Source: Eubacterium sp.
GTDB taxonomy: Bacteria > Bacillota > Clostridia > Oscillospirales > Acutalibacteraceae
DNA length: 64,000 nt
Reading direction: 5' to 3'
Assembly (NCBI GenBank): GCA_017463985.1
Contig: JAFUEH010000011.1
Span: forward strand, 1 to 64,000
Below the pieces are notes generated by a model. It made no database searches and was not told the origin of the DNA. It saw only the letters and a list, made by a program, of their open reading frames with translations. Both the position numbers and the translations under genes were made by a program. Below are positions 1 to 64,000 of the stretch, in pieces; within the stretch, counting starts at the first letter, position 1; each line of letters begins with the position of its first letter.

Positions 1-189
1 AATTTCTACAACAATTACCGTATTCAATACAAAACAAAACTGACACCTCTTGAACAAAGATGTCAGTTCGTTGCTTAAATCTTAATATTCTATCTTGGTG
101 GCCCTTTTTGTGCTGTCTTCACAATCTGGGGCGGTTCAAAACGTGAGACAGCCCCTTTCTTTATGTGGTTATGCGCTTTTTCAGCAGTC
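1..189. other. Intergenic, no gene seen; degenerate hairpins
   Basis: No coding potential was recognised. Bases 38-68 contain an 8-bp inverted repeat (AACTGACA / TGTCAGTT). Bases 113-155 contain an imperfect arm pair (GCTGTCTTCAC / GTGAGACAGC) that resembles the terminator at 51026-51057. Either could end transcription of the minus-strand gene beginning at 4503. No transposase lies nearby, so I do not call an insertion-sequence end. Confidence 0.4.
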
Positions 190-3100
190 TTAGGACTGTG
201 CCGAGAGGTTGACGGTAATCATCTGCAGAATGTCGTTGTATGTCAGAACGCCTCTGCCGACCAGCACCTTGAAATAGGCGCCGTTAAACATCGCAAACTG
301 CTCCGGCGTCAGGTATGCGGCAAAGTCCTCATAAGTATACAGACCGTAGCGATCTATATCCGCCTGCATCTGTTCCCTGTCATACTGCATACCGTCCCCA
401 ACGGCAAAATATTCAAACCGTCCGGCATGATCCTCACCGGTCATGGACAGCATATTTTCCACCATGAAGTTGTCATTATATGCTGTCTGAAGCGAATAGG
501 AACCGACCGTTTCCGTTTGGAGCGTGTAATCCGTCAGCGTCACGGTTGTGTTCGTTCCGTCCGGCGCCTGCTTGACAAAGCGTTCGCCAAGGTATTCCGC
601 TGCATTGGACGGCGTAATATACGTATAGGTGTTCCTGTCTGCGTTAAAGAAGCCGTGCTGCTGGATCGTCCGTACCGCTGTGCCGTCGCTGAAATGCAGG
701 GTGAGCACCTCCCATTCCTGCGTACCGTGATACCAGCAAAGGGTAACCGGCTGAGCCTCATAGCAGCCGTTCCACAGGCTCCAGGTCATGACCATATCGC
801 CCACCTTGATCTCCTCGACGGGCTTTTGCGTACCGTCCGCCATCGTCACCAGCGTACCGTCCGTCACGCAGGAGCTGTACGTCGCCGCACCGAACTTATA
901 CTGCACGTAGTAATAATAGGTGGTGCCGTCGTTAGAAACATAGTGATACTGCACCAGATGGGTAGAAGCGCTGTTGTCCTTCTCTATTTCGTTGGAGGTA
1001 TAGCAAACGCCGAGGTTGTTTTTGCCGTAGCCGTAATATTGTGTGTTCATATTACGGCCGTACGGGCTGGTACCGCTCCAGGTCTTTTCTCCGCTGGCGC
1101 AGGTAAAGACGCTCGTGTCCGGTCCGGACGAAGCGCTCTTGCCGTGCGGCCAGGTCGTTGTGCTCTTGGAATATTCGTACTGCTTTTCGCCGGTTTCCTG
1201 GTTATAATCAATGATATGCAGCTCGCTGAACACCGGTGCAAAGTAATAGATCTTACCGCTGGAATAAGCAGAATTACCGTTGGAGCTTGTCGGGTTGACC
1301 GTCACGATCGGGTAATAAACCGTTTGACCGGCCACCGTGGTTTTACCGATCGTGGTACTCGTTGCGGACACGTCGGGCATCACATACGTTTTGCTGTCGG
1401 TGCCGATCACCTTCTTGGCCGCATAGCTGCCGGCAGCGCCGTCATAGCTAAAGGCAGCGTTATAGGTGATATCGTCCGGTTCTACTGCCGTCACATTGAT
1501 GACGATCTGCTTTTGATATGTCTTATCAAAGGCAGTGCCGTCCTTGCTGTAATTGTAAGGATCGGTATAGGTATAAGTAACGGTATACTCGCCGCTCTCC
1601 GTAAACGCAATCGTTTTACCGGTATAATCGGTGCCGTTCATGCTCACCGTATAGGGAAGCGTATTGCTGTTTTTCACCGGTGTCAGGATCATCGGATCCC
1701 AAGTAAAGGACGTAGCGTCGGTCTCCTTATCGAAGGACAGCTGAACACTCTTTGTGGTGCTGTCGTAGTAACAGTAACGGTTGCTGCCCTCGGTTTTGGC
1801 AATATAGTTTTTCGCGGTGTAGTCAAACGTCGCCGTCGGCGCAATCGGATACTGCCCGTTGACGGTTTCATCATACACCGGCGCCGTCAGCAACGACGCG
1901 GAAGCGCCGGCCGCCTTTAAGGTGTACACCGTGCCGGTATAGCTGCTAACCGATTTTTCAAGGTAGCCGTAATTGTTGCCGGTCCGGTCATCGGTCGCAG
2001 CCTGTGCCTGCGCAGCGGTAATGCTGCCGGCATCGGTGATAAAGAAGATGCCCATATTCACATACGTGCTGCCGCTGTTGGTATAAGCGAAAGTAGCGTC
2101 GTTATAGACGGAGCTCATGACCGAGCTGTAGGTGCTCGGCAGGTCGGACTTCGTCAGGTAATTGTACTGCATCAGCGTTCCCAGCAGATGCAGTTGGCAG
2201 TTAGCCGTTTTTACACGCACACCAAGACCCTTTAATCCGCCGCGGTCAGACGTGCTCGTCACACAGTTATTCAGCGTCACATCACCGCCGCCGATGTCAA
2301 TATTGGCAAGCGCGCCGCCGGCAAAGGTCGTATTCTCAAAATACACTGTGCCGCTGTCGATCTGCACCGCGTTCTTGGTTTCGGAAACATAAGAATTATA
2401 AATATTGGCGTCGCCGGTGATCCACACGCCCGGCGCATAGTACTGATTTTCCTGACCGGAGGTAACGGCCTTCGGATATACCGTTCCGAGCAGGCGCACG
2501 TTATCCAGCGCACCGCCGCCGTTGAGCGTCATATAGGCATTCGCAGCGCCGGAGAAATCTGTCCGCGCATCCGTCACGCTGAACCCGTTGCCGTAGAGCG
2601 TTTTGCCGTTATTGACCGTGATCTTTTTGCAATTGACATCGCCCAGCAGCACCGCATTATTCGCCGTAATGCTCGCCAGCGTAGCACCTTCGGCGTAGTT
2701 TGTACCGTTGACGATTTCCAAATACAGCGTCGCCACCGCTGTGCCGTATTGCTGCGCCGTCAGCTGCACCACACCGGTGCCGGTGAATTTCACGGTGCCG
2801 GCGCGCCAGTCGGCGGTATCAGCGGTATAGGTGCCGTTGGCTGTTCCCGCCACCTTTGTAACGGTCAGGCTGACCTCGTTGCTATCGATTGCGACGCTTT
2901 CGTCCTGTGCCGTGAACAGGCTGGACAGCGCGATGCTGTTAGCATTACCGGCACGGTAGAGATAGGCGTCCGTATGCGGCAGCTTCACCGCCAGGTTGTA
3001 AACCGGCTCCAGTGCCGGCAGCACCTCCGTTTCTGTATAGTCGCAGCGGCTGCAGCTTCTTTGGCGTAGTCCTTCGCGGTTCACCGCCGGCGCGGTAACG

Positions 3101-4503
3101 GTCTCCCATTCGCCCATATCATGGCCGAGGGCTGGCGTATAGTTATCGGTATACCGTGAATCGCAGCGCGTGCAGGTATATGTTGTATAGCCGTCCGCGG
3201 TGCAGGTTGGATAAGCAATCTCCTCCCGATAGTCATGGCCGAGCGCCGGCACGGTTTCCGGTGCTGTCAGCTGCTCGCCGCAGATCGGGCAATAGGTACC
3301 GCCCGTCTGACCGTCTTCCGTACAGGTAGCCGCAACGGCGGAGAACGGCAACGGCGTATGCAGATCCTCTCCGTCTACCACATTGACCTGATTAGAATAA
3401 ACGGTGACGGTCTTGCCGTTTTGCTGATAAGTAACATATCCCTTGACCGCCCAGCGGTACTGACCGATCTTTTTCATATTCGTGATATAGGTCTCGTCCC
3501 GATAGGTATCGAACTGGGAGGCCAGCATTTTATTATTGATATTCACATCAAAGGACTGCGGCGCAAAGTCGTCTGCCTTTTGATAGTAGAACAGCATACC
3601 GACGGCATACGGGGTAATCTCCTCGGGAAGCGCAGTTTTCATCACGAAGGAACCGACATTCTTTTCCGCATCGTGGCGGTAATGCAGCGCCAACACCGCC
3701 GTATCCGCCGCTGCTTCCGGCGCGTCAAACTGCATAGCCGGTTTGTCGGTATAGGTCGGTGTTACGGTCACGCTCTCGCCCGTCTGCAGACGCGCCAGGA
3801 CTTCGTCCGTCAGCTGCCAACGACCGTCTGTATAGCCGTAACGATACGGCACGCTTTCCGGTGCCAGCGGTGCCAAATCCGTCACCTGCGCCCATTCCTC
3901 CGCCGTTTTTTCTACGGTTGAAAAGACCTGTCCGCTTTCGCTGCAGAAGGTCAGCACCGCGCTACCATCGGTATAATAGACTGCACGGAGCGAGGTGTTC
4001 ACTGTCATCGGGAAGGTATAGCTGCTATCCTCCGCAAAATATCGCTTAGAAACCGTTTCCAGCCAGCCGCGGAAGGTATAACCCTCGACCGTCGGCGCCG
4101 TGACCGACACCGCTGTGCCGGAGACCACGGTATAATTGCCGACGCCTGCCTGTGTGTCTTCAAATACAGTGGCCACCTCCGCCTCCGGCAGGGAGGCCGC
4201 AACGGTCAGGCGCAGGTAAGGCTGCAGATCCGACGCCGCTTCCATCAGCGCCGCCGTGGCCGCGTCGATCGCCGCCTGCTCCTCCAGCGTATCCGCCAGC
4301 GGCTGATATTGCTGAACTACCGCCTGCAGCGCACTGTAAGAGGCCGGCGTATAGTCCGCTTCCTCATAACATTCGATATGCTGCAGCACCGCCAGCAAAG
4401 CCGATCGGTCCGCGCTTTCCTCGGCGTATACAAGGCTGCCAAAGGAGCAGCACAGTAACAGCAATGCTGCGGTCAACAGAAGACCTATTCGTTTTCTCAT
4501 CAT
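190..4503 (-). CDS. Large secreted multidomain protein with C-terminal Hint domain
   Basis: Secreted protein of 1437 residues and unknown role. Residues 1-27 form a signal peptide (MMRKR, then a hydrophobic run ending VYAEE). A GYTFRGW segment near residue 140 resembles InlB/Flg_new repeats. Residues 394-505 carry cysteine-pair repeats separated by ALGHD motifs, as in many clostridial surface proteins. Residues about 600-780 look like a right-handed beta-helix. Cys1212 opens a Hint-type domain: GTLVTMADGTQKPVEEIKVG, then QHGFF, then DNFMVENML near 1344. There is no obvious C-terminal His-Asn pair, so self-cleavage chemistry is uncertain. About 85 residues follow the Hint fold. No LPxTG anchor is visible. 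The start has CGGAG about 8 bases upstream. The gene has its own promoter and no operon partners. Identity as a surface or secreted protein is firm; the function is not. Confidence 0.8.
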   Translation of the reverse strand: MMRKRIGLLLTAALLLLCCSFGSLVYAEESADRSALLAVLQHIECYEEADYTPASYSALQAVVQQYQPLADTLEEQAAIDAATAALMEAASDLQPYLRLTVAASLPEAEVATVFEDTQAGVGNYTVVSGTAVSVTAPTVEGYTFRGWLETVSKRYFAEDSSYTFPMTVNTSLRAVYYTDGSAVLTFCSESGQVFSTVEKTAEEWAQVTDLAPLAPESVPYRYGYTDGRWQLTDEVLARLQTGESVTVTPTYTDKPAMQFDAPEAAADTAVLALHYRHDAEKNVGSFVMKTALPEEITPYAVGMLFYYQKADDFAPQSFDVNINNKMLASQFDTYRDETYITNMKKIGQYRWAVKGYVTYQQNGKTVTVYSNQVNVVDGEDLHTPLPFSAVAATCTEDGQTGGTYCPICGEQLTAPETVPALGHDYREEIAYPTCTADGYTTYTCTRCDSRYTDNYTPALGHDMGEWETVTAPAVNREGLRQRSCSRCDYTETEVLPALEPVYNLAVKLPHTDAYLYRAGNANSIALSSLFTAQDESVAIDSNEVSLTVTKVAGTANGTYTADTADWRAGTVKFTGTGVVQLTAQQYGTAVATLYLEIVNGTNYAEGATLASITANNAVLLGDVNCKKITVNNGKTLYGNGFSVTDARTDFSGAANAYMTLNGGGALDNVRLLGTVYPKAVTSGQENQYYAPGVWITGDANIYNSYVSETKNAVQIDSGTVYFENTTFAGGALANIDIGGGDVTLNNCVTSTSDRGGLKGLGVRVKTANCQLHLLGTLMQYNYLTKSDLPSTYSSVMSSVYNDATFAYTNSGSTYVNMGIFFITDAGSITAAQAQAATDDRTGNNYGYLEKSVSSYTGTVYTLKAAGASASLLTAPVYDETVNGQYPIAPTATFDYTAKNYIAKTEGSNRYCYYDSTTKSVQLSFDKETDATSFTWDPMILTPVKNSNTLPYTVSMNGTDYTGKTIAFTESGEYTVTYTYTDPYNYSKDGTAFDKTYQKQIVINVTAVEPDDITYNAAFSYDGAAGSYAAKKVIGTDSKTYVMPDVSATSTTIGKTTVAGQTVYYPIVTVNPTSSNGNSAYSSGKIYYFAPVFSELHIIDYNQETGEKQYEYSKSTTTWPHGKSASSGPDTSVFTCASGEKTWSGTSPYGRNMNTQYYGYGKNNLGVCYTSNEIEKDNSASTHLVQYHYVSNDGTTYYYYVQYKFGAATYSSCVTDGTLVTMADGTQKPVEEIKVGDMVMTWSLWNGCYEAQPVTLCWYHGTQEWEVLTLHFSDGTAVRTIQQHGFFNADRNTYTYITPSNAAEYLGERFVKQAPDGTNTTVTLTDYTLQTETVGSYSLQTAYNDNFMVENMLSMTGEDHAGRFEYFAVGDGMQYDREQMQADIDRYGLYTYEDFAAYLTPEQFAMFNGAYFKVLVGRGVLTYNDILQMITVNLSAQS

Positions 4504-4547
4504 ACAAAACTCCGTTCTGATATTTTTAATGCTTTGAACTCAGTATA

Positions 4548-4576
4548 ATTATATATTTATAGAATAGAAAAATCAA
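4548..4576 (-). promoter_or_regulatory. Sigma-A-type promoter of the Hint-domain protein gene
   Basis: On the minus strand, TTGATT (4571-4576) and TATAAT (4548-4553) are separated by 17 bp, about 45 bases ahead of the start at 4503. Confidence 0.65.
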
Positions 4577-4670
4577 GACAGCTCCGCGATTTTGTACATC
4601 ATTTTGCTAAAAAGTTTTTACAAATTGTTCATTTTTAGCCGTTCAGCCTCGCCGTCGTCCTGTTTTTCAC

Positions 4671-4702
4671 AAAAAAAACAAGGGGCAACAAAGCCCCTTG
4701 AA
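4671..4702 (-). terminator. Rho-independent terminator after the amidohydrolase gene
   Basis: CAAGGGGC and GCCCCTTG form a stem followed, in the minus-strand reading, by a run of eight T. It ends the T-box operon that starts near 9735. Confidence 0.85.
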
Positions 4703-4720
4703 CGGTGTGATTGTATATTT

Positions 4721-5527
4721 TTACAGCCGATACGCCTTGACGGCGTTTTCAGACAGCAGCTGCCGATATTCGCTGTCGGAATAACCCAGCGACAGCAGAC
4801 GGCGCAGCTCCTCGTGCGGCGACCACATCGGATAATCCGTACCGAACAGGACGCGGTCGACGCCGTAACGGGCGATGATCTCCTTGATCGCGGTATCTGT
4901 CAGCCATTGGAAGCTGGACGAGCAATCCACATACAGATTCGGCAGTCCGCTGAGCTTGCGCGACGCCTCCTCCCACAGTGACCAGCCGCCGAAATGCGCG
5001 CCGATCACGGTCAGGCCGGTATAGATCCGCATCACCGGCAGCAGCCGGTTGGGATTAGAATTATCGTAGCGGCTGTCACCAGTATGCATTAGGATCGGGA
5101 GCTGTTCCCTTTCGCACAACTCGTAGATCTTCAGACAGCGGTAATCGTCGATCTTAAAGCCCTGAATATCCGGATGGAGCTTTACGCCGTGCAGACCGAG
5201 CGAAAGGAGGTTTTCCACATCGCCCTCCAGGTCCTCCGATTCCGGATGGAGCGTTCCGAGCCCGATCAGCCTGCCGTGATTTTCCGCCACTGCACTGGCA
5301 ATAAAGCGGTTAATACCTCTCACCTGAGAGGGCTTTGTCGCGACGGACTGCACCACGTACTGATCAATACCGGCGCGGTCGCCCTCGCGCAGCAGCATCC
5401 CGAGCGTACCGTCACCGAAGCCGTGCACGTGGTAAAAATTTTCGATTGCGCCCTCTGCCTTCTGCGCAATTTTATCAGGATAGATATGGCAATGCGCGTC
5501 AATAACATGAAAGCCGTTGCCAACCAT
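4721..5527 (-). CDS. Metal-dependent amidohydrolase (amidohydrolase_2 family)
   Basis: TIM-barrel hydrolase of 268 residues, probably cytoplasmic, substrate unknown. The metal-ligand set looks complete: HxH in DAHCH near residue 11, GVKLHPD, LMHTG, GAHFGG and the terminal Asp in LFGTDYP. It is the last gene of the T-box operon. Its start overlaps the stop of the acyl-CoA synthetase fusion by one base (TAATG), so translation is probably coupled. Relatives include decarboxylases and lactonases of the aminocarboxymuconate-semialdehyde decarboxylase type, so it may hydrolyse or decarboxylate a product of the upstream enzymes. That role is inference. Confidence 0.8.
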   Translation of the reverse strand: MVGNGFHVIDAHCHIYPDKIAQKAEGAIENFYHVHGFGDGTLGMLLREGDRAGIDQYVVQSVATKPSQVRGINRFIASAVAENHGRLIGLGTLHPESEDLEGDVENLLSLGLHGVKLHPDIQGFKIDDYRCLKIYELCEREQLPILMHTGDSRYDNSNPNRLLPVMRIYTGLTVIGAHFGGWSLWEEASRKLSGLPNLYVDCSSSFQWLTDTAIKEIIARYGVDRVLFGTDYPMWSPHEELRRLLSLGYSDSEYRQLLSENAVKAYRL

Positions 5528-8052
5528 TATGCCGTCACCACCCCTGCTGCTTTTTGCAGGCCGAGCTTTTTCACCGCGTCCTCGCGCATCTGATACTTCA
5601 GGATCTTACCGGCGGCGTTCATCGGAAATTCCTTCACAAAATCCACATAGCGCGGTACCTTGTGGCGCGCCATGCTCGCGCCGACGAATTCCTTCATCTC
5701 CTGCTCGGTCATGGTTTCGCCTTCCTTCAGGATCACACAGGCCATGATCTCCTCGCCATACTGCTCGTCGGGTACGCCAATTACCTGTACGTCGCTGACC
5801 TTCGGGTTTGTATAAATAAATTCCTCGATCTCTTTCGGATAGATATTTTCACCGCCGCGGATGATCATATCCTTCAATCGGCCGGTGATCTTATAGTTTC
5901 CGTCCGGCGTGCGGCAGGCAAGGTCGCCGGTATGCAGCCAGCCGTCCTGATCGATCGCGGCCGCCGTTGCCTCCGGCATTTTGTAATAGCCCTTCATAAT
6001 ATTGTAGCCGCGCGCCACAAATTCGCCGGTCACGTTATCCGGACAGTCCTCTCCGGTTTCAGGGTCGATGATCTTACATTCGATCTCCGGCATCGCTCTG
6101 CCGACCGTGGCCACACGCACCTCGAGCGGATCGTCCGTTGAGCTCATCGTACAGCCGGGAGAGGCCTCCGTCTGACCGTAAACGATCGTGATCTCACGCA
6201 TATTCATCTTATTTACCACGTCCTGCATCGCAGAAATCGGACACGGGCTGCCAGCCATGATGCCGGTACGCATATAAGAAAAGTCCGTTTTCGGGAAATC
6301 GGGATGCTCCAGCAGGGCAATAAACATCGTCGGAACCCCGTGGAAGGCGGTGATATGCTCGTTATGGATACACGCAAGCGACGGCTTGGGTGAAAAATAC
6401 GGGATCGGGAGCAACGTACCGCCGTGGGTCATGGTGGAGGTCATCGCCAGCACCATGCCAAAGCAGTGGAACATCGGCACCTGGATCATCATCCGGTCCG
6501 CGGTAGAAAGGTCCATTCTGTCACCGATGCATTTACCGTTATTCACAATATTATAGTGCGTGAGCATAACGCCCTTTGGGAAGCCGGTCGTACCGGAGGT
6601 ATACTGCATATTGCAGACATCGTCAGGCTTGACCGTCGCCGCCATGGCATAAACCTGCTCCTTGTTAACCTGCGCCGCACGCTCCAACGCCTCATTCCAC
6701 TCCAGACAGCCCTTCTGACGGAAGCCGACGGTGATCACGTTCCTGAGGAACGGCAGGCGCTTGCTGTGCAGCGGCTCTCCCGGCTTTGTATCGGCCAGCT
6801 CGGGGCAAAGCTCCGCCACGATCTTGCCGTAATGCGTGTCCTTAGCGCCCTCGGTAATGACCAGGGTATGGGTATCGGACTGCTTGAGCAAATACTCCGC
6901 CTCATGGATCTTATAGGCGGTATTCACCGTTACCAGCACCGCGCCGAGCTTGACGGTCGCCCAAAAGGTGATGAACCACTGCGGCACGTTCGACGCCCAG
7001 ATCGCAACATGGCTGCCCTGCTTGACGCCCATAGAGATCAGCACGCGCGCAAATTCGTCCACGTCATCGCGGAATTCCGAATAGGTACGGGTATAATCCA
7101 GCGTTGTATATTTAAAAGCATACTGGTCGGGGAATTCCTCCACCATTCTGTCCAGCACCTCGGAAAAGGTCTTTTCGATCAGAAGATCCTTTTTCCAGAC
7201 AAAGCGGCCGGTGTGCGCATTGTTATAATAAAGCGTTTTTTCCTTGCCGGCAGTATCGTTAAACTGCTTCATATAATTCACAAAGTGAGAGAAAATGATC
7301 TCCATATCGTCAATTTCCTCACACCACACGGGATCCCACACGAGGGAGATATAGCCGTCAAAGTTGACGGAGCGCAGCGCCAGCATGACGTCCTTGAGCG
7401 GGAGCGCGCCCTCACCAATCAGGCAGTATTCGACGCCGTCCGCCGTCTTTTTACTGTCTGTCAGCTGCACGTGCTTCACATAAGCGCCGAGGTTTTTAAT
7501 GATCTTGTCCGGCATTTCACCAACTGTCTGATAGGCGGCGCTGACGTTCCACAGCGCGGCAAGGCTGTCGCTGGCGAAATTTTCCAGCATATCGCGCAGC
7601 ACGGCCGTATCGGCAAACAGACCCTTCGTCTCAATCAGTACAACAACGCCCTTTTCCTCTGCCTGCGGCACGATCTTTTCCAGCATGGAGGCAATAAAGG
7701 CAAAGCCCTCCTCCGTCTTTTCCGCCGCCTCTGCGCGCACCCTGATATAGGGAATCTGCAGATTTTCGGCAATCGCAAGACACGCCGCTACCTCGTCAAG
7801 CGTCTCCGCCGCGCAGCTTTCATCAGACAGGTCGCACACCGTGTCGATACACGCCAGCGCGAGCTTGCGCTCATATAGCTTACGGCGCGTCGCCATCGCG
7901 GCATAGTCGTGAAAAGCGCCGTCCTTATCGGTGAACAGGCGGTTATGGATATTATGCAGCTCGATGCCCTTAAAGCCTAATTCCTCTGCTGCGTCACAAA
8001 ATTCATCAAAGCTGACGCCGTGCCAGCCCTTGGTTGAAAATGAAAGCTTCAT
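5527..8052 (-). CDS. Fusion: sugar-isomerase-type TIM barrel + AMP-forming acyl-CoA synthetase
   Basis: An 841-residue two-domain protein. Residues 1 to about 275 are a xylose-isomerase/AP-endonuclease-2-like TIM barrel. It keeps the Glu in VVVLIETKG and the His in KHVQLTDS, but the usual Asp-x-x-His pair reads WNVSAAY and the final Glu region reads SLVWDPVW, so the metal site looks incomplete. Residues about 285-835 are an ANL-superfamily acyl-CoA synthetase: YTSGTTGFPKG at 484-494, YGQTEASPG, the hinge GRLKDMIIRGGENIYPKEIE and the C-terminal catalytic Lys in AAGKILKY. The synthetase part should activate a carboxylate with ATP and CoA; the acid is not identifiable. The start overlaps the preceding gene's stop (ATGA), and the stop overlaps the amidohydrolase start. 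The two halves may be a fused enzyme pair, or a sensor plus an enzyme. Confidence 0.85.
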   Translation of the reverse strand: MKLSFSTKGWHGVSFDEFCDAAEELGFKGIELHNIHNRLFTDKDGAFHDYAAMATRRKLYERKLALACIDTVCDLSDESCAAETLDEVAACLAIAENLQIPYIRVRAEAAEKTEEGFAFIASMLEKIVPQAEEKGVVVLIETKGLFADTAVLRDMLENFASDSLAALWNVSAAYQTVGEMPDKIIKNLGAYVKHVQLTDSKKTADGVEYCLIGEGALPLKDVMLALRSVNFDGYISLVWDPVWCEEIDDMEIIFSHFVNYMKQFNDTAGKEKTLYYNNAHTGRFVWKKDLLIEKTFSEVLDRMVEEFPDQYAFKYTTLDYTRTYSEFRDDVDEFARVLISMGVKQGSHVAIWASNVPQWFITFWATVKLGAVLVTVNTAYKIHEAEYLLKQSDTHTLVITEGAKDTHYGKIVAELCPELADTKPGEPLHSKRLPFLRNVITVGFRQKGCLEWNEALERAAQVNKEQVYAMAATVKPDDVCNMQYTSGTTGFPKGVMLTHYNIVNNGKCIGDRMDLSTADRMMIQVPMFHCFGMVLAMTSTMTHGGTLLPIPYFSPKPSLACIHNEHITAFHGVPTMFIALLEHPDFPKTDFSYMRTGIMAGSPCPISAMQDVVNKMNMREITIVYGQTEASPGCTMSSTDDPLEVRVATVGRAMPEIECKIIDPETGEDCPDNVTGEFVARGYNIMKGYYKMPEATAAAIDQDGWLHTGDLACRTPDGNYKITGRLKDMIIRGGENIYPKEIEEFIYTNPKVSDVQVIGVPDEQYGEEIMACVILKEGETMTEQEMKEFVGASMARHKVPRYVDFVKEFPMNAAGKILKYQMREDAVKKLGLQKAAGVVTA

Positions 8053-9431
8053 GCCTGCTCCTCCTCATACACGATTTTATTGATAGCGTTCAGATAGGCG
8101 CGGATGCTGGCGCCGATAATGTCGGTCGAAATACCGTTGCCGGAATAGAGCTTTCCGCCGGAACGCAGCTTGACCACGGCGGAGCCCATGGCCTCCTTGC
8201 CCTCGGTCACTGCCTGAATTTGGAAATCGTCCAGCTCATAGTGGTGGCCGATGATCTTGTCGATTGCAATAAAGGACGCGTCGATCGGGCCGTCTCCCAG
8301 CTCGATGCCCTCGGTCGTGTTGCCGTCACGCTCCAGCACAATGTGCGCGCTGGGAGTGATGATATTGCCGTTGTTAATCACATAGCTGACCAGCTTATAG
8401 GCGGACGGCACCTGCAGCGCCGCAGAAGCAACGATGGCGTCCAGCTCCTTTGCGCCGACGGTTTTCTTGGCAGCTACCCGCAAGAATTCGCCGTATACCT
8501 TAACGGCGTCCTCCTCGGAAAGGTCGTAGCCCAGCTGGGCGACCGCGGTCAACACCGCCTCCTGCGAGTCGTTTTTGTCCAGCTTAATGCCTTCAAAATC
8601 TGTGCTGACGGTAACCGTTGTCTTTTCGTTTTTGGCGTTATCGGTGATCCAGTTGATCTGGTTCACGATACGGTGCAGCTCCGTATAGCGGATTGCGGAG
8701 GTCATGCCGTAATCGTTGCCGTAATCCTTGATGATCGAACCGAAGGTATCCAGGCTGACCGTATCGCCGCCGACAGCGCACTTGACGCAGGAGGCGCCGC
8801 TCTTGACGGCCAGCACCGCCTGTGCTGCGGCAAGGCCGGCCTTATTGCTGCACTGAATACCGACCGGTACGCCGGTATTGTCAATAATCTTTTTCACGAA
8901 CGCCGCGAAATCATCCGGCAGTAAGGAGCCGGCTGTATCGCAGACGGTGATCTTTTCTGCACCGTTTTCCACAGCGGTACGGATCGCGTTGTAAAGGAAT
9001 TCCTCCTCCGCTCTGGTAGCGTCGGTCGCACAGAACTCCACAGCGTAGCCTGTCTCCTTCGCCTTCGTTACGGTGAACCGGATCCAGTCGAGCATTTTCT
9101 CCGCCTTTTTGTGGCAGGTATATTCCATACCGACAGGCGATACCGGCAGCTCAATGCGGACGGTGCCGCGCTTAGCAGCGGACAGCGCCTCGGCCGCCTC
9201 GTCAATACTCTGCGCCGTCATGCCGGCGGCGACGGAAAGCTCGCTGTTTTTCACAAAGGCGGAAATCGTACGCACCAGTAGGATATCGGTTCTGCTGACG
9301 GCGACGGCCGGTAGCTCGATCACGTCCACATTTAGCTTTTCCAGCTGACGGGCAATTTCAATCTTCTCTTTGAAGCTGAAGCTGTTGTTTTCTCTGCACA
9401 AGGTCGTGTCTGCAATTTTCACATTTTTCAT
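8049..9431 (-). CDS. Divergent 2-isopropylmalate synthase (LeuA) family protein lacking metal ligands
   Basis: A 460-residue homologue of isopropylmalate/homocitrate synthases. The HMGL-like TIM barrel is followed by a LeuA-type regulatory domain (GIELGDGPIDASF, AVTEGKEAMGS, YSGNGISTDIIGASIRAYLN). The active site is altered. The family DTTLRDGEQ reads DTTLCRENN, so the catalytic Arg and metal Asp are gone. The family HxHND reads QCSNK (Q193, S195), removing the two metal His. NGIGERAGN reads AVGGDTVSLD. I chose Met at 9431 because AGAGGG lies 8 bases upstream; a longer reading to 9485 would run into the T-box terminator. It is the first gene after a probable Leu T-box, which fits a leucine-linked role, but ordinary LeuA chemistry looks impossible. 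It may be a pseudoenzyme, a leucine sensor or a neofunctionalised enzyme. Confidence 0.75.
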   Translation of the reverse strand: MKNVKIADTTLCRENNSFSFKEKIEIARQLEKLNVDVIELPAVAVSRTDILLVRTISAFVKNSELSVAAGMTAQSIDEAAEALSAAKRGTVRIELPVSPVGMEYTCHKKAEKMLDWIRFTVTKAKETGYAVEFCATDATRAEEEFLYNAIRTAVENGAEKITVCDTAGSLLPDDFAAFVKKIIDNTGVPVGIQCSNKAGLAAAQAVLAVKSGASCVKCAVGGDTVSLDTFGSIIKDYGNDYGMTSAIRYTELHRIVNQINWITDNAKNEKTTVTVSTDFEGIKLDKNDSQEAVLTAVAQLGYDLSEEDAVKVYGEFLRVAAKKTVGAKELDAIVASAALQVPSAYKLVSYVINNGNIITPSAHIVLERDGNTTEGIELGDGPIDASFIAIDKIIGHHYELDDFQIQAVTEGKEAMGSAVVKLRSGGKLYSGNGISTDIIGASIRAYLNAINKIVYEEEQA

Positions 9432-9461
9432 AGCTGTTCCCTCTTTCTGCGTACGTTTTGA

Positions 9462-9735
9462 TAAAAAATAAATCCCTGAGGCCATGCCTCAGGGACGAAT
9501 AAACCGTGGTACCACCCTGATTGATCTGCAAAACAGATCCGCTCTGCGAGGTTCAAGCAAACCTCCTGCCATGATAACGGGGCAAGCCGTAGGCGCTTAC
9601 TGTTTTCCGCGCCTCTGCTCCGGAACGAGGCTTGTTATCCGTTCGCACCGCCTTACACCGACCGGCGGCTCTCTGTGCCGAAGGGAGGACAACAATTAAT
9701 TCCTTCACTGCATTTTAGGTTCTGTACAATTTTTC
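9462..9735 (-). promoter_or_regulatory. T-box riboswitch, probable leucine (CUC) specifier
   Basis: Minus-strand leader of the LeuA-like operon. Stem I begins with a GCAGTGAAGG K-turn and contains the distal AGAGAG...GGTCGGTGTAA signature. The T-box sequence AGGGTGGTACCACGG lies at 9504-9518. A terminator follows: TCCCTGAGGC / GCCTCAGGGA at 9473-9495, then TTTATTTTTT. In my hand fold, UUGUUGUCC pairs with GGAUAACAA and GGAA with UUCC. This leaves a specifier loop GCCUCG in which CUC (Leu, 9627-9629) is followed by a purine. The T-box call is firm; the specifier is a hand-folded inference. Confidence 0.93.
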
Positions 9736-9738
9736 GCT

Positions 9739-9767
9739 ATTCTATCACAAAGTGCCGATTTTGTCAA
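9739..9767 (-). promoter_or_regulatory. Promoter of the Leu T-box operon
   Basis: TTGACA (9762-9767) and TAGAAT (9739-9744) with a 17-bp spacer, minus strand, just before the T-box leader. Confidence 0.85.
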
Positions 9768-9799
9768 CCGTTTTTTGCATACTTTTTCCGGCGCGGCGG

Positions 9800-10492
9800 C
9801 TACATCCCCTGACCGGCGGTTTTAAAGTGCAGCTCACGCATACCCTCCACCTCGTCACAGACGGGCTTGAGCCGGCACGCAGAGCAATCCAGCGGAATGT
9901 TCTGCATAATATGGTTGAGCGTTTCGGTGATCCGGTCGTTCTTCTCGGCAAGCGCCTCCAGCGCGGCAAAATCCACAGCGCTGTCGGTCACATAGATGAT
10001 TCTTGCGCTCTTCACTGCCGGCAGCTCCAAATACTTTTCCGCCAGCAGATTCCCTACGGCTTCAAAGGAAATGCCGGCCTGCAGCGCCTTTTTGGTCACG
10101 CGCACGTTTTCCTTATGGGAGGAGGAAACCGTCCGCACCATAAAGCCCTCGGGGAAATAGTGGTATTTCTGATATTCCACCTTGCGGACGGTATCGAAGG
10201 CCATCTGCTCGTCCTCTACCGCTTCCGTCTGAATCAGTGAAATACGCGCAAAGGGCGTATCGCCGTTCAGGGCGCTCAGCTCCGGTCCGACAACGGTAAT
10301 GCCGCTTGGTTCGATCGGGCGCGCGGTCACTAAATTAAAGCCGACGCCCGTCAGCTCAAACGCCTCGTCACGCTTCAGCACCAGTGTATTGCGGCCTAAA
10401 TCGCGCCATTTTTTCCCGAGCGGATAGGTGCGCTGCCGGTAAGGCGCCAGCAGGGCGTCCGCTTCATCCATCAGGCTGTCAAAAAACTTCAT
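9800..10492 (-). CDS. Stand-alone protein resembling the acetyl-CoA synthase middle domain
   Basis: A 230-residue protein with no confident family name. Residues 44-190 align by eye, end to end, with the middle (A2) domain of acetyl-CoA synthase beta subunit (AcsB/CdhC). SGITVVGPEL, the Phe-x-x-Gly turn at YFPEGF, RVTKKALQAGISFEAVGNLL and ARIIYVTDSAV match AcsB segments in order. Residues 203-212 (CSACRLKPVC) match the start of the AcsB A-cluster cysteine motif, but the rest of that cluster domain and the N-terminal domain are absent. It is the last gene of the CooC-HgdABC-like operon and overlaps the small membrane gene by one base (TAATG). It may bind CoA, a metal cluster or the dehydratase-like complex; all are inference. 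The homology needs a profile search. Confidence 0.6.
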   Translation of the reverse strand: MKFFDSLMDEADALLAPYRQRTYPLGKKWRDLGRNTLVLKRDEAFELTGVGFNLVTARPIEPSGITVVGPELSALNGDTPFARISLIQTEAVEDEQMAFDTVRKVEYQKYHYFPEGFMVRTVSSSHKENVRVTKKALQAGISFEAVGNLLAEKYLELPAVKSARIIYVTDSAVDFAALEALAEKNDRITETLNHIMQNIPLDCSACRLKPVCDEVEGMRELHFKTAGQGM

Positions 10493-10656
10493 TACAGCTT
10501 TCTGTCCTTTTTAAGATTATCGTAGTGCGGCTGCATCTTTTCGTAAAAGACGCGCACAAGTTTCATATCGGCATTGAACCAATACACGGTAAAGGTAACG
10601 GCAAAAAACGCGGAAAAGACCACCGCGATCGCCGCTAAAATCTTCATTACTTTCAT
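10492..10656 (-). CDS. Small single-pass membrane protein
   Basis: About 54 residues: MKVMK, then one hydrophobic segment (ILAAIAVVFSAFFAVTFTVY), then a basic tail ending KKDRKL. The Met at 10656 is chosen because AGGAG lies 7 bases upstream; a longer reading to 10695 would overlap the activase. It sits between the activase and the ACS-middle-domain gene with tight spacing, so it probably belongs to the same operon, perhaps as a membrane tether. No family was recognised. Confidence 0.6.
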   Translation of the reverse strand: MKVMKILAAIAVVFSAFFAVTFTVYWFNADMKLVRVFYEKMQPHYDNLKKDRKL

Positions 10657-10669
10657 ATCTGTTCTCCTG

Positions 10670-11461
10670 TCAGGCAAGGCCCTTTTGTCTTGCATATTCC
10701 GCTGCGCCGAGCGCGCCCATCAGCTGCGGGTCAATGTCAAGGTCAACCACCTTGATCTTGAGCACCTTCTCAATCGCCTGCTTCAGGCCGTCGTTCTTCG
10801 CACAGCCGCCCGTTAAGGTAATACTGTCCGTGGCGCCGGCCTTCTTCGCCATGACAAAGCAGCGCTTGGCGACCGCTAGCTGAATACCGGCAGCGATCTC
10901 GTCCATCGGCTTACCCTCGCCCACCAGCGAAATGACCTCGCTTTCGGCAAATACCGTACACTGCGCCGTGATCGGAATCGTGTTTTTGGCTTTGAGCGAA
11001 AGCTTTGAAAACTCGGGAAGCGTCATTTCAAACGCATTCGCCATCGCCTCATAAAAGCGTCCCGTACCGGCGGCGCACTTGTCGTTCATCGCAAAGTTCT
11101 TAACAGTACCGTCCGTATCAATCGCGATACCCTTTACGTCCTGACCGCCGATGTCAATGATCGCCTTCACGCGCGGATTCGTCACGTGTACGCCCATCGC
11201 ATGACACGAAATCTCGCTGATGTTTTCATCGGCAAACGGCACCTTGTTACGGCCGTAGCCCGTACCGATCAGATACGTCAGATCCTTTGCGCTGTTCAGC
11301 TCAGGCACCTGCGCAACAGCGTCGTCCAGCGCGATCTCCGCCGACTGCACCGGATTGATCTTGCTCCTGTTGGTCACGTCGGCAACCAGCTTGCCGTCCT
11401 CGTCAAGGATCACGCATTTTGTGTAGGTGGAGCCTACATCACAGCCTCCAAAATATTTCAT
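10670..11461 (-). CDS. 2-hydroxyacyl-CoA dehydratase activase (HgdC/BcrD-type ATPase)
   Basis: A 263-residue ASKHA-fold ATPase that carries an [4Fe-4S] cluster at a homodimer interface and injects a low-potential electron into a dehydratase-type partner. Visible features are the N-terminal phosphate loop (GGCDVGSTYTK), IDIGGQDVKG, cluster cysteines C129 (NDKCAAGTGRF) and C168 (QCTVFAESE), and the C-terminal GGCAKN and MGALGAAEYA motifs. Length is normal for the family. The start at 11461 is preceded by AAGGAGAG; the upstream Met at 11485 lacks such a site. It lies directly downstream of the two dehydratase-like genes, as expected for the activator of that pair. Confidence 0.92.
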   Translation of the reverse strand: MKYFGGCDVGSTYTKCVILDEDGKLVADVTNRSKINPVQSAEIALDDAVAQVPELNSAKDLTYLIGTGYGRNKVPFADENISEISCHAMGVHVTNPRVKAIIDIGGQDVKGIAIDTDGTVKNFAMNDKCAAGTGRFYEAMANAFEMTLPEFSKLSLKAKNTIPITAQCTVFAESEVISLVGEGKPMDEIAAGIQLAVAKRCFVMAKKAGATDSITLTGGCAKNDGLKQAIEKVLKIKVVDLDIDPQLMGALGAAEYARQKGLA

Positions 11462-11507
11462 AGATACTCTCCTTATTGATTCCAAAAATGATTGATAAAA
11501 CGCAGTC

Positions 11508-13079
11508 CTACCATGCTAAACTATCATCAAAATCCACCAGCGTGGGATCGACCGGCTCTTCCTGTAAAACAGTGGTCATATATTTATTGACGCATTCACG
11601 CATATCGCGTCTGGAGATCGTGCGCGGATCCATCAGGTCCTGCGGCACCCAGATAAAGCTGACGTTGTGCTCGCGCGCCTGGTCGTCAAAAATACCGTTC
11701 AGACCGTCCATGCCCTTGCAGGAGATCTGGTCATACATAATGACCATATCGGCGTTGAACTCCTCCACAATGCGCCAAAGCTCATCGACCACGTTTTGGT
11801 AGCCGCCCTTCGTATGCTTACGCATCGTAGTACGCTGAAGCGTCTTAGCAAAGGTTGCCAGCGCGGCCTCCTTATCCTCTGTATCATACATATAGTAGGA
11901 GATCATGGTTTCCATATCCATGACCACGTTGATGCCCCAGCAGTTTTCCAGCCAGTTGGCAAGGCTGGTATAATAGTTCGCCGGACAGGACCAAACAATC
12001 GCTCTATGCCGCATTTCCTTAGAGCACGGCACTTGCTTTTCATAAGCCTTGAGCATCATGCGGTTTACTTTTTTATCCACCTTCAGGAAGCGCTTGTCCT
12101 TACCGCCGGAGATGTGAAAATAGAACAGTCTGTACAGCCAGAAGGTAGCGCCCGTCATCTGCGGATAATCGGTCTTATTGACCTCCCATTTCTGAATTTC
12201 ATATTCTGTCTGCTTATTATACGTCCGCATCGCGTCAAAGAACGCGTCCCAATCCCATTTTTCGCCGGTTTGCTCCTCCACAAAGGCAATCGCGGACTTC
12301 ACCTCGTCAACCGCATATTCCTGCACGTCCTCACCGTTATAGCGCAGCGGCACATTAATGGTCTGCGTAGGAATATTAAAACGCCGGTCGATATAGGACG
12401 AGTTCATGATAGAGCCGTCGCACGGCATATTACAGGTCAGCGAGCATTTGCCGACGAGCGGATAATCGTCGTTGATCGCTACGCCTGCCTCGGCGCTCGG
12501 CAGCGGACAAACATCCGCCGGTACACCGTAGCTCTCGGTAATGTCAAGGTACGGCGGGGTGATATTCTGATCTACCATCGAGGAAAGGAAGATCGGGATC
12601 GTCGTCACGTGGTTGTCCCTTAAATTCGGGAAACCGGTGATAAACTCCGAGGAAAAGATCTCGTCCACGTTCACGGTTTTATCCGCCCATTTCGGATGCT
12701 TGTGAAAATGGCGGTCGTTCGCCAGCAAGAAATTGATCAGGTCCGTCGTCGGCTTCACCAGCATATTCATGTGCAGATGCGTCATACGCAGCTGCGGACC
12801 GCGCAGGCCCTCCGTATGACGGTCTACCCAGGCCGGCGCGCTGAGATAGCTCGCCATCCAGCGATAGCTCCAAATTCCCTTGACGGTGGAGACGGGCGCC
12901 TTGCCCGCCATGACGATCACGTCCTTCCAGGTGATCAACCAGCGGTAATAATCATACAGGGTGTCCGAAACGCCGCGCCACTCTCTATGCTTCAGCAGAC
13001 CGGTCTTGTCCTCATGCAACCGGCCGAGGTCATGCGGCTGATTTCTCCAGAGCGTCTTTAACTTTTCCTTCAGCTTCAT
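11508..13079 (-). CDS. 2-hydroxyacyl-CoA dehydratase family protein (HgdA/B-like subunit 1)
   Basis: A 523-residue member of the HgdB/BcrC family, longer than classical dehydratase subunits (about 380-480). Candidate cluster cysteines are in VCPLPSAE, KCSLTCNMPCDGS, VPCSKEM, WSCPANYYT and DQISCKGMDG. It overlaps the start of its partner's stop by four bases (ATGA), so the two are translationally coupled and probably form a heterodimer. The family includes true dehydratases, benzoyl-CoA reductase subunits and double-cubane-cluster proteins that reduce other small molecules. No dedicated CoA-transferase or 2-hydroxyacid dehydrogenase lies in this operon, so the substrate is open. Confidence 0.85.
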   Translation of the reverse strand: MKLKEKLKTLWRNQPHDLGRLHEDKTGLLKHREWRGVSDTLYDYYRWLITWKDVIVMAGKAPVSTVKGIWSYRWMASYLSAPAWVDRHTEGLRGPQLRMTHLHMNMLVKPTTDLINFLLANDRHFHKHPKWADKTVNVDEIFSSEFITGFPNLRDNHVTTIPIFLSSMVDQNITPPYLDITESYGVPADVCPLPSAEAGVAINDDYPLVGKCSLTCNMPCDGSIMNSSYIDRRFNIPTQTINVPLRYNGEDVQEYAVDEVKSAIAFVEEQTGEKWDWDAFFDAMRTYNKQTEYEIQKWEVNKTDYPQMTGATFWLYRLFYFHISGGKDKRFLKVDKKVNRMMLKAYEKQVPCSKEMRHRAIVWSCPANYYTSLANWLENCWGINVVMDMETMISYYMYDTEDKEAALATFAKTLQRTTMRKHTKGGYQNVVDELWRIVEEFNADMVIMYDQISCKGMDGLNGIFDDQAREHNVSFIWVPQDLMDPRTISRRDMRECVNKYMTTVLQEEPVDPTLVDFDDSLAW

Positions 13080-14275
13080 TGCGCGTTCTCCTTTCCTTTC
13101 TGTATTTTCTTGATTTCAAGGCTTTCCACAAAGGCCTGTACACGGGTGCGCAGCTGGCCGGAGGCGCTCGCCGTATACTGGCGGTCGACGCACACGGAGG
13201 GAATACCGAAATCGTTCGTAACAATGTGTGAGGCAAGAGCGCGTTCATAGCCCCAGTATTCACAGAATTTCAGCTGCTCATACAGCACGCCGTCGGCGTG
13301 ATAGTCGTTCACCAGCTGGCGCACATAGTCGCGCCGACCCTGTACCTTATCCTGCGACATATAGCGCGGACACTGACACGTTTTCATATAATGAAGCACG
13401 ATCTGCTCCAGCACGTTATGCTCGTCGGTGAGGCGGATCTCTTCTCTGCCCGGCAGCGAGCCAAAGCAAAAACGGTCTGCCACCACAAGCGCGCCGCTTT
13501 CCTCGATCAGCTTCGTAAAATCAGGATCGTCCATCTCTGAACCGACGACGACGATTTTTGCGCGGTAATTTTTCTTGGCGTCGGGAACACGCGTTTTGAG
13601 CTCCTCTGCTGTTTCACGCAGCTTGTCGAGGATCAGGTATTTCGGACAGCAGTAGGTGATCAGATTCAGTACGTGGAACTCATAGCCCGTGATACGCGGA
13701 TTTTCCTCCTTGCGGTATTCACCGATCTCCGTAATCAGACGGCAGACCTCGTTGTGTTCCTCCACAGCCTTCCGCAGCGCTTCCTCGCTGATGTCCACAC
13801 CGTAGACCTCCTGCAGCTTGTCGAGCACCTTGGTTTGCAGCTGCTGTACATAATGGCGTACGGTGTGCGGCTGGATCTTAAACGGCACGTCGGAAATAGT
13901 GACGAAAAACTTTTCGTTATTCACCAGCTGCAGCAGCTCAAAATGCTCGTAAGCACGGTTCATCTGTGAACAGGTCTCTGAGCCGAACAGCGCGTCCAAA
14001 TGCTGATAGCCGCCCTCAATGCCTCTTTCCACCAGCGCTTTAGAATAGCCGCACAGGAAAGAGCTCATATAATACGTCGAAATATCCAGCGAACCGGTTC
14101 TCGGCGCACGCAATCTTGTTGAAAAGCAGCCGGGCAGATTCAGCAGTACCTCGGGAATATGATAACAGGTATACGCCAGGCACAGCTTTCCCTCGCTTTT
14201 CGCCTGCTGCACCAGCTCGTTATTCGCCTCCTGCAGCAGATTCTCAAAATAGAATAAATGCTTTAAATCTTTCAT
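13076..14275 (-). CDS. 2-hydroxyacyl-CoA dehydratase family protein (HgdB-like subunit 2)
   Basis: A 399-residue HgdB/BcrB-family protein. Family landmarks are visible: YTCYHIPEVLLNLPG near residue 35, GSETCSQMNRAYE near 100, an Ile/Val-rich Rossmann strand AKIVVVGSEMDD, and KFCEYWGYE near the C-terminus, where the Cys is the usual cluster ligand. GGAG lies about 7 bases ahead of the start. It is the second gene of the operon, 12 bp after the CooC-like ATPase. With the following gene it should form the two-subunit cluster-bearing component that the activase reduces. Confidence 0.87.
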   Translation of the reverse strand: MKDLKHLFYFENLLQEANNELVQQAKSEGKLCLAYTCYHIPEVLLNLPGCFSTRLRAPRTGSLDISTYYMSSFLCGYSKALVERGIEGGYQHLDALFGSETCSQMNRAYEHFELLQLVNNEKFFVTISDVPFKIQPHTVRHYVQQLQTKVLDKLQEVYGVDISEEALRKAVEEHNEVCRLITEIGEYRKEENPRITGYEFHVLNLITYCCPKYLILDKLRETAEELKTRVPDAKKNYRAKIVVVGSEMDDPDFTKLIEESGALVVADRFCFGSLPGREEIRLTDEHNVLEQIVLHYMKTCQCPRYMSQDKVQGRRDYVRQLVNDYHADGVLYEQLKFCEYWGYERALASHIVTNDFGIPSVCVDRQYTASASGQLRTRVQAFVESLEIKKIQKGKENAQ

Positions 14276-14287
14276 AATGCTTCTCCG

Positions 14288-15055
14288 TCAGTCAATGAGT
14301 GTCAGCCGGCGCAGCGCCTCCTCAGCACCGCGCACCACCCGGCTGTCGTCCGGCAGGTCAAGGATACGCTTACCCTCGATGTCGTAAATCGCCAGGTTCG
14401 GGTCATTTTCAATATAAGCCAGCACGGGGATACCGTGTGTATCAAGATACGGGATAATTTCCTCGCCCGGCAGACGGTTAATGATACAGCCGATCTTTTC
14501 ATACATTACCAGCTCGTCCGCTACGCCCTTGATCGTGTTGATGACCTGCGTACCCTTCTTGCTGGCGTCGCTGACCAGTAGCAGGTGCGTTACCTTTTCC
14601 ATCACGCGGCGGTTGATCTGCTCAATGCCTGCCTCGCCGTCGATCACCACATAATCAAATTCGCCGGACAGCAGGCTGATAACCTCTTTCAGATAAGAAT
14701 TGATCTTGCAGTAGCAGCCGGCGCTTTCCGGTCTGCCGACGGCGATGAAAGCAAAGCCGTCTGTTTCCACCAGCGCGTCAAACAGCTTATAGCGCGCATC
14801 GCCCAGCAGCTCGATCGCCGCCTTTGTCTGACCGTCCTCCACCGAAGCGACGATCTCCTTACGAATATCGTCGATCGTCAGCCGGACATCAATCCCCAGC
14901 GCCGTAGAAAGACCGACCGCCGGATCAGCGTCGATGGCAAGGATCTTCTTGTCAGGATGATGCTTCACCAGCGCACGGACGATCGCCGCAGAAACCGAGG
15001 TTTTTCCGACGCCGCCCTTGCCGGCAAGCGCAATGATTTTTGCTTTGCTTTCCAT
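14288..15055 (-). CDS. CooC-like nickel/metal-insertion ATPase
   Basis: A 255-residue MinD/ParA-class ATPase of the CODH maturation factor type. It has the deviant Walker A GKGGVGKTS (12-20), switch region IDADPAVGLS, and the CooC-specific C-x-C pair C114/C116 (AGCYCKIN) that binds metal across the dimer. CooC proteins serve carbon monoxide dehydrogenase/ACS maturation, but no CODH gene is present in this window. Here it opens an operon of dehydratase-like proteins and an ACS-middle-domain-like protein, so it may load or handle metal for that complex (inference). The RBS is AGGGGAG. Confidence 0.85.
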   Translation of the reverse strand: MESKAKIIALAGKGGVGKTSVSAAIVRALVKHHPDKKILAIDADPAVGLSTALGIDVRLTIDDIRKEIVASVEDGQTKAAIELLGDARYKLFDALVETDGFAFIAVGRPESAGCYCKINSYLKEVISLLSGEFDYVVIDGEAGIEQINRRVMEKVTHLLLVSDASKKGTQVINTIKGVADELVMYEKIGCIINRLPGEEIIPYLDTHGIPVLAYIENDPNLAIYDIEGKRILDLPDDSRVVRGAEEALRRLTLID

Positions 15056-15089
15056 AAAATCTCCCCTTTAGTTGTGATATTCTGATATA

Positions 15090-15118
15090 AGTATAACAGA
15101 ACCTCTGCGGTTTTTCAA
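15090..15118 (-). promoter_or_regulatory. Promoter of the CooC-HgdABC-like operon
   Basis: TTGAAA (15113-15118) and TATACT (15090-15095), 17-bp spacer, minus strand, 35 bases before the CooC-like start. Confidence 0.75.
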
Positions 15119-15163
15119 TCCAAAACCGCGCAGTCGTCTAAACTTTTTGACAACAAATAAAGG

Positions 15164-15192
15164 TTGCGCCAGCCGGCGGCAGATGCTATAAT
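15164..15192 (+). promoter_or_regulatory. Extended -10 promoter of the TPR gene
   Basis: TTGCGC (15164-15169), 17-bp spacer, TATAAT (15187-15192) preceded by TGC. The consensus TTGACA at 15147 is 34 bp from the -10 and therefore not the partner. Confidence 0.65.
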
Positions 15193-15225
15193 GTAGCTGC
15201 TAATAAAAACAACGGAGAAAAAACG

Positions 15226-16065
15226 ATGAGCCATAACAAAGGAATCTTGCAGCCGGAGGATTACGCCGAGCCGCGCTGCCTGCTGTGCGACGAGCCTTAC
15301 GGCAAGGCGCCGGCCGTGAAGCCGGTACCGCAGCAACGTATTATTGAAAAAATGAACGACTACATGAGCCGGCGCGACTATGCCGGCGCAGAGCGCCACC
15401 TGCTCTACTGGCTGGAGGAAGCCAAGCTGGGGCACGACAAGGGCGGCGAGCTGATGCTCCGCGGCGAGCTGGTCGGTCATTACCGTAAAACCGGTGAAAA
15501 GGAAAAGGCGTTTGCCAGCGCACAGGAGGCGCTGCGCCTCGTGGACGAGCTGCAGATGGACGGCACTGTCAGCGCCGGTACGGCGTATGTGAACATTGCC
15601 ACGGCCTACAACGCCTTCGGTGAAAACGAGCAGTCGATCGCGCTTTTTGAAAAAGCAAAGGCGGCCTACGAGGCGAACAACACCGCCCCGGAACTGCGCG
15701 GCGGACTGTACAACAACATGGCGCTGACGAACGTGGCGCTCGGCCGATATGAGGAAGCCCTGGCGCTGTATGCGCAGGCGCTGGACATGATGGAACAAGT
15801 AGAAAACGGCGCGCTCGATCAGGCCATTACCTATCTGAACATGGCGGATACCGCCGTGGCGCAGTACGGCGCGGAGCAAGCAGAGCATCGGGTCAACGAG
15901 CTGCTGGACAAGGCGTACGACCTGTTGCTGCTGCCGACGCTGCAGCACGACGGCTACTATGCCTTTGTGTGCGAAAAATGTGCGCCGGTGTTCTCTTATT
16001 ACGGCTACTTTATGGCGGCGAACGAGCTGCGACAGCGTGCGGAGGCAATTTATGAACGGGATTGA
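15226..16065 (+). CDS. Tetratricopeptide-repeat protein
   Basis: A 279-residue soluble protein with helical tetratricopeptide repeats from about residue 45 to 250. Recognisable units include EKEKAFASAQEALRLVDE, YNAFGENEQSIALFEKAKAA and NVALGRYEEALALYAQALDM. The N-terminus has a CLLCDEP cysteine pair. It is followed with overlap by a DUF4037 protein; the pairing recurs in Clostridia as far as I recall, which suggests a protein-protein scaffold for that partner. No specific function is assigned. Confidence 0.8.
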   Translation: MSHNKGILQPEDYAEPRCLLCDEPYGKAPAVKPVPQQRIIEKMNDYMSRRDYAGAERHLLYWLEEAKLGHDKGGELMLRGELVGHYRKTGEKEKAFASAQEALRLVDELQMDGTVSAGTAYVNIATAYNAFGENEQSIALFEKAKAAYEANNTAPELRGGLYNNMALTNVALGRYEEALALYAQALDMMEQVENGALDQAITYLNMADTAVAQYGAEQAEHRVNELLDKAYDLLLLPTLQHDGYYAFVCEKCAPVFSYYGYFMAANELRQRAEAIYERD

Positions 16066-16993
16066 GTTATCAAAAGCGTATTTTGAAGCGTACGGACTGC
16101 CGATGCTGCAGGAGCAGTTCCCGGAGCTGCTTCCCTATTTGGCGGCCGGCCTGTTCGGCAGCGGCTCGGAATGTTTCGGCTTTGACGACGCGGTATCGAC
16201 CGACCACGATTTTGAGCCGGGCTTCTGTCTGTTCCTGCCGGGCGAGGAAGTAGTAGACCGCCGCGCAGCCTTTCAGCTGGAGCGCGCCTACGCAAAGCTG
16301 CCGCGCGAATTCAACGGTTTTGAACGGCCGCGGCTGAGTCCGGTCGGCGGCGCGCGCAGAGGCGTGCTGCGGATCGACGAATTTTTTGCAGAGAAGCTTG
16401 GCGCCGCTGACGGCATATTAACTACGGAGCAGTGGCTTTCCGTACCGGAGCAGGCACTGGCCGAGGCGACGAACGGTCTCCTCTTTTTTGACAACTACGG
16501 CGCGGTCACGCAAATCCGTCAGGGGCTTGCCGCTTACCCGGAGGACATCCGCAAAAAGAAGCTGGCCGGCAACCTGCTGCTGATGGCGCAGTCCGGTCAG
16601 TACAATTACAAGCGTTGTCTTGACCACGGAGAGGAGGCGGCGGCACAGCTCGCGGTCTTTGAATTCGTTAACAGCGCCACGGCGGCCATCTTTTTATTAA
16701 ATAAACAATATAAACCTTATTATAAGTGGAGTTTCCGTGCGCTGCGCGCCTTGCCGAAGCTCTCGCTGGAGGCAGAGATCATGGAATACCTGCTCACCAC
16801 CGGCAACGACGCTGCCACTGCAGAAGAAAAATACTATGCGATCGAGGGGATTGCTGCCGACGTGATCGACGAGCTGGCGGAGCAGGCGTTGACGAAGGCG
16901 ATCTGCGGCGATCTTGAAAAACACGCCTACTCGGTCAACGACGGCATTGAGGACGGCGCCGTGCGCAACCTGCATATCCTCGCAGCAGTATAG
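16052..16993 (+). CDS. DUF4037 nucleotidyltransferase-fold protein
   Basis: A 313-residue DUF4037 protein. The N-terminal GSGSECFGFDDAVSTDHDF is a minimal nucleotidyltransferase motif (GS, then D-x-D). The function in the family is unknown. I chose ATG 16052 because GGAGG lies 7 bases upstream and inside the end of the TPR gene, giving a 14-base overlap; the in-frame start at 15959 would overlap the upstream gene by over 100 bases. It probably acts together with the TPR protein. Confidence 0.75.
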   Translation: MNGIELSKAYFEAYGLPMLQEQFPELLPYLAAGLFGSGSECFGFDDAVSTDHDFEPGFCLFLPGEEVVDRRAAFQLERAYAKLPREFNGFERPRLSPVGGARRGVLRIDEFFAEKLGAADGILTTEQWLSVPEQALAEATNGLLFFDNYGAVTQIRQGLAAYPEDIRKKKLAGNLLLMAQSGQYNYKRCLDHGEEAAAQLAVFEFVNSATAAIFLLNKQYKPYYKWSFRALRALPKLSLEAEIMEYLLTTGNDAATAEEKYYAIEGIAADVIDELAEQALTKAICGDLEKHAYSVNDGIEDGAVRNLHILAAV

Positions 16994-17026
16994 TAATAGA
17001 TTAGGTTAAATTAAAGGATTTAGATT

Positions 17027-17719
17027 ATGAAATTACACGGTATACAAAAAATGACGCTGCTCGATTTCCCGGGCGTCGTGTCCTGTACGGTCTTTTTGGG
17101 CGGCTGCGATTTTCGCTGTCCGTTCTGTCATAACTTTGAGCTGGTAGACGGTACGGCGCAGCCCGTGATGGACGACAGTGAACTGATCGCCTTTTTGGAA
17201 AGCCGCAAGGCACTGCTGGACGGCGTGGCGATCACCGGCGGAGAGCCCTGCCTGCACCGCGAGCTGCCGCAGCTGATGGAACGCATCCGCAGCGCCGGCT
17301 ACAAGGTCAAGCTGGATACAAACGGCTACCATCCCGAACGGCTCAAGGAGATCCTGGACGCCGGACTGGCGGATTATGTAGCGATGGATATCAAAAACAG
17401 CCCTGAAAAATATGCCCTCACCTGCGGTCTGGAAACGGTGGACATGGAAAAAATAACAGAAAGTATTGCGCTGCTGATGAATGGCAGCACCGATTACGAA
17501 TTCCGTACCACGGTCATTCACGAGCTTCACGAGGCGGCAGATTTTGAAAAGATGGGCGCCATGATCCAAGGCGCCAAGCGCTATTTTTTGCAGCGCTTCA
17601 CGGACAGAGATACCGTTCCTTACGGCAATTTGTCCGCGCCGAGCTTTGACGAAATGCGGCAATATGCAAAAATTGCGTGTCAATTTGTAACCGATACGCA
17701 ATTACGCGGAGTAGAATAA
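17027..17719 (+). CDS. nrdG: Anaerobic ribonucleoside-triphosphate reductase activating protein
   Basis: A 230-residue radical-SAM enzyme that generates the glycyl radical on NrdD. The CxxxCxxC cluster is C27, C31 and C34 (GGCDFRCPFCHN). ITGGEPCLH is the SAM-binding GGE motif. The protein is longer than Escherichia coli NrdG and of the 230-residue type common in Clostridia and archaea. The RBS is AAGGA. It lies upstream of nrdD, the reverse of the usual nrdD-nrdG order, and nrdD has its own strong promoter. Confidence 0.85.
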   Translation: MKLHGIQKMTLLDFPGVVSCTVFLGGCDFRCPFCHNFELVDGTAQPVMDDSELIAFLESRKALLDGVAITGGEPCLHRELPQLMERIRSAGYKVKLDTNGYHPERLKEILDAGLADYVAMDIKNSPEKYALTCGLETVDMEKITESIALLMNGSTDYEFRTTVIHELHEAADFEKMGAMIQGAKRYFLQRFTDRDTVPYGNLSAPSFDEMRQYAKIACQFVTDTQLRGVE

Positions 17720-17721
17720 TT

Positions 17722-17737
17722 CCACTACATATTGTGG
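17722..17737. promoter_or_regulatory. NrdR box 1
   Basis: CCACTACATATTGTGG matches the NrdR consensus ACACWATATATWGTGT at 13 of 16 positions. It lies upstream of the nrdD promoter. Confidence 0.7.
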
Positions 17738-17741
17738 ATAA
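17733..17741 (-). promoter_or_regulatory. DnaA box in the nrdD promoter
   Basis: TGTGGATAA is a perfect reverse-orientation DnaA box (TTATCCACA) that overlaps the right half of NrdR box 1. A single box can occur by chance. Confidence 0.4.
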
Positions 17742-17762
17742 AAAATTTTTTTGAGAAAAATA

Positions 17763-17778
17763 ACGGAATATATTGACA
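17763..17778. promoter_or_regulatory. NrdR box 2, overlapping the nrdD -35
   Basis: ACGGAATATATTGACA matches the NrdR consensus at about 10 of 16 positions, with a perfect AATATATT core. It begins 41 bp (about four helical turns) after box 1 and covers the -35 hexamer. Confidence 0.5.
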
Positions 17779-17801
17779 AGCACCCCTCTTGTTGCTATAA
17801 T
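17773..17801 (+). promoter_or_regulatory. nrdD promoter
   Basis: Consensus TTGACA (17773-17778) and TATAAT (17796-17801) with a 17-bp spacer. Confidence 0.9.
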
Positions 17802-17860
17802 ACATTTTGCACGATATAAATGACAAAATGATTACAAAGCAAACAAGAGGGGTTTATCGT

Positions 17861-20251
17861 ATGTATCAGGTAATTAAAAGAGACGGCGGTGTAGTTGATT
17901 TTAATATCAGCAAAATCAGTGCGGCCATCGCCAAGGCCTTTGAGGCCCAGGGACGTCAGTCCCACCCGAGCGTGATCGACCTAATCGCGCTGCACGTTAC
18001 AGCCGATTTTGAGAACAAGATCAAGGACGGCAAAATCACAGTAGAGGCAATCCAGGACAGCGTAGAAAAGGTGCTTTCCGAATCCGGCTACGCCGATGTT
18101 GCAAAGGCTTACATCCTTTACCGTAAGCAACGCGAAAAGGTGCGTAACATCAACTCCACCCTGCTGAACTACAAGGACATCGTTGACAACTATTTAAAGA
18201 TCAACGACTGGCGCGTCAAGGAAAACGCCACCGTTACGTATTCCGTCGGCGGTCTGATCCTTTCCAACTCCGGCGCCATCACCGCCAACTACTGGCTGAG
18301 CGAGGTCTATGACGACGAGGTCGCTGAAGCACACCGCAACGCAGAAATTCATCTGCATGACCTTTCTATGCTGACCGGCTACTGCGCAGGCTGGAGCCTC
18401 AAGCAGCTGATCCAAGAGGGACTTGGCGGCGTGACCGGCAAGATCACCTCCTCACCGGCTAATCACCTTTCCACTCTCTGCAACCAGATGGTTAACTTCC
18501 TCGGCATTATGCAGAACGAGTGGGCCGGCGCGCAGGCATTCTCTTCCTTTGATACTTACCTGGCTCCGTTTGTTAAAATAGACAATCTCTCTCAAAAAGA
18601 GGTTAAGCAGTGCATCCAGTCCTTCGTTTACGGTGTGAACACACCGAGCCGTTGGGGTACTCAGGCGCCGTTCAGCAACATCACCCTTGACTGGGTCGTA
18701 CCGAACGATCTGAAGAACCTGCCGGCGATCATCGGCGGCAAAGAGGTTGACTTTACCTACGGCGACTGCCAGAAGGAAATGGATATGGTCAACAAGGCGT
18801 TCATCGAGATCATGATCGAAGGCGACGCCAACGGCCGCGGCTTCCAGTATCCGATCCCGACCTACTCCATCACGCGCGACTTTGACTGGAGCGAGTCAGA
18901 GAACAACAAGCTGCTGTTTGAAATGACCGCTAAGTACGGCACGCCTTACTTCAGCAACTACATCAACTCCGATATGGAGCCCAGCGATGTACGTTCTATG
19001 TGCTGCCGTCTGCGCCTTGACCTGCGCGAGCTGCGTAAAAAGTCCGGCGGCTTCTTCGGCTCCGGCGAATCGACCGGTTCGATTGGCGTTGTTACCATCA
19101 ACCTGCCGCGTATCGCGTACCTGGCCGCTGATGAAAAAGACTTCTATGCCCGTCTTGATCACCTGATGGACATCGCTGCCCGCAGCTTAAAAACAAAGAG
19201 AACCGTTATCACCACCCTGCTGGATCAAGGTCTGTATCCGTACACCAAGCGTTATCTTGGCACCTTTGCTAACCACTTCTCCACGATCGGCCTGATCGGT
19301 ATGAACGAGGTGGGTCTGAACGCGAAGTGGCTGCGCGCTGACCTGACCGATCCGAAGGTACAGCGCTTTGCCCGCGATGTGCTCAACCACATGCGCGAGA
19401 GACTGTCTGACTATCAGGAGCAGTACGGCGATCTTTACAACCTCGAAGCAACACCGGCCGAGTCCACCACCTACCGCTTTGCGAAGCACGATAAGGAGGA
19501 CTTCCCGGACATCATCACCGCCAACATGAACGGTGATCCGTACTACACCAACTCCTCTCACCTGCCGGTTGGCTATACAGAGGATATTTTCTCCGCCCTG
19601 GATATCCAGGACGATCTGCAAACGCTTTACACCTCCGGCACCGTATTCCATGCGTTCCTCGGTGAAAAGCTGCCTGATTGGAAGGCCGCCGCTAATCTTG
19701 TTCGTAAGATTGCCGAAAACTACAAGCTGCCTTACTACACCATGTCCCCGACATACTCCGTATGTAAGGACCACGGTTACCTGACCGGCGAACAGTACAC
19801 CTGCCCGATCTGCGGCGCTAAGACCGAGGTCAACAGCCGTATCACCGGTTATTACCGCCCGATCCAAAACTGGAACGACGGTAAGGCACAGGAGTACAAG
19901 GACCGTAAGGTTTACAACATCGGCCATTCTCATCTGACGCACACCGGCCCAAATCCGGCACCGGTGGACGAGCCTACTGTGACTGAAGCCGCACCGGCAA
20001 CAGAAGCCGCAGCACCGGTTGCAGCTGACGCGATCCTGTTCAAGACCGCGACCTGCCCGAACTGCAAGGCGGCAGCAGCGCTCCTTGACAAGGCCGGCGT
20101 TGCTTACACGGCGCTGAATGCTGACGAGCAGCCGGAGCTGGTTGCTAAGTACGGCATTAAGCAGGCACCGACCCTTGTGATCCCGTCCGGCGACAGCTTT
20201 GAGAAGTTCCGCGGCGTATCCGACATCAAGGGCTATCTGATGAACCGATAA
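17861..20251 (+). CDS. nrdD: Class III (anaerobic) ribonucleotide reductase with fused glutaredoxin-like domain
   Basis: A 796-residue protein that reduces ribonucleotides under anaerobiosis using a glycyl radical. Residues 1-95 are an ATP-cone (YQVIKRDGG). The catalytic barrel follows. Near the C-terminus is a zinc site (VCKDHGYL, then CPICG), and Gly663 in RITGYYRP is the radical site. After an Ala/Pro/Glu linker, residues about 720-796 form a redoxin domain with CPNC (732-735) and the cis-Pro APTLVIP motif. ATG 17861 is chosen because it matches the usual MYQVIKRDG start, has GAGGGG upstream and lies 60 bases after the -10; the upstream in-frame Met would lie at the promoter. Fusion suggests a redoxin-dependent rather than formate-dependent enzyme. 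Confidence 0.93.
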   Translation: MYQVIKRDGGVVDFNISKISAAIAKAFEAQGRQSHPSVIDLIALHVTADFENKIKDGKITVEAIQDSVEKVLSESGYADVAKAYILYRKQREKVRNINSTLLNYKDIVDNYLKINDWRVKENATVTYSVGGLILSNSGAITANYWLSEVYDDEVAEAHRNAEIHLHDLSMLTGYCAGWSLKQLIQEGLGGVTGKITSSPANHLSTLCNQMVNFLGIMQNEWAGAQAFSSFDTYLAPFVKIDNLSQKEVKQCIQSFVYGVNTPSRWGTQAPFSNITLDWVVPNDLKNLPAIIGGKEVDFTYGDCQKEMDMVNKAFIEIMIEGDANGRGFQYPIPTYSITRDFDWSESENNKLLFEMTAKYGTPYFSNYINSDMEPSDVRSMCCRLRLDLRELRKKSGGFFGSGESTGSIGVVTINLPRIAYLAADEKDFYARLDHLMDIAARSLKTKRTVITTLLDQGLYPYTKRYLGTFANHFSTIGLIGMNEVGLNAKWLRADLTDPKVQRFARDVLNHMRERLSDYQEQYGDLYNLEATPAESTTYRFAKHDKEDFPDIITANMNGDPYYTNSSHLPVGYTEDIFSALDIQDDLQTLYTSGTVFHAFLGEKLPDWKAAANLVRKIAENYKLPYYTMSPTYSVCKDHGYLTGEQYTCPICGAKTEVNSRITGYYRPIQNWNDGKAQEYKDRKVYNIGHSHLTHTGPNPAPVDEPTVTEAAPATEAAAPVAADAILFKTATCPNCKAAAALLDKAGVAYTALNADEQPELVAKYGIKQAPTLVIPSGDSFEKFRGVSDIKGYLMNR

Positions 20252-20262
20252 ACCATCACTTT

Positions 20263-20291
20263 CAAACGGGCGGACAGACTCTGCCCGTTTG
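20263..20291 (+). terminator. Hairpin between nrdD and the flavoprotein gene
   Basis: CAAACGGGC / GCCCGTTTG forms a 9-bp stem with no long T-run. It probably gives partial termination or mRNA stability, so the downstream gene may still be co-transcribed. Confidence 0.55.
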
Positions 20292-20309
20292 TTCAATGGA
20301 GACAATACT

Positions 20310-21218
20310 ATGTATGATATTATTATAGTGGGCGGCGGTCCGGCCGGTATGACGGCTGCGGTATACGCCCAGCGCAATGGCAAGCACGCCCTCGTGATTG
20401 AAAAGGCCGGCTTCGGCGGACAGATCACCAACTCCCCGAAGGTAGAAAACCTTCCCGGCTTTCTTTCCGTCAGCGGCAATGAATTTGCTGACAAGCTTTT
20501 TTCACAGATGCTGGAGCAGGGCGCGGATTTTGAGATCGAAACGGTCTGCGGCATTGAAACGAACGGCAATACAAAACTGGTCAAGACCGAGGAGGGCAGC
20601 ACCTTTGAGGGAAAGGCCGTGATCCTCGCCACCGGCGTAAAGCACCGGATGCTGGGGTTAGCGGGCGAGGATGAGCTGGTAGGCGAAGGTATCTCGTTCT
20701 GTGCTGTCTGCGACGGCGACTTTTACAAGGACAAGGTGGTCTGCGTGGCCGGCGGCGGCAACTCTGCCCTACAGGAGGCTATTTTGCTGGCCGATAAGTG
20801 CAAGGAGGTCATTATGCTCCAAGACCTGCCGCGGTTCACCGGCGAGGAAAAGCTGCAGCAGGTGCTGTTTGCACACAGCAACGTCCGCGCTTACACCGGC
20901 GTCAAGATCACGCAACTGCTGAAAAACGGCGAAGCCTTTGCCGGCGTTGCGATCGAAAAGGACGGCGCGGTGCAGAGCATCTTCGCAGACGGCCTGTTTG
21001 TCGCGATCGGACTGATCCCCGAAAACGAGCCCTACAAAGACTTGGCTGACCTGAACGCTTACGGCTATTTTGATTCGGACGAGCAATGTCTTACGAAAAC
21101 GCCGGGTATTTTTGTGGCCGGCGACTGTCGCAGCAAGTTCACACGTCAGGTGACGACCGCAGCAGCAGACGGCACCGTTGCCGCCCTGGCTGCCTGCCGC
21201 TACATCAACGAGTTATAA
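20310..21218 (+). CDS. trxB: Thioredoxin-reductase-like flavoprotein
   Basis: A 302-residue flavoprotein with the FAD motif GGGPAGMTAAVYA, redox pair CAVC (SFCAVCDGDF), second dinucleotide motif AGGGNSALQEA and C-terminal GIFVAGDCR. The usual NADPH 2'-phosphate motif HRRxxxR is replaced by LQDLPRF, so NADPH use is doubtful; ferredoxin- or NADH-linked variants exist in clostridia. It lies 58 bases after nrdD. It probably reduces thioredoxin-like proteins and perhaps the redoxin domain fused to NrdD. ATG 20310 has GGAG at 8 bases. Confidence 0.85.
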   Translation: MYDIIIVGGGPAGMTAAVYAQRNGKHALVIEKAGFGGQITNSPKVENLPGFLSVSGNEFADKLFSQMLEQGADFEIETVCGIETNGNTKLVKTEEGSTFEGKAVILATGVKHRMLGLAGEDELVGEGISFCAVCDGDFYKDKVVCVAGGGNSALQEAILLADKCKEVIMLQDLPRFTGEEKLQQVLFAHSNVRAYTGVKITQLLKNGEAFAGVAIEKDGAVQSIFADGLFVAIGLIPENEPYKDLADLNAYGYFDSDEQCLTKTPGIFVAGDCRSKFTRQVTTAAADGTVAALAACRYINEL

Positions 21219-21230
21219 TCTCTGAACAAA

Positions 21231-21270
21231 CAAAACAGCTACCTCGCTTCTGCGAGATAGCTGTTTTTCT
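21231..21270. terminator. Bidirectional terminator between trxB and azlD
   Basis: AAAACAGCTAcCTCGC / GCGAGaTAGCTGTTTTT hairpin, with A- and T-runs on the two sides. Confidence 0.88.
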
Positions 21271-21278
21271 ATACTCTC

Positions 21279-21596
21279 TTATAACATCTGCATGATGAGC
21301 GCTGTCAGGAATACGCCCAGCGACGCACCGATGGCGACCGTCAGCAAGCCTTTCTTTAAGAACGCCAGCACCAGTGCAACCGCTACGCCGACTGCTGCGG
21401 CCACCGGCGAGTCCGTCGCAAAAAACACCGCCGGAACGGTCATCACGCTGAGCACCGCATAAGGCATATAATGCAAAAACGACAGCACAAAACGGTTTTT
21501 GATCTTTTTCTTGATCAGCACAAGCGGCACCGCACGCACCAGATAGGTCACCGCTGCCATCGTCACCAAATAGGGCAAAAAGACCTTCCAGCTCAT
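21279..21596 (-). CDS. azlD: AzlD-type branched-chain amino acid exporter subunit
   Basis: A 105-residue integral membrane protein with about four hydrophobic segments, of normal AzlD length (MSWKVFLPYLVTMAAVTYLV; MPYAVLSVMTVP). With AzlC it forms an exporter of branched-chain amino acids or their analogues. The ATG at 21596 overlaps the azlC stop (ATGA), the typical coupled arrangement. A longer in-frame reading to 21752 is antisense-like overlap with azlC and rejected. Confidence 0.88.
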   Translation of the reverse strand: MSWKVFLPYLVTMAAVTYLVRAVPLVLIKKKIKNRFVLSFLHYMPYAVLSVMTVPAVFFATDSPVAAAVGVAVALVLAFLKKGLLTVAIGASLGVFLTALIMQML

Positions 21597-22315
21597 GACG
21601 GCACCTCCCCCTCCGGCTTTACCGGAAACAACAGCGCGGCCAAAGCGCTTGCCGCCACGGCGCAAATAATAATCACAAAGCCGCTCGGTACGGCAGAGAG
21701 CGGCGGTACGAACCGGAACAGACAGCTCAGCACCACCGCTACCGCTACGCAAAACAGCACGTGCTTATCCGCGCGCGCAGCCGGCACAACGATCGCAATG
21801 AACATACCGTAAATCGCCACGCCCAGTGCCGATATGACCAGCGGCGGCAGGATACTGCCTGCCAGCGCGCCGACAGCCGTTCCGGCGCTCCAGCCAAGAT
21901 ACGGCGTCAGCATCAGTCCCCACATATAGCTTCGCCCGACCGCCTGTTGAGAAGAGGCGACGGCAAAGACCTCGTCCGTATTCACAAAGGCAATCAGCAG
22001 CCGGTCGCGCAAACGCACGGAGCCGTCCAGCCTTTGCGAAAGCGAAATGCTCATCAGCGCATACCGCAGATTGATGACCAGCTGCGCGGACGCCAGCTCA
22101 AACAGCGTTCCGCCGCTCACCATGATCGGCACCGCCGCCAGCTGTCCGGCAGAGGTGACGTTCGTCATCGAGATCAAGACCGCCTCCCCTGCGGTCAGTC
22201 CGTTAGCAACGGCAAAAATACCAAATGCAAAGGCTACTGAAAAATAGCCCAGACAAATTGGTATTCCATCCAAAATTCCCTTTTTAAAGGTATTGTCTTC
22301 CGCACGGTTACTCAT
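21593..22315 (-). CDS. azlC: AzlC family branched-chain amino acid export permease
   Basis: About 240 residues with six to eight membrane segments. The family motif GILDGIPICLGYFSVAFAFG is at the N-terminus, and ALMSISLSQRLDG and TDEVFAVA are in the centre. Start choice: ATG at 22315 (MSNRAED) fits the family N-terminus, although its ribosome site is weak and a TATCAT -10-like element lies only 6 bases upstream. A TTG at 22384 would give a longer form. No regulator is adjacent. Confidence 0.85.
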   Translation of the reverse strand: MSNRAEDNTFKKGILDGIPICLGYFSVAFAFGIFAVANGLTAGEAVLISMTNVTSAGQLAAVPIMVSGGTLFELASAQLVINLRYALMSISLSQRLDGSVRLRDRLLIAFVNTDEVFAVASSQQAVGRSYMWGLMLTPYLGWSAGTAVGALAGSILPPLVISALGVAIYGMFIAIVVPAARADKHVLFCVAVAVVLSCLFRFVPPLSAVPSGFVIIICAVAASALAALLFPVKPEGEVPS

Positions 22316-22384
22316 ACCGTGATGATACCATAAGCCGCCACAAAAAGCTTTGAATATTTTGTAAATTTTCCCTTGCGTCAGCAA

Positions 22385-22416
22385 AGGCCCCTTGACGCAA
22401 CCGCGCCAAAGGGCCT
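22385..22416 (-). terminator. Probable terminator after the M32 carboxypeptidase gene
   Basis: AGGCCC / GGGCCT stem with a 20-base spacer, minus-strand reading, and a poor T-run. A second inverted repeat (TTGCGTCA / TTGACGCAA) overlaps it. Confidence 0.45.
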
Positions 22417-22434
22417 CCTCTGCTCATCACATTA

Positions 22435-23949
22435 TCATAGATGATAAATATCCCGACACTTTTCGGTGAGATAGTCAATATAGTAATCGGCATCAAACGG
22501 CTCACCGAGCACACGCTCCAGTATCTGCGCCGGCGTGTACAGCCGACCGTACTGCCAGATATGCTCACGGTTCCAGTCGTTGATCGGCGCAAAATCGCCT
22601 GCCTCAATGCACGCATCTACCGCCACGGTTTCCTTCATTTTGGAGAGGAACTGTGCGCCGTAAGCGCTGCCGAGCGCATAAGACGGGAAGTATCCGATCA
22701 TGCCGCCCGACCAGTGACTGTCCTGCAGCACACCGTGCTTGTCGTCCGGCACATCGACGCCGAGATAGGCTTTATACAGCCGGTTCCATTCCGTCGGCAG
22801 ATCCTTCACCGCCAGCTCACCGGCAAACACGCGCTTTTCCAGCTCATAGCGGATCATTACGTGCAGGCAGTAGGTCACCTCGTCCGCTTCCGTACGGATC
22901 AGGGACGGCGCCGCCTTATTCACCGCGCGGTACAGCTCCTCCGCTGTCCGTCCTGCCAGCTCCTCAGGGAACAGCTCCTGCAGCTTCGGAAATACCAAGC
23001 GGCAGTACGCACGGCTTCTACCGATAATGTTTTCATAAAAACGGCTTTGGCTTTCGTGAATACTCATAGAGGTACCGCCGTCCAGCACCGTGTAGGCAAG
23101 GTCGTCGGCAGAGCCTGTGTCGTACAGCGCATGACCGCCCTCATGGATAACGCTGTACATGGAGCTGACGAAATCCTTCTCAAAATAGTGCGTCGTAATA
23201 CGCTCGTCACGGTGCGAGCCGAGGCTGGTGGTAAACGGGTGCTCGGTCGTGCTCAGGCCGACATGGCCGAGGTCAAGCCCCATCAGCTGCATAAGATAGT
23301 AAGAAAGCTCCTCCTGTTTGTCGATCGGAAAGCGGCCGAAGCGGATGCTGTCGTCCACCTGCTCTTTCGCGGCGATCTGCTGCAGCAGCGGTACCAGCTT
23401 GCCGCGCAGCTTGGCGAAAAATGCGTCGAGCGTCTCCTTGTTCAGTCCTTCCTCAAACTCACCGAGCTGGTGGTCATAAGGATCCTTATCCGGTTCAATA
23501 TAGAGCGCAAAGCGCTTCGTGGTAGCGAAAATTTCCTCTAAGATCGGACGGAACAGCTCAAAATCAGACGCCTCCTTCGCGCGGTGCCACACATCGTCCG
23601 CCTTCACCAGCAGCTCCTGATAAGCAACGTATTCCGCCATCGGAATTTTCTGCATATCGCGGATGTCCTTATACATAAGGTATACCATGCGCTGTTCCTT
23701 TTCGTTCAGCGCGTCCTTATGCGCGTCCAAAAACGCCAGCAGAGCTACGGTCTCCTCAGAGGTGCCGAGACAATAGATCTCCTCCGACAGAACGGAGAGC
23801 GTTACCGCCCGATTATCGGCGGTTTCCTTCGGCGCCGTGGTAGCGCCGTCATACTGTAACAGACCGATCGCGTGTTCATACGCTGCCATCTTTTTCTGCA
23901 GCGCCATTAACGCCGTGCGCGCCTGTTCTAAGGTCATTTCAGTCATCAT
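22435..23949 (-). CDS. M32-family metallocarboxypeptidase
   Basis: A 504-residue zinc carboxypeptidase of the thermostable carboxypeptidase Taq family, cytoplasmic (no signal peptide). The HExxH zinc motif is in VIHEGGHALYD, with the downstream Glu in SIHESQSRFYEN. Family length is about 500. AGGAG lies 5 bases before ATG 23949 and 8 before the in-frame ATG 23946, so either may be used. It probably trims peptides for amino acid use. It is monocistronic. Confidence 0.92.
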   Translation of the reverse strand: MMTEMTLEQARTALMALQKKMAAYEHAIGLLQYDGATTAPKETADNRAVTLSVLSEEIYCLGTSEETVALLAFLDAHKDALNEKEQRMVYLMYKDIRDMQKIPMAEYVAYQELLVKADDVWHRAKEASDFELFRPILEEIFATTKRFALYIEPDKDPYDHQLGEFEEGLNKETLDAFFAKLRGKLVPLLQQIAAKEQVDDSIRFGRFPIDKQEELSYYLMQLMGLDLGHVGLSTTEHPFTTSLGSHRDERITTHYFEKDFVSSMYSVIHEGGHALYDTGSADDLAYTVLDGGTSMSIHESQSRFYENIIGRSRAYCRLVFPKLQELFPEELAGRTAEELYRAVNKAAPSLIRTEADEVTYCLHVMIRYELEKRVFAGELAVKDLPTEWNRLYKAYLGVDVPDDKHGVLQDSHWSGGMIGYFPSYALGSAYGAQFLSKMKETVAVDACIEAGDFAPINDWNREHIWQYGRLYTPAQILERVLGEPFDADYYIDYLTEKCRDIYHL

Positions 23950-24023
23950 TAATCTCCTTTACAACAGTGTTGTAGCTATTTTAGCACAGATCTGTCCATA
24001 AATCAATGGCGCATTGCCTATAT

Positions 24024-24052
24024 AGAAAAGAAGGACGGGCACTGCCCGTCCA
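24024..24052 (-). terminator. Terminator after the E2-like acyltransferase gene
   Basis: GGACGGGC / GCCCGTCC hairpin followed by TTCTTTTCT in the minus-strand reading. Confidence 0.8.
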
Positions 24053-24089
24053 CGGTTTATCTATCTTGCTTACTTTTGGTGCTGTCGGT

Positions 24090-25010
24090 TTACAGCCATT
24101 CCTTGATGACAGACGGATCGGCAAAGATCTCGTCCAGACGGCGCAGCAACGGAATCAGCACGCAGTAATCATAAGCGCGGTGATCGAACGCAAACGTCAT
24201 GGGCAGGATCTGCCGCACCTCGATCTTATCCTCACCGTTTTCATCGGTCACAACGACCGCCTCCTTACGGATCGACAGCAGCGCGATCACGCAGGTCTGC
24301 GGCGGTACGATCTCCAGCAGATAACAGCGGTTCGTACCTTCGCGGTAGATTGAGCCGAGGTTGGAGATCGTGATCGTTCCCTGCTCCAGCTCCTTTTGCG
24401 ACAGGCGGTCGCTTTCAGGAATCGCATAATATTTTTTCTTTTCCTCGCCCTTGAGCAGATTGACCTTATGCTCGCCCGGCATCTTTGAGCCGTAGAGGCG
24501 GCGCAGCGCCTGCAGGACCTTGCCGTGCTTCAACCCCTCCAGCGTATCGTGAAGCGACACATTGTAGAGCGCCTCATTAAAGTCGGTGTTCTTCACCTTG
24601 CGCACGGTATCGTTGATCGCCTCGCCCATTTCGGTGAGGGTCTTGCTGTCCATATCGCGCATATTGATCGTCATCATTTCGCCGGAGGGCAGCACCATCG
24701 GCATGGAAATATTGATCGTATCATATACCTTCAGCTTGCCGCGCACCAGCCGGCTGTTAAACTCCAGGTGGGAGTTAACGATCGGCGCCGCCTTAATGGC
24801 TTCGCACAGGATACCAAGCATCACGGTGTTGATCGAAAGGCGCTTTTCCTTTGGCACGCCCTCGTTGATCTCCTTGATCACCGGCATCAGCTTCGTGACA
24901 TCCGCCTCATAAGAAACCACGCTGTGCGCGATCGTGCGGAAGCTTTCGCCCGTCATATTCGCCACGACCTTACGGGCGATACCGAAAATCTGTTCTTCTC
25001 TCAGCTTCAT
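24090..25010 (-). CDS. Stand-alone 2-oxoacid dehydrogenase E2-type acyltransferase domain
   Basis: A 306-residue protein made only of the CAT-like catalytic domain of dihydrolipoyl acyltransferases. It has no lipoyl domain and no peripheral-subunit-binding domain. The active-site motif DHRxxDG appears as DHRAYDY (His277 and Asp present, final Gly replaced by Tyr). GTITISNLGS is the conserved central strand. No E1 or E3 genes are near. The neighbouring oxidoreductase is of the ferredoxin type, which needs no E2. It may acylate an unknown acceptor from acyl-CoA. It is divergent from the T-box operon and has its own promoter. Confidence 0.82.
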   Translation of the reverse strand: MKLREEQIFGIARKVVANMTGESFRTIAHSVVSYEADVTKLMPVIKEINEGVPKEKRLSINTVMLGILCEAIKAAPIVNSHLEFNSRLVRGKLKVYDTINISMPMVLPSGEMMTINMRDMDSKTLTEMGEAINDTVRKVKNTDFNEALYNVSLHDTLEGLKHGKVLQALRRLYGSKMPGEHKVNLLKGEEKKKYYAIPESDRLSQKELEQGTITISNLGSIYREGTNRCYLLEIVPPQTCVIALLSIRKEAVVVTDENGEDKIEVRQILPMTFAFDHRAYDYCVLIPLLRRLDEIFADPSVIKEWL

Positions 25011-25041
25011 ATCAGTTCTCCTTTACCGCAAATTCTCCATG

Positions 25042-25070
25042 ATTATAGCAAAAAGCAGGCGACAATGCAA
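25042..25070 (-). promoter_or_regulatory. Promoter of the E2-like gene
   Basis: TTGCAT (25065-25070), 17-bp spacer, TGC-extended TATAAT (25042-25047), minus strand. Confidence 0.7.
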
Positions 25071-25154
25071 TAGCTTTTGCCGCAATTATTTTATTTTGCT
25101 AATGCGTTAAAGTGGCGTGTAAAATTTTCCGCCACACAAAAAATAAAAAAACTG

Positions 25155-25183
25155 TTGACAAAGTTTTGACAGAGCGCTATAAT
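25155..25183 (+). promoter_or_regulatory. Promoter of the VOR T-box operon
   Basis: TTGACA (25155-25160) and TATAAT (25178-25183), 17-bp spacer. Confidence 0.9.
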
Positions 25184-25191
25184 AAGTAAAA

Positions 25192-25456
25192 ATTCAAAGG
25201 CAATGACGAAGACGGCCGAAAGCTAAGCTTCTAAGCGAGTCGGGGACGGTGCAAGCCCGACAGGTAAGGTTTTCAAGCGCTTATCCCTTCCGAGCCGGAA
25301 ATCTGAAAAGCAGTAGGATTTCCCGTATGACTGCGTTAAAGTATACGGCTTGATAGAGCCTGAGTGGCACGCAAGTGCAATTTGAGTGGTACCGCGGGTG
25401 CTGAATTTGTTTTCAATGCTCGTCTCAAAGGAAGCTTTGGGACGGGCTTTTGTTTT
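25192..25456 (+). promoter_or_regulatory. T-box riboswitch upstream of the acyl-CoA ligase/VOR operon
   Basis: Stem I has a K-turn (GCAATGACGAAG), the distal AGCGAG...GACGGTGCAA signature, and a T-box GAGTGGTACCGCGGG at 25384-25398. The terminator is at 25418-25455 (GCTCGTCTCAAAG / CTTTGGGACGGGC, then TTTTGTTTT). The specifier loop is hard to settle by hand. In one fold AUC (Ile, 25283-25285) sits at the expected place, which would suit a branched-chain 2-oxoacid operon, but it is followed by a pyrimidine. The T-box call is firm; the amino acid is open. Confidence 0.93.
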
Positions 25457-25504
25457 CCAAAACTTCCCGAATCTATCAAAAACGATTTGAAAAGGAGAAC
25501 GAAA

Positions 25505-27772
25505 ATGAGCAATGACACCGTATTATCCCAGCTGTCAGAGGTAGCCGCCAGAATCAGGGGCACCCGAGAGATCATGGGCTGGTCCACCGCCCGCATGGCG
25601 AAGAAAACCGAGGTGGACGAGGCAACCTACCGCGCTTATGAAAGCGGCGAGCAGGACCTTCCCTTCACCTTTATCCACAAATGCGCGCTGGCGTTCGGTA
25701 TTGAGATCACCGAGCTGTTGGAGGGACAGGGCGCGCACCTTTCCTCCTATACCGTTACCCGCGCCGGCGCCGGCAGGGAAACCGCCAAGGAGGAAGGCAT
25801 TTCGATCAAGAACCTCGGCTACGAATTCAAGCACAAGATCGCAGAGCCGTACTGGGTAAAATATGATTACTCTCCGGAGCTGCAGGATAAGCCGATCCAC
25901 CTCACAAAGCACAGCGGTCAGGAATTTGACTTTATCGTCAGCGGCTCGCTGAAGGTACAGGTCGGCGCCAACACCGAGGTGCTGCACGAGGGCGACTCTA
26001 TTTACTACAACTCCTCCACCCCTCACGGTATGATCGCCGTGGACGGTAAGGACTGCGTCTTTTTAGCCGTTGTCCTGCCGGGCAAGGAGACGAAGGAAGA
26101 AAAGATCAGAGAGAGCATCGTATCCACCAGACCGAGCGAAAAGCTGGTATGCGAGGAATTCATTGAAACCGTTGAAAACGAAAAGGGCAAGCTGACAGAC
26201 ATCCGCTTCAAAAACACCGAGCGCTTTAACTTTGCGTTTGATATCGTCGACGCGATCGCGGACAAATATCCCACCAAGGAGGCGATGGTGCACCTCGATA
26301 AAAACAAGCAGGAGCGCCGCTTTACCTTCAAGGACATCAAGCACGAATCCAACAAGGCCGCTAACTACTTCACCTCACTCGGCATTAAGAAGGGCGACAA
26401 GGTCATGCTGATCTTAAAGCGTCACTATCAATTCTGGTTCGCGATTCTCGGTTTACACAAGATCGGCGCGGTCGCCATTCCGGCCACCAATCAGCTGAAG
26501 GCGCACGACCTGATCTATCGCTTCAATGCGGCCGGCGTCAAAGCGATCGTATGTACGCAGGACGACGGTATTCCGGCGGCGGTAGAGGAATCGCTCAGCG
26601 AATCCCCGACGCTGGAAACGAAGATCCTCGTCGGTGATGACCGCGAGGGCTGGCATAACTTTGACAAGGAATATGCGATCTTTTCTACAAGATACAAGAG
26701 GACCGCTGATTCACCTGCCGGCGACGACACCATGTTCATGCTGTTTACCTCCGGCACAACCGGCTATCCCAAGATCGCGGAGCATTCGTGCAAATACGCG
26801 CTCGGCCATTTCGTGACCGCCAAGTACTGGCATTGCTGTGAGCGCGACGGCCTGCACTTTACGATCTCTGACACCGGCTGGGGCAAATCCCTGTGGGGCA
26901 AGCTGTACGGCCAGTGGCTGTGCGAAGGCGCTGTCTTTGTTTATGACTTTGACCGATTCCATGCAGACGATATCATGCCGATGTTCAAGCGATATAATAT
27001 TACCACCTTCTGCGCGCCGCCGACGATGCTGCGCCTGTTCATCAAGGAGGATCTGTCAAAATACGACCTTTCCTCTATTCACCACATGACGACGGCCGGT
27101 GAAGCGCTGAATCCGGAGGTGTTCCGCCAGTTTGAAAAGGCGACAGGCCTTTCGATTATGGAAGGCTTCGGCCAGACGGAAACAACGCTGCTGATCGGTA
27201 ACCTCTACGGCTCGCGCACCAAGGTCGGCTCGATGGGCAAACCGAACCCGCAGTTCGACGTGGATATTGTTGACCCGGACGGCAAAAGCGTCCAGACAGG
27301 TGAGGTCGGTGAGATCGTCATTCACCTTGACAACGGCAGGCCCTGCGGTCTCTACAAGGGCTATTACCGCGGCAAGGAGCAGACCGACGAAGCGTTCCGC
27401 AACGGTATGTATCACACCGGCGACACCGCCTGGCGTGATGAGGACGGCTATTACTGGTACGTCAGCCGTATCGACGACGTGATCAAGTCCTCCGGCTACC
27501 GTATCGGCCCGTTCGAGATCGAAAGTGTGATCATGGAGCTGCCTTACGTGCTGGAATGCGGCGTATCTGCCGCGCCGGATGAGGTGCGCGGTCAGGTCGT
27601 CAAAGCGAGCGTTGTGCTCGTAAAGGGTACCGAGGGCACGGACGCGCTCAAAAAGGAAATTCAGAATTACGTCAAAAAGAATACCGCTCCGTATAAGTAT
27701 CCGCGTATTGTGGAATTCAAGGAATCGCTCCCGAAAACGATCAGCGGTAAAATCATCAGAAATCAGTTATAA
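25505..27772 (+). CDS. XRE HTH - cupin - AMP-forming acyl-CoA ligase fusion
   Basis: A 755-residue three-part protein. Residues 10-70 are an XRE/Cro helix-turn-helix (RIRGTREIMGWSTARMAKKT). Residues about 105-190 are a cupin (FDFIVSGSLKVQVGANTEVL, then EGDSIYYNSSTPHG). Residues about 225-755 are an ANL acyl-CoA synthetase with TSGTTGYPK at 415-423, GFGQTETT, SRIDDVIKSSGYRIGPFEIE and catalytic Lys in SGKIIRN. It should interconvert an organic acid and its CoA ester. In an operon with a 2-oxoacid:ferredoxin oxidoreductase it could recover ATP from amino-acid-derived acyl-CoA, or activate the acid. Whether the HTH half binds DNA is unknown. AGGAG lies 7-8 bases before ATG 25505. Its stop overlaps the next start (TAATG). 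Confidence 0.88.
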   Translation: MSNDTVLSQLSEVAARIRGTREIMGWSTARMAKKTEVDEATYRAYESGEQDLPFTFIHKCALAFGIEITELLEGQGAHLSSYTVTRAGAGRETAKEEGISIKNLGYEFKHKIAEPYWVKYDYSPELQDKPIHLTKHSGQEFDFIVSGSLKVQVGANTEVLHEGDSIYYNSSTPHGMIAVDGKDCVFLAVVLPGKETKEEKIRESIVSTRPSEKLVCEEFIETVENEKGKLTDIRFKNTERFNFAFDIVDAIADKYPTKEAMVHLDKNKQERRFTFKDIKHESNKAANYFTSLGIKKGDKVMLILKRHYQFWFAILGLHKIGAVAIPATNQLKAHDLIYRFNAAGVKAIVCTQDDGIPAAVEESLSESPTLETKILVGDDREGWHNFDKEYAIFSTRYKRTADSPAGDDTMFMLFTSGTTGYPKIAEHSCKYALGHFVTAKYWHCCERDGLHFTISDTGWGKSLWGKLYGQWLCEGAVFVYDFDRFHADDIMPMFKRYNITTFCAPPTMLRLFIKEDLSKYDLSSIHHMTTAGEALNPEVFRQFEKATGLSIMEGFGQTETTLLIGNLYGSRTKVGSMGKPNPQFDVDIVDPDGKSVQTGEVGEIVIHLDNGRPCGLYKGYYRGKEQTDEAFRNGMYHTGDTAWRDEDGYYWYVSRIDDVIKSSGYRIGPFEIESVIMELPYVLECGVSAAPDEVRGQVVKASVVLVKGTEGTDALKKEIQNYVKKNTAPYKYPRIVEFKESLPKTISGKIIRNQL

Positions 27773-28422
27773 TGAAACGAATCACCTTATTTGCCGGTCA
27801 CTACGGCAGCGGCAAAACCAACATTGCCGTAAACTATGCGCTCGCCCTGCACGCGCAGGGAAAGCCGGTGCAGATCGCTGATCTGGATATTGTGAATCCC
27901 TACTTCCGCACCAAAGACTCCGCGGAGGAACTGGCGGCGGCAGGTATTCGCCTGGTCTCCCCTGCTTATGCGAATTCCAATGTCGATCTGCCTGCTTTGC
28001 CGCAGGAAACTTATGGACTGGTGCAAAATCGCAACATTTATGCTATAATGGATATCGGCGGCGACGAACGCGGCGCTTTAGCGCTGGGTCGGTACCGCCC
28101 GTATATCCTGGAGGAAAACAGTTACGAGATGGTATTTGTCGCCAACTTCTACCGTCCGCTGACCCGTACCGCCGAAGAGGCGTTGACGGTCATGCGCGAA
28201 ATTGAAGCGGCCGGCGGCATTCCCTTCACCGCAATTGTCAATAACTCTAACCTCGGTGAGGAAACGACAGCGGCCGATATCGCCGCCACCGCAGCAGAAA
28301 CGCAGCGCCTTTCGGCGCTCACAAAGCTGCCGGTACTGTTCACCGCCGTCAAGGAGGATTTAGCGAATGCGTTTGAGGACAGCGCAGTGCTGCCGCTCAA
28401 GCTTCAGAAAAAAATTTTTTAA
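27772..28422 (+). CDS. MinD/ParA-like P-loop ATPase in the VOR operon
   Basis: A 216-residue ATPase with a deviant Walker A (GHYGSGKTN, 9-17), switch I region IADLDIVNPYFRT and the Walker B-like IMDIGGDERGALALG. The IVNNSNLGEET segment is the guanine/adenine-specificity strand seen in MinD-like proteins. Partner proteins are unknown. It lies between the acyl-CoA ligase (1-base overlap) and the ferredoxin subunit (13-base gap), so a role in assembling or regulating the oxidoreductase is plausible but unproven. Confidence 0.75.
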   Translation: MKRITLFAGHYGSGKTNIAVNYALALHAQGKPVQIADLDIVNPYFRTKDSAEELAAAGIRLVSPAYANSNVDLPALPQETYGLVQNRNIYAIMDIGGDERGALALGRYRPYILEENSYEMVFVANFYRPLTRTAEEALTVMREIEAAGGIPFTAIVNNSNLGEETTAADIAATAAETQRLSALTKLPVLFTAVKEDLANAFEDSAVLPLKLQKKIF

Positions 28423-28435
28423 AGGAGATTTGATT

Positions 28436-28642
28436 ATGCCGAAAGTAACCTTTAACGAAGATTTATGCAAGGGCTGCGGACTCTGTGTGACTGCCTGTCC
28501 CAAGCAGATCCTCGAAATAAAAAAAGACATTATTAATAAGAAAGGACATTCTCCTGCCGGGATTACCGACCAGGCTAAATGCATTGCCTGCGCCTTCTGC
28601 GCCACAATGTGCCCTGACTGTGTAATCACCGTTGAGAAATGA
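28436..28642 (+). CDS. 2x[4Fe-4S] ferredoxin subunit of 2-oxoacid:ferredoxin oxidoreductase
   Basis: A 68-residue delta/ferredoxin subunit with two cluster motifs, CKGCGLCVTACP and CIACAFCATMCP. It passes electrons from the thiamine-diphosphate site to external ferredoxin. AAAGGAG lies ahead of ATG 28436. It is the first of four consecutive VOR/KOR subunit genes. Confidence 0.93.
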   Translation: MPKVTFNEDLCKGCGLCVTACPKQILEIKKDIINKKGHSPAGITDQAKCIACAFCATMCPDCVITVEK

Positions 28643-28652
28643 GGTGGAACAG

Positions 28653-29714
28653 ATGGCTGAAAAAGTATTAATGAAGGGTAACGAAGCCATTGCCGAGGCC
28701 GCGATCAGAGCCGGCTGCCGTCATTACTTCGGCTACCCGATCACTCCCCAGACAGAGCTGGCTGCTTATATGGCAAAGCGTATGCCGAAAATCGGCGGCA
28801 CCTTCCTGCAGGCAGAGAGCGAGATCGCAGCAATCAACATGGTCTACGGCGTTTCCAGCACCGGCAAGCGCGTGATGACTTCTTCCTCCAGCCCCGGCGT
28901 TTCGCTGAAGCAGGAGGGTATCTCCTACATCGCAGGCGCCGACCTGCCGGCGCTGATCGTCAATGTACAGCGCGGCGGCCCGGGTCTCGGCGGTATCCAG
29001 CCCTCTCAGTCTGACTATTTTCAGGCAACAAAGGGCGGCGGACACGGCGACTATCATCTTATTGTACTGGCGCCGGCCTCCGTACAGGAAATGGCAGATT
29101 TAACGGCCAAGTGTTTTGAGCTGGCTGACAAATACCGTATGCCGGCCATGCTGCTGGCGGACGGCACGATGGGTCAGATGATGGAACCGGTGCTGCTCCC
29201 CGAGGAAAGCGACGTTACGGTGGAAAAGCCATGGGCGCTCACCGGCACCAATATGGAACGCAAGCACAATATTGTCAATTCTCTTTACCTCAAGCCGGAG
29301 GAGCTGGAGCGCACAAACTTTGAGCGTTTTGAGAGATACCGTCAGGCAGAAGAGACCGAGGTAATGTACGAGGAATATATGATGGACGACGCAGAGGTAT
29401 GCGTAATGGCGTTCGGTATCGCGGCGCGCGTTTCCAAGAACGCCGTCGTAGCGGCCAGAAAGCAAGGCATCAAGGCCGGTCTGCTGCGCCCGATCACGCT
29501 GTGGCCGTTCCCGAAAAAGGCCGTCGCCGCGGCAGCCACGCACTGCAAGGGCTTTGTTTCCGTTGAGCTGTCCATGGGTCAGATGATCGAGGACATTCAG
29601 CTGGCGTGTCAGTGCAAGGTGCCGGTGGCGCTGTGTAACCGTGCCGGCGGCATGATCCCGAGCCCTGAGCAGGTGCTCGAATCCATTAAAGAAATGGCAG
29701 GAGGTAAGGCATAA
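28653..29714 (+). CDS. vorB: 2-oxoacid:ferredoxin oxidoreductase alpha subunit (VorB type)
   Basis: A 353-residue pyrimidine-binding subunit. [53 protein letters not shown] and [11 protein letters not shown] are typical of the VorB/KorA family. The subunit organisation (delta-alpha-beta-gamma) and sequence type suggest branched-chain (2-oxoisovalerate-like) rather than pyruvate substrates, but this cannot be settled without alignment. A GAGGTGG ribosome site lies before ATG 28653. The stop overlaps the beta start (TAATG). Confidence 0.88.
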
Positions 29715-30463
29715 TGGTAGTATTTGAAAAACCGAAATCCCTGGCAGACGTGCCGCTTCACTACTGCCCGGGCTGCACGCACGGCATTGTACACCGTTTA
29801 GTGGCCGAGGCGATCGACGAGCTCGGCATCGAGGGCAAGGCGATCGGCGTTGCGCCGGTTGGCTGCGCCGTCATGGCTTACGATTACTTCACCTGCGACA
29901 TGGTGGAGGCTGCCCACGGCAGAGCGCCGGCTGTTGCAACCGGTATTAAAAGAGCGCTGCCCGACAACATTGTTTTCACCTATCAGGGCGACGGCGACCT
30001 CGCCTCCATCGGTATGGCAGAAACGGTTCACGCCGCCACCAGGAATGAAAATATCACGATCATCTTCATCAACAACGCCATTTACGGTATGACCGGCGGT
30101 CAGATGGCGCCGACCTCCCTGCCGGGTCAGGTCACACAGACCTCCCCTTACGGCAGAGACGTTGCCACGGCAGGCTTCCCGATCAAGGTCAGCGAGCTGC
30201 TGGCAGCGCTTGACGGACCGGCGTATATTCAGCGCGTCGCCGTGAACAACGTGAAGAACGTGCGCAACGCAAAAAAGGCGATCAAAAAGGCCTTTGAAAA
30301 TCAGGTTGAGGGCAAGGGCTTCTCCCTGATCGAGGTCGTTTCCTCCTGTCCGACCAACTGGGGCATGACGCCGCAGCAGGCGCTGGATTGGATCGACGAA
30401 AAAATGATTCCTTACTATCCGCTCGGCGTATACAAGGACAAGACAGCAGAGGAGGGCGAATAA
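29714..30463 (+). CDS. vorA: 2-oxoacid:ferredoxin oxidoreductase beta (TPP-binding) subunit (VorA type)
   Basis: A 249-residue thiamine-diphosphate-binding subunit. Landmarks are HYCPGCTHG at the N-terminus, [11 protein letters not shown], the GDGDLASIG...[12 protein letters not shown] cofactor motif and TSPYGRD. The complex oxidatively decarboxylates 2-oxoacids to acyl-CoA with reduction of ferredoxin. It is translationally coupled to the alpha subunit and sits 1 base before gamma. Confidence 0.9.
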
Positions 30464-30464
30464 A

Positions 30465-30998
30465 ATGACCAGTAAAATTTTAATCGCCGGCTTCGGCGGA
30501 CAGGGTATTTTGTTTGCCGGCAAGGTGCTGGCTTACAAGGGCTTAGTCGAGGGCAAGCAGCTCAGCTGGCTTCCCTCCTACGGACCGGAGATGCGCGGCG
30601 GTACCGCCAACTGCAACGTCATCATCAGCGACGAGCCGGTCGGCTCCCCGATCGTGGACGACCCGAACGTACTGATCGTTATGAACCTCCCGTCGCTTGA
30701 TAAATATGAAAACGCCGCGGTAAAGGGCGCTAAGATTTTTGTAGACTCCACCCTGATCAGCCGCAAGGTCGTGCGCGAGGACGTAGACGTTTACTATATT
30801 CCTGCGACAAAGATGGCGCAGGAGCTCGGTGTACCGACGCTCGCCAACATGATCATCCTCGGCAAGGTGATCAAGGAGGCCGGCGTGGTCAGTTTTGACG
30901 GCATGGAGGAGGCGCTCAAGAAGGTCGTTTCCGCCAGAAAAGCCCACCTGATCGACGTCAATCTGAAGGCGATCAAGGCAGGCTATGACTACGAATAA
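30465..30998 (+). CDS. 2-oxoacid:ferredoxin oxidoreductase gamma subunit
   Basis: A 177-residue gamma-type subunit (KILIAGFGGQGILFAGKVLA; SYGPEMRGGTANCNVIISD). It completes a four-subunit VOR/KOR enzyme and is the last gene of the T-box operon, followed by a strong terminator. Confidence 0.92.
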   Translation: MTSKILIAGFGGQGILFAGKVLAYKGLVEGKQLSWLPSYGPEMRGGTANCNVIISDEPVGSPIVDDPNVLIVMNLPSLDKYENAAVKGAKIFVDSTLISRKVVREDVDVYYIPATKMAQELGVPTLANMIILGKVIKEAGVVSFDGMEEALKKVVSARKAHLIDVNLKAIKAGYDYE

Positions 30999-31017
30999 TT
31001 TCCATTTGCTACTATTA

Positions 31018-31050
31018 AAAAACCGACTGACAGTTGTCAGTCGGTTTCTT
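31018..31050. terminator. Bidirectional terminator between the VOR operon and the M18 aminopeptidase
   Basis: Perfect 13-bp stem AAACCGACTGACA / TGTCAGTCGGTTT with a 2-base loop and T-rich flanks on both strands. Confidence 0.93.
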
Positions 31051-31058
31051 TCGCTCTA

Positions 31059-32459
31059 TTATTTCTCAAAGAAGGTGAGGAAGCCCTTGTAAGCGCTGTA
31101 AACATCGATCTTGGAAACGATTTCATAGGGCGCGTGCATGGAAAGCACCGGCACGCCGACGTCGATCGTATCCACGTCCAGGTTCGCCACATACATCGCA
31201 ACGGTTCCGCCGCCGCCTGCGTCGACCTTACCGAGCTCGCCGGTCTGCCACAGCACGCCGTTTTCGTCAAACAGGCGTCTTACCCATGCGCAAAACTCTG
31301 CGGAAGCGTCGGATGTGCCGCTCTTACCGCGCGCACCGGTGAACTTGGTGACGCAAACGCCGTTGTTCAGGAAACTGGCATTATTCTTTTCAAATACGGT
31401 GGACCAGGTCGGATCATACGCAGCGTTAACGTCAGCGGACAGACACTTAGAATTGCGCAGCACGTCACGGCCCTCATAGCCCTCCATGCGTGCCAAATCG
31501 GCAATAAAGTATTTCATATAGGAGGAGTGCAGGCCGGTATTGCCGTCGGAGCCGATCTCCTCTTTATCCGTCAGCACGGTGATCGCCGTATATTCCGGCG
31601 CCTCCTCCAGGTCAAGGATCGCCTGCAGCGCAGGATAAGAGCAAACCCTGTCGTCATGACCGTAGCCGCCGATCATGGAGCGGTCAAAGCCGATGTCGTC
31701 TACCGTAAAGGCCGGTACCAACTCTAATTCAGCGGACAGGAAATCCTTTTCAACAATGCCGTACTTTTCATACAGCAGCGACAGGATATTTAGCTTAATA
31801 CGCTCGCTCTCCTCGTCGTCCTTGAACGGACGGGAACCGATTACGACATTGAGCTCCTCGCCCTTGACGATCTCGTTCGTCTTACGCGCCATCTGCTCAC
31901 CGCCAAGGTGCGGCAGAATATCGGTAATACAGAACTTCGGCTCGCCGGCCTCTTCACCGATACGAACGTCCACAAACGTACCGTCGCTCTTACAGATCCT
32001 GCCGTGCAGCGACAGCGGGATCGCCACCCACTGGAACTTCTTGATGCCGCCATAGTAATGCGTCTTGAAGTAGCCGAGGCCCTCCTGCTCATAAACGGGA
32101 CACTGCTTTAAGTCCAAGCGCGGCGAGTCAATATGCGCAGCAGCAATACGCACGCCGTCCTTAATGCTTCTCTTACCCTTCACGCAAAGGATCACAGACT
32201 TGCCTCTGTTGGCGTAATAGACCTTGTCGCCCTCCTTGAGCGGATCGCCGTACGGATCAAACGGGACAAAACCGTTTGCCTGCGCCAGACTCTCTACCCG
32301 CGCGGCAACCTCGCGCTCTGTTTTACATTCATACAGGAACTCCTTATAGCCCTCGCAAAACTCATCGCAAGCGGCCAGCTCCTCGGCGCTGAATACATCT
32401 ACGCCGTTCTTCTTGTCATTAAACAGCATCTCCTTGAGCTGCTTTGTTTTTTCAGACAT
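31059..32459 (-). CDS. M18-family aminopeptidase
   Basis: A 466-residue zinc aminopeptidase of the aspartyl-aminopeptidase type. The metal-site motifs are AAHIDSPRLD, VDDIGFDRSMIGGYGHDDR, LTDKEEIGSDGNTG and LSMHAPYE. Length is normal. It is cytoplasmic and probably releases N-terminal residues from peptides. The RBS is AGGAGG. The downstream terminator is shared with the convergent VOR operon. Confidence 0.93.
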   Translation of the reverse strand: MSEKTKQLKEMLFNDKKNGVDVFSAEELAACDEFCEGYKEFLYECKTEREVAARVESLAQANGFVPFDPYGDPLKEGDKVYYANRGKSVILCVKGKRSIKDGVRIAAAHIDSPRLDLKQCPVYEQEGLGYFKTHYYGGIKKFQWVAIPLSLHGRICKSDGTFVDVRIGEEAGEPKFCITDILPHLGGEQMARKTNEIVKGEELNVVIGSRPFKDDEESERIKLNILSLLYEKYGIVEKDFLSAELELVPAFTVDDIGFDRSMIGGYGHDDRVCSYPALQAILDLEEAPEYTAITVLTDKEEIGSDGNTGLHSSYMKYFIADLARMEGYEGRDVLRNSKCLSADVNAAYDPTWSTVFEKNNASFLNNGVCVTKFTGARGKSGTSDASAEFCAWVRRLFDENGVLWQTGELGKVDAGGGGTVAMYVANLDVDTIDVGVPVLSMHAPYEIVSKIDVYSAYKGFLTFFEK

Positions 32460-32487
32460 TCTATTACCTCCTGTTATTCACAGTATT

Positions 32488-34059
32488 TTACAATATCGCG
32501 TCCAATATGCGCGCCAGCTGTGACGGCACATCGGCGGTACCGTCATTTATTATAACACAGTCGCTTTTGTCTGTATAGTATTTTTCCGAATGCTGTGCGC
32601 GGATTCTTGTCAGAGCCTGCTGTTCTGTCAGGCTGTCACGTGCCATGATCCGCTGCAGACGCACTGCCTCCGGCGCCAGCACACTGATCACCTTATAGCA
32701 GTCGGTCTCCATCTTTGCCTCCAGCAGCTGCGGCGCGTCGAGGACGGTCAGCCCCTTTGCGGCGTCACGGCACAACGCAATGATTGCCGGATGCAGGATG
32801 CGGTTCAGACAGTCGGTGCTTTCTCGGCTGGCAAACGCCCGTTCTGCCAAGCGTTTCCGATCAAGCACACCGTTTTCCGCCACGTCCTCACCGAACGCCG
32901 CCTGCAGCGCCGGCAACACCGGCGACCCCTCCGCTGTAACCTGATGGGAATACGCGTCCGCGTCCACGACGGTAAAGCCCTTTTCCGCCAGCAATGCGCA
33001 GACATAGCCCTTGCCGGCACCCGTCTGGCCGGTCACCCCGAGCGTAAACGGCTTGCGCAGGTCGATCACTGTGAAAGCCGCCGCACGGATCAGCCGGTTA
33101 TAGACCGCCATACCGACGCCGTCCTTGCGCGGCATACGGGCATAGACCTTTTCTGCACCCATTTCATCCAACCGGCGCAACGCGTCAAACAGCTCGCGCG
33201 CCTGGCTCAGATCGTCGCTTTCCCGACCGTAGCACAGGTGCGGTACGGTCACTTGATCGCCCTCAAAACAAAGGGCAAACGCACCGTCGCGGCTATTGAC
33301 AAACTGTTCGTAGAGCGCCTGATCAGCGTCAACCAGCACGACGCGCGCCTTCGGCGCATAATGCTTATATTTCATCCCCGGCGAGGCGGCAACCTCGTCG
33401 TTTTTCATTCCTTCCAGCACTGCCGGCGCTACTTTAACTGGCCCGATCACCGCCTCCAGCATTTCCTTTGTGACAGCGCCAGGGCGCAGAATCGTCGGCA
33501 CATCCGTGGCAAGGGTGATCACGGTGGATTCTACACCTACCGCGCAGTCGCCGCCGTCGATGATCGCGTCAATTTTACCGCTCATATCGTCGATCACGTG
33601 CTGCGCCCTGGTGGGCGACGGCAAACCGCTGGTATTTGCGCTGGGAGCAGCGATCGGACAGCCGCTCGCCCTGATCAAGGCGCGCGCCGTCTCGTTTTGC
33701 GGCATACGCACCGCCACGGTATCCAGTCCGCCGCTGGTCACCGCAGGCACCCGATCGGATTTCTTCAGAATAACCGTCAACGGCGCAGGAAAGAAGGCGT
33801 CTATCAGCGCCTGCGCCGGCGGCGTTACCGCCTGCACCAGCGGCACAATATCCTCTTTTTCTGCAATATGCACAATCAGCGGATTGTCGCTCGGGCGGCC
33901 TTTTGCGGTATAAATGCTTTTGACCGCCGCTTCGTCCAGTGCGTTAGCGCCGAGTCCGTAAACCGTTTCCGTCGGGAAGGCCACCAACCCACCGCGCGCC
34001 ACGAGCGCACCGGCCAGAGCGATATCCTCTTTTGATGTTGTTAAGATTTTTGTATTCAT
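32488..34059 (-). CDS. Fusion: threonylcarbamoyl-AMP synthase (Sua5/TsaC) + dephospho-CoA kinase (CoaE)
   Basis: A 523-residue bifunctional protein. Residues 1 to about 330 are a Sua5-type L-threonylcarbamoyladenylate synthase with both the YrdC core (TAKGRPSDNPLIVHI, PSANTSGLPSPT, RPGAV) and the C-terminal Sua5 domain (SPGMKYKHYAPK). It serves tRNA t6A synthesis. Residues about 338-523 are dephospho-CoA kinase, the last CoA-biosynthesis step, with P-loop TGQTGAGKG and the DADAYSHQV and NRILHPAI motifs. There is no stop between the halves. The two reactions are unrelated, which makes the fusion notable. It precedes prfA on the same strand. Confidence 0.9.
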   Translation of the reverse strand: MNTKILTTSKEDIALAGALVARGGLVAFPTETVYGLGANALDEAAVKSIYTAKGRPSDNPLIVHIAEKEDIVPLVQAVTPPAQALIDAFFPAPLTVILKKSDRVPAVTSGGLDTVAVRMPQNETARALIRASGCPIAAPSANTSGLPSPTRAQHVIDDMSGKIDAIIDGGDCAVGVESTVITLATDVPTILRPGAVTKEMLEAVIGPVKVAPAVLEGMKNDEVAASPGMKYKHYAPKARVVLVDADQALYEQFVNSRDGAFALCFEGDQVTVPHLCYGRESDDLSQARELFDALRRLDEMGAEKVYARMPRKDGVGMAVYNRLIRAAAFTVIDLRKPFTLGVTGQTGAGKGYVCALLAEKGFTVVDADAYSHQVTAEGSPVLPALQAAFGEDVAENGVLDRKRLAERAFASRESTDCLNRILHPAIIALCRDAAKGLTVLDAPQLLEAKMETDCYKVISVLAPEAVRLQRIMARDSLTEQQALTRIRAQHSEKYYTDKSDCVIINDGTADVPSQLARILDAIL

Positions 34060-34103
34060 GGTACCCTACCGATTATTACCGCCCTTTCCTTCCGCCTTCG
34101 TCA

Positions 34104-35177
34104 TCACTCCTGCGTTGCCTTCAGCTTTTCCGCCGTATCGGCTGTGATCAACGCGTCGATCAGCTCATCAAGGTCGCCGTTCAGGATCTGCTCCAGCTTA
34201 TACAGCGTCAGGTTGATACGGTGATCGCTGACGCGGCCCTGCGGATAGTTATAGGTACGGATACGCTCGCTGCGGTCACCGGTACCGACCTGCGCCTTGC
34301 GCTCGCCGGCAATTTCGGCGTCGTGCTTTGCTTTTTCTGCGTCATAAAGCCTGGCACGCAGCACCTTGAGCGCCTTTTCTTTATTTTTATGCTGACTGCG
34401 CTCGTCCTGGCACTCCACCACCGTACCGGTTGGGATATGCGTGATCCGTATCGCGGACGAGGTCTTGTTAATATGCTGACCGCCGGCGCCGCTGGAGCGG
34501 AAGGTGTCGATCTGCAGATCCTTCTCGTTCAGCTCGAAGTCGACCTCCTCCGCCTCCGGCAGCACGGCTACCGTGGTGGTAGAGGTATGGATCCTGCCCT
34601 GACTTTCTGTTTCCGGCACACGCTGAACACGGTGCACGCCCGACTCAAATTTAAAGCGCGAATAAGCCCCGTCGCCCTCCACAGAAAAGGAGATCTCCTT
34701 ATAACCGCCAAGACCGGTTTCATTCGCAGAAAGCACCTCGGTTTTAAAGCCCTTGGATTCGGCATACATCGTATACATACGGTACAACACGCCGGCAAAC
34801 AGCGCGCTTTCCTCACCGCCGGCACCGCCGCGGATCTCAATGATAACGTTCTTATCGTCGTTCGGGTCACGCGGTAGCAGCAGTACCTTCAGCTCCTCCG
34901 CTAAACGCTCCATCAGCGCACGGCTCTGTTCAAATTCCTCCTTGACCATGACGGCAAAGTCCTCGTCCAGCGAGCTGTCGCCCAGCATTTCCTTAGACTC
35001 CTCAAAGGTCTCCTTCGCCGCCTTGTATTCCCTGAACTTCTCTACAACGGGCGTCAGGTGCTTGAGCTCACGCATCAGCTTGGTGTACTGCTCCAGATCA
35101 GCAATCACCTCCGGATCACACACCAGCGCGTTAACCTCCTCAAAGCGTTTTTCCACCTCTAGTAATTTATCAAACAT
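34104..35177 (-). CDS. prfA: Peptide chain release factor 1
   Basis: A 357-residue RF1 that recognises UAA/UAG stop codons. The peptidyl-hydrolysis motif GGQ is in [19 protein letters not shown], and the C-terminal [18 protein letters not shown] is typical. Its start lies inside the end of the DUF951 gene (8-base overlap), with AAAGGA upstream. Confidence 0.96.
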
Positions 35178-35364
35178 CGTTTTCGTCCTTTGCTGTTACC
35201 TGTTTAATGTTCTTCTCTATTTTACTGCGCGGCACCATGACTTCCCTGCCGCAGCCGCAGCATTTGATTTTAAAGTCGATCCCGACGCGCAGCACCGTAA
35301 ACGCCTTGCTGCCGCAGGGATGCGGCTTTTTCATCAGCAGTGTATCGCCAACCTTCACGTTCAT
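35170..35364 (-). CDS. DUF951 family small protein
   Basis: A 64-residue DUF951 protein, conserved in Firmicutes and of unknown function. [17 protein letters not shown] and the [12 protein letters not shown] motif suggest a small metal-binding or nucleic-acid-binding fold. AGGAGC precedes the ATG. It is co-transcribed with prfA. Confidence 0.88.
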
Positions 35365-35393
35365 GCTATCAGCTCCTATTATCAGTTCATCAT

Positions 35394-35422
35394 ATTATAG
35401 CATCTGTCGCCCGTTTTCGCAA
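35394..35422 (-). promoter_or_regulatory. Promoter of the DUF951-prfA operon
   Basis: TTGCGA (35417-35422), 17-bp spacer, TGC-extended TATAAT (35394-35399), minus strand. Confidence 0.7.
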
Positions 35423-35558
35423 CTGCCTTTCGGCTTTTCGTAGTGTTGTTTTCCGCTGCAGCGTCTCATATTTCCCGCCGCGCCGTCATATAATGCACTG
35501 TAAGCAGCGTAAGATTATCCCCAAACGCTGAACTGCTGTAAAGTAAAGGACTGAGAAC

Positions 35559-36482
35559 ATGACTTTTTATCCGGAGGGACTGAACGACAGTCTGTGCTGT
35601 TCGATGCACAGCCTGCAGGACATTAAGGCGGCGATCCGCAACAAAACCGTGCTGGAGGGTACCGTCACCGTTTGCGACAGCGCGCACAATCTTTATATTG
35701 ACTTGGGCTGTACCACCGGCTTTATGCCGAAAAACGAAGGCGCACTTGGTATTCTTGAAGGAACCGTCAGGGATATTGCGTTGATTTCTAAGGTAGGTCG
35801 GCGTGTATGCTTTCGCATTATGGGGTTTCACCGAAACAGTGACGGAACGACCGTACCGGTGCTGTCACGCCGCGCCGTTCAGCTGGCCTGTAAGGAGGAA
35901 TACCTTGACCCGTTGTGCGCCGGCGATATTATTCCGGCCAAGGTCACGCGCCTGGAGCCATTCGGCGCTTTCATTGACATCGGCTGCGGTATTAATTCAT
36001 TGATTCCGATCGATATGCTGTCCGTTTCGCGCATCAACTGTCCGGAGGAACGCGTCAAGGTCGGTCAACTCATTAAAACCGTGCTCCTGCGCCGTGAACC
36101 GCATAAGCTCACCTTTTCGCTCAAGGAGCTGCTCGGCACTTGGGAGGAAAACGCCGCGGCGTTCTGCGCCGGTGAAACGGTGACCGGCATCGTCCGAAGC
36201 GTGGAAACCTACGGCATTTTCGTTGAGTTGGCGCCCAATCTTGCCGGTCTTGCTGAGCCCTGTGACGGCATACAGCCCGGGCAGCGCGTGGCAGTATTTA
36301 TCAAGTCCGTCATACCCGAAAAGATGAAGATCAAGCTCGCCGTCGTGGAAGTGCTTCCCGAAAGCGATAGTCAAACGCTGCCGCTGCGCTATTATGTCCG
36401 CTGCAGTCACCTTGACCGCTGGTATTATTCACCGCCCGGCGCTGCCAAAACCGTCTTTACGGATTTCACCGCCGCACAGTGA
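35559..36482 (+). CDS. S1 RNA-binding domain protein
   Basis: A 307-residue protein with three S1-like OB folds: residues about 30-95 (VLEGTVTVCDSAHNLYIDLG), 110-180 (GDIIPAKVTRLEPFGAFIDI) and 195-260 (GETVTGIVRSVETYGIFVEL). It resembles short ribosomal-protein-S1-like proteins of Clostridia and probably binds RNA. AAAGGA lies before the ATG. Its own direct regulation is not visible. Confidence 0.88.
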   Translation: MTFYPEGLNDSLCCSMHSLQDIKAAIRNKTVLEGTVTVCDSAHNLYIDLGCTTGFMPKNEGALGILEGTVRDIALISKVGRRVCFRIMGFHRNSDGTTVPVLSRRAVQLACKEEYLDPLCAGDIIPAKVTRLEPFGAFIDIGCGINSLIPIDMLSVSRINCPEERVKVGQLIKTVLLRREPHKLTFSLKELLGTWEENAAAFCAGETVTGIVRSVETYGIFVELAPNLAGLAEPCDGIQPGQRVAVFIKSVIPEKMKIKLAVVEVLPESDSQTLPLRYYVRCSHLDRWYYSPPGAAKTVFTDFTAAQ

Positions 36483-36510
36483 CTACTGACGCCTCTCATA
36501 TCGAAACGCA

Positions 36511-36543
36511 ACAGGGCAACCCGTGCATGGGTTGCCCTGTTTA
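36511..36543. terminator. Bidirectional terminator between the S1 gene and serS
   Basis: Perfect 12-bp stem ACAGGGCAACCC / GGGTTGCCCTGT with a 6-base loop. Confidence 0.9.
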
Positions 36544-36556
36544 TATTGATGTCGGC

Positions 36557-37843
36557 TTATTTTTTCGGCAGGATCTTGTCCTTGCCGCCCATATACATCC
36601 TGAGCGCTTCCGGAATATTGACAGAGCCGTCCGCATTCAGGTTGTTTTCCAGGAAGGCAATCAGCATTCTCGGCGGCGCCACAACGGTATTGTTCAGCGT
36701 ATGCGCCAGGTAATTGCCCTTTTCTCCCTTGACCCTGATCTTTAACCTTCTTGCCTGCGCGTCCGTCAGGTTAGAGCAGGAGCCAACCTCAAAATATTTC
36801 TTCTGACGGGGACTCCACGCCTCGACGTCTACACTCTTGACCTTGAGATCCGCCAGGTCGCCGGAGCAGCACTCGAGCGTGCGCACCGGAATATCCAGGC
36901 TGCGGAACAGATCGACCGTATTCTGCCAAAGCTGGTCAAACCAGTAAGGCGATTCCTCCGGCTTACAGACAACGACCATCTCCTGCTTTTCAAACTGATG
37001 GATGCGGTACACGCCGCGCTCCTCGATACCGTGCGCGCCCTTTTCCTTGCGGAAACACGGAGAATACGAGGTCAGCGTGAGCGGCAGCTTTTCCTCCGGC
37101 GTGATCGTGTCAATAAATTTACCGATCATGGAATGCTCTGACGTACCGATCAGGTAGAGATCCTCGCCCTCGATCTTGTACATCATGGCGTCCATTTCCT
37201 CAAAGCTCATGACGCCGGTCACCACGTTAGAGCGGATCATGAACGGCGGCACAACGTAGGTAAAGCCGCGGTCGATCATAAAGTCACGCGCATAGCTGAT
37301 CACGGCGCTGTGCAGGCGCGCAATGTCGCCCATCAGGTAATAGAACCCGTTGCCGGCAACACGACCGGCAGCGTCCATATCGATACCGTCGAAGGTTTCC
37401 ATAATGTCCGTATGATACGGAATGGGAAAGTCCGGTACCGCCGGCTCGCCGTAGCGCTGTACCTCTACATTTTCGCTGTCGTCCTTGCCGATCGGCACCG
37501 ACGGATCAATGATATTCGGGATCGCCATCATGATCTTTGTCACGCGCTCATTGAGTTCCGCCTCTCTGGCGGAAAGCGACTCCAGCTCCTTTGCCTGTGC
37601 GGTCACCTGCTCCTTAAGTGCCATTCCCTCTTCTCGTTTTCCCTGTGCCATTAAGGCGCCGATCTGTTTAGAGATCTTGTTACGGTTAGCGCGCAGCTCG
37701 TCAGCCTTTACCATGACGGCGCGGCGCTCCTCGTCCAGCTGAATGACCTCGTCTACCAGCGGCAGCTTGTGCTCCTGGAACTTCTTTTGGATATTTTCCT
37801 TTACAATTTCGGGATTTTCCCTCACAAATTTAATGTCAAGCAC
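36557..37843 (-). CDS. serS: Seryl-tRNA synthetase
   Basis: A 428-residue class II synthetase. The N-terminal coiled-coil arm (residues 30-100) is followed by the core with motif 2 (PCFRKEKGAHG...YRIHQFEK) and motif 3 (NTVVAPPRMLIAFLE). GTG start with AGGAGG 8 bases upstream. It follows parB by 12 bases and has no T-box, so it is probably co-transcribed with the partition genes. Confidence 0.96.
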   Translation of the reverse strand: MLDIKFVRENPEIVKENIQKKFQEHKLPLVDEVIQLDEERRAVMVKADELRANRNKISKQIGALMAQGKREEGMALKEQVTAQAKELESLSAREAELNERVTKIMMAIPNIIDPSVPIGKDDSENVEVQRYGEPAVPDFPIPYHTDIMETFDGIDMDAAGRVAGNGFYYLMGDIARLHSAVISYARDFMIDRGFTYVVPPFMIRSNVVTGVMSFEEMDAMMYKIEGEDLYLIGTSEHSMIGKFIDTITPEEKLPLTLTSYSPCFRKEKGAHGIEERGVYRIHQFEKQEMVVVCKPEESPYWFDQLWQNTVDLFRSLDIPVRTLECCSGDLADLKVKSVDVEAWSPRQKKYFEVGSCSNLTDAQARRLKIRVKGEKGNYLAHTLNNTVVAPPRMLIAFLENNLNADGSVNIPEALRMYMGGKDKILPKK

Positions 37844-37855
37844 CGTTATTTCCTC

Positions 37856-38704
37856 CTATTCCTTATATAATGCATTCGCTAACGCCTTCAGATCGTCCTG
37901 CGAATAAAATTCTATCTCCAGTGTGCCCCTGCTGCCGCTGTTTGATACCTTGACCTTTCTGCCGAGTGTTTCAGACAGAGACAGCGCCACCTCGTCGTAA
38001 AACGAATCGCGCGTTTTACGGCGTGCAGCCGTTGCACGGCGACGCGGTGACTGGGCCATTTTTTCCACGTCGCGCACCGTAAGTTTCATTGAAACGATAC
38101 GGTTTGCCGCCTCGAGCATCATCGCTTCGTTTTCAAACCCAAGCAGCGCACGCGCATGACCGGCGGAGATCACGCCGCTTTTCGTCATTTCGCGTACCTC
38201 CTCCGGCAACCGTAGCAATCGCAAAGCATTGGCGATCGCCGGCCGCGACTTTCCGACAGAGACCGCAATCTCTTCCTGCGTATAACCGCATTTATCAGCG
38301 AGCGCCTGCAAGCCCTCCGCTTCTTCGATCGGGTTCAGATCCTCACGCTGCAGGTTCTCGATAATTGCAAGCTCCATTGCCTCTGTGTCGCTGAGCTCCT
38401 TAACAACGACAGGGACTTCGGTCAAGCCTGCCAACCGTGCCGCTCGCCAACGGCGCTCGCCGGCAACGAGCTGGTAGCTCCCTTCCGGCAATGGGCGAAC
38501 CAGCAGCGGTTGTAATACGCCATGCTGACGGATCGAGTCCGCCAGTTCCTCCAGCGCCGTCTCGTCAAACGTCTTACGCGGCTGATCACGGTTGGGGATA
38601 ATATCGTTAAGCGGCAGGGTGCTGGTAGATACGCCGTCGCTGACGCTGTTTTCAAACATCAGCGCGCCGAGCCCCTTGCCGAGTCCGGATTGCTTTTTAG
38701 CCAT
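37856..38704 (-). CDS. parB: Chromosome-partitioning protein ParB/Spo0J
   Basis: A 282-residue ParB CTPase that loads on parS and spreads. Features are the N-terminal KKQSGLGKGLGALM, CTP-binding GERRWRAARLAG, ENLQREDLNPIEEA, the HTH YTQEEIAVSVGKSRPAIAN and a C-terminal dimer domain. ATG 38704 has AAGGAG upstream; a longer in-frame reading exists but lacks a site. The start overlaps the NERD gene's end by 8 bases. The matching parS sites are at 40427-40467. Confidence 0.95.
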   Translation of the reverse strand: MAKKQSGLGKGLGALMFENSVSDGVSTSTLPLNDIIPNRDQPRKTFDETALEELADSIRQHGVLQPLLVRPLPEGSYQLVAGERRWRAARLAGLTEVPVVVKELSDTEAMELAIIENLQREDLNPIEEAEGLQALADKCGYTQEEIAVSVGKSRPAIANALRLLRLPEEVREMTKSGVISAGHARALLGFENEAMMLEAANRIVSMKLTVRDVEKMAQSPRRRATAARRKTRDSFYDEVALSLSETLGRKVKVSNSGSRGTLEIEFYSQDDLKALANALYKE

Positions 38705-39605
38705 TTCTATTCTCCTTATATCTGTATATCGTTCGTGTAAAGTGACATTGGGGATATCCTGTGCAACCAATAAAAGGTCCGGCCTTGCCGTTGCGTTTCA
38801 CTAATCTTTTACCGCATTCCGGGCAAATCCACTCTTGTTTACGTCGCTCAGCTTCTTGTTGTTCTACAAGCGGTCGATATCTTTCAACAAAACTGTTTTT
38901 ATTGACCTGGTGCAAGGATAATATAGATTGTCCTGTCGTCAGCATTTCCTTCCTTGAAAAACCCGCCTGTTTCACTTGAGCAGTGCAAGCCTTTATAGTT
39001 GTCGCTAGATTGTCAGCACGGATGACGGTGTTCTTTATTTCCTCTGGCGCATATCTGTCATCAATAATTGTTTTGGCATTAGAAAGGACTACTAACGATT
39101 TAGTAAATCGCTTGTTAACCAACCTCGTCAATGCGCCAAAAACCTTTCCGTATCTGGCAGCATCAGCGTTGTTGAGCACAACCAAATGTCGTTCGTTTTG
39201 CGTAATTGGCGACGGAAAGCCCTCTTTTACAGTTTTTCCATTATAGGAATAGCTCCTGATAAAATCGCCCTTATCGTTAATTTTGATATTACCGTATAGA
39301 TTTTTACATTCAATAATAAAATTTAACTTAGAGGTGATAACATAAAAGTCAATTTGCGCCGTCAGACCCTCATGCTCAATATATAGATCCTGTAAAACAA
39401 CCATATCTAAATCGGCATATTGCAGTTGATACAATATTTCGGCTTCTCCTGCATTGCCATACTCAAGATATTGTATTTGCTTTCCTATATCGTCTTTTAA
39501 GGTACCTGTAGCGCGCTTCTCAAGCTCTTTAAGTTGAGCAAGCTGCTCATCAGATTCCGTTCCGTCTTTAAGTACAGTAATTTCTGCTTTTCTGAATAAG
39601 CTCAT
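38697..39605 (-). CDS. NERD-domain nuclease-like protein with topoisomerase-type zinc finger
   Basis: A 302-residue protein. Residues about 50-170 form a NERD domain with the PD-(D/E)xK-like pattern QIDFYV...FIIECKN. Residues about 262-295 are a C4 zinc ribbon (CPECGKRLVKRNGKAGPFIG, then CTGYPQC) as at the end of bacterial topoisomerase I. It is visibly richer in A+T than its neighbours. It sits between parA (9-base gap) and parB (8-base overlap), normally adjacent genes, so it is either an inserted passenger or a DNA-processing factor tied to segregation. AAGGAGG lies before the start. Confidence 0.85.
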   Translation of the reverse strand: MSLFRKAEITVLKDGTESDEQLAQLKELEKRATGTLKDDIGKQIQYLEYGNAGEAEILYQLQYADLDMVVLQDLYIEHEGLTAQIDFYVITSKLNFIIECKNLYGNIKINDKGDFIRSYSYNGKTVKEGFPSPITQNERHLVVLNNADAARYGKVFGALTRLVNKRFTKSLVVLSNAKTIIDDRYAPEEIKNTVIRADNLATTIKACTAQVKQAGFSRKEMLTTGQSILSLHQVNKNSFVERYRPLVEQQEAERRKQEWICPECGKRLVKRNGKAGPFIGCTGYPQCHFTRTIYRYKENRNG

Positions 39606-39614
39606 TGTACCTCC

Positions 39615-40376
39615 TTATTGCTTTTTCAAGAACTCATCGGTGAACTTTTTATAGGCAAAGGAAGCCTTAGAATACTTTTCATAGTAAATGACCGGCTCTC
39701 CGAACGACGGTGCTTCCGCAATTTTTACACTGCGCGGAATCATGGTCTTATAGGTTTTCTTCGGGAAGAACTGATTCACCTCGTCGATGACCTGCTGCGT
39801 CAGCTTCAAACGGCTGTCATACATCGTAAAAAGCACGCCCTCCAGCTCCAGATGAGGATTATATTCTTTTTTTACCGTTCTAACGGTGTTCACTAACTGG
39901 CTGAGCCCCTCGAGCGCATAGTATTCGCACTGCAGCGGAACAATCAACGTATCGGCTGCAACCAGCGCATTGATCGACAGGATGCCAAGACTCGGCGGAC
40001 AGTCGATAATAATATAGTCATACTCTACTACCAGCGTAGCGATCGCCTTTTTCAGGATACGGTTACGGTTTTCCACATTAGAAAGCTCAATTTCAGCACC
40101 GGCAAGATCAATGCTCGCTGGCAGAACGGACAGGTTCTTAAACGCCGTTTCCGTCAGAATAGAACGCGCGGTTACTTCACCGAGCAGCATATCGTAAGTG
40201 GAATAATCCAGCGTACTTTTATCAATACCTACACCGGATGTAGCGTTACCCTGCGGATCAACATCAATCAGTAGGGTTTTATAGCCCTTATATCCCAAAG
40301 CAGCCGCCATATTCACGCAGGTCGTTGTTTTGCCTACGCCGCCTTTTTGATTAAAGATCGTTACTATTTTACCCAT
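39615..40376 (-). CDS. parA: ParA/Soj chromosome-partitioning ATPase
   Basis: A 253-residue Soj-type ATPase. Deviant Walker A QKGGVGKTTT is at residues 10-19; also DVDPQGNATSG, IIIDCPPSLG and ITIPRSVKIAEAPSFG-like MIPRSVKIAEAPSFG. It works with ParB and parS to place origins. GAGGTG lies before the ATG. The upstream 170 bases hold the parS palindrome. Confidence 0.96.
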   Translation of the reverse strand: MGKIVTIFNQKGGVGKTTTCVNMAAALGYKGYKTLLIDVDPQGNATSGVGIDKSTLDYSTYDMLLGEVTARSILTETAFKNLSVLPASIDLAGAEIELSNVENRNRILKKAIATLVVEYDYIIIDCPPSLGILSINALVAADTLIVPLQCEYYALEGLSQLVNTVRTVKKEYNPHLELEGVLFTMYDSRLKLTQQVIDEVNQFFPKKTYKTMIPRSVKIAEAPSFGEPVIYYEKYSKASFAYKKFTDEFLKKQ

Positions 40377-40426
40377 AACTTCACCTCGTTACGTGTTATT
40401 ATACATGATTATGCGGTTAATAGCAA

Positions 40427-40467
40427 TGTTTCACGTGAAACTTTTTGAAAAAGTTTCACGTGAAACA
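40427..40467. promoter_or_regulatory. Two parS sites forming one long palindrome
   Basis: TGTTTCACGTGAAACT (40427-40442) and AGTTTCACGTGAAACA (40452-40467) match the Firmicute parS TGTTNCACGTGAAACA. With the central TTTTGAAAA they make a nearly perfect 41-bp inverted repeat between parA and noc. Confidence 0.95.
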
Positions 40468-40472
40468 TAAAA

Positions 40473-40510
40473 CAGCAAAGCAGACGAGCGGGTGCCCGTC
40501 TGCTTCGCTG
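40473..40510 (-). terminator. Terminator after noc
   Basis: Stem CAGCGAAGCAGACG / CGTCTGCTTTGCTG with a T-rich 3' side, minus-strand reading, right next to parS. Confidence 0.75.
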
Positions 40511-40550
40511 TGATGAAAAGAGGAGAATATGTTTAAAACGGTTTCCCGTT

Positions 40551-41375
40551 TTAAGCCAAATTAAGTTTCTTTACGCCGGCTTCGCGTAAGCCGTCGGTTT
40601 TTGGGATTTTCACTTTAAATTCAATATATTCTTCTGTTTCCGTCTTATCCGTCTCCGCGTCAATGCCGGAGGCCTTCATGGCTTCGATTGCGCGGTTAAC
40701 GGTGTTGACAAAAATCCGTAGGTCTTTAAAAATTTTGACCACATTCTGTTTATGCTGTACAACATTATTCGTCATAACATCGATCAATCGTTCAGTTTGC
40801 TCGACATTGAGTCCTTTTTCCTTGATTTTGTTCAGCGCTGTCCAAAGCTCTTTTTCGTTGTCTAGCCGCAGCAGCGCCCGTGCATGACGTTCTGTCAAGC
40901 CTTCCTTTTCAATAAAATAGCGAACATCCACCGGCAGCTTGAGCAGACGCAGCTTATTAGAAAGCGCAGACTGACTCTTTCCGAGCCGTTTTGCACATTC
41001 CGCCTGCGTCATGCCGAAATGGTTAATGAGCTGACCAATGGCCGCTGCCTCCTCAAAAAAGGTCAGGTCAGCGCGCTGGACATTTTCTAAGATAGAGTAG
41101 ACAGCGCTCTGTTCGTAGCTACAGTCGAGCTCAATGCAGGGGACCGTGTCCACGTTCGCCAGGATTGCTGCGCGCAGCCGCCGCTCTCCGGCAACCACCT
41201 CAAAGTAAGCCGAATTGTTGATCCGCCGGATCAATAGCGGCTGAAGGACACCGTTTTCTTTAATGGAATCTGCCAGCGACAGTAACTCCTCACTCTCAAA
41301 TTTATGCCGCGGCTGATAGGGATTGGGAAGCAGCTTTTCGGTCGGCATAAGCGTAATATTGTTCAACAGGAACAC
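40551..41375 (-). CDS. noc: ParB-family nucleoid occlusion protein Noc
   Basis: A 274-residue ParB paralogue with GERRLRAAILANVD, ENVQRADLTFFEEAAAI and HTH MTQAECAKRLGKSQSALSN, located directly downstream of rsmG as in Bacillus noc. Noc proteins bind their own sites and the membrane and block septation over DNA. The start is GTG with AAAGGG close upstream. The N-terminal membrane-binding amphipathic helix of Bacillus Noc is not evident: the visible N-terminus is FLLNNITLMPTEK. It could instead be a second ParB acting at the adjacent parS. Confidence 0.85.
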   Translation of the reverse strand: MFLLNNITLMPTEKLLPNPYQPRHKFESEELLSLADSIKENGVLQPLLIRRINNSAYFEVVAGERRLRAAILANVDTVPCIELDCSYEQSAVYSILENVQRADLTFFEEAAAIGQLINHFGMTQAECAKRLGKSQSALSNKLRLLKLPVDVRYFIEKEGLTERHARALLRLDNEKELWTALNKIKEKGLNVEQTERLIDVMTNNVVQHKQNVVKIFKDLRIFVNTVNRAIEAMKASGIDAETDKTETEEYIEFKVKIPKTDGLREAGVKKLNLA

Positions 41376-41430
41376 GCCCTTTGATTAGCTTGTCCTCCCT
41401 CATCTGTGACCATCATACCACACCTCACAC

Positions 41431-41463
41431 AAAAAAGAAAGGATTTCTCATCGTGAGAAATCC
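41431..41463 (-). terminator. Terminator between rsmG and noc
   Basis: GGATTTCTCA / TGAGAAATCC hairpin followed by TTTCTTTTTT in the minus-strand reading. Confidence 0.88.
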
Positions 41464-41489
41464 AGTCGTATCGACAGTTTGCGCCGTTA

Positions 41490-42197
41490 TCAGAGCGGCG
41501 ATTTGGCGATTTTGCTATTAACACGGGGATATTTTGTCGACGTTTGCGATACTTTTTTGATAATGACGATTGACCGCGGATCACCGTTAGGAAGTTTATA
41601 TGAAACATTGCTCTCCAGCTCGCCGCCAAGCTCGCCAATGGCACATAGCGCGTCCGGCACCTCGTCCTTTGAGCCCTTCAGAGCGATAAAGTAACCGCCC
41701 ACCTTAACATACGGCAAGCAATACTCAGCCAATATGTTCAGCGGCGCTACCGCGCGTGCTGTCGCGACATCAAAGGTTTCGCGGAACTCCGGATCGTGCG
41801 CGCATTCCTCCGCACGCTCACAAACCACCGGCGCCTCTAAGCCGCAGCTCGCCAGGGCGTGCTCAATAAAACGCGTTTTCTTCCTCGTTGAATCCAAAAA
41901 CACGATATTGAGCTTATTGTTTTTCGCAATCAACAGCGGCAGGCCGGGGAAGCCGGCGCCGGAGCCGACGTCGATAACATCCATCCCGTAATCGAGATCA
42001 AAATATTTCAGCAGCATCAGGCTGTCAATAAAATGCTTCACCAGCACCTCATCGGAATCGGTGATTGCCGTAAGGTTATATTTTCGGTTCGTACCGACCA
42101 GCTCACCCTCGTATACCAAAAAGCGACTGAGGGCATTATCGTCCAGCTCCACGCCAATCTCGGCGGCGTATTGCCGTAGTAACTCTCTGTTAACCAT
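41490..42197 (-). CDS. rsmG: 16S rRNA m7G527 methyltransferase
   Basis: A 235-residue Rossmann-fold methyltransferase. The SAM motif is VIDVGSGAGFPGLPL and the catalytic region TARAVAPLNILAEYCLP. The start overlaps the end of mnmG by 8 bases. The C-terminus carries a short basic extension after the fold. Confidence 0.95.
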   Translation of the reverse strand: MVNRELLRQYAAEIGVELDDNALSRFLVYEGELVGTNRKYNLTAITDSDEVLVKHFIDSLMLLKYFDLDYGMDVIDVGSGAGFPGLPLLIAKNNKLNIVFLDSTRKKTRFIEHALASCGLEAPVVCERAEECAHDPEFRETFDVATARAVAPLNILAEYCLPYVKVGGYFIALKGSKDEVPDALCAIGELGGELESNVSYKLPNGDPRSIVIIKKVSQTSTKYPRVNSKIAKSPL

Positions 42198-44064
42198 CTT
42201 TTCTTGACTCCAAAATGATGTTCAGCGCCGTAATGTCCGCCGGATTCACGCCGCTGATCCTGCTCGCCTGTCCGAGGTTCTGCGGCCGGATGGCGGCCAG
42301 CTTTTCCACTGCCTCCAGACGCAGCCCCTTTAGCGAGGCATAGTCGATATTTTCGGGTATTTGCTTTGCTTCAATGCGGCGCAGCTCTTTGATCTGCGCC
42401 TCCTGTTTTTTGATATAGCCTTCATATTTGATGGCGATCTCCACCTGCTCAAACACGGCGGCAGGCAGATCGGGGCGTTCCGGGTCAACCGGCGTCAGCA
42501 CAGCGTATCCAAGCTGCGGCCGACGTAGCAGCTCCGCGAGCTTACAGCCGCGCTGGAGCGGCGCCGTGCCGTTGTCCGCTAAGATTTTTTGCAGCGTTTC
42601 GGAAAGGGGAACAGACAGCTGCTCCACCCGTTCGCGTTCCGCGCTGATCAGCGCCTGCTTTTGCAGAAAGCGCTGATACCGTTCTTCACTGATGAGCCCG
42701 ACGCGGTAACCGATCGGCGTCAGGCGGCTGTCGGCATTATCCTGCCGCAGCACCAAACGGTATTCACTGCGGGAGGTCATCATCCGATACGGATCGGTAC
42801 AGCCCTTCGTAACCAGGTCATCAATCAGCGTACCGATATAAGAGCTGCCGCGGTCGAGCACTAATTCCTCTTGACCCTGCACCTTGCGCGCCGCATTGAT
42901 ACCGGCAATCAGTCCTTGCGCCGCTGCCTCCTCATAGCCGCTGGAGCCGTTAAACTGACCGGCGCCGTACAAGCCGGGAAGATCATGAAATTCCAGCGTC
43001 GCCTTCAGTGCTGTGGGATCAACGCAGTCATATTCGATGGCATAAGCTGTGCGCATCACCTGCGCCTCCTCCAGCCCTGGGATCGTATGAATAAAGGCCA
43101 GCTGAACCTCCTCCGGCAGGGAAGAGGAAAGGCCTTGTAAATACAGCTCCTCCGTATCCTGTCCGCACGGCTCAATGAAGAGCTGGTGGCGCTCCTTATC
43201 GGCAAAGCGGACGATCTTATCCTCAAAGCTCGGACAGTAGCGCGGACCTTTACCCTCAATTTTACCGCTATACATCGGAGAGCGGTGCAGGTTATCCAAA
43301 ATGACCTGCTTCGTTCGTTCATTGGTATACGTAATATGGCAAACCACCTTGTTTTCAGGCGGCACTTCTGTTTCAAAGGAAAAGGGGACTGTGTGCGCGT
43401 CACCGTGTTGCACTTCCAGCCCGTCCAGCCTGACGCTGCGGCGGTTGACGCGCGCCGGCGTACCGGTCTTAAAGCGGCGCAGCGGCACCTTCAGTTGACG
43501 GAGCGCTGTCGAAAGCGCGTTGGCCGGAAACATACCGTCCGGTCCGCTTTCGTAAGACACGTCACCGATATAGACCCGTCCACCGAGGAACGTGCCGGTG
43601 GCCAGGATCACTGCCTTGGCGATGAATTCAGCCTCTAAGCGCGTCACGCAGTGCCACAGACCGTCTTTATCCTGCTGCAGATCCACAATCTCGCCCTGTC
43701 GAATATCCAGCTGCTCCTGCAGCTCGAGCGTATGCTTCATGCCGGCGGAATAGGCGCGGCGGTCAATCTGCGCACGCAGGGAATGTACGGCCGGCCCTTT
43801 GCCGAGGTTCAGCATCCTTGATTGCAGGCAGTATTTGTCAGCGGCCTTACCCATCTCGCCGCCGAGCGCGTCGATCTCTCGCACCAGATGTCCCTTAGAG
43901 GTGCCGCCGATCGACGGGTTGCAGGGCATATTGCCCACCCAATCCAAGTTCACGGTGAACACGGCGGTCCTGGCGCCAAGGCGCGCTGAAGCAAGGGCTG
44001 CCTCAATACCGGCGTGCCCTGCACCGATCACGATGACATCATATTGTCCTGCAAAATAACTCAT
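42190..44064 (-). CDS. mnmG: tRNA uridine-5-carboxymethylaminomethyl modification enzyme MnmG
   Basis: A 624-residue FAD protein that acts with MnmE on wobble uridine 34. The FAD motif GAGHAGIEAALASARLG, NPSIGGTSKGHLVREIDALGG, PRYCPSFEDKIVRF and the C-terminal domain with IPENIDYASLKGLRLEA are all typical. Length is normal. It follows mnmE by about 40 bases. Confidence 0.97.
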   Translation of the reverse strand: MSYFAGQYDVIVIGAGHAGIEAALASARLGARTAVFTVNLDWVGNMPCNPSIGGTSKGHLVREIDALGGEMGKAADKYCLQSRMLNLGKGPAVHSLRAQIDRRAYSAGMKHTLELQEQLDIRQGEIVDLQQDKDGLWHCVTRLEAEFIAKAVILATGTFLGGRVYIGDVSYESGPDGMFPANALSTALRQLKVPLRRFKTGTPARVNRRSVRLDGLEVQHGDAHTVPFSFETEVPPENKVVCHITYTNERTKQVILDNLHRSPMYSGKIEGKGPRYCPSFEDKIVRFADKERHQLFIEPCGQDTEELYLQGLSSSLPEEVQLAFIHTIPGLEEAQVMRTAYAIEYDCVDPTALKATLEFHDLPGLYGAGQFNGSSGYEEAAAQGLIAGINAARKVQGQEELVLDRGSSYIGTLIDDLVTKGCTDPYRMMTSRSEYRLVLRQDNADSRLTPIGYRVGLISEERYQRFLQKQALISAERERVEQLSVPLSETLQKILADNGTAPLQRGCKLAELLRRPQLGYAVLTPVDPERPDLPAAVFEQVEIAIKYEGYIKKQEAQIKELRRIEAKQIPENIDYASLKGLRLEAVEKLAAIRPQNLGQASRISGVNPADITALNIILESRKDG

Positions 44065-44104
44065 TTTTGTATAACCCGCTCCTGCCGTTTTGGCAGTATG
44101 TCTA

Positions 44105-45469
44105 TCACTTTCCTACACAAAAGTTCTTAAAAATATTCTCAACCACCTCGGTGGTGGCTTTTTTACCGGTCAATGCCAGCAGCTCATCTGCTGCACTGTC
44201 GATCATAACGTTGAGGGCGTCAAAGGTGACGCCGGCAGCAGCGCCGTCCAGCGCTTCACAAAGACTTTCATAAGCGCGCTCGCAGTGCTGCTTTTGTCTG
44301 GCGTTTGCCAGCAGGGGAGCGGCGGTGTCAAAATTCGCCACACCCAGCAGCTCGCTGACGGCTGCCGACAGACTGTCCAGCCCTTCGTCAAATTTCGCGC
44401 TGATAGATACTGTTTTCTCAAAGGCGGCCTCTACGATCGCGGTATCCAATAATGGCGTCAGGTCCGTTTTATTAATGACGGCTACCGCTTTTTTGCCACG
44501 GCATTTTTCCATCAGCTCACGGTCATATTCATCGAGCGGCTGAGAGGCATCAAACACTGCCAGTACCAGCTGTGCTTCCTCGAGCGCCTGATAGGCCTTC
44601 TGTATGCCGATCGCTTCCACCAAATCCTGTGAATCGCGCAGGCCGGCCGTATCCATCAGCCGGAGCACCATGCCGCCGAGCCGGATATTTTCCTCTACAA
44701 TATCACGCGTCGTACCCTCAATATGCGTTACGATACTTTTATCGGTACGAGTCAGCATATTCATCAGGCTGGATTTACCGACGTTCGGCCGGCCGACGAT
44801 CGCCGTGGTCACGCCCTTTGTGACGGTTTGACCGTTGTCATAGCGGTTCAGTAACGCTTGCAGCGCCGTCTGACATTCGGACAGGGTGGCTGTCAGCTCT
44901 TCATAAGATAATGCCGGAATCTCTTCGTCCGGATAATCTACCCATGCCGCCATCAGCGCGCTGGTGTCCAGCAGCTTTTCCAACACACCGTTCACCGCCC
45001 GACTGAGCGCGCCCTGCAGCGCGTGGTAAGACGCCTTCAGGCTCTGCTCGCCCTCCGCGGCAATCAGCTCCGCTACAGACTCCGCCTGCGTCAGATCCAG
45101 CTTGCCGTTCAGGAAGGCGCGCTTGGTAAATTCGCCCGGTCCGGCAGGCGCTGCACCGGCCTTGAGCACTGCCTCCAAGGTTTTTTGCACCATCAGCAGT
45201 CCGCCATGCACCGAAAGCTCTGCCACGTCCTCGCCGGTATAGCTTTTTGGCGCGCGGAAGATCAGTGCGACAGCGTTATCCGCCTGCTCGCCGTCCAGCA
45301 CAATATGGCCGTATTTTGCGCGATACCCCTTCATGTCACACAACGAGGAGCCGTCCATCGGGGAAAACACCTCGGCTGCGATCGCAACAGCGCGCTCGCC
45401 GCTGATCCTGATAACGCCGATGCCCCCCGGCGCACTGCCGGTGGCAATCGCTGCAACAGTTGATGCCAT
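44105..45469 (-). CDS. mnmE: tRNA modification GTPase MnmE
   Basis: A 454-residue GTPase. The N-terminal folate-binding domain (ATGSAPGGIGVIRISG) is followed by a G domain inserted in the helical domain (GRPNVGKSSLMN, DTAGLRD, INKTDL). The C-terminal catalytic Cys is in the terminal FCVGK, matching the family C-[IVL]-GK. ATG 45469 has AAAGGAGG upstream, so the longer in-frame start at 45499 is rejected. Confidence 0.96.
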   Translation of the reverse strand: MASTVAAIATGSAPGGIGVIRISGERAVAIAAEVFSPMDGSSLCDMKGYRAKYGHIVLDGEQADNAVALIFRAPKSYTGEDVAELSVHGGLLMVQKTLEAVLKAGAAPAGPGEFTKRAFLNGKLDLTQAESVAELIAAEGEQSLKASYHALQGALSRAVNGVLEKLLDTSALMAAWVDYPDEEIPALSYEELTATLSECQTALQALLNRYDNGQTVTKGVTTAIVGRPNVGKSSLMNMLTRTDKSIVTHIEGTTRDIVEENIRLGGMVLRLMDTAGLRDSQDLVEAIGIQKAYQALEEAQLVLAVFDASQPLDEYDRELMEKCRGKKAVAVINKTDLTPLLDTAIVEAAFEKTVSISAKFDEGLDSLSAAVSELLGVANFDTAAPLLANARQKQHCERAYESLCEALDGAAAGVTFDALNVMIDSAADELLALTGKKATTEVVENIFKNFCVGK

Positions 45470-45551
45470 AACGGTTCCTCCTTTCATGGTGCCTGCCATG
45501 ACGGACAGGTACGCCTACAATGAATGGCGAACACGAAGTCCGCCATTGAAA

Positions 45552-46628
45552 TTAGTCTTTATTGACTTCGATTTTTCCGAATTTCGGAAGATCGGCTCTG
45601 TCAGCCTTCGGCACGTAGTTTTCCGGTGCCTTGGTGGTGCCCTTTGCACCGCCGCGTCCGCCGCGTCTGCCGTCTCTTCTGCCACCGTCACGGGACTGCT
45701 TCTTCACGCCGCCTACCGGCTCGATCACAACGCGTCTTTCCTGGTTGTAACCGATAGAGCGTGATTCAGCACCCTCGATCTCCTGCACTGTCGTGTGGAT
45801 AATTCTTCTGTCGTACGGGCTCATCGGCTCGAACGTATAGCGTCTGCCGGTTCTGAGTACGTACTGTGCATTTTTTCTGGCGAGATTACGCAGCGTTTCG
45901 TTGCGCTTTTCTCTGTAATCGCCCACGTCGATCGATACTCTGACGTAAGCGTTTTCATGCTTTTTCATCGCAAGGGAAATCAGGTACTGGATGGAATCCA
46001 GCGTTTCGCCGCGGCGGCCGATGATAATGCCGTAATCCTCACAGCTGAGCATGATTTTGATCACGCCCTCGCTGTATTCGGCAGTAATATCAGACGCGTC
46101 TACGCGCAGACCCTTGACGATCGCGGTAAAGTAGCTCTTGGCATATTCCAAATCTACACTGGCCGGGAAATCCTTTTTCGTCTCCGCCTTCTCCGGTGCC
46201 GGCTTGGCTTCTGTCTTTACCTCTTTTTTCGGTTCTGCCTTCGGAGCCTTCGGCGCCGGTGCTGCCTTGGCGGCCTTCTTTGGCTGCTCTGGCTTAGCGG
46301 TTTCCTTTTTGGGCTCCTTTTTCGGCTGGTTCTTCGGCTCCTGCTTCTGCGGCTGGCTCTTTTGCTGCTTCGCAGGCTCCTGTGCCTTTTTATTCTGCTT
46401 CTGCTTTTTGCCCTGCTTGCCCGACTTGCCCTCCTTGACACCGTCGTCATACCAGGCTCTTACCTTGGCGTCGGCACCGCCGAAAAGACCTAAAATCTTT
46501 TTCCGCGGCATCTCCAGCACCTCGGTTTTCACCTCGAGCAGGAATTTGGCAGGTGCATTTAAGCCGGCTTTCGCCTGAGTCATTGCTTCCTCCAGCGTTT
46601 TGCCGGTTGCAATATATTCTTTAATCAT
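45552..46628 (-). CDS. jag: RNA-binding protein Jag/KhpB (SpoIIIJ-associated)
   Basis: A 358-residue protein: Jag-N domain (1-55), a KH domain around IIGRRGETLDSIQYL, an R3H domain (ERRIIHT-like RRIIHTTVQ and a nearby R-x3-H), and an Arg/Gly-rich tail (GGRRDGRRGGRGG). Between Jag-N and KH, about residues 68-150, is a very long Lys/Pro/Glu/Gln/Ala low-complexity linker, which makes it much longer than Bacillus Jag (about 208). It binds RNA and is linked to YidC and cell-wall elongation. It lies directly after yidC. Confidence 0.93.
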   Translation of the reverse strand: MIKEYIATGKTLEEAMTQAKAGLNAPAKFLLEVKTEVLEMPRKKILGLFGGADAKVRAWYDDGVKEGKSGKQGKKQKQNKKAQEPAKQQKSQPQKQEPKNQPKKEPKKETAKPEQPKKAAKAAPAPKAPKAEPKKEVKTEAKPAPEKAETKKDFPASVDLEYAKSYFTAIVKGLRVDASDITAEYSEGVIKIMLSCEDYGIIIGRRGETLDSIQYLISLAMKKHENAYVRVSIDVGDYREKRNETLRNLARKNAQYVLRTGRRYTFEPMSPYDRRIIHTTVQEIEGAESRSIGYNQERRVVIEPVGGVKKQSRDGGRRDGRRGGRGGAKGTTKAPENYVPKADRADLPKFGKIEVNKD

Positions 46629-46641
46629 AAATACTACCTTA

Positions 46642-47661
46642 TTATTTTACCTTTTTAATACTTTCTTCTCTGGAACGCCTCTCAATCGTGTTTTCCACCA
46701 TTTCTCTGGCAATGTTATACTTCGGCGGGAAGAACTTGGCCATTACCAGCTGCTGGACCAGGGCAATTAGGTTAGAAATGATCCAATAGAAGCCTACAGC
46801 AGCAGGTACCTTGAAGGAGATGTACGTCGAAAACAGCGGCATCATCAGCATCATCATCAGCATCGACGAATTCTGCTGCGCCTGCGCCGGATTATTCTTG
46901 CGCTGGATCATAGTGGATACCAGGCTGGACGCGAGCGAGCTTAACAGACAGAGGATCGGGATCACGATCACCGCGCTGATCTCCTTCAGCGAGGGCTGCA
47001 CTGTCATGTCGATTCCGAAAATCGTCAGGCTCTTTTTAAACGCCTCGATCTTCGCAATATTGGCCTCGGTAAACAGCTCTGGATTATAGGCCGTTAAGGC
47101 GTCCTTAATATCAGAGATGTGACGAATTATCTGCAGCTGCGGATAGCTGTAAGCGCCGCCGCTGCCGTCGAGGCCGACTGCCGTCAGAATCGCCTGCTGT
47201 GCGGTTCTGTCACCTAGGTTAATGTTCAGGATGTACTGAATGGGATAGTAGATAATACCGATAATACCCATCAGGAAAACCATCTGGAACAGCATCGGTC
47301 CGCAGCCCATGTTCATCGGGTTGTGTCCCTCGCGGGCATACAGCTCCTGAATCTCTTGCTGCATCTGCTGGTTCGCCTTTTGGCGCTGCCGGCTGTCCTG
47401 AATGGCGTTCACATTATACTTCTTTTGGATTTTTTGAATTTTTGGCTGAATACGGTTCGTTTTCGCCATGGTTTTTTGCTGTCTGAGGTTCAGCGGGAAC
47501 AAAACCAGTCGCGTCAACAGCGTAAACACAATCAGGGCAAGGAAATACTGGTTGTTGAACACAAGCAGCAGCCCGTACATAATTTTGCCGAACAGCCAAT
47601 AGAGAGGGGTGAAGACATCCATCCAGTTGAATGCCATGGTAATAAATCCGTTTGTTATCAC
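46642..47661 (-). CDS. yidC: Membrane protein insertase YidC/OxaA
   Basis: A 339-residue insertase with about five membrane segments (IMYGLLLVFNNQYFLALIVF; MVFLMGIIGIIYYPIQYIL; AVGFYWIISNLIALVQQLVM). No lipobox is present. It contains a long extramembrane insert around residues 150-220. The start is ambiguous: GTG 47661 with AGAGGAA about 9 bases upstream, or ATG 47637 (MAFNWMDVF), which resembles family N-termini. Confidence 0.92.
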   Translation of the reverse strand: MITNGFITMAFNWMDVFTPLYWLFGKIMYGLLLVFNNQYFLALIVFTLLTRLVLFPLNLRQQKTMAKTNRIQPKIQKIQKKYNVNAIQDSRQRQKANQQMQQEIQELYAREGHNPMNMGCGPMLFQMVFLMGIIGIIYYPIQYILNINLGDRTAQQAILTAVGLDGSGGAYSYPQLQIIRHISDIKDALTAYNPELFTEANIAKIEAFKKSLTIFGIDMTVQPSLKEISAVIVIPILCLLSSLASSLVSTMIQRKNNPAQAQQNSSMLMMMLMMPLFSTYISFKVPAAVGFYWIISNLIALVQQLVMAKFFPPKYNIAREMVENTIERRSREESIKKVK

Positions 47662-47746
47662 TTTTTCTGTTCCTCTTTATGCGGGTAATCCACGCTGCCG
47701 CACTGCTGCGCGGCGGCATACCCCGGCTTATTGCATTGTACAAGGA

Positions 47747-47995
47747 TCATTTTTGCTTTTTGGGCGGCACCGGATCGTAGCCGCCTTTGAAAAGGGGATT
47801 GCACCGAAGAATGCGCAAAATACCTAACCCGACGCCCTTGAGCGGGCCGTGGATCTGAATGGCCTCCAGCATATACTGCGAGCAGGTCGGGGTATAGCGG
47901 CAGGCGCCGTGCGAAAAGCGCGGCGAAAGGGTAAGCTGGTATGTTCTGATAAAAAATATCAGTACCTTTTTCACCAATTCCGTCAACTTATTCAT
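47747..47995 (-). CDS. yidD: Membrane protein insertion efficiency factor YidD
   Basis: An 82-residue protein with the family motif [20 protein letters not shown] and [15 protein letters not shown]. It helps membrane protein insertion. The start overlaps the end of rnpA by 8 bases. Confidence 0.95.
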
Positions 47996-48323
47996 GGATT
48001 ACCCCAAGCGCTATTAGCTGCTTCTCCATAAGGGCATACACCGTCTGCATCTTAACGTCCGCCGTTTTGCTGCGGGCTACGAACACCAGGTCATAATGAC
48101 CCTGAAGGCGCGGCTCCAGCAGGGAATAGGCGGCGCGGATCACACGCCGGGCGCGGTTGCGCTGCACGGCGTTGCCGATTTTTTTTGAAGTGGTGATGCC
48201 ATAGCGGCAGTGCTTCTCCCTGTTTTTCATGGAATACGTTACAAGGCAGTCCGCTGCCTTGCTTTTTCCACGGTAGTACAGTCTGCGAAAATCCTTGTTT
48301 TCTTTTAAGGTTTGACTTTTCAC
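47988..48323 (-). CDS. rnpA: Ribonuclease P protein component
   Basis: About 111 residues. The RNR motif is [15 protein letters not shown] and the N-terminus [20 protein letters not shown] matches the family. GTG 48323 is preferred over the longer GTG at 48356 because the family begins here and GGGGG lies 8 bases upstream. It follows rpmH as usual. Confidence 0.94.
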
Positions 48324-48373
48324 AAAATCGCCCCCGTCAGCTGAGCGCTGCGCCACCGCGCAGCTGCTTCAAA

Positions 48374-48508
48374 TTAATAAGAAAGTCTTTTTCTGCCCTT
48401 TGCACGGCGACGTGCCAGCACCTTTCTTCCGTTTCTAGTTGCCATTCTCTTTCTGAAGCCGTGCTCTTTCTGAGCGTGTCTCTTCTTAGGCTGGAAGGTT
48501 CTTTTCAT
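48374..48508 (-). CDS. rpmH: 50S ribosomal protein L34
   Basis: A 44-residue very basic protein: [18 protein letters not shown], then [20 protein letters not shown], ending RKRLSY. It is a perfect L34 and the first gene of the rpmH-rnpA-yidD-yidC-jag-mnmE-mnmG-rsmG-noc series. GAGTGAAAAAG lies ahead of the ATG at 48508. Confidence 0.97.
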
Positions 48509-48632
48509 CTTTTTCACTCCGTTTCTCAAGATTAAACTCGTCTTAATCTATCTAAGCTCTGCGCGGTATAGCGCAGGCGAATGCCATTGGTCGTTGAATA
48601 CGTCTGGACGCACTCATAGTAATAGCCTTAGT

Positions 48633-48661
48633 ATTATAATTTAATTATTTCAATTTGTCAA
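48633..48661 (-). promoter_or_regulatory. rpmH operon promoter
   Basis: TTGACA (48656-48661) and TATAAT (48633-48638), 17-bp spacer, minus strand. The mRNA leader is about 120 bases. Confidence 0.88.
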
Positions 48662-48668
48662 CTAAAAC

Positions 48669-48697
48669 TTGTATTTGTTTAAATAATATATTATAAT
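48669..48697 (+). promoter_or_regulatory. mtnN promoter
   Basis: TTGTAT (48669-48674) and TATAAT (48692-48697), 17-bp spacer, back to back with the rpmH promoter. Confidence 0.7.
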
Positions 48698-48768
48698 AAC
48701 CTATATCTAGTGTCATCAAAATTTGCCTGCCACAAGCGACAGGCTTTTATACAACAGGAGGAATTGCT

Positions 48769-49458
48769 ATGCTCGGAATTATCGGTGCCATGGATGTAGA
48801 GGTTGACGCTCTGAAGGCGCGGCTTGACGCGCCTGTCACACAGCGCTTCGGCGGCTGTGATTTTGTCAGCGGAACGCTCGACGGCGTTGCCGTAACCGTC
48901 GCGCGCTGCTCAGAGGGCAAGGTAAACGCCGCGCTCTGTACGCAGATTATGATCGACCGGTACGCGCCGGACGGGATTATTAACGTAGGCGTCGGCTGCT
49001 CGCTGCAAAAGGATATTGTGATCAAAAACGTAGTGGTAGCTACTGAGGTCTGTGAGCACGATATGGATATTACGCCGCTCGGTGATCCGCTCGGCTATAT
49101 CAACGGTATCGGCATGGTCAAAATGCCAACCGACCGGACGCTGTCGGACGCACTTTATGCGGCGGCTGTTGACGGCGGCATTACCGTACACCGCGGCTGC
49201 GTCGCCAGCGGCGACCAGTTTATCGCCTCACCGGAGAAAAAAGAATGGCTCAACGCGACCTTCGGCGCTGTCTGCGGTGAAATGGAAGGGGGCGCGATCG
49301 GGCACGTCTGTACCGCTAACGGCGTTCCTTTTGCTGTGCTGCGCTCGGTTTCTGACGGCGGCGACGACGACGCGGCAATGGACTTTCCTACCTTTAAAAC
49401 CGTTGCAGCGGCCGTTTCTACCGATATTATTACCCGCTTCCTCCGCGCACAAAAATAA
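48769..49458 (+). CDS. mtnN: 5'-methylthioadenosine/S-adenosylhomocysteine nucleosidase
   Basis: A 229-residue PNP-fold nucleosidase. The start is typical (MLGIIGAMDVEVDALK). GEMEGGAIGHV holds the substrate-binding Met-Glu, and LRSVSDGGDDDA holds the catalytic Asp. It splits MTA/SAH to adenine and a thioribose product. The RBS is AGGAGG. It is inserted between the rpmH and gyrA clusters. Confidence 0.93.
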   Translation: MLGIIGAMDVEVDALKARLDAPVTQRFGGCDFVSGTLDGVAVTVARCSEGKVNAALCTQIMIDRYAPDGIINVGVGCSLQKDIVIKNVVVATEVCEHDMDITPLGDPLGYINGIGMVKMPTDRTLSDALYAAAVDGGITVHRGCVASGDQFIASPEKKEWLNATFGAVCGEMEGGAIGHVCTANGVPFAVLRSVSDGGDDDAAMDFPTFKTVAAAVSTDIITRFLRAQK

Positions 49459-49508
49459 GGATGCCGTAGCACCCCTATCATCATTACGGTATCATATTAT
49501 AGGAACGG

Positions 49509-50129
49509 TCAATCCATCACGTAAGTGGAAAGAATATGCTCCTCAGCCTCTGCAATCAAATCGCCCAGCGCCGTACGCTCTGCGCTGCCCTCACCGGTAC
49601 GGGACTTATCCTCAATAAACACCAGCTTGGCGTCCTGCACAGCGATCGCGGCGGCCGCTAACTCTCTGCCCACGGAATAATCCAGCCGGAACATCTCGCG
49701 CGGCAGCACACCGGCCTTGCCGAGCGTCTGCGCGCCGCGGTACAGGGTCAGCATATAATAATCGTATATCAGGTTTTTCTTATCGTTTGATTTGATCGAG
49801 GCGTTGGCGTAGTCGAGCAGATCCTTAGTAGCGCTCGCCAGCTTTTGCACGGAGCGCGCCTGACCGTCTGTTCCGATCACGGACAGCGATTCGGTATCGA
49901 TCCCATTACGGCTCTCGCTCACACCGAGCAGATAGTCGGTCGTTACGCCATAATAGCTGGCGCATTTGATCACAAAATCAAGACCGCACTCCCGAATACC
50001 CTTTTCGTAATGGGAGAGCAGCGCCTGTGATATACCCAAATCCGTTGCCGCACGCTTTTGGCTGATGCCGCGCTCCTTGCGCAGCTGTGACAGCACGGTT
50101 GAAAACCTTGAAAGCTTCTTTTTTTCCAT
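49509..50129 (-). CDS. XRE-family transcriptional regulator
   Basis: About 206 residues. The N-terminal helix-turn-helix is KERGISQKRAATDLGISQAL, followed by LLSHYEKGIRECGLDFVIK. The C-terminal half (about residues 110-206) is helical and unrecognised. Start choice is uncertain: ATG 50129 (MEKKKLSRF) or 50138; a longer reading would cross the divergent promoter region. It is divergent from the histidine phosphatase gene, with two repeated sites between them that it may bind. Confidence 0.82.
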   Translation of the reverse strand: MEKKKLSRFSTVLSQLRKERGISQKRAATDLGISQALLSHYEKGIRECGLDFVIKCASYYGVTTDYLLGVSESRNGIDTESLSVIGTDGQARSVQKLASATKDLLDYANASIKSNDKKNLIYDYYMLTLYRGAQTLGKAGVLPREMFRLDYSVGRELAAAAIAVQDAKLVFIEDKSRTGEGSAERTALGDLIAEAEEHILSTYVMD

Positions 50130-50179
50130 CTCTATCATCCGTATCTTAACAATCAGTAATATCGTTTTGCCTTTAAGAC

Positions 50180-50252
50180 TATACAAATTGTAATGAATTT
50201 TTATCCTTAAAAAGCACCATTTCATTATAATTCGGATTATACGCATTGTAAA
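50180..50252. promoter_or_regulatory. Repeated candidate operators in the XRE/phosphatase divergent region
   Basis: TATACAAATTGTAAT (50180-50194) and TATACGCATTGTAAA (50238-50252) are direct repeats 58 bp apart, sharing TATAC-x-x-ATTGTAA. They overlap plausible promoters of both divergent genes, so XRE autoregulation is possible. Confidence 0.4.
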
Positions 50253-50323
50253 TATCGAAGTCGGTTTTGTTATTTTTTTGTAATAATCCGCCAGCAGAGC
50301 CGCATTTTCGGGAGGTTTAAAAA

Positions 50324-50959
50324 ATGAAAACATACACGCTGTATTTATTTCGCCACGGGTTGACAAAGGGAAATCTTAACGCACAGTATATTGGGCATAC
50401 GGATTATCCACTAACAACACTTGGTATAGAACAGCTCAAATCCATCAAGGCGAAGCACCACTATCCGGAGGTGGAGGCGGTATTTGTTTCACCCCTGAAA
50501 CGCGCGATGCAGAGCGCAGATATCCTGTTCCCGAAAAATAACAAAATTGTAATCAATAACTTTATTGAATATAATTTCGGTGAGTTTGAAGAACTGACGG
50601 CAGACGATTTGAAGGACAACGAGGACTTTCAGCGCTGGCTACACGGTGATATGTACGTCCGGCCGCCGTTTGGAGAAAGCAACGCCGAATTTGTTCAGCG
50701 CGTGTGCGAGGCCTTTGAAAAGGTCGTCAACGGCTGCGTCAGCGAGGGGATCACCGATTTTGCGATCGTTACCCACGCCGGCGTGATCATGACGATCCTT
50801 GCCTGCTACGGCTTGCCGGAAGCACCGATGGCACACTGGCAGATGGACCCGGGCTACGGCTATCAGCTGCGTATTACACCGTCGCTTTGGATGCGTTCCA
50901 ACAAATTAGAGGTGGTGGATACCGCACCGGAAAGCCTAAAGCAGCGTTCAGAGGATTAA
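50324..50959 (+). CDS. Histidine phosphatase family protein
   Basis: A 211-residue phosphoglycerate-mutase-like phosphatase. The catalytic RHG is in LYLFRHGLTKGN; YIGHTDYPLTTLG and SPLKRAMQSAD follow, and the second His is in FAIVTHAGVIM. The substrate is unknown: alpha-ribazole phosphatase and general phosphatases share these motifs. GGGAGG lies before the ATG. Confidence 0.85.
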   Translation: MKTYTLYLFRHGLTKGNLNAQYIGHTDYPLTTLGIEQLKSIKAKHHYPEVEAVFVSPLKRAMQSADILFPKNNKIVINNFIEYNFGEFEELTADDLKDNEDFQRWLHGDMYVRPPFGESNAEFVQRVCEAFEKVVNGCVSEGITDFAIVTHAGVIMTILACYGLPEAPMAHWQMDPGYGYQLRITPSLWMRSNKLEVVDTAPESLKQRSED

Positions 50960-51025
50960 CAACCGCCACTTTTCCATACTTCATACAACAAAAGACGGAT
51001 GTCTGACTTATATTATAAAGAAGTT

Positions 51026-51057
51026 GAGGCTGTCTCACGAAAATGTGAGGCAGCCTC
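51026..51057. terminator. Bidirectional terminator between the phosphatase and LCP genes
   Basis: GAGGCTGTCTCAC / GTGAGGCAGCCTC, 13-bp stem with one G-U pair and a GAAAAT loop. Confidence 0.85.
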
Positions 51058-51078
51058 TGCTTTATTTTGCTGTTCAGT

Positions 51079-52698
51079 TTAATTACTTGTTGTCGTTTCC
51101 TCTTCCTCGTCGTCGGGGTTTTGGGAGGGAACGCTGGTCACCTCGCCGTAATGCTCGTTGCGTACGGTTGCGGTCGTGGCGCTGTCGCCCTTGCTGTAAA
51201 AGCCGGAACGCCTTACCTTTTGAGTATCCACACGCAGGCGAGCCAGCGTGATGCTCGAGCGGTGATAGATGCGCGTTTGCATATAATACGCATCTGCCGG
51301 GAAGTCCGCCTTCCAGATCCACAGATTATTATATTCCGCATACTGGTCGCCGGTGACGTTATATTCCGGGAAATTCTGCGTATCAATATCAAAGCTCATC
51401 CAGCCCTGCGACAAGGCATACTTACCGATCTTGATAATATCGTTACGGTTAAAGCTGGTCTTGAGATACGGCACCAGCTCATTCACCAGACTGAGCAGCT
51501 TTGTATTGCTGACGTCCTGCATATCCTCATAAACCTGCATGAGCGTGGTTTTTTGACGGTCGGCGCGCGCGTTATCCGAATCGATATGACGGATCCGACA
51601 GTAGGCCAGCGCCTGTTCGCCGGTCAGCTGCAGCTCGCCCTCCGAGCCCTCAAACGTTTTTTCAATATACACATCGCCGTAGACATCCGGATTGTTGTTG
51701 ACCTCGTTGATTTCCTTTGCCGTCAGCGTCAGCGTAATACCGTTTGGATAGAGCGTATCAATAATCGTTTCAAAGGAGCTGAAATTCACGATCGCATAGC
51801 CGTCGATCTGTACCTTATATAGATGCTCTACCGCGTTCAGATACGTCTCCAGACCGCCGTAGGCTAACGCCTCGTTGAGCTTGCTGAATCGACCGGTTTC
51901 CTCGTTGCCCGGCTCGGTTTCGTAATAGGCCCATGAGTCGCGCAGCACAGAGGTCAGCATGATCTCCTCGGTGTCGATATTAATACTGGCCAAGATCGCG
52001 GCGTCCGCACGCGTATCTTCCTCGCTGATCTCTTCGTCACGCGTATCCTCACCGATCAGCATCACGTTGAGCACGTGAGAGGAGGAGCAGGGAGAACCGT
52101 TATAGTACCACGTTTTTACCATATCCTCCATAGAGGAAAGCTCTGTTGCTTCCGTTTCCTCGATCGGATCAAAATTTTCGCTCAGCGTTTTCATGCCCTG
52201 CCATTCGGTTTCCGTTACCTGCATCGTTTCATCCGTGCTGTTGTTGACGATACCGTTGATCCAGCCGTTGACGATCGTATAGGCGGCAATACCGGCCGCG
52301 ACAATCAGCACCGCCAAAATAACCACGATCGCGATGATGAGCCGCTTTTGCTTTTTGCTTAACGGCTTTCTGCGGTGTGCCTTTTGTTCAGGCGCCTCCT
52401 CCGGCTCAGCAGTCGGCGCTGACGCACTTTTCGGCTCCTCCGTCTGCGGCGCATAATCAAGGATATTGAGCATACCCTCTTCCTCCACTGGTGTCACCGC
52501 TGTGACAGCCGGTGTTGTCGGTTCCGGTTCGGGCGTTGGTTCCGGTTCGGGCGTTGGTTCCGGCTCAGGCGTCGGCTCCGGTTCGGGTGTTGGCTCCGGT
52601 TCGGGCTTTATTGATTTTTGTGCAATTTGCTTTTCGTTTTCTTCTCTTCTTTTTTTCACTTCAGAGAGAATGTCGTCAATATTATATTCGTTCGCCAA
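51079..52698 (-). CDS. LytR-CpsA-Psr (LCP) family protein with PEPEPT repeat region
   Basis: About 539 residues. The cytoplasmic N-terminus contains ANEYNIDDILSEVKKRREE and a Pro-Glu-Thr repeat (about residues 32-62). One membrane helix is at about 120-143 (RLIIAIVVILAVLIVAAGIA). The extracellular LCP domain follows (VLNVMLIGEDTRDE, TADAAILAS-like RADAAILASINID, VLRDSW, YCRIRHIDSDNARADRQ). LCP enzymes attach wall polymers to peptidoglycan. I place the start at TTG 52698 because AGGAG lies 7 bases upstream; the TTG at 52719 has none. Confidence 0.88.
   Translation of the reverse strand: MANEYNIDDILSEVKKRREENEKQIAQKSIKPEPEPTPEPEPTPEPEPTPEPEPTPEPEPTTPAVTAVTPVEEEGMLNILDYAPQTEEPKSASAPTAEPEEAPEQKAHRRKPLSKKQKRLIIAIVVILAVLIVAAGIAAYTIVNGWINGIVNNSTDETMQVTETEWQGMKTLSENFDPIEETEATELSSMEDMVKTWYYNGSPCSSSHVLNVMLIGEDTRDEEISEEDTRADAAILASINIDTEEIMLTSVLRDSWAYYETEPGNEETGRFSKLNEALAYGGLETYLNAVEHLYKVQIDGYAIVNFSSFETIIDTLYPNGITLTLTAKEINEVNNNPDVYGDVYIEKTFEGSEGELQLTGEQALAYCRIRHIDSDNARADRQKTTLMQVYEDMQDVSNTKLLSLVNELVPYLKTSFNRNDIIKIGKYALSQGWMSFDIDTQNFPEYNVTGDQYAEYNNLWIWKADFPADAYYMQTRIYHRSSITLARLRVDTQKVRRSGFYSKGDSATTATVRNEHYGEVTSVPSQNPDDEEEETTTSN
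52520..52611. repeat. About five tandem 18-bp repeats inside the LCP gene
   Basis: The unit GGTTCCGGTTCGGGCGTT recurs with small changes and encodes PEPEPT on the minus strand. The length is an exact multiple of three, so copy-number change keeps the frame. Confidence 0.85.
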
Positions 52699-52776
52699 TC
52701 TTCTTCTCCTCTTTGACAAGCTGGTTTTTAATATATACCGCCTGTATGGCGTTTATTTAACGGAACTGTAAAGATT

Positions 52777-55275
52777 TTATGAATTGGTGTCGTTTTCCTC
52801 TGAAGCCTCGGCAAGCTCCGCCGTTTCCTCTGCTTCGTCCTCAACCTTGTCCACAACACTGAGCGTGGCCAGTCGTTCGCCTTCCTTCACGCGCATGACC
52901 TTGACGCCCTTACTCGGCCGTTTAAAGGCAGAGATCTGCTCCGCGTGGGTACGGATCACGATACCGTCGGTGGTGATCATGATCACGTCGTTACTGTCGT
53001 CGACCGGCGCAATCATCGCTACCTTGCCGAACTGATCAGTACGGTAGTTGATCAGTCCCTTGCCGGCGCGCGACTGCACGCGGTAATCGGTAAACTCACT
53101 CTTTCTGCCGTAACCGGTTTCGCTGACGGTCAACAGCTGCTTGCCCTCGAGCGCAACAGCAAAGCCGACCACGTAGTCGCCCTCGCTCAGTTGAATCGCC
53201 TTCACGCCGCGGGCGGTTCTGCCGATCAGTCGGGCGTCGCTTTCGTTAAAGCAGATCGCCATACCGTCGTGTGTCGCGACCACCAGCTGCCGTGCGCCGT
53301 CAGTCACGTCTACCCAGCAAAGCTCGTCGCCTTCGTCCAGATTGATCGCAATAATACCGCTTTTACGGATATGGTCATATTGACTGATAGCAGTACGCTT
53401 AATGATACCGTTTCTTGTTACCATGCAAAGATACGCACGGTCCTCCTCCTTCGGGATCTTTACCATTGCAGAAACGGTCTCGTCCTGCTCGAGCGGCAGC
53501 AGATTCACCACGTTTAAGCCCTTACTGGTACGGGAGGATTCGGGAATTTGATAGCCCTTCAGCTTAAATACCTTGCCCTTGTTCGTAAAAATAAATACAA
53601 AGTCGTGTGTAGAGCAGGCGAACATCGTTTTCGCGTAATCCTCTTCACGCCGTGACATACCGGAAATACCCTTTCCGCCGCGGTTCTGCGCTTTGTAGGT
53701 GTCGACCGTCTGGCGCTTGATATAGCCGCGCTCGGTCAACGTAAGGATACAATCCTCTACCGGAATCAGATCTTCGTCGTCTACGTCGCCGGTAAAGGCG
53801 GAAATTTCCGTTCTTCTTGCGTCACCGTATTTATCGGCAATTTCTCTTGCCTCGAGCTTGATAATTTCGTCAATACGTTTTTCGTTTGCCAAAATATCGG
53901 TAAAATCCTTGATCTTTGCATGAAGCTCGTCCAGTTCATTCAGGATTTTTTCAATTTCAAGACCGGCAAGCTGACCTAAACGGTATGCCACGATGGCGCT
54001 CGCCTGTGGGTCGTCAAAGCCAAACTGGTCCATAATCGCCTGTTTTGCTTCCGCTTGACCGCCGCGGCAGGCGCGGATCGCCGCAATGACCTCGTCCACA
54101 ATATCGATCGCCTTGGCAAGACCCTCTAAGATATGCGCTCTTTCCTGCGCCTTTTTCAGATCGTACGCCGTTCTTCTTCTGATAATATCTCTTTGGAAAA
54201 CAATATATTTTTCCAAAATATCTTTCAGGGTCATTACCTTCGGTACGCCGTCGTCGAGTGCCAGCATGATCGCGCCGAAGGTCACCTGCATATCGGTGAG
54301 CTTATACAGATTGTTTAATACAACCTGTGCGTTCGCGTCGCGCTTCACGACAATTTCAATATGCATACCGCGTCTGTCGGAATAATCCTGAATATCCGCG
54401 ACACCCTCGAGGCGCTTTTCCTTCACCAGCTCGGCAATACGGGTGATCAGTCTTGCTTTGTTCACGCCGTAGGGGATCTCGCTGACAACAATTTTAAAGC
54501 GGTCGCCCTTTGTTTCTACGATTTCCGCACGGGCACGAACATAAATTTTACCGCGTCCGGTGGCATACGCCTCGCGGATACCGCGCGCGCCCATGATAAT
54601 ACCGGCAGTCGGGAAGTCAGGTCCCTTGATATGCTCCATCAGCTCGTCCAGCTCTGCCTCCGGATTGTCGATCAGACAGCACATACCCTCCACGACCTCG
54701 CGCATATTGTGCGGCGGAATATTCGTCGCCATACCGACGGCGATACCGGAGGAGCCGTTGACCAGCAGATTCGGAAAACGTGCCGGCAGCACGGTCGGCT
54801 CATTTTCGGTGTCGTCAAAGTTAGGCGCCCAGTCGATCGTGTCCTTTTTAATATCCTCTAGCATTTTCATGGCGGTCTTTGACAGCCTGCTTTCGGTATA
54901 ACGGTAAGCGGCCGGCGGATCACCGTCGATGGAACCGAAGTTACCGTGACCGTCCACTAAGATATGGCGCATGGAAAACGTCTGTGCCAAACGCACCATG
55001 GCGTCATAAACGGAAGCGTCGCCATGCGGATGATAGTGACCGAGCACGTCACCGACAGTGGTGGCGCACTTTCTGTAAGGATTTGTCGGATAGAGATTAT
55101 TCTTATACATTGCGTATAAAATACGACGGTGTACCGGCTTTAAGCCGTCACGTACATCCGGCAGCGCACGCGAAACGATAACGCTCATGGAATAGTCCAA
55201 AAACGCTTTTCTGATTTCGTCGCTGATCTCAACGTCTACAATTTTTTGATTATCATAACGGATTTCTTCGTTCAA
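52777..55275 (-). CDS. gyrA: DNA gyrase subunit A
   Basis: An 832-residue gyrase A. The catalytic Tyr is in [24 protein letters not shown] is the quinolone-determining region, and the C-terminal beta-pinwheel carries the GyrA box QNRGGKG. At the position of E. coli Ser83 this protein has Ala (GDAS in place of GDSA). I choose TTG 55275 (NEEIRYDN) because AAGGAG lies 8 bases upstream; longer in-frame starts at 55323 and 55314 lack a site at proper spacing. The acidic tail ([17 protein letters not shown]) is normal. Confidence 0.96.
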
Positions 55276-55366
55276 GGGATTCACTCCTTTTTTTCTTTCG
55301 CTGACGGTTTTCATCACCGCCATCAGCCTACGGCGTTAACCGTTTTAAGTCACGCTTTTATATCTA

Positions 55367-57370
<2,004 letters not shown>

Positions 57371-57384
57371 TCATTTCAATGATG

Positions 57385-57618
57385 TCATTTTGCTCTTTTA
57401 TATAATGTTGCCGTGTTGACAGGACTGACATATACGGTGCCGTCCGTCACCACAAAGCTTTTCGGCAGCTCATAATTGACGTATTTCACCCTGCCGTTTT
57501 TTTCTGCCAACGCTAAGTAATCTCTCGTGGCCTTATTAACGGTAGAGGTGTCCATATCAAAAATACCGATGATCTCACGGTCCGTTACGACCGTATTTTC
57601 TCCGAGATGAATAAACAT
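57385..57618 (-). CDS. remB: DUF370 extracellular matrix regulator RemB
   Basis: A 77-residue DUF370 protein (FIHLGENTVVTDREIIGIFD). In Bacillus, RemA/RemB-type proteins influence biofilm matrix genes. It lies between recF and gyrB, the classical yaaB position. The ATG is 2 bases after the recF stop. Confidence 0.92.
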   Translation of the reverse strand: MFIHLGENTVVTDREIIGIFDMDTSTVNKATRDYLALAEKNGRVKYVNYELPKSFVVTDGTVYVSPVNTATLYKRAK

Positions 57619-57620
57619 AG

Positions 57621-58706
57621 TTAAACCAGCGTTCCGTTTGCAATATGAATCGTTTTTCCCTTTTTCAGCCGCAGCACCTGATCCTTATCGCAGCAGGTAA
57701 TAAACACCTGACTGGCTTCAATATGGTTCATAATATAATCCTGTCGCTGCTGATCCAGCTCGCTCATCACATCGTCGAGCAGGGCTACCGGCTGGATACC
57801 GGTCATTTCCTTGAGCAGTGCCGCTTCCGCCAGCTTTAGTGCTAATACACAGGAGCGCTGTTGTCCCTGTGAGCCAAAGCTGCGTGCGTTTTTGCCGTTG
57901 ATCAACAGCTCAATTTCATCGCGGTGCGGTCCCTCCGTTGTGGTTTGGAGTAGAATATCCTTTTCCTGACATTCCTCCAACAGTGCGGTCAGCCGTTCCT
58001 CAATTTGCTTTTCATCCGCCGTATAACCAATATCAGGCGAATACAGAATTTCAATTTTTTCACACTGCCTGCTAAGGCCTTCAAATATTTCGTTGACATA
58101 CGGCGTCAGCGCTTCAATATATTTCAGCCGCTGATAAACCATTTTTGCACCGTAGTGCGCAACGTGATGATTCCACAGACTCAATAAACTGCTCAGATCC
58201 GGATGCTGTACAATATCCTTCAGTAAAAAATTACGCTGCGACAAAGCCTTTTGATAATCGCGCTGCAGTTTTGCATAGTTCGCTTTCAGTTGGCACAGTG
58301 CGTTATCAATAAAACTCCTGCGCTCTGCCGGTCCGTCTTTAATAATGCTTAAGTGGTCAGGACTGAAAATAATTGCCTTAATTTCTTCACCAAGCTGAGA
58401 ACGGCTGCGCTTTTCTACGCCGTTGAGCGTCATATTTTTTTTGGCGCCCAGCGTAATTTCCGCAGTCTGCTCTCTGCCGCTGCCTTCAAAGGTCAGCGAA
58501 AGCTTTGCCTGTTCTTTTTCCAGCGTGATCAGTTGATATTCCTTTGCGCCGCGAAAGCTCCGCGCGCCGGTGAAAAGATAGATTGCCTCCAGCAAATTCG
58601 TTTTGCCTTGTGCATTTTCACCCCAAATAATATTGACGTCTTCAAAATCCGTTTGAAAACTGCTGAAATTCCTGAAATTTTCCAGTTGAATACTATTGAT
58701 TTTCAT
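57621..58706 (-). CDS. recF: DNA replication and repair protein RecF
   Basis: A 361-residue SMC-like ATPase for gap repair. Walker A is GENAQGKTNLLEAI, the signature SFGSQGQQRSCVLALKLAEA, and Walker B PVALLDDVMSELD. The start overlaps yaaA by 14 bases. Confidence 0.97.
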   Translation of the reverse strand: MKINSIQLENFRNFSSFQTDFEDVNIIWGENAQGKTNLLEAIYLFTGARSFRGAKEYQLITLEKEQAKLSLTFEGSGREQTAEITLGAKKNMTLNGVEKRSRSQLGEEIKAIIFSPDHLSIIKDGPAERRSFIDNALCQLKANYAKLQRDYQKALSQRNFLLKDIVQHPDLSSLLSLWNHHVAHYGAKMVYQRLKYIEALTPYVNEIFEGLSRQCEKIEILYSPDIGYTADEKQIEERLTALLEECQEKDILLQTTTEGPHRDEIELLINGKNARSFGSQGQQRSCVLALKLAEAALLKEMTGIQPVALLDDVMSELDQQRQDYIMNHIEASQVFITCCDKDQVLRLKKGKTIHIANGTLV

Positions 58707-58944
58707 AAACGATCGTATAATCTACTGCAAAGGCGGTAACGACATCGCCTTCGCGCAGCTTTTTGCCGCGTGCCGTACAGACATCGCCGTTCACACGGAT
58801 AATACCGTCCTGAATCAGCTCCTTTGCATGGCCGCCGGTTTCAGCAATGGCCATCAGCTTTAAAAAAGCTTGCAGCTGAATAAAATCTGTATTGATCGGA
58901 ACTGTTTCCTGACGGTGCGGCGCTGCTTTTACTTTAATTTTCAT
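58693..58944 (-). CDS. yaaA: S4-domain RNA-binding protein YaaA
   Basis: An 83-residue S4 domain protein (FLKLMAIAETGGHAKELIQD and GDVCTARGKKLREGD). It is a conserved member of the dnaA-dnaN-yaaA-recF series and is involved in ribosome biogenesis in Bacillus. It overlaps dnaN by 11 bases. Confidence 0.93.
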   Translation of the reverse strand: MKIKVKAAPHRQETVPINTDFIQLQAFLKLMAIAETGGHAKELIQDGIIRVNGDVCTARGKKLREGDVVTAFAVDYTIVYENQ

Positions 58945-60046
58945 TTTTTAACCTCATCGGCAGCACCAGGAACAAAAAGCTGTTCCCGCTGAGCGGCATC
59001 ACCTTTACCGGACTGACCGGACCGCCAAGCTCAATTCTGACTTCGTCGGTATCCGCTGCATTGAGCGCGTCCAGCATGAATTTAGAATTGAAACCGATCT
59101 CTACGCGCTCGCCTGAGGTATTTGCGTGCGTATAGTCCACAACGCGGCCTAAGCTGGACACCGTAGAAACACGCATCTGATCGTTATCAAACAAGCAACG
59201 AATTGGGTTTTTCTGATTATTTTCAATCACTGGCAGCGTACGCTCAATACAGTTAACCGCATCGTTTGTATTAATTAACACGGTGGTGTTGATCACCTTT
59301 GGAATTGCCGTGTGATAATCTAAAAATTCACCGTCCAGCAGCCTTGAAATAATCGAATAATTTTCTACCTCAAATACGATATGGCGTCTGCCGACCTTAA
59401 TTAAAATATTATTTTCACTTTCTGTATTCATCAGCTTTAACAGCTCGCGGATCGTTTTTTTCGGCACGATAAAGGTTAAGTCGTCGCCTTCGTAGCTGAC
59501 AGCCTCCTTACGGATCGCTAAACGATAGCCGTCTACGCCGATCACCGTCAGCTCGTCCTTTTTCATATCGAATTTTAAGCCTGTATAAACCGGCTTTGAG
59601 CTTTCAGTATCCGCTACCGCAAATACCGTCTGTACGATCATGGAATACAGCATTTTTTGCTCCAGTTCCAGCGGATAACCGCCGTTAACGGAGGGAAGCT
59701 CCGGATAATCGTTTGCGTCAATACCGGAAATGCTGTAATGCGCTGCACCGCTGATAATAGAAACAGATGTACCGTTTGTTTCAACGGTAACCTCTTCATC
59801 CGCCAGTTTTCTGATAATATCGCAAAGCACCTTTGCGTTAATAACGATGTCGCCGTCCTCTTCAATATAGGCGTTGATACAGGTATTAATACCAAATTCA
59901 AAATCGTAGCCTGTCAGTGAAACGCTGCTGTTCACGGTCTCTATCAGGATACCTTCGATCGTTGGAATCGTTACCTTGGAGTTAACCGCTCTGATCACGT
60001 TATTGCAGGCGGTATTCAGCTCTTTTGTTTTACAAGTAAATTTCAT
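58934..60046 (-). CDS. dnaN: DNA polymerase III beta subunit (sliding clamp)
   Basis: A 370-residue clamp with three clamp folds. The N-terminus MKFTCKTKELNTACNNVIRA and C-terminal PVKVMPLSGNSFLFLVLPMR are typical. AGGAAAGG lies before the ATG. It is separated from dnaA by 260 bases that may be part of the origin. Confidence 0.97.
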   Translation of the reverse strand: MKFTCKTKELNTACNNVIRAVNSKVTIPTIEGILIETVNSSVSLTGYDFEFGINTCINAYIEEDGDIVINAKVLCDIIRKLADEEVTVETNGTSVSIISGAAHYSISGIDANDYPELPSVNGGYPLELEQKMLYSMIVQTVFAVADTESSKPVYTGLKFDMKKDELTVIGVDGYRLAIRKEAVSYEGDDLTFIVPKKTIRELLKLMNTESENNILIKVGRRHIVFEVENYSIISRLLDGEFLDYHTAIPKVINTTVLINTNDAVNCIERTLPVIENNQKNPIRCLFDNDQMRVSTVSSLGRVVDYTHANTSGERVEIGFNSKFMLDALNAADTDEVRIELGGPVSPVKVMPLSGNSFLFLVLPMRLKNEN

Positions 60047-60306
60047 TTCTATCAGCCTTTCCTTTCATTAAAAATCAAAAACGGCGTTTTTGCATTTTTC
60101 GTAGAAATACAATGTATGTCAGTTGTAGTCATATAGGGGGTGTAAAAGGTGTAAAAGCTTTTACAGTGCCTGTGATCGCTGATTTTTCTTTTCACCTGAC
60201 GTCGTTGTCAAAGTGTGTAAAAAAATCGGAAAAAGAGGAAAACTATTTTTTTCACCTGCCCTGTGAAAAATAAACGGGTGAAAAAGGAAAAAATAGTGGA
60301 AAACGC
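60047..60306. other. dnaA-dnaN intergenic region, possible origin element
   Basis: A 260-bp non-coding region with repeated CTTTTCACC/GTGAAAA-like motifs (TTTTCACCTG near 60193 and 60251, GTGAAAAA near 60266 and 60279) and TGTAAAAG repeats (60140-60162). No perfect TTATNCACA was found. In Bacillus the matching gap carries the downstream half of a bipartite oriC. Confidence 0.4.
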
Positions 60307-61650
60307 TTACTGCTGCTCGTCCTTAATATTGTTGATAATATCCATGACCTGCGCGTTTAACGCTGTGTTGGTCAGCAGCTTTTTTTCCATCTCCTCAAAG
60401 TTATACATGACGGTAGTTCTGTCCTTGCTGAATTCCTTGCCGATATCTTTAAAGCTCATATCCGTTACACTGCGGATAATATAAAATGTCATTTTCCGTG
60501 CGGTGGAAATATTGGCATTTCTTTTTTTAGAATAGATATCCTCAATAGAAACGCCGGTCGTGCGGCTGACCTCCTCCACAATATGCTGGATCGTGATTGG
60601 CAGCGGCTGTACAACATTCACAACATCCTTAATAGCCTGCTGTGCTGTCGCGATCGTAGGCGGTTCGCCGCCGTAAGTACACATCGCGTGCATCGTATTG
60701 GTGCTGCCCTCCAGCTGGCGAATATTGGATTTAATGCGCTCAGCAATAAATTCAATCACGTTATTATCCAGCTCAAAATTCAGCAGCTCTGCCTTACGCT
60801 TAATGATTGCACAGCGCGTTTCAAATTCCGGCGTCTGAATATCAGCCAGCAGACCTGTCTCAAACCGAGAGCGCATCCGCTCAGTCAGCGTGCGGATTTC
60901 CTTTGGCGGTCGATCAGAGGTTAAAACAACTTGCTTTCCGTTTTCAATCAAGGAGTTAAAGGTATGGAAAAATTCCTCCTCTGTTTGAATTTTACCGCCG
61001 ATAAACTGAACGTCATCCACTAAAAATACGTCGATATTATTTCTGTATTTTTCATGAAATTCATCGACTGTATGATTGCCGAGCGCCGCAATAAATTCAT
61101 TCGTAAAGGCCTCTGCGTGGACATAAACGATCTTATAATCCGGAAAATTTTCTGTTACCGCGTGTGAGATCGCCTTCAATAAGTGCGTTTTACCGAGACC
61201 GGAGGAGCCGTAGATAAACAGGGGATTATAATTCGCTACATTATTGCCGCCGGAAAACTTGCCGCCCGGGTTCGCAGCGATAGCTTTTGCGGCGGTGTAA
61301 GCAAATTTATTAGACGGACCGGCAATAAAATTATCAAAGGTAAAAATATCGTTAGAAAGATTCGTTAAATTTTTTTGATTTTTTTCCTCGGTGCTGATAT
61401 TATCCTCCGGCGAGGTATAATTCAGCTTGATCCGAAAGCCGATCACGGCGTTAAAGGCCTCTTCAAAAAGCTGCTCGTATTCATGAATAACAATATTTTT
61501 ATTGAACTGCGACGGAAAAAGAATGGTTGCCGTTCCCTCTGAAAAATCTACCAGCTCAATATTGGAAAACCAAACGTTATATACCGTGTCGTTGATTTTG
61601 GATTTAAAATAATTCAGCACGTTCTGCCATAATTCATTCAGGTTATTCAC
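60307..61650 (-). CDS. dnaA: Chromosomal replication initiator DnaA
   Basis: A 447-residue initiator. Domain I is at the N-terminus (LNELWQNVLNYFKSKI), the AAA+ core has GSSGLGKTHLLKAI and VFLVDDVQFIGGK, and the C-terminal DNA-binding helix has SKDRTTVMYNFEEME. GTG start with AAGGAAG upstream. The GTG lies within a perfect DnaA box. Confidence 0.97.
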   Translation of the reverse strand: MNNLNELWQNVLNYFKSKINDTVYNVWFSNIELVDFSEGTATILFPSQFNKNIVIHEYEQLFEEAFNAVIGFRIKLNYTSPEDNISTEEKNQKNLTNLSNDIFTFDNFIAGPSNKFAYTAAKAIAANPGGKFSGGNNVANYNPLFIYGSSGLGKTHLLKAISHAVTENFPDYKIVYVHAEAFTNEFIAALGNHTVDEFHEKYRNNIDVFLVDDVQFIGGKIQTEEEFFHTFNSLIENGKQVVLTSDRPPKEIRTLTERMRSRFETGLLADIQTPEFETRCAIIKRKAELLNFELDNNVIEFIAERIKSNIRQLEGSTNTMHAMCTYGGEPPTIATAQQAIKDVVNVVQPLPITIQHIVEEVSRTTGVSIEDIYSKKRNANISTARKMTFYIIRSVTDMSFKDIGKEFSKDRTTVMYNFEEMEKKLLTNTALNAQVMDIINNIKDEQQ

Positions 61651-61651
61651 A
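61643..61651 (+). promoter_or_regulatory. DnaA box covering the dnaA start codon
   Basis: TTATTCACA is a perfect match to TTATNCACA. On the minus strand it reads TGTGAATAA, whose GTG is the dnaA initiation codon. Confidence 0.6.
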
Positions 61652-61711
61652 GTAGCTTCCTTTCTCTTTATTCTATATCTTAAAGTAATAACTATATTTA
61701 TACAAATAATT

Positions 61712-61740
61712 ATTATATAATAATACTAACTATAAGTCAA
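61712..61740 (-). promoter_or_regulatory. dnaA promoter
   Basis: TTGACT (61735-61740) and TATAAT (61712-61717), 17-bp spacer, minus strand. Confidence 0.8.
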
Positions 61741-61796
61741 TAATATTTAAAAGTTTTTAAACATTAATATTTTAAAGCGTGGAAAAGTAAATACAC

Positions 61797-61825
61797 TTGT
61801 AATTTACAAAAGAATATTATATAAT
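61797..61825 (+). promoter_or_regulatory. Promoter of the LCP-like gene right of oriC
   Basis: TTGTAA (61797-61802) and TATAAT (61820-61825), 17-bp spacer. Confidence 0.7.
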
Positions 61826-61868
61826 CTTGTTATTAAAATCTTGTATGACAGTAAAGGACGGTGAAGCA

Positions 61869-62798
61869 ATGCGGCTGTTTAAAAATAGAGGCGATATTTA
61901 TATTGCCAAAAGCGGCGTTAATGCGTCAAAGCAGACAAAAATTCTATATGCGCTGTTAGCGGCAACCGTTGTCTTTACCGTTGTGTTTGTGGTGCTGCTG
62001 TCACAGCGATATGACACAGTAGCGGCATTTTTTGCAGACGGGGAGGTCACCGCGACAGAGCAGGCGGTGTTGTCGGATGAAGAACAGCTGCCGCATATCG
62101 CCGGTAAGACCAATTTTTTAGTGATGGAAACGGACGACGCGCAAACAGAGCTGCACTATCTGTTTCTGCTGCAAGCGGATAAGGATAATTTAGCCTACAA
62201 AACAGCTGCGCTGCCGCTTGATTTGACCGTTGAAGGCGTACCGATCACCGATATTTTTGCCCAAGGCGGCAGTGCCGCACTGCAAAAGCAGCTGACAGAA
62301 TATTTTGGCTTTACGATTGATTATCAGGTACAGTTTAAAGCAAGCTCGTTTGTGGAATTTGTCAATAAGCTCGGCTCTTTCGTCTATACTGCTAACCGAG
62401 AAATCCGTTTTTCAGGCGGAGAAGGGGACGACAGCTATTCTCTGCGTGTGAATGAGGGAGAGCAAAGGTTGTCCGGTCGCGACATTAATAACCTGTTGCG
62501 CTACTATGCGCAGGAGGAAAAGAATTATGCGGCGGAAAACGAGCTGGTTCTGGCAATGTTTCGCGGTATTTTCAATACAGAAAATTATGAAAAAAGCGAT
62601 AGCCTTTACCGTCTGTTTGTTAAATCCTGCAATACAGATATCACCGTACGTGATTTTGAAAACGGAAAAAATGCACTGATGGTCTACTGTACAAAAAATA
62701 CGGATATTACCGTTTATGCCGTCACGGCGGAAGCGCAGGACGGCGAGCTGACGGCGGAGACGTTAAAGGCGCTGAAGGGCTATTTCAGCCATGAGTGA
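61869..62798 (+). CDS. Membrane-anchored degenerate LCP-like protein
   Basis: About 309 residues. A short basic cytoplasmic start (RLFKNRGDIYIAKSGVN) precedes one membrane helix (residues about 22-45). The extracellular part resembles LytR-CpsA-Psr proteins in pattern (FLVMETDDAQTELHYLFLL; FVEFVNKLGSF; GEQRLSGRDINNLLRYY), but the conserved Arg and Asp residues that bind the polyprenyl pyrophosphate are not apparent. It may be a regulatory paralogue. AAGGA lies 10 bases before ATG 61869. It is followed by folE after 18 bases. Confidence 0.7.
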   Translation: MRLFKNRGDIYIAKSGVNASKQTKILYALLAATVVFTVVFVVLLSQRYDTVAAFFADGEVTATEQAVLSDEEQLPHIAGKTNFLVMETDDAQTELHYLFLLQADKDNLAYKTAALPLDLTVEGVPITDIFAQGGSAALQKQLTEYFGFTIDYQVQFKASSFVEFVNKLGSFVYTANREIRFSGGEGDDSYSLRVNEGEQRLSGRDINNLLRYYAQEEKNYAAENELVLAMFRGIFNTENYEKSDSLYRLFVKSCNTDITVRDFENGKNALMVYCTKNTDITVYAVTAEAQDGELTAETLKALKGYFSHE

Positions 62799-62816
62799 TC
62801 AGAATAGGAGAGACGT

Positions 62817-63386
62817 ATGATTGCGGAAGAAAATAAAAAAATCATTGAAAAAGCCGTGCGCGATATTTTGATAGCTGTCGGTGAAAATCCCGACAGAGAG
62901 GGTTTAGCTGAAACACCGCGCCGCGTAGCCAATATGTATGAGGAGCTGTTTGCCGGATTAAATGAGGATCCAACACAGCACCTCAAGCTATTTAATGAAA
63001 AATCAAATGATGAAATGGTCATTGTACGTGATATTCCGTTTTCATCGATGTGCGAGCATCATCTGCTGCCGTTCGTCGGCAAAGCACATATTGCCTATAT
63101 TCCGAGTGACAATAAAATTATCGGTTTGTCTAAGCTGGCGCGCATTGTGGACAATTTTGCAAAAAAACCGCAGGTGCAGGAGCGGTTGACGCATGATATT
63201 GCCGATTTTCTAAATGAAAATTTATCGCCAAAGGGCGTTGCTGTCATTATTGAAGCGGAGCATAGCTGTATGTCGATCCGCGGCGCAAGAGCCTTTGGTT
63301 CACAGACCCAGACGTCGGCGCTGCGCGGCTCTATGCGGACAGATCCGCGTACACGCGCTGAAGCACTGTCGCTGCTGACAAAATAG
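62817..63386 (+). CDS. folE: GTP cyclohydrolase I
   Basis: A 189-residue enzyme that converts GTP to dihydroneopterin triphosphate, first step of folate synthesis. Zinc and catalytic motifs are present: [30 protein letters not shown], and the late Cys-His pair in [20 protein letters not shown] lies before the ATG. It is 10 bases ahead of folP. Confidence 0.97.
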
Positions 63387-63396
63387 GAGAGCGTCA

Positions 63397-64000
63397 TGAT
63401 TTGGCAGTGCAGAGACAAAGCAATAGAATACGGCACGCGCGTATTAGTGATGGGCATCGTCAACGTTACGCCGGATTCCTTTTCGGACGGTGGATGTTAT
63501 GTAACAGCGGAGGCGGCTGTTGCACACGCGTTAACGCTGCTGCAGGACGGCGCAGATATCATCGACCTCGGCGCGCAGTCAACCCGACCCGGCTATCAGG
63601 AAATCACGCCGGAGGAGGAGTGGCAACGGTTACAGCCGGTGATCACAGCACTTCGTCAGCAAACAGCAGCGCCGCTGTCGGTGGACACCTATTTTCCGTC
63701 CGTTGCCGCGAACGCGCTGGCAGCCGGCGCGGATATTATCAATGATGTGAGCGGTACCGTCAGCCTTGAAATGGCGCAGGTCGTGCAGCAATACGGTGCC
63801 GGCTGGGTCATTATGCATAGCGGCGCCGGCGGTATTGAAACGGTCAAAGCGTTCTTTCCGCAGGCAGCAGCGGCAGCGACCGCTTTCGGCGTCCGCAAGG
63901 AACAGCTCTGCTTTGATATGGGCATCGGCTTCGGTAAAAGTGTGGAGGAAAATTTAGCGCTGCTGGCGAATGTTGAAAAATATAAATACAGCGGTTATCC
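63397..64000 (+). CDS. folP: Dihydropteroate synthase (partial, runs off window)
   Basis: About 201 residues are visible before the window ends. They include the pterin/pyrophosphate motifs GIVNVTPDSFSDGG, DIIDLGAQSTRPG, LSVDTYFPSVA, IINDVSG and FDMGIGFGKS. AGGAGAG lies before ATG 63397. It forms a folate operon with folE; further fol genes probably follow. Confidence 0.95.

Follow-up and report, generated by a model that had tools for sequence, protein, structure and literature searches.

Few enzymes with a double cubane are understood, although the potentials they attain are hardly known outside nitrogenase. We know of no need for CooC among HAD, BCR and DCCP proteins, nor of a CooC or acetyl-CoA synthase (ACS) partner of DCCP. 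CooC has been linked to nickel delivery and may act as a conformational chaperone (available part of PMC6006190). The accessible text of PMC8671834 gives the name acsF to the first gene of the cluster. The middle domain of ACS contacts CoA, according to the accessible part of PMC12289521.

Here we analyse an operon in which protein families of both kinds occur together. A search of the open-access literature yielded no recognised description of it, and the original prediction of an undescribed low-potential metalloenzyme, perhaps with a CooC-loaded site, is a good hypothesis. We consider it fairly probable that the operon encodes an ATP-driven, very-low-potential double-cubane reductase, together with an ACS-derived metallo-subunit or adaptor and a CooC-type maturase.

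Structure of the operon

All six predicted minus-strand genes were found as open reading frames at positions 9800-15055 of the window (the whole 64,000-nucleotide stretch of DNA that was analysed), and the Pfam matches of P0001 and P0003-P0006 agree with the families originally proposed. The features are as follows:

15090..15118, minus strand: promoter-like site ahead of the CooC gene (TTGAAA-17-TATACT, 10/12)
14288..15055, minus strand: CooC-type deviant-Walker P-loop ATPase, 255 aa (P0006); GKGGVGKT and CYC motifs, CbiA/ArsA-type P-loop Pfam match
13076..14275, minus strand: small HgdB/BzdN-like subunit, 399 aa (P0005); HGD-D, 320.6 bits
11508..13079, minus strand: large HgdB/BzdO-like subunit, 523 aa (P0004); HGD-D, 148.4 bits, residues 174-490
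10670..11485, minus strand: ASKHA activase of the HgdC/BcrA family (P0003); BcrAD_BadFG, and CoA_E_activ at 214.5 bits
10492..10695, minus strand: single-pass membrane microprotein; longest frame 67 aa, 54 aa from 10656
9800..10492, minus strand: stand-alone ACS-middle-domain protein, 230 aa (P0001); Pfam CdhC, 29.7 bits

The single promoter that had been proposed is present as a site (15118-15090, with 10 of 12 matching positions and TG preceding the second hexamer), but sites of such quality occur at chance level (5 found versus 4.7 expected). Two downstream genes were considered as parts of the operon and set aside: a 2-isopropylmalate-synthase-like gene, which has its own T-box and no synthase match in 80 loci, and an acyl-CoA-ligase gene, with two weak ligase matches (25-26%) in the same 80 loci. 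Comparison with a defence-system library gave a single weak P-loop match, which was discarded.

Conservation and distribution of the operon

A motif search produced 182 matches, of which 172 were confirmed, and 80 of these 172 stretches were kept for the study of loci. Gene order was counted in 50 loci, those for which 5.6 kb or more of upstream sequence was available; the remaining 30 had too little. The order CooC-HgdB-HgdB-activase-(TM)-ACS-like was observed in 43 of the 50, so the genes are co-conserved, as the original prediction required; among the same loci CooC was present in 49, the activase in 48 and each HgdB in 44. Where the HgdB genes are out of place, the CooC and ACS-like genes mostly stay paired (L063, L072, L114, L119, L129, L136), and in one of the 50 loci (L084) all four partners were absent from the 6.5 kb upstream of the ACS-like gene. 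By a simple pattern test, an ORF of 45-75 aa with a hydrophobic stretch lies between the activase and ACS-like genes in 60 of 71 loci.

Of 97 genomes from another class, 6 carry a second operon type, X-HgdB-HgdB-activase-activase-ACS-like-CooC; this count does not treat the 145-residue frame of G846 (E 5.8e-5) as ACS-like. It is complete in three loci and cut by contig ends in three. This type has two activases and a different order, retains the ACS-like and CooC genes, and in one case (L135) adjoins two acyl-CoA dehydrogenases. The double-cubane subunit is present in both operon types; no further neighbour common to the two was found.

Judged from these sequences, the gene set is conserved in gut and rumen bacteria. 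Its spread is patchy, with 8 carriers among 200 genomes of the family. Emergencia sp. 1XD21-10 (L108) is also a carrier and probably an isolate, because its record is not labelled as a MAG.

The ACS-like protein

P0001 matched Pfam CdhC above the cut-off (29.7 bits versus 24), its residues 44-171 covering positions 20-152 of the 155-position profile, i.e. the part that belongs to the ACS middle domain. A family profile of 54 rows (P0001, nine relatives from genome searches and 44 of the 80 loci; L011 and L094, both included, are probably one genome) was compared with the PDB, and all 15 matches were ACS/CdhC. In the Pfam search, 46 of the 54 members matched CdhC at E 0.001, eight matched nothing, and no other Pfam family was matched by any of the 54. 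A 3-row profile of stand-alone ACS-like proteins retrieved frames of 712-784 residues from other genomes of the phylum. With P0001 alone, phmmer against the PDB gave nothing meaningful, ACS being reached by profiles only. On this sequence evidence P0001 is a true but partial relative of acetyl-CoA synthase, as had been predicted. In the phylogenetic tree, a branch supported at 100/100 separates the ACS-like proteins of both operon types from ACS.

P0001 contains three cysteines in all (C203, C206 and C212), arranged as a DC-x2-C-x5-C tail that falls outside the CdhC match. The original prediction had assigned to this protein the middle domain and first cysteines of AcsB; the former assignment stands and the latter is plausible, the register between the tail and its ACS counterparts being ambiguous at the sequence level. 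In each of 28 ACS loci inspected, the ACS protein carries the A-cluster pattern C-x2-C-x8-C-x9-C plus CGC. P0001 has neither the CGC motif nor the fourth cysteine, and therefore cannot hold a Ni,Ni A-cluster. Its predicted structure has a mean pLDDT of 91.2, with values of 61-77 across the cysteine tail.

Motif conservation among the 80 loci is biased, as they were retrieved by a pattern that includes part of the cysteine motif; in the sets found without this pattern (the nine relatives and five further second-type proteins) all members have the three cysteines. His222 was considered as a fourth cluster ligand and occurs in 81 of 81 rows of one alignment. It is missing in L015, L048, L049 and in the second-type tails, and was rejected as a general rule.

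The CooC-type ATPase

Further family alignments comprised 46, 25 and 8 rows, picked for start codon, length and spread. In the 25 aligned operon CooC rows, GKGGVGKTS and CYC (C114-Y115-C116) are invariant, and the best PDB match of the resulting profile is CooC 3kje (E 8.7e-20), so the identification as a CooC-type ATPase with a CxC motif holds. Operon CooCs of both types group together at 98/99 and form their own group in the CooC tree, which carries a long-branch warning. With the operon CooC profile, one CooC type of ACS genomes scores 148-172 bits, and the type found ahead of CODH-sized genes 68-82 bits; the tree labels 'AcsF' and 'CooC' denote scores over and under 120 bits and are not identifications. 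The grouping of the operon CooCs across both types speaks for the favoured reading. Nickel is a possible metal of the ACS-like/CooC module, and HypA is present in the window's genome.

An alternative assignment places CooC and the ACS-like protein outside the working enzyme, as assembly factors (an ATPase and an Fe-S scaffold) for the double cubane of P0005. The MinD/NifH P-loop class, of which CooC is a member, includes cluster carriers, and the occurrence of the double-cubane subunit in both operon types fits such a role, as does the chaperone function considered in the available part of PMC6006190. However, the choice of an ACS domain would be left unexplained. The structures of BzdN, DCCP and MbdN have been solved, and to our knowledge no such factors are needed for them. 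We regard a purely maturational role as rather unlikely.

The HgdB-like subunits and their activase

Cysteines C37, C75, C102, C270, C302 and C338 of P0005 align with Cys36, 73, 100, 263, 293 and 327 of BzdN (counted by eye), the ligands of its [8Fe-9S] double cubane, and all six are conserved in 66 of 66 small-subunit rows, which suggests that P0005 is the [8Fe-9S] double-cubane subunit. P0004 has an N-terminal extension of approximately 170 residues before its HGD-D part. Its C191 and C220 are matched by cysteines in DCCP and HadB, and C191, C220 and C454 all align with MbdO; against BzdO, the second cysteine misses Cys128 by one residue, and the match of the third to Cys380 comes from a piece of only 1.6 bits. 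The three cluster cysteines are conserved in 72 of 72 large-subunit rows (small HgdB frames below 370 residues and large ones below 480 are excluded from the cysteine counts), and P0004 is probably the [4Fe-4S] active-site subunit. The catalytic His131 of BzdO has no counterpart, the position being S in 69 and N in 3 of the 72 rows.

The activase P0003 exceeds the CoA_E_activ cut-off of 125.4 bits; its likely start is the ATG at 11461, giving MKYFGGCDVGS. The window's genome has one activase over the cut-off. NDKCAAGTG is present in all 62 full-size activases of the fetched loci and AQCTVFAESE in 61 of them, motifs which we take to hold the activase cluster cysteines.

The nearest NCBIfam model of P0005 is NF040772 (DCCP), on which the two HgdB subunits score 145.6 and 45.4 bits (cut-off 350); the BzdN equivalog score is 99.5 versus a cut-off of 453.8. 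The HgdABC-like dehydratase/activase of the original prediction was right as to families and wrong as to the closer likeness, since the full six-cysteine BzdN/DCCP set of the small subunit sets the HgdB pair apart from HgdABC/HadBC. Another reading takes the locus for an ATP-dependent 2-hydroxyacyl-CoA dehydratase of the ordinary HgdABC/HadIBC type, beside two fortuitous neighbours. The HGD-D and activase families agree with it, and so does the presence of one activase in the window, a feature of HAD systems. Against it, two of the six cysteines conserved in 66/66 small subunits (C37 and C270) are absent from HadC, the scores on the HadC (87 of 700) and HadB (23.7 of 750) equivalogs are far below the cut-offs, and CooC and the ACS-like protein are retained in two operon types. 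A dehydratase of this kind is very improbable.

CO and corrinoid chemistry in the host genome

In the window's genome, which is 97% complete, no Prismane/CODH, further CdhC or CdhD was detected; the lack of CODH and classic ACS noted originally holds for this genome, and the CooC gene is not accounted for by such a locus at another site. B12-binding_2 gave one match, in an 809-residue frame, in our reading the size of methionine synthase. The CO/acetyl-CoA chemistry to which the CooC and ACS parts had been taken to point is consequently unlikely, given the missing CODH and CdhD, the confinement of B12-binding_2 to this frame and the absence of the A-cluster motif from P0001.

An unrecognised CO2/CO-to-acetyl-CoA system, with the HgdB pair in place of CODH, would account for the ACS- and CooC-derived parts, and the accessible part of PMC7000372 reports a Lachnospiraceae bacterium that is acetogenic in the absence of canonical CODH/ACS (its authors propose a Prismane-family candidate, not this operon), but the cysteine complement of P0001 and the gene content of the genome make it scarcely credible.

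A link between the operon and corrinoids was also considered. B12-binding_2 is present in all 20 genomes compared, of which 9 carry the operon and 11 do not, so it shows no tie; the carriers G738 and G744 also have short B12-binding_2 frames (232 and 213). The methyl-selenium/sulfur mlp clusters were considered too; the available part of PMC10418091 mentions the dicubane protein, but the clusters it treats come with Ram/RACE activases and corrinoid proteins and are not this operon.

Proposed function

The sequences establish the protein families, the cluster ligands, the conservation of the operon and its two distinct types; the electron path, the action of CooC on P0001, the metal, the substrate and the membrane tethering described here are inferences. 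In the double-cubane reductase that we favour, of the kind of class I benzoyl-CoA reductase and DCCP, the activase dimer (P0003) would accept an electron from ferredoxin or flavodoxin and, spending ATP, drive it onto the [8Fe-9S] double cubane of P0005, which would hand it to the three-cysteine [4Fe-4S] cluster of P0004, where a substrate, probably a CoA ester, would be reduced or dehydrated. P0001 would serve as an adaptor in assembly or as an accessory subunit with a metal: its fold, of the ACS type, would offer a surface for docking and may also contact CoA, and an Fe-S or mixed-metal site would sit in the DC-x2-C-x5-C tail. P0006 would mature or load this site, in the manner of CooC-family proteins acting on CODH and ACS, and the microprotein may anchor the complex to the membrane. 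Counting against this reading are the L084 locus, the patchy distribution, the missing counterpart of His131 and the fact that HAD, BCR and DCCP proteins are not known to require a CooC.

A bolder version, which we offer tentatively and with considerable doubt, is that the reductase chemistry itself depends on the ACS-derived subunit with a CooC-loaded heterometal site, perhaps nickel on a [4Fe-4S] cluster bound by the DC-x2-C-x5-C tail, which would combine nitrogenase-like pumping and an organometallic site outside CO metabolism.

If the favoured reading is true, metal-loading machinery of CODH/ACS would have found a role beyond CO chemistry, and gut and rumen fermenters would gain an unknown reductive reaction, for the testing of which the L108 carrier offers a probable isolate. 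Annotation of CooC or CdhC alone is poor evidence for CO metabolism, which is a warning for annotators.

Comparison with known systems

Among the closest systems is BzdNOPQ (class I benzoyl-CoA reductase, BZD type), which shares the HGD-D heterodimer, the six double-cubane and three cluster cysteines, and the ASKHA activase. It differs in having two distinct activases, whereas the window operon has one (second-type operons have two), and in its His131, which the large subunits do not keep; CooC, the ACS-like protein and the membrane microprotein are extra in the window operon. DCCP with its reductase (Carboxydothermus) has double-cubane ligands that align with P0005 and an activase partner, but consists of one kind of subunit, in contrast to the two different subunits of the window operon, which do not reach the NF040772 cut-off. 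AcsB/CdhC share their middle-domain sequence with P0001, but comprise approximately 730 residues versus 230, P0001 being devoid of the N-terminal domain and of the C-terminal A-cluster domain, with three cysteines only and no CODH in its genome. The maturation ATPases CooC/AcsF have in common with P0006 the P-loop, the CYC motif and the nearest PDB chain, whereas the operon CooC, placed in its own group in the tree, is partnered with an ACS fragment and a double-cubane enzyme.

Gene content and conservation of the operon

ORF calling placed six genes on the minus strand from 15055 to 9800. In their longest frames they overlap or lie at most 22 bases apart (the largest gap becomes 46 with a later activase start), which agrees with the tight spacing claimed in the original prediction.

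Genes of the operon, with matching Pfam families
P0006, minus strand: CooC-type ATPase (P-loop families)
P0005, minus strand: small HgdB-type protein (HGD-D)
P0004, minus strand: large HgdB-type protein with N-terminal extension (HGD-D)
P0003, minus strand: activase (BcrAD_BadFG)
P0002, minus strand: membrane microprotein
P0001, minus strand: 230-residue protein (CdhC)

Beyond the operon, a T-box leader (9488-9717, minus strand; 119.7 bits) precedes a 2-isopropylmalate-synthase-like gene (8049-9485). A promoter-like site (9767-9739; 11/12) stands in front, and leader and gene probably form a transcription unit of their own. The stretch also encodes a xylose-isomerase-like TIM barrel fused to an acyl-CoA ligase in one protein of 841 residues (5527-8052, minus strand), followed by an amidohydrolase gene (4721-5527), and a 1437-residue protein (190-4503, minus strand) containing an InlB-type repeat as well as a weak Hint-associated match.

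A motif scan of GTDB genome contigs yielded 182 stretches, of which 172 were confirmed as relatives and 80 kept. By record label the carriers are mostly Clostridia (Oscillospiraceae, Ruminococcaceae, Lachnospiraceae, Mogibacterium, Emergencia and others), together with two Spirochaetaceae/Treponema and a MAG that bears the label Bacteroidaceae; many are named for rumen or gut samples. Gene order was counted in the 50 loci with at least 5.6 kb upstream: CooC was present in 49, the activase in 48, each HgdB in 44 and the exact order in 43. In L118 an extra, overlapping activase frame adds to the otherwise unchanged order, L072, L114, L119 and L129 keep CooC and activase, L063 keeps only CooC, and none of CooC, activase and HgdBs is kept upstream in L084. 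In 60 of 71 loci the gene for the P0001 relative (ACSlike; ACS, acetyl-CoA synthase) is preceded by one for a microprotein (45-75 residues) that includes a hydrophobic stretch. The six genes are indeed co-conserved. Among nine wider stretches, the order is kept in L137-L141 and L143, L136 is rearranged (CooC-ACSlike-activase-HgdB-HgdB), the contig end truncates L142, and L135 is of a second type; L139 and L143 add no extra evidence, since their contigs match those of L065 and L094 in length (95212 and 132437 bases) and probably come from the same genomes. The distribution is patchy: the operon occurs in 8/200 genomes of the window's family, and a short CdhC frame in 3/197 genomes of the order sample (the window's genome counted in each).

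Other neighbours of the operon

L078, L095, L098, L099, L103, L107, L110, L118 and L125 carry another, diverged pair of HgdB genes no more than about 5 kb upstream of CooC. No extra activase for it was found within these stretches, several of which end there, so the two reductases may share a single activase in these loci. Named from sequence reading, an HtpG/Hsp90-like gene is near the operon in 15 loci (e.g. L114:6299-8278), and in several of them it separates CooC from the extra HgdB pair. Likewise read from sequence were a methyltransferase-corrinoid-protein fusion downstream on the opposite strand (L089, L090, L100, L109; e.g. L109:4180-5895), a roughly 690-residue flavin reductase of the old-yellow-enzyme type near the operon (11 loci, plus L140 and L141), and a small SAM-methyltransferase-like gene directly after ACSlike (L056, L058, L062, L064, L065, L067, L069, L070).

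An ACS fragment in a genome lacking CODH

Residues 44-171 of P0001 match Pfam CdhC (29.7 bits; cut-off 24), the sole such match in the window's genome. A 54-row ACSlike profile matched 15 PDB sequences, all ACS or CdhC, and 46 of its 54 members match CdhC and none another Pfam family (E 0.001). P0001 is thus a genuine ACS fragment, and its proposed likeness to the ACS middle domain was borne out. Searched with a 3-row profile of the stand-alone proteins, 398 genomes of the phylum gave matches in 40, counting the window's genome. Except for the window's gene and a 245-residue one in genome G355, the matches listed fall in frames as long as full ACS (712-784 residues).

The tail of P0001 had been read as the first cysteines of AcsB, which is plausible, although the register is ambiguous. 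The A-cluster motif in the ACS of 28 loci is C-x2-C-x8-C-x9-C, then CGC; P0001 has three cysteines in total (D-C-x2-C-x5-C), and in the 3 of 52 ACS frames where the profile alignment extends to the first A-cluster cysteine, C206 rather than C203 sits on it. The AlphaFold model of P0001 has high confidence (mean pLDDT 91.2) and lower values (61-77) around this tail, which would suit a tail that takes up order only when bound to a partner or metal.

The absence of CODH and classic ACS holds for the whole genome. CO chemistry is predicted not to be at work there, since neither CdhD nor any member of the Prismane family, which comprises CODH and hybrid-cluster proteins, was found and B12-binding_2 occurs in a single 809-residue frame.

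A second operon type

The short ACSlike gene was found in 6 of 97 genomes of the class of G355. L135, L174 and L178 show the complete order X-HgdB-HgdB-activase-activase-ACSlike-CooC (X is split in two frames in L174, and CooC extends to the contig end in L178), and in L175, L176 and L177, where contig ends cut the operon, activase-ACSlike-CooC is visible. X of L135 has no match in Pfam or NCBIfam. Two acyl-CoA dehydrogenases lie ahead of the L135 operon, and ORFs with N-termini resembling theirs by eye occur in L174 and L178. In L174:10300-13706 (genome G814) another HgdB-HgdB-activase set directly follows the operon.

In midpoint-rooted trees of row subsets, a 100/100 branch parts 24 stand-alone ACSlike rows from 18 ACS rows (only frames of bacterial ACS size), and 17 CooC rows from operons of both types group together at 98/99, with a long-branch warning on the CooC tree. 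The two types therefore seem to have split from a single old module instead of arising independently.

Four of the six second-type genomes (G355, G814, G817, G794) carry an ACS-sized frame, so CooC could in principle serve ACS there; the second-type operon copy still adjoins ACSlike. ACS genomes have two CooC types, scoring 148-172 and 68-82 bits against the operon CooC profile. The former stands in the acs cluster after a gene that we take from its size to be AcsV (L208, L212), adjoins the other CooC (L209) or lies on stretches without ACS (L210, L213); the latter precedes a gene of CODH size (L208, L211, L212). These neighbour names come from size and position; only ACS and CooC were identified by a match.

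The probable reductase core and its relation to known systems

In class I benzoyl-CoA reductase, according to PMC11971306, the double-cubane subunit BzdN holds [8Fe-9S] with Cys36/73/100/263/293/327, and BzdO holds [4Fe-4S] with Cys95/128/380. In the profile alignment of the P0005 family with BzdN, counted by eye, the BzdN ligands fall on C37, C75, C102, C270, C302 and C338, each C in 66/66 rows (four from second-type loci). In contrast, the dehydratase counterpart HadC has, by eye, proline and alanine at two of these positions. P0004 C191, C220 and C454 align with MbdO cysteines, and the first two also with cysteines of HadB and the double-cubane cluster protein; against BzdO, C191 fits Cys95, C220 misses Cys128 by one residue and C454 is placed on Cys380 only by a 1.6-bit piece of alignment. 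Each of the three is C in 72/72 rows. Where BzdO has His131, the rows have S or N. The activase motifs NDKCAAGTG and AQCTVFAESE are kept in 62/62 and 61/62 rows. Given these residues, the core seems to have all that ATP-dependent electron delivery through a double cubane requires, and an active site that has diverged. In the window's genome HGD-D was matched by no protein other than the two of the operon, and BcrAD_BadFG had one further match, under the cut-off.

In this family the activase hands electrons to the double cubane, which passes them to [4Fe-4S], and the operon proteins would most likely work in the same order. PMC11971306 sets out this logic. P0006 may load or fold a metal site on P0001, and P0001 may serve P0004/P0005, for the following reasons. 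AcsF reportedly, by the title of a study cited in PMC10134865, inserts nickel into ACS in an ATP-dependent manner. According to PMC6006190, CooC proteins are thought to deliver nickel or to be ATP-driven folding chaperones for the site, and PMC12289521, citing another study, has the ACS middle domain touching CoA in one CODH-ACS. A HypA gene suggests that nickel is handled in the window's genome. Nickel in P0001 would be a guess; an Fe-S cluster with one unfilled position suits its three cysteines at least as well.

In searches of an open-access library we recognised no publication joining these parts. The bolder reading, a mixed-metal enzyme, seems to us possible but less probable, and we file the operon among the ATP-dependent double-cubane reductases.
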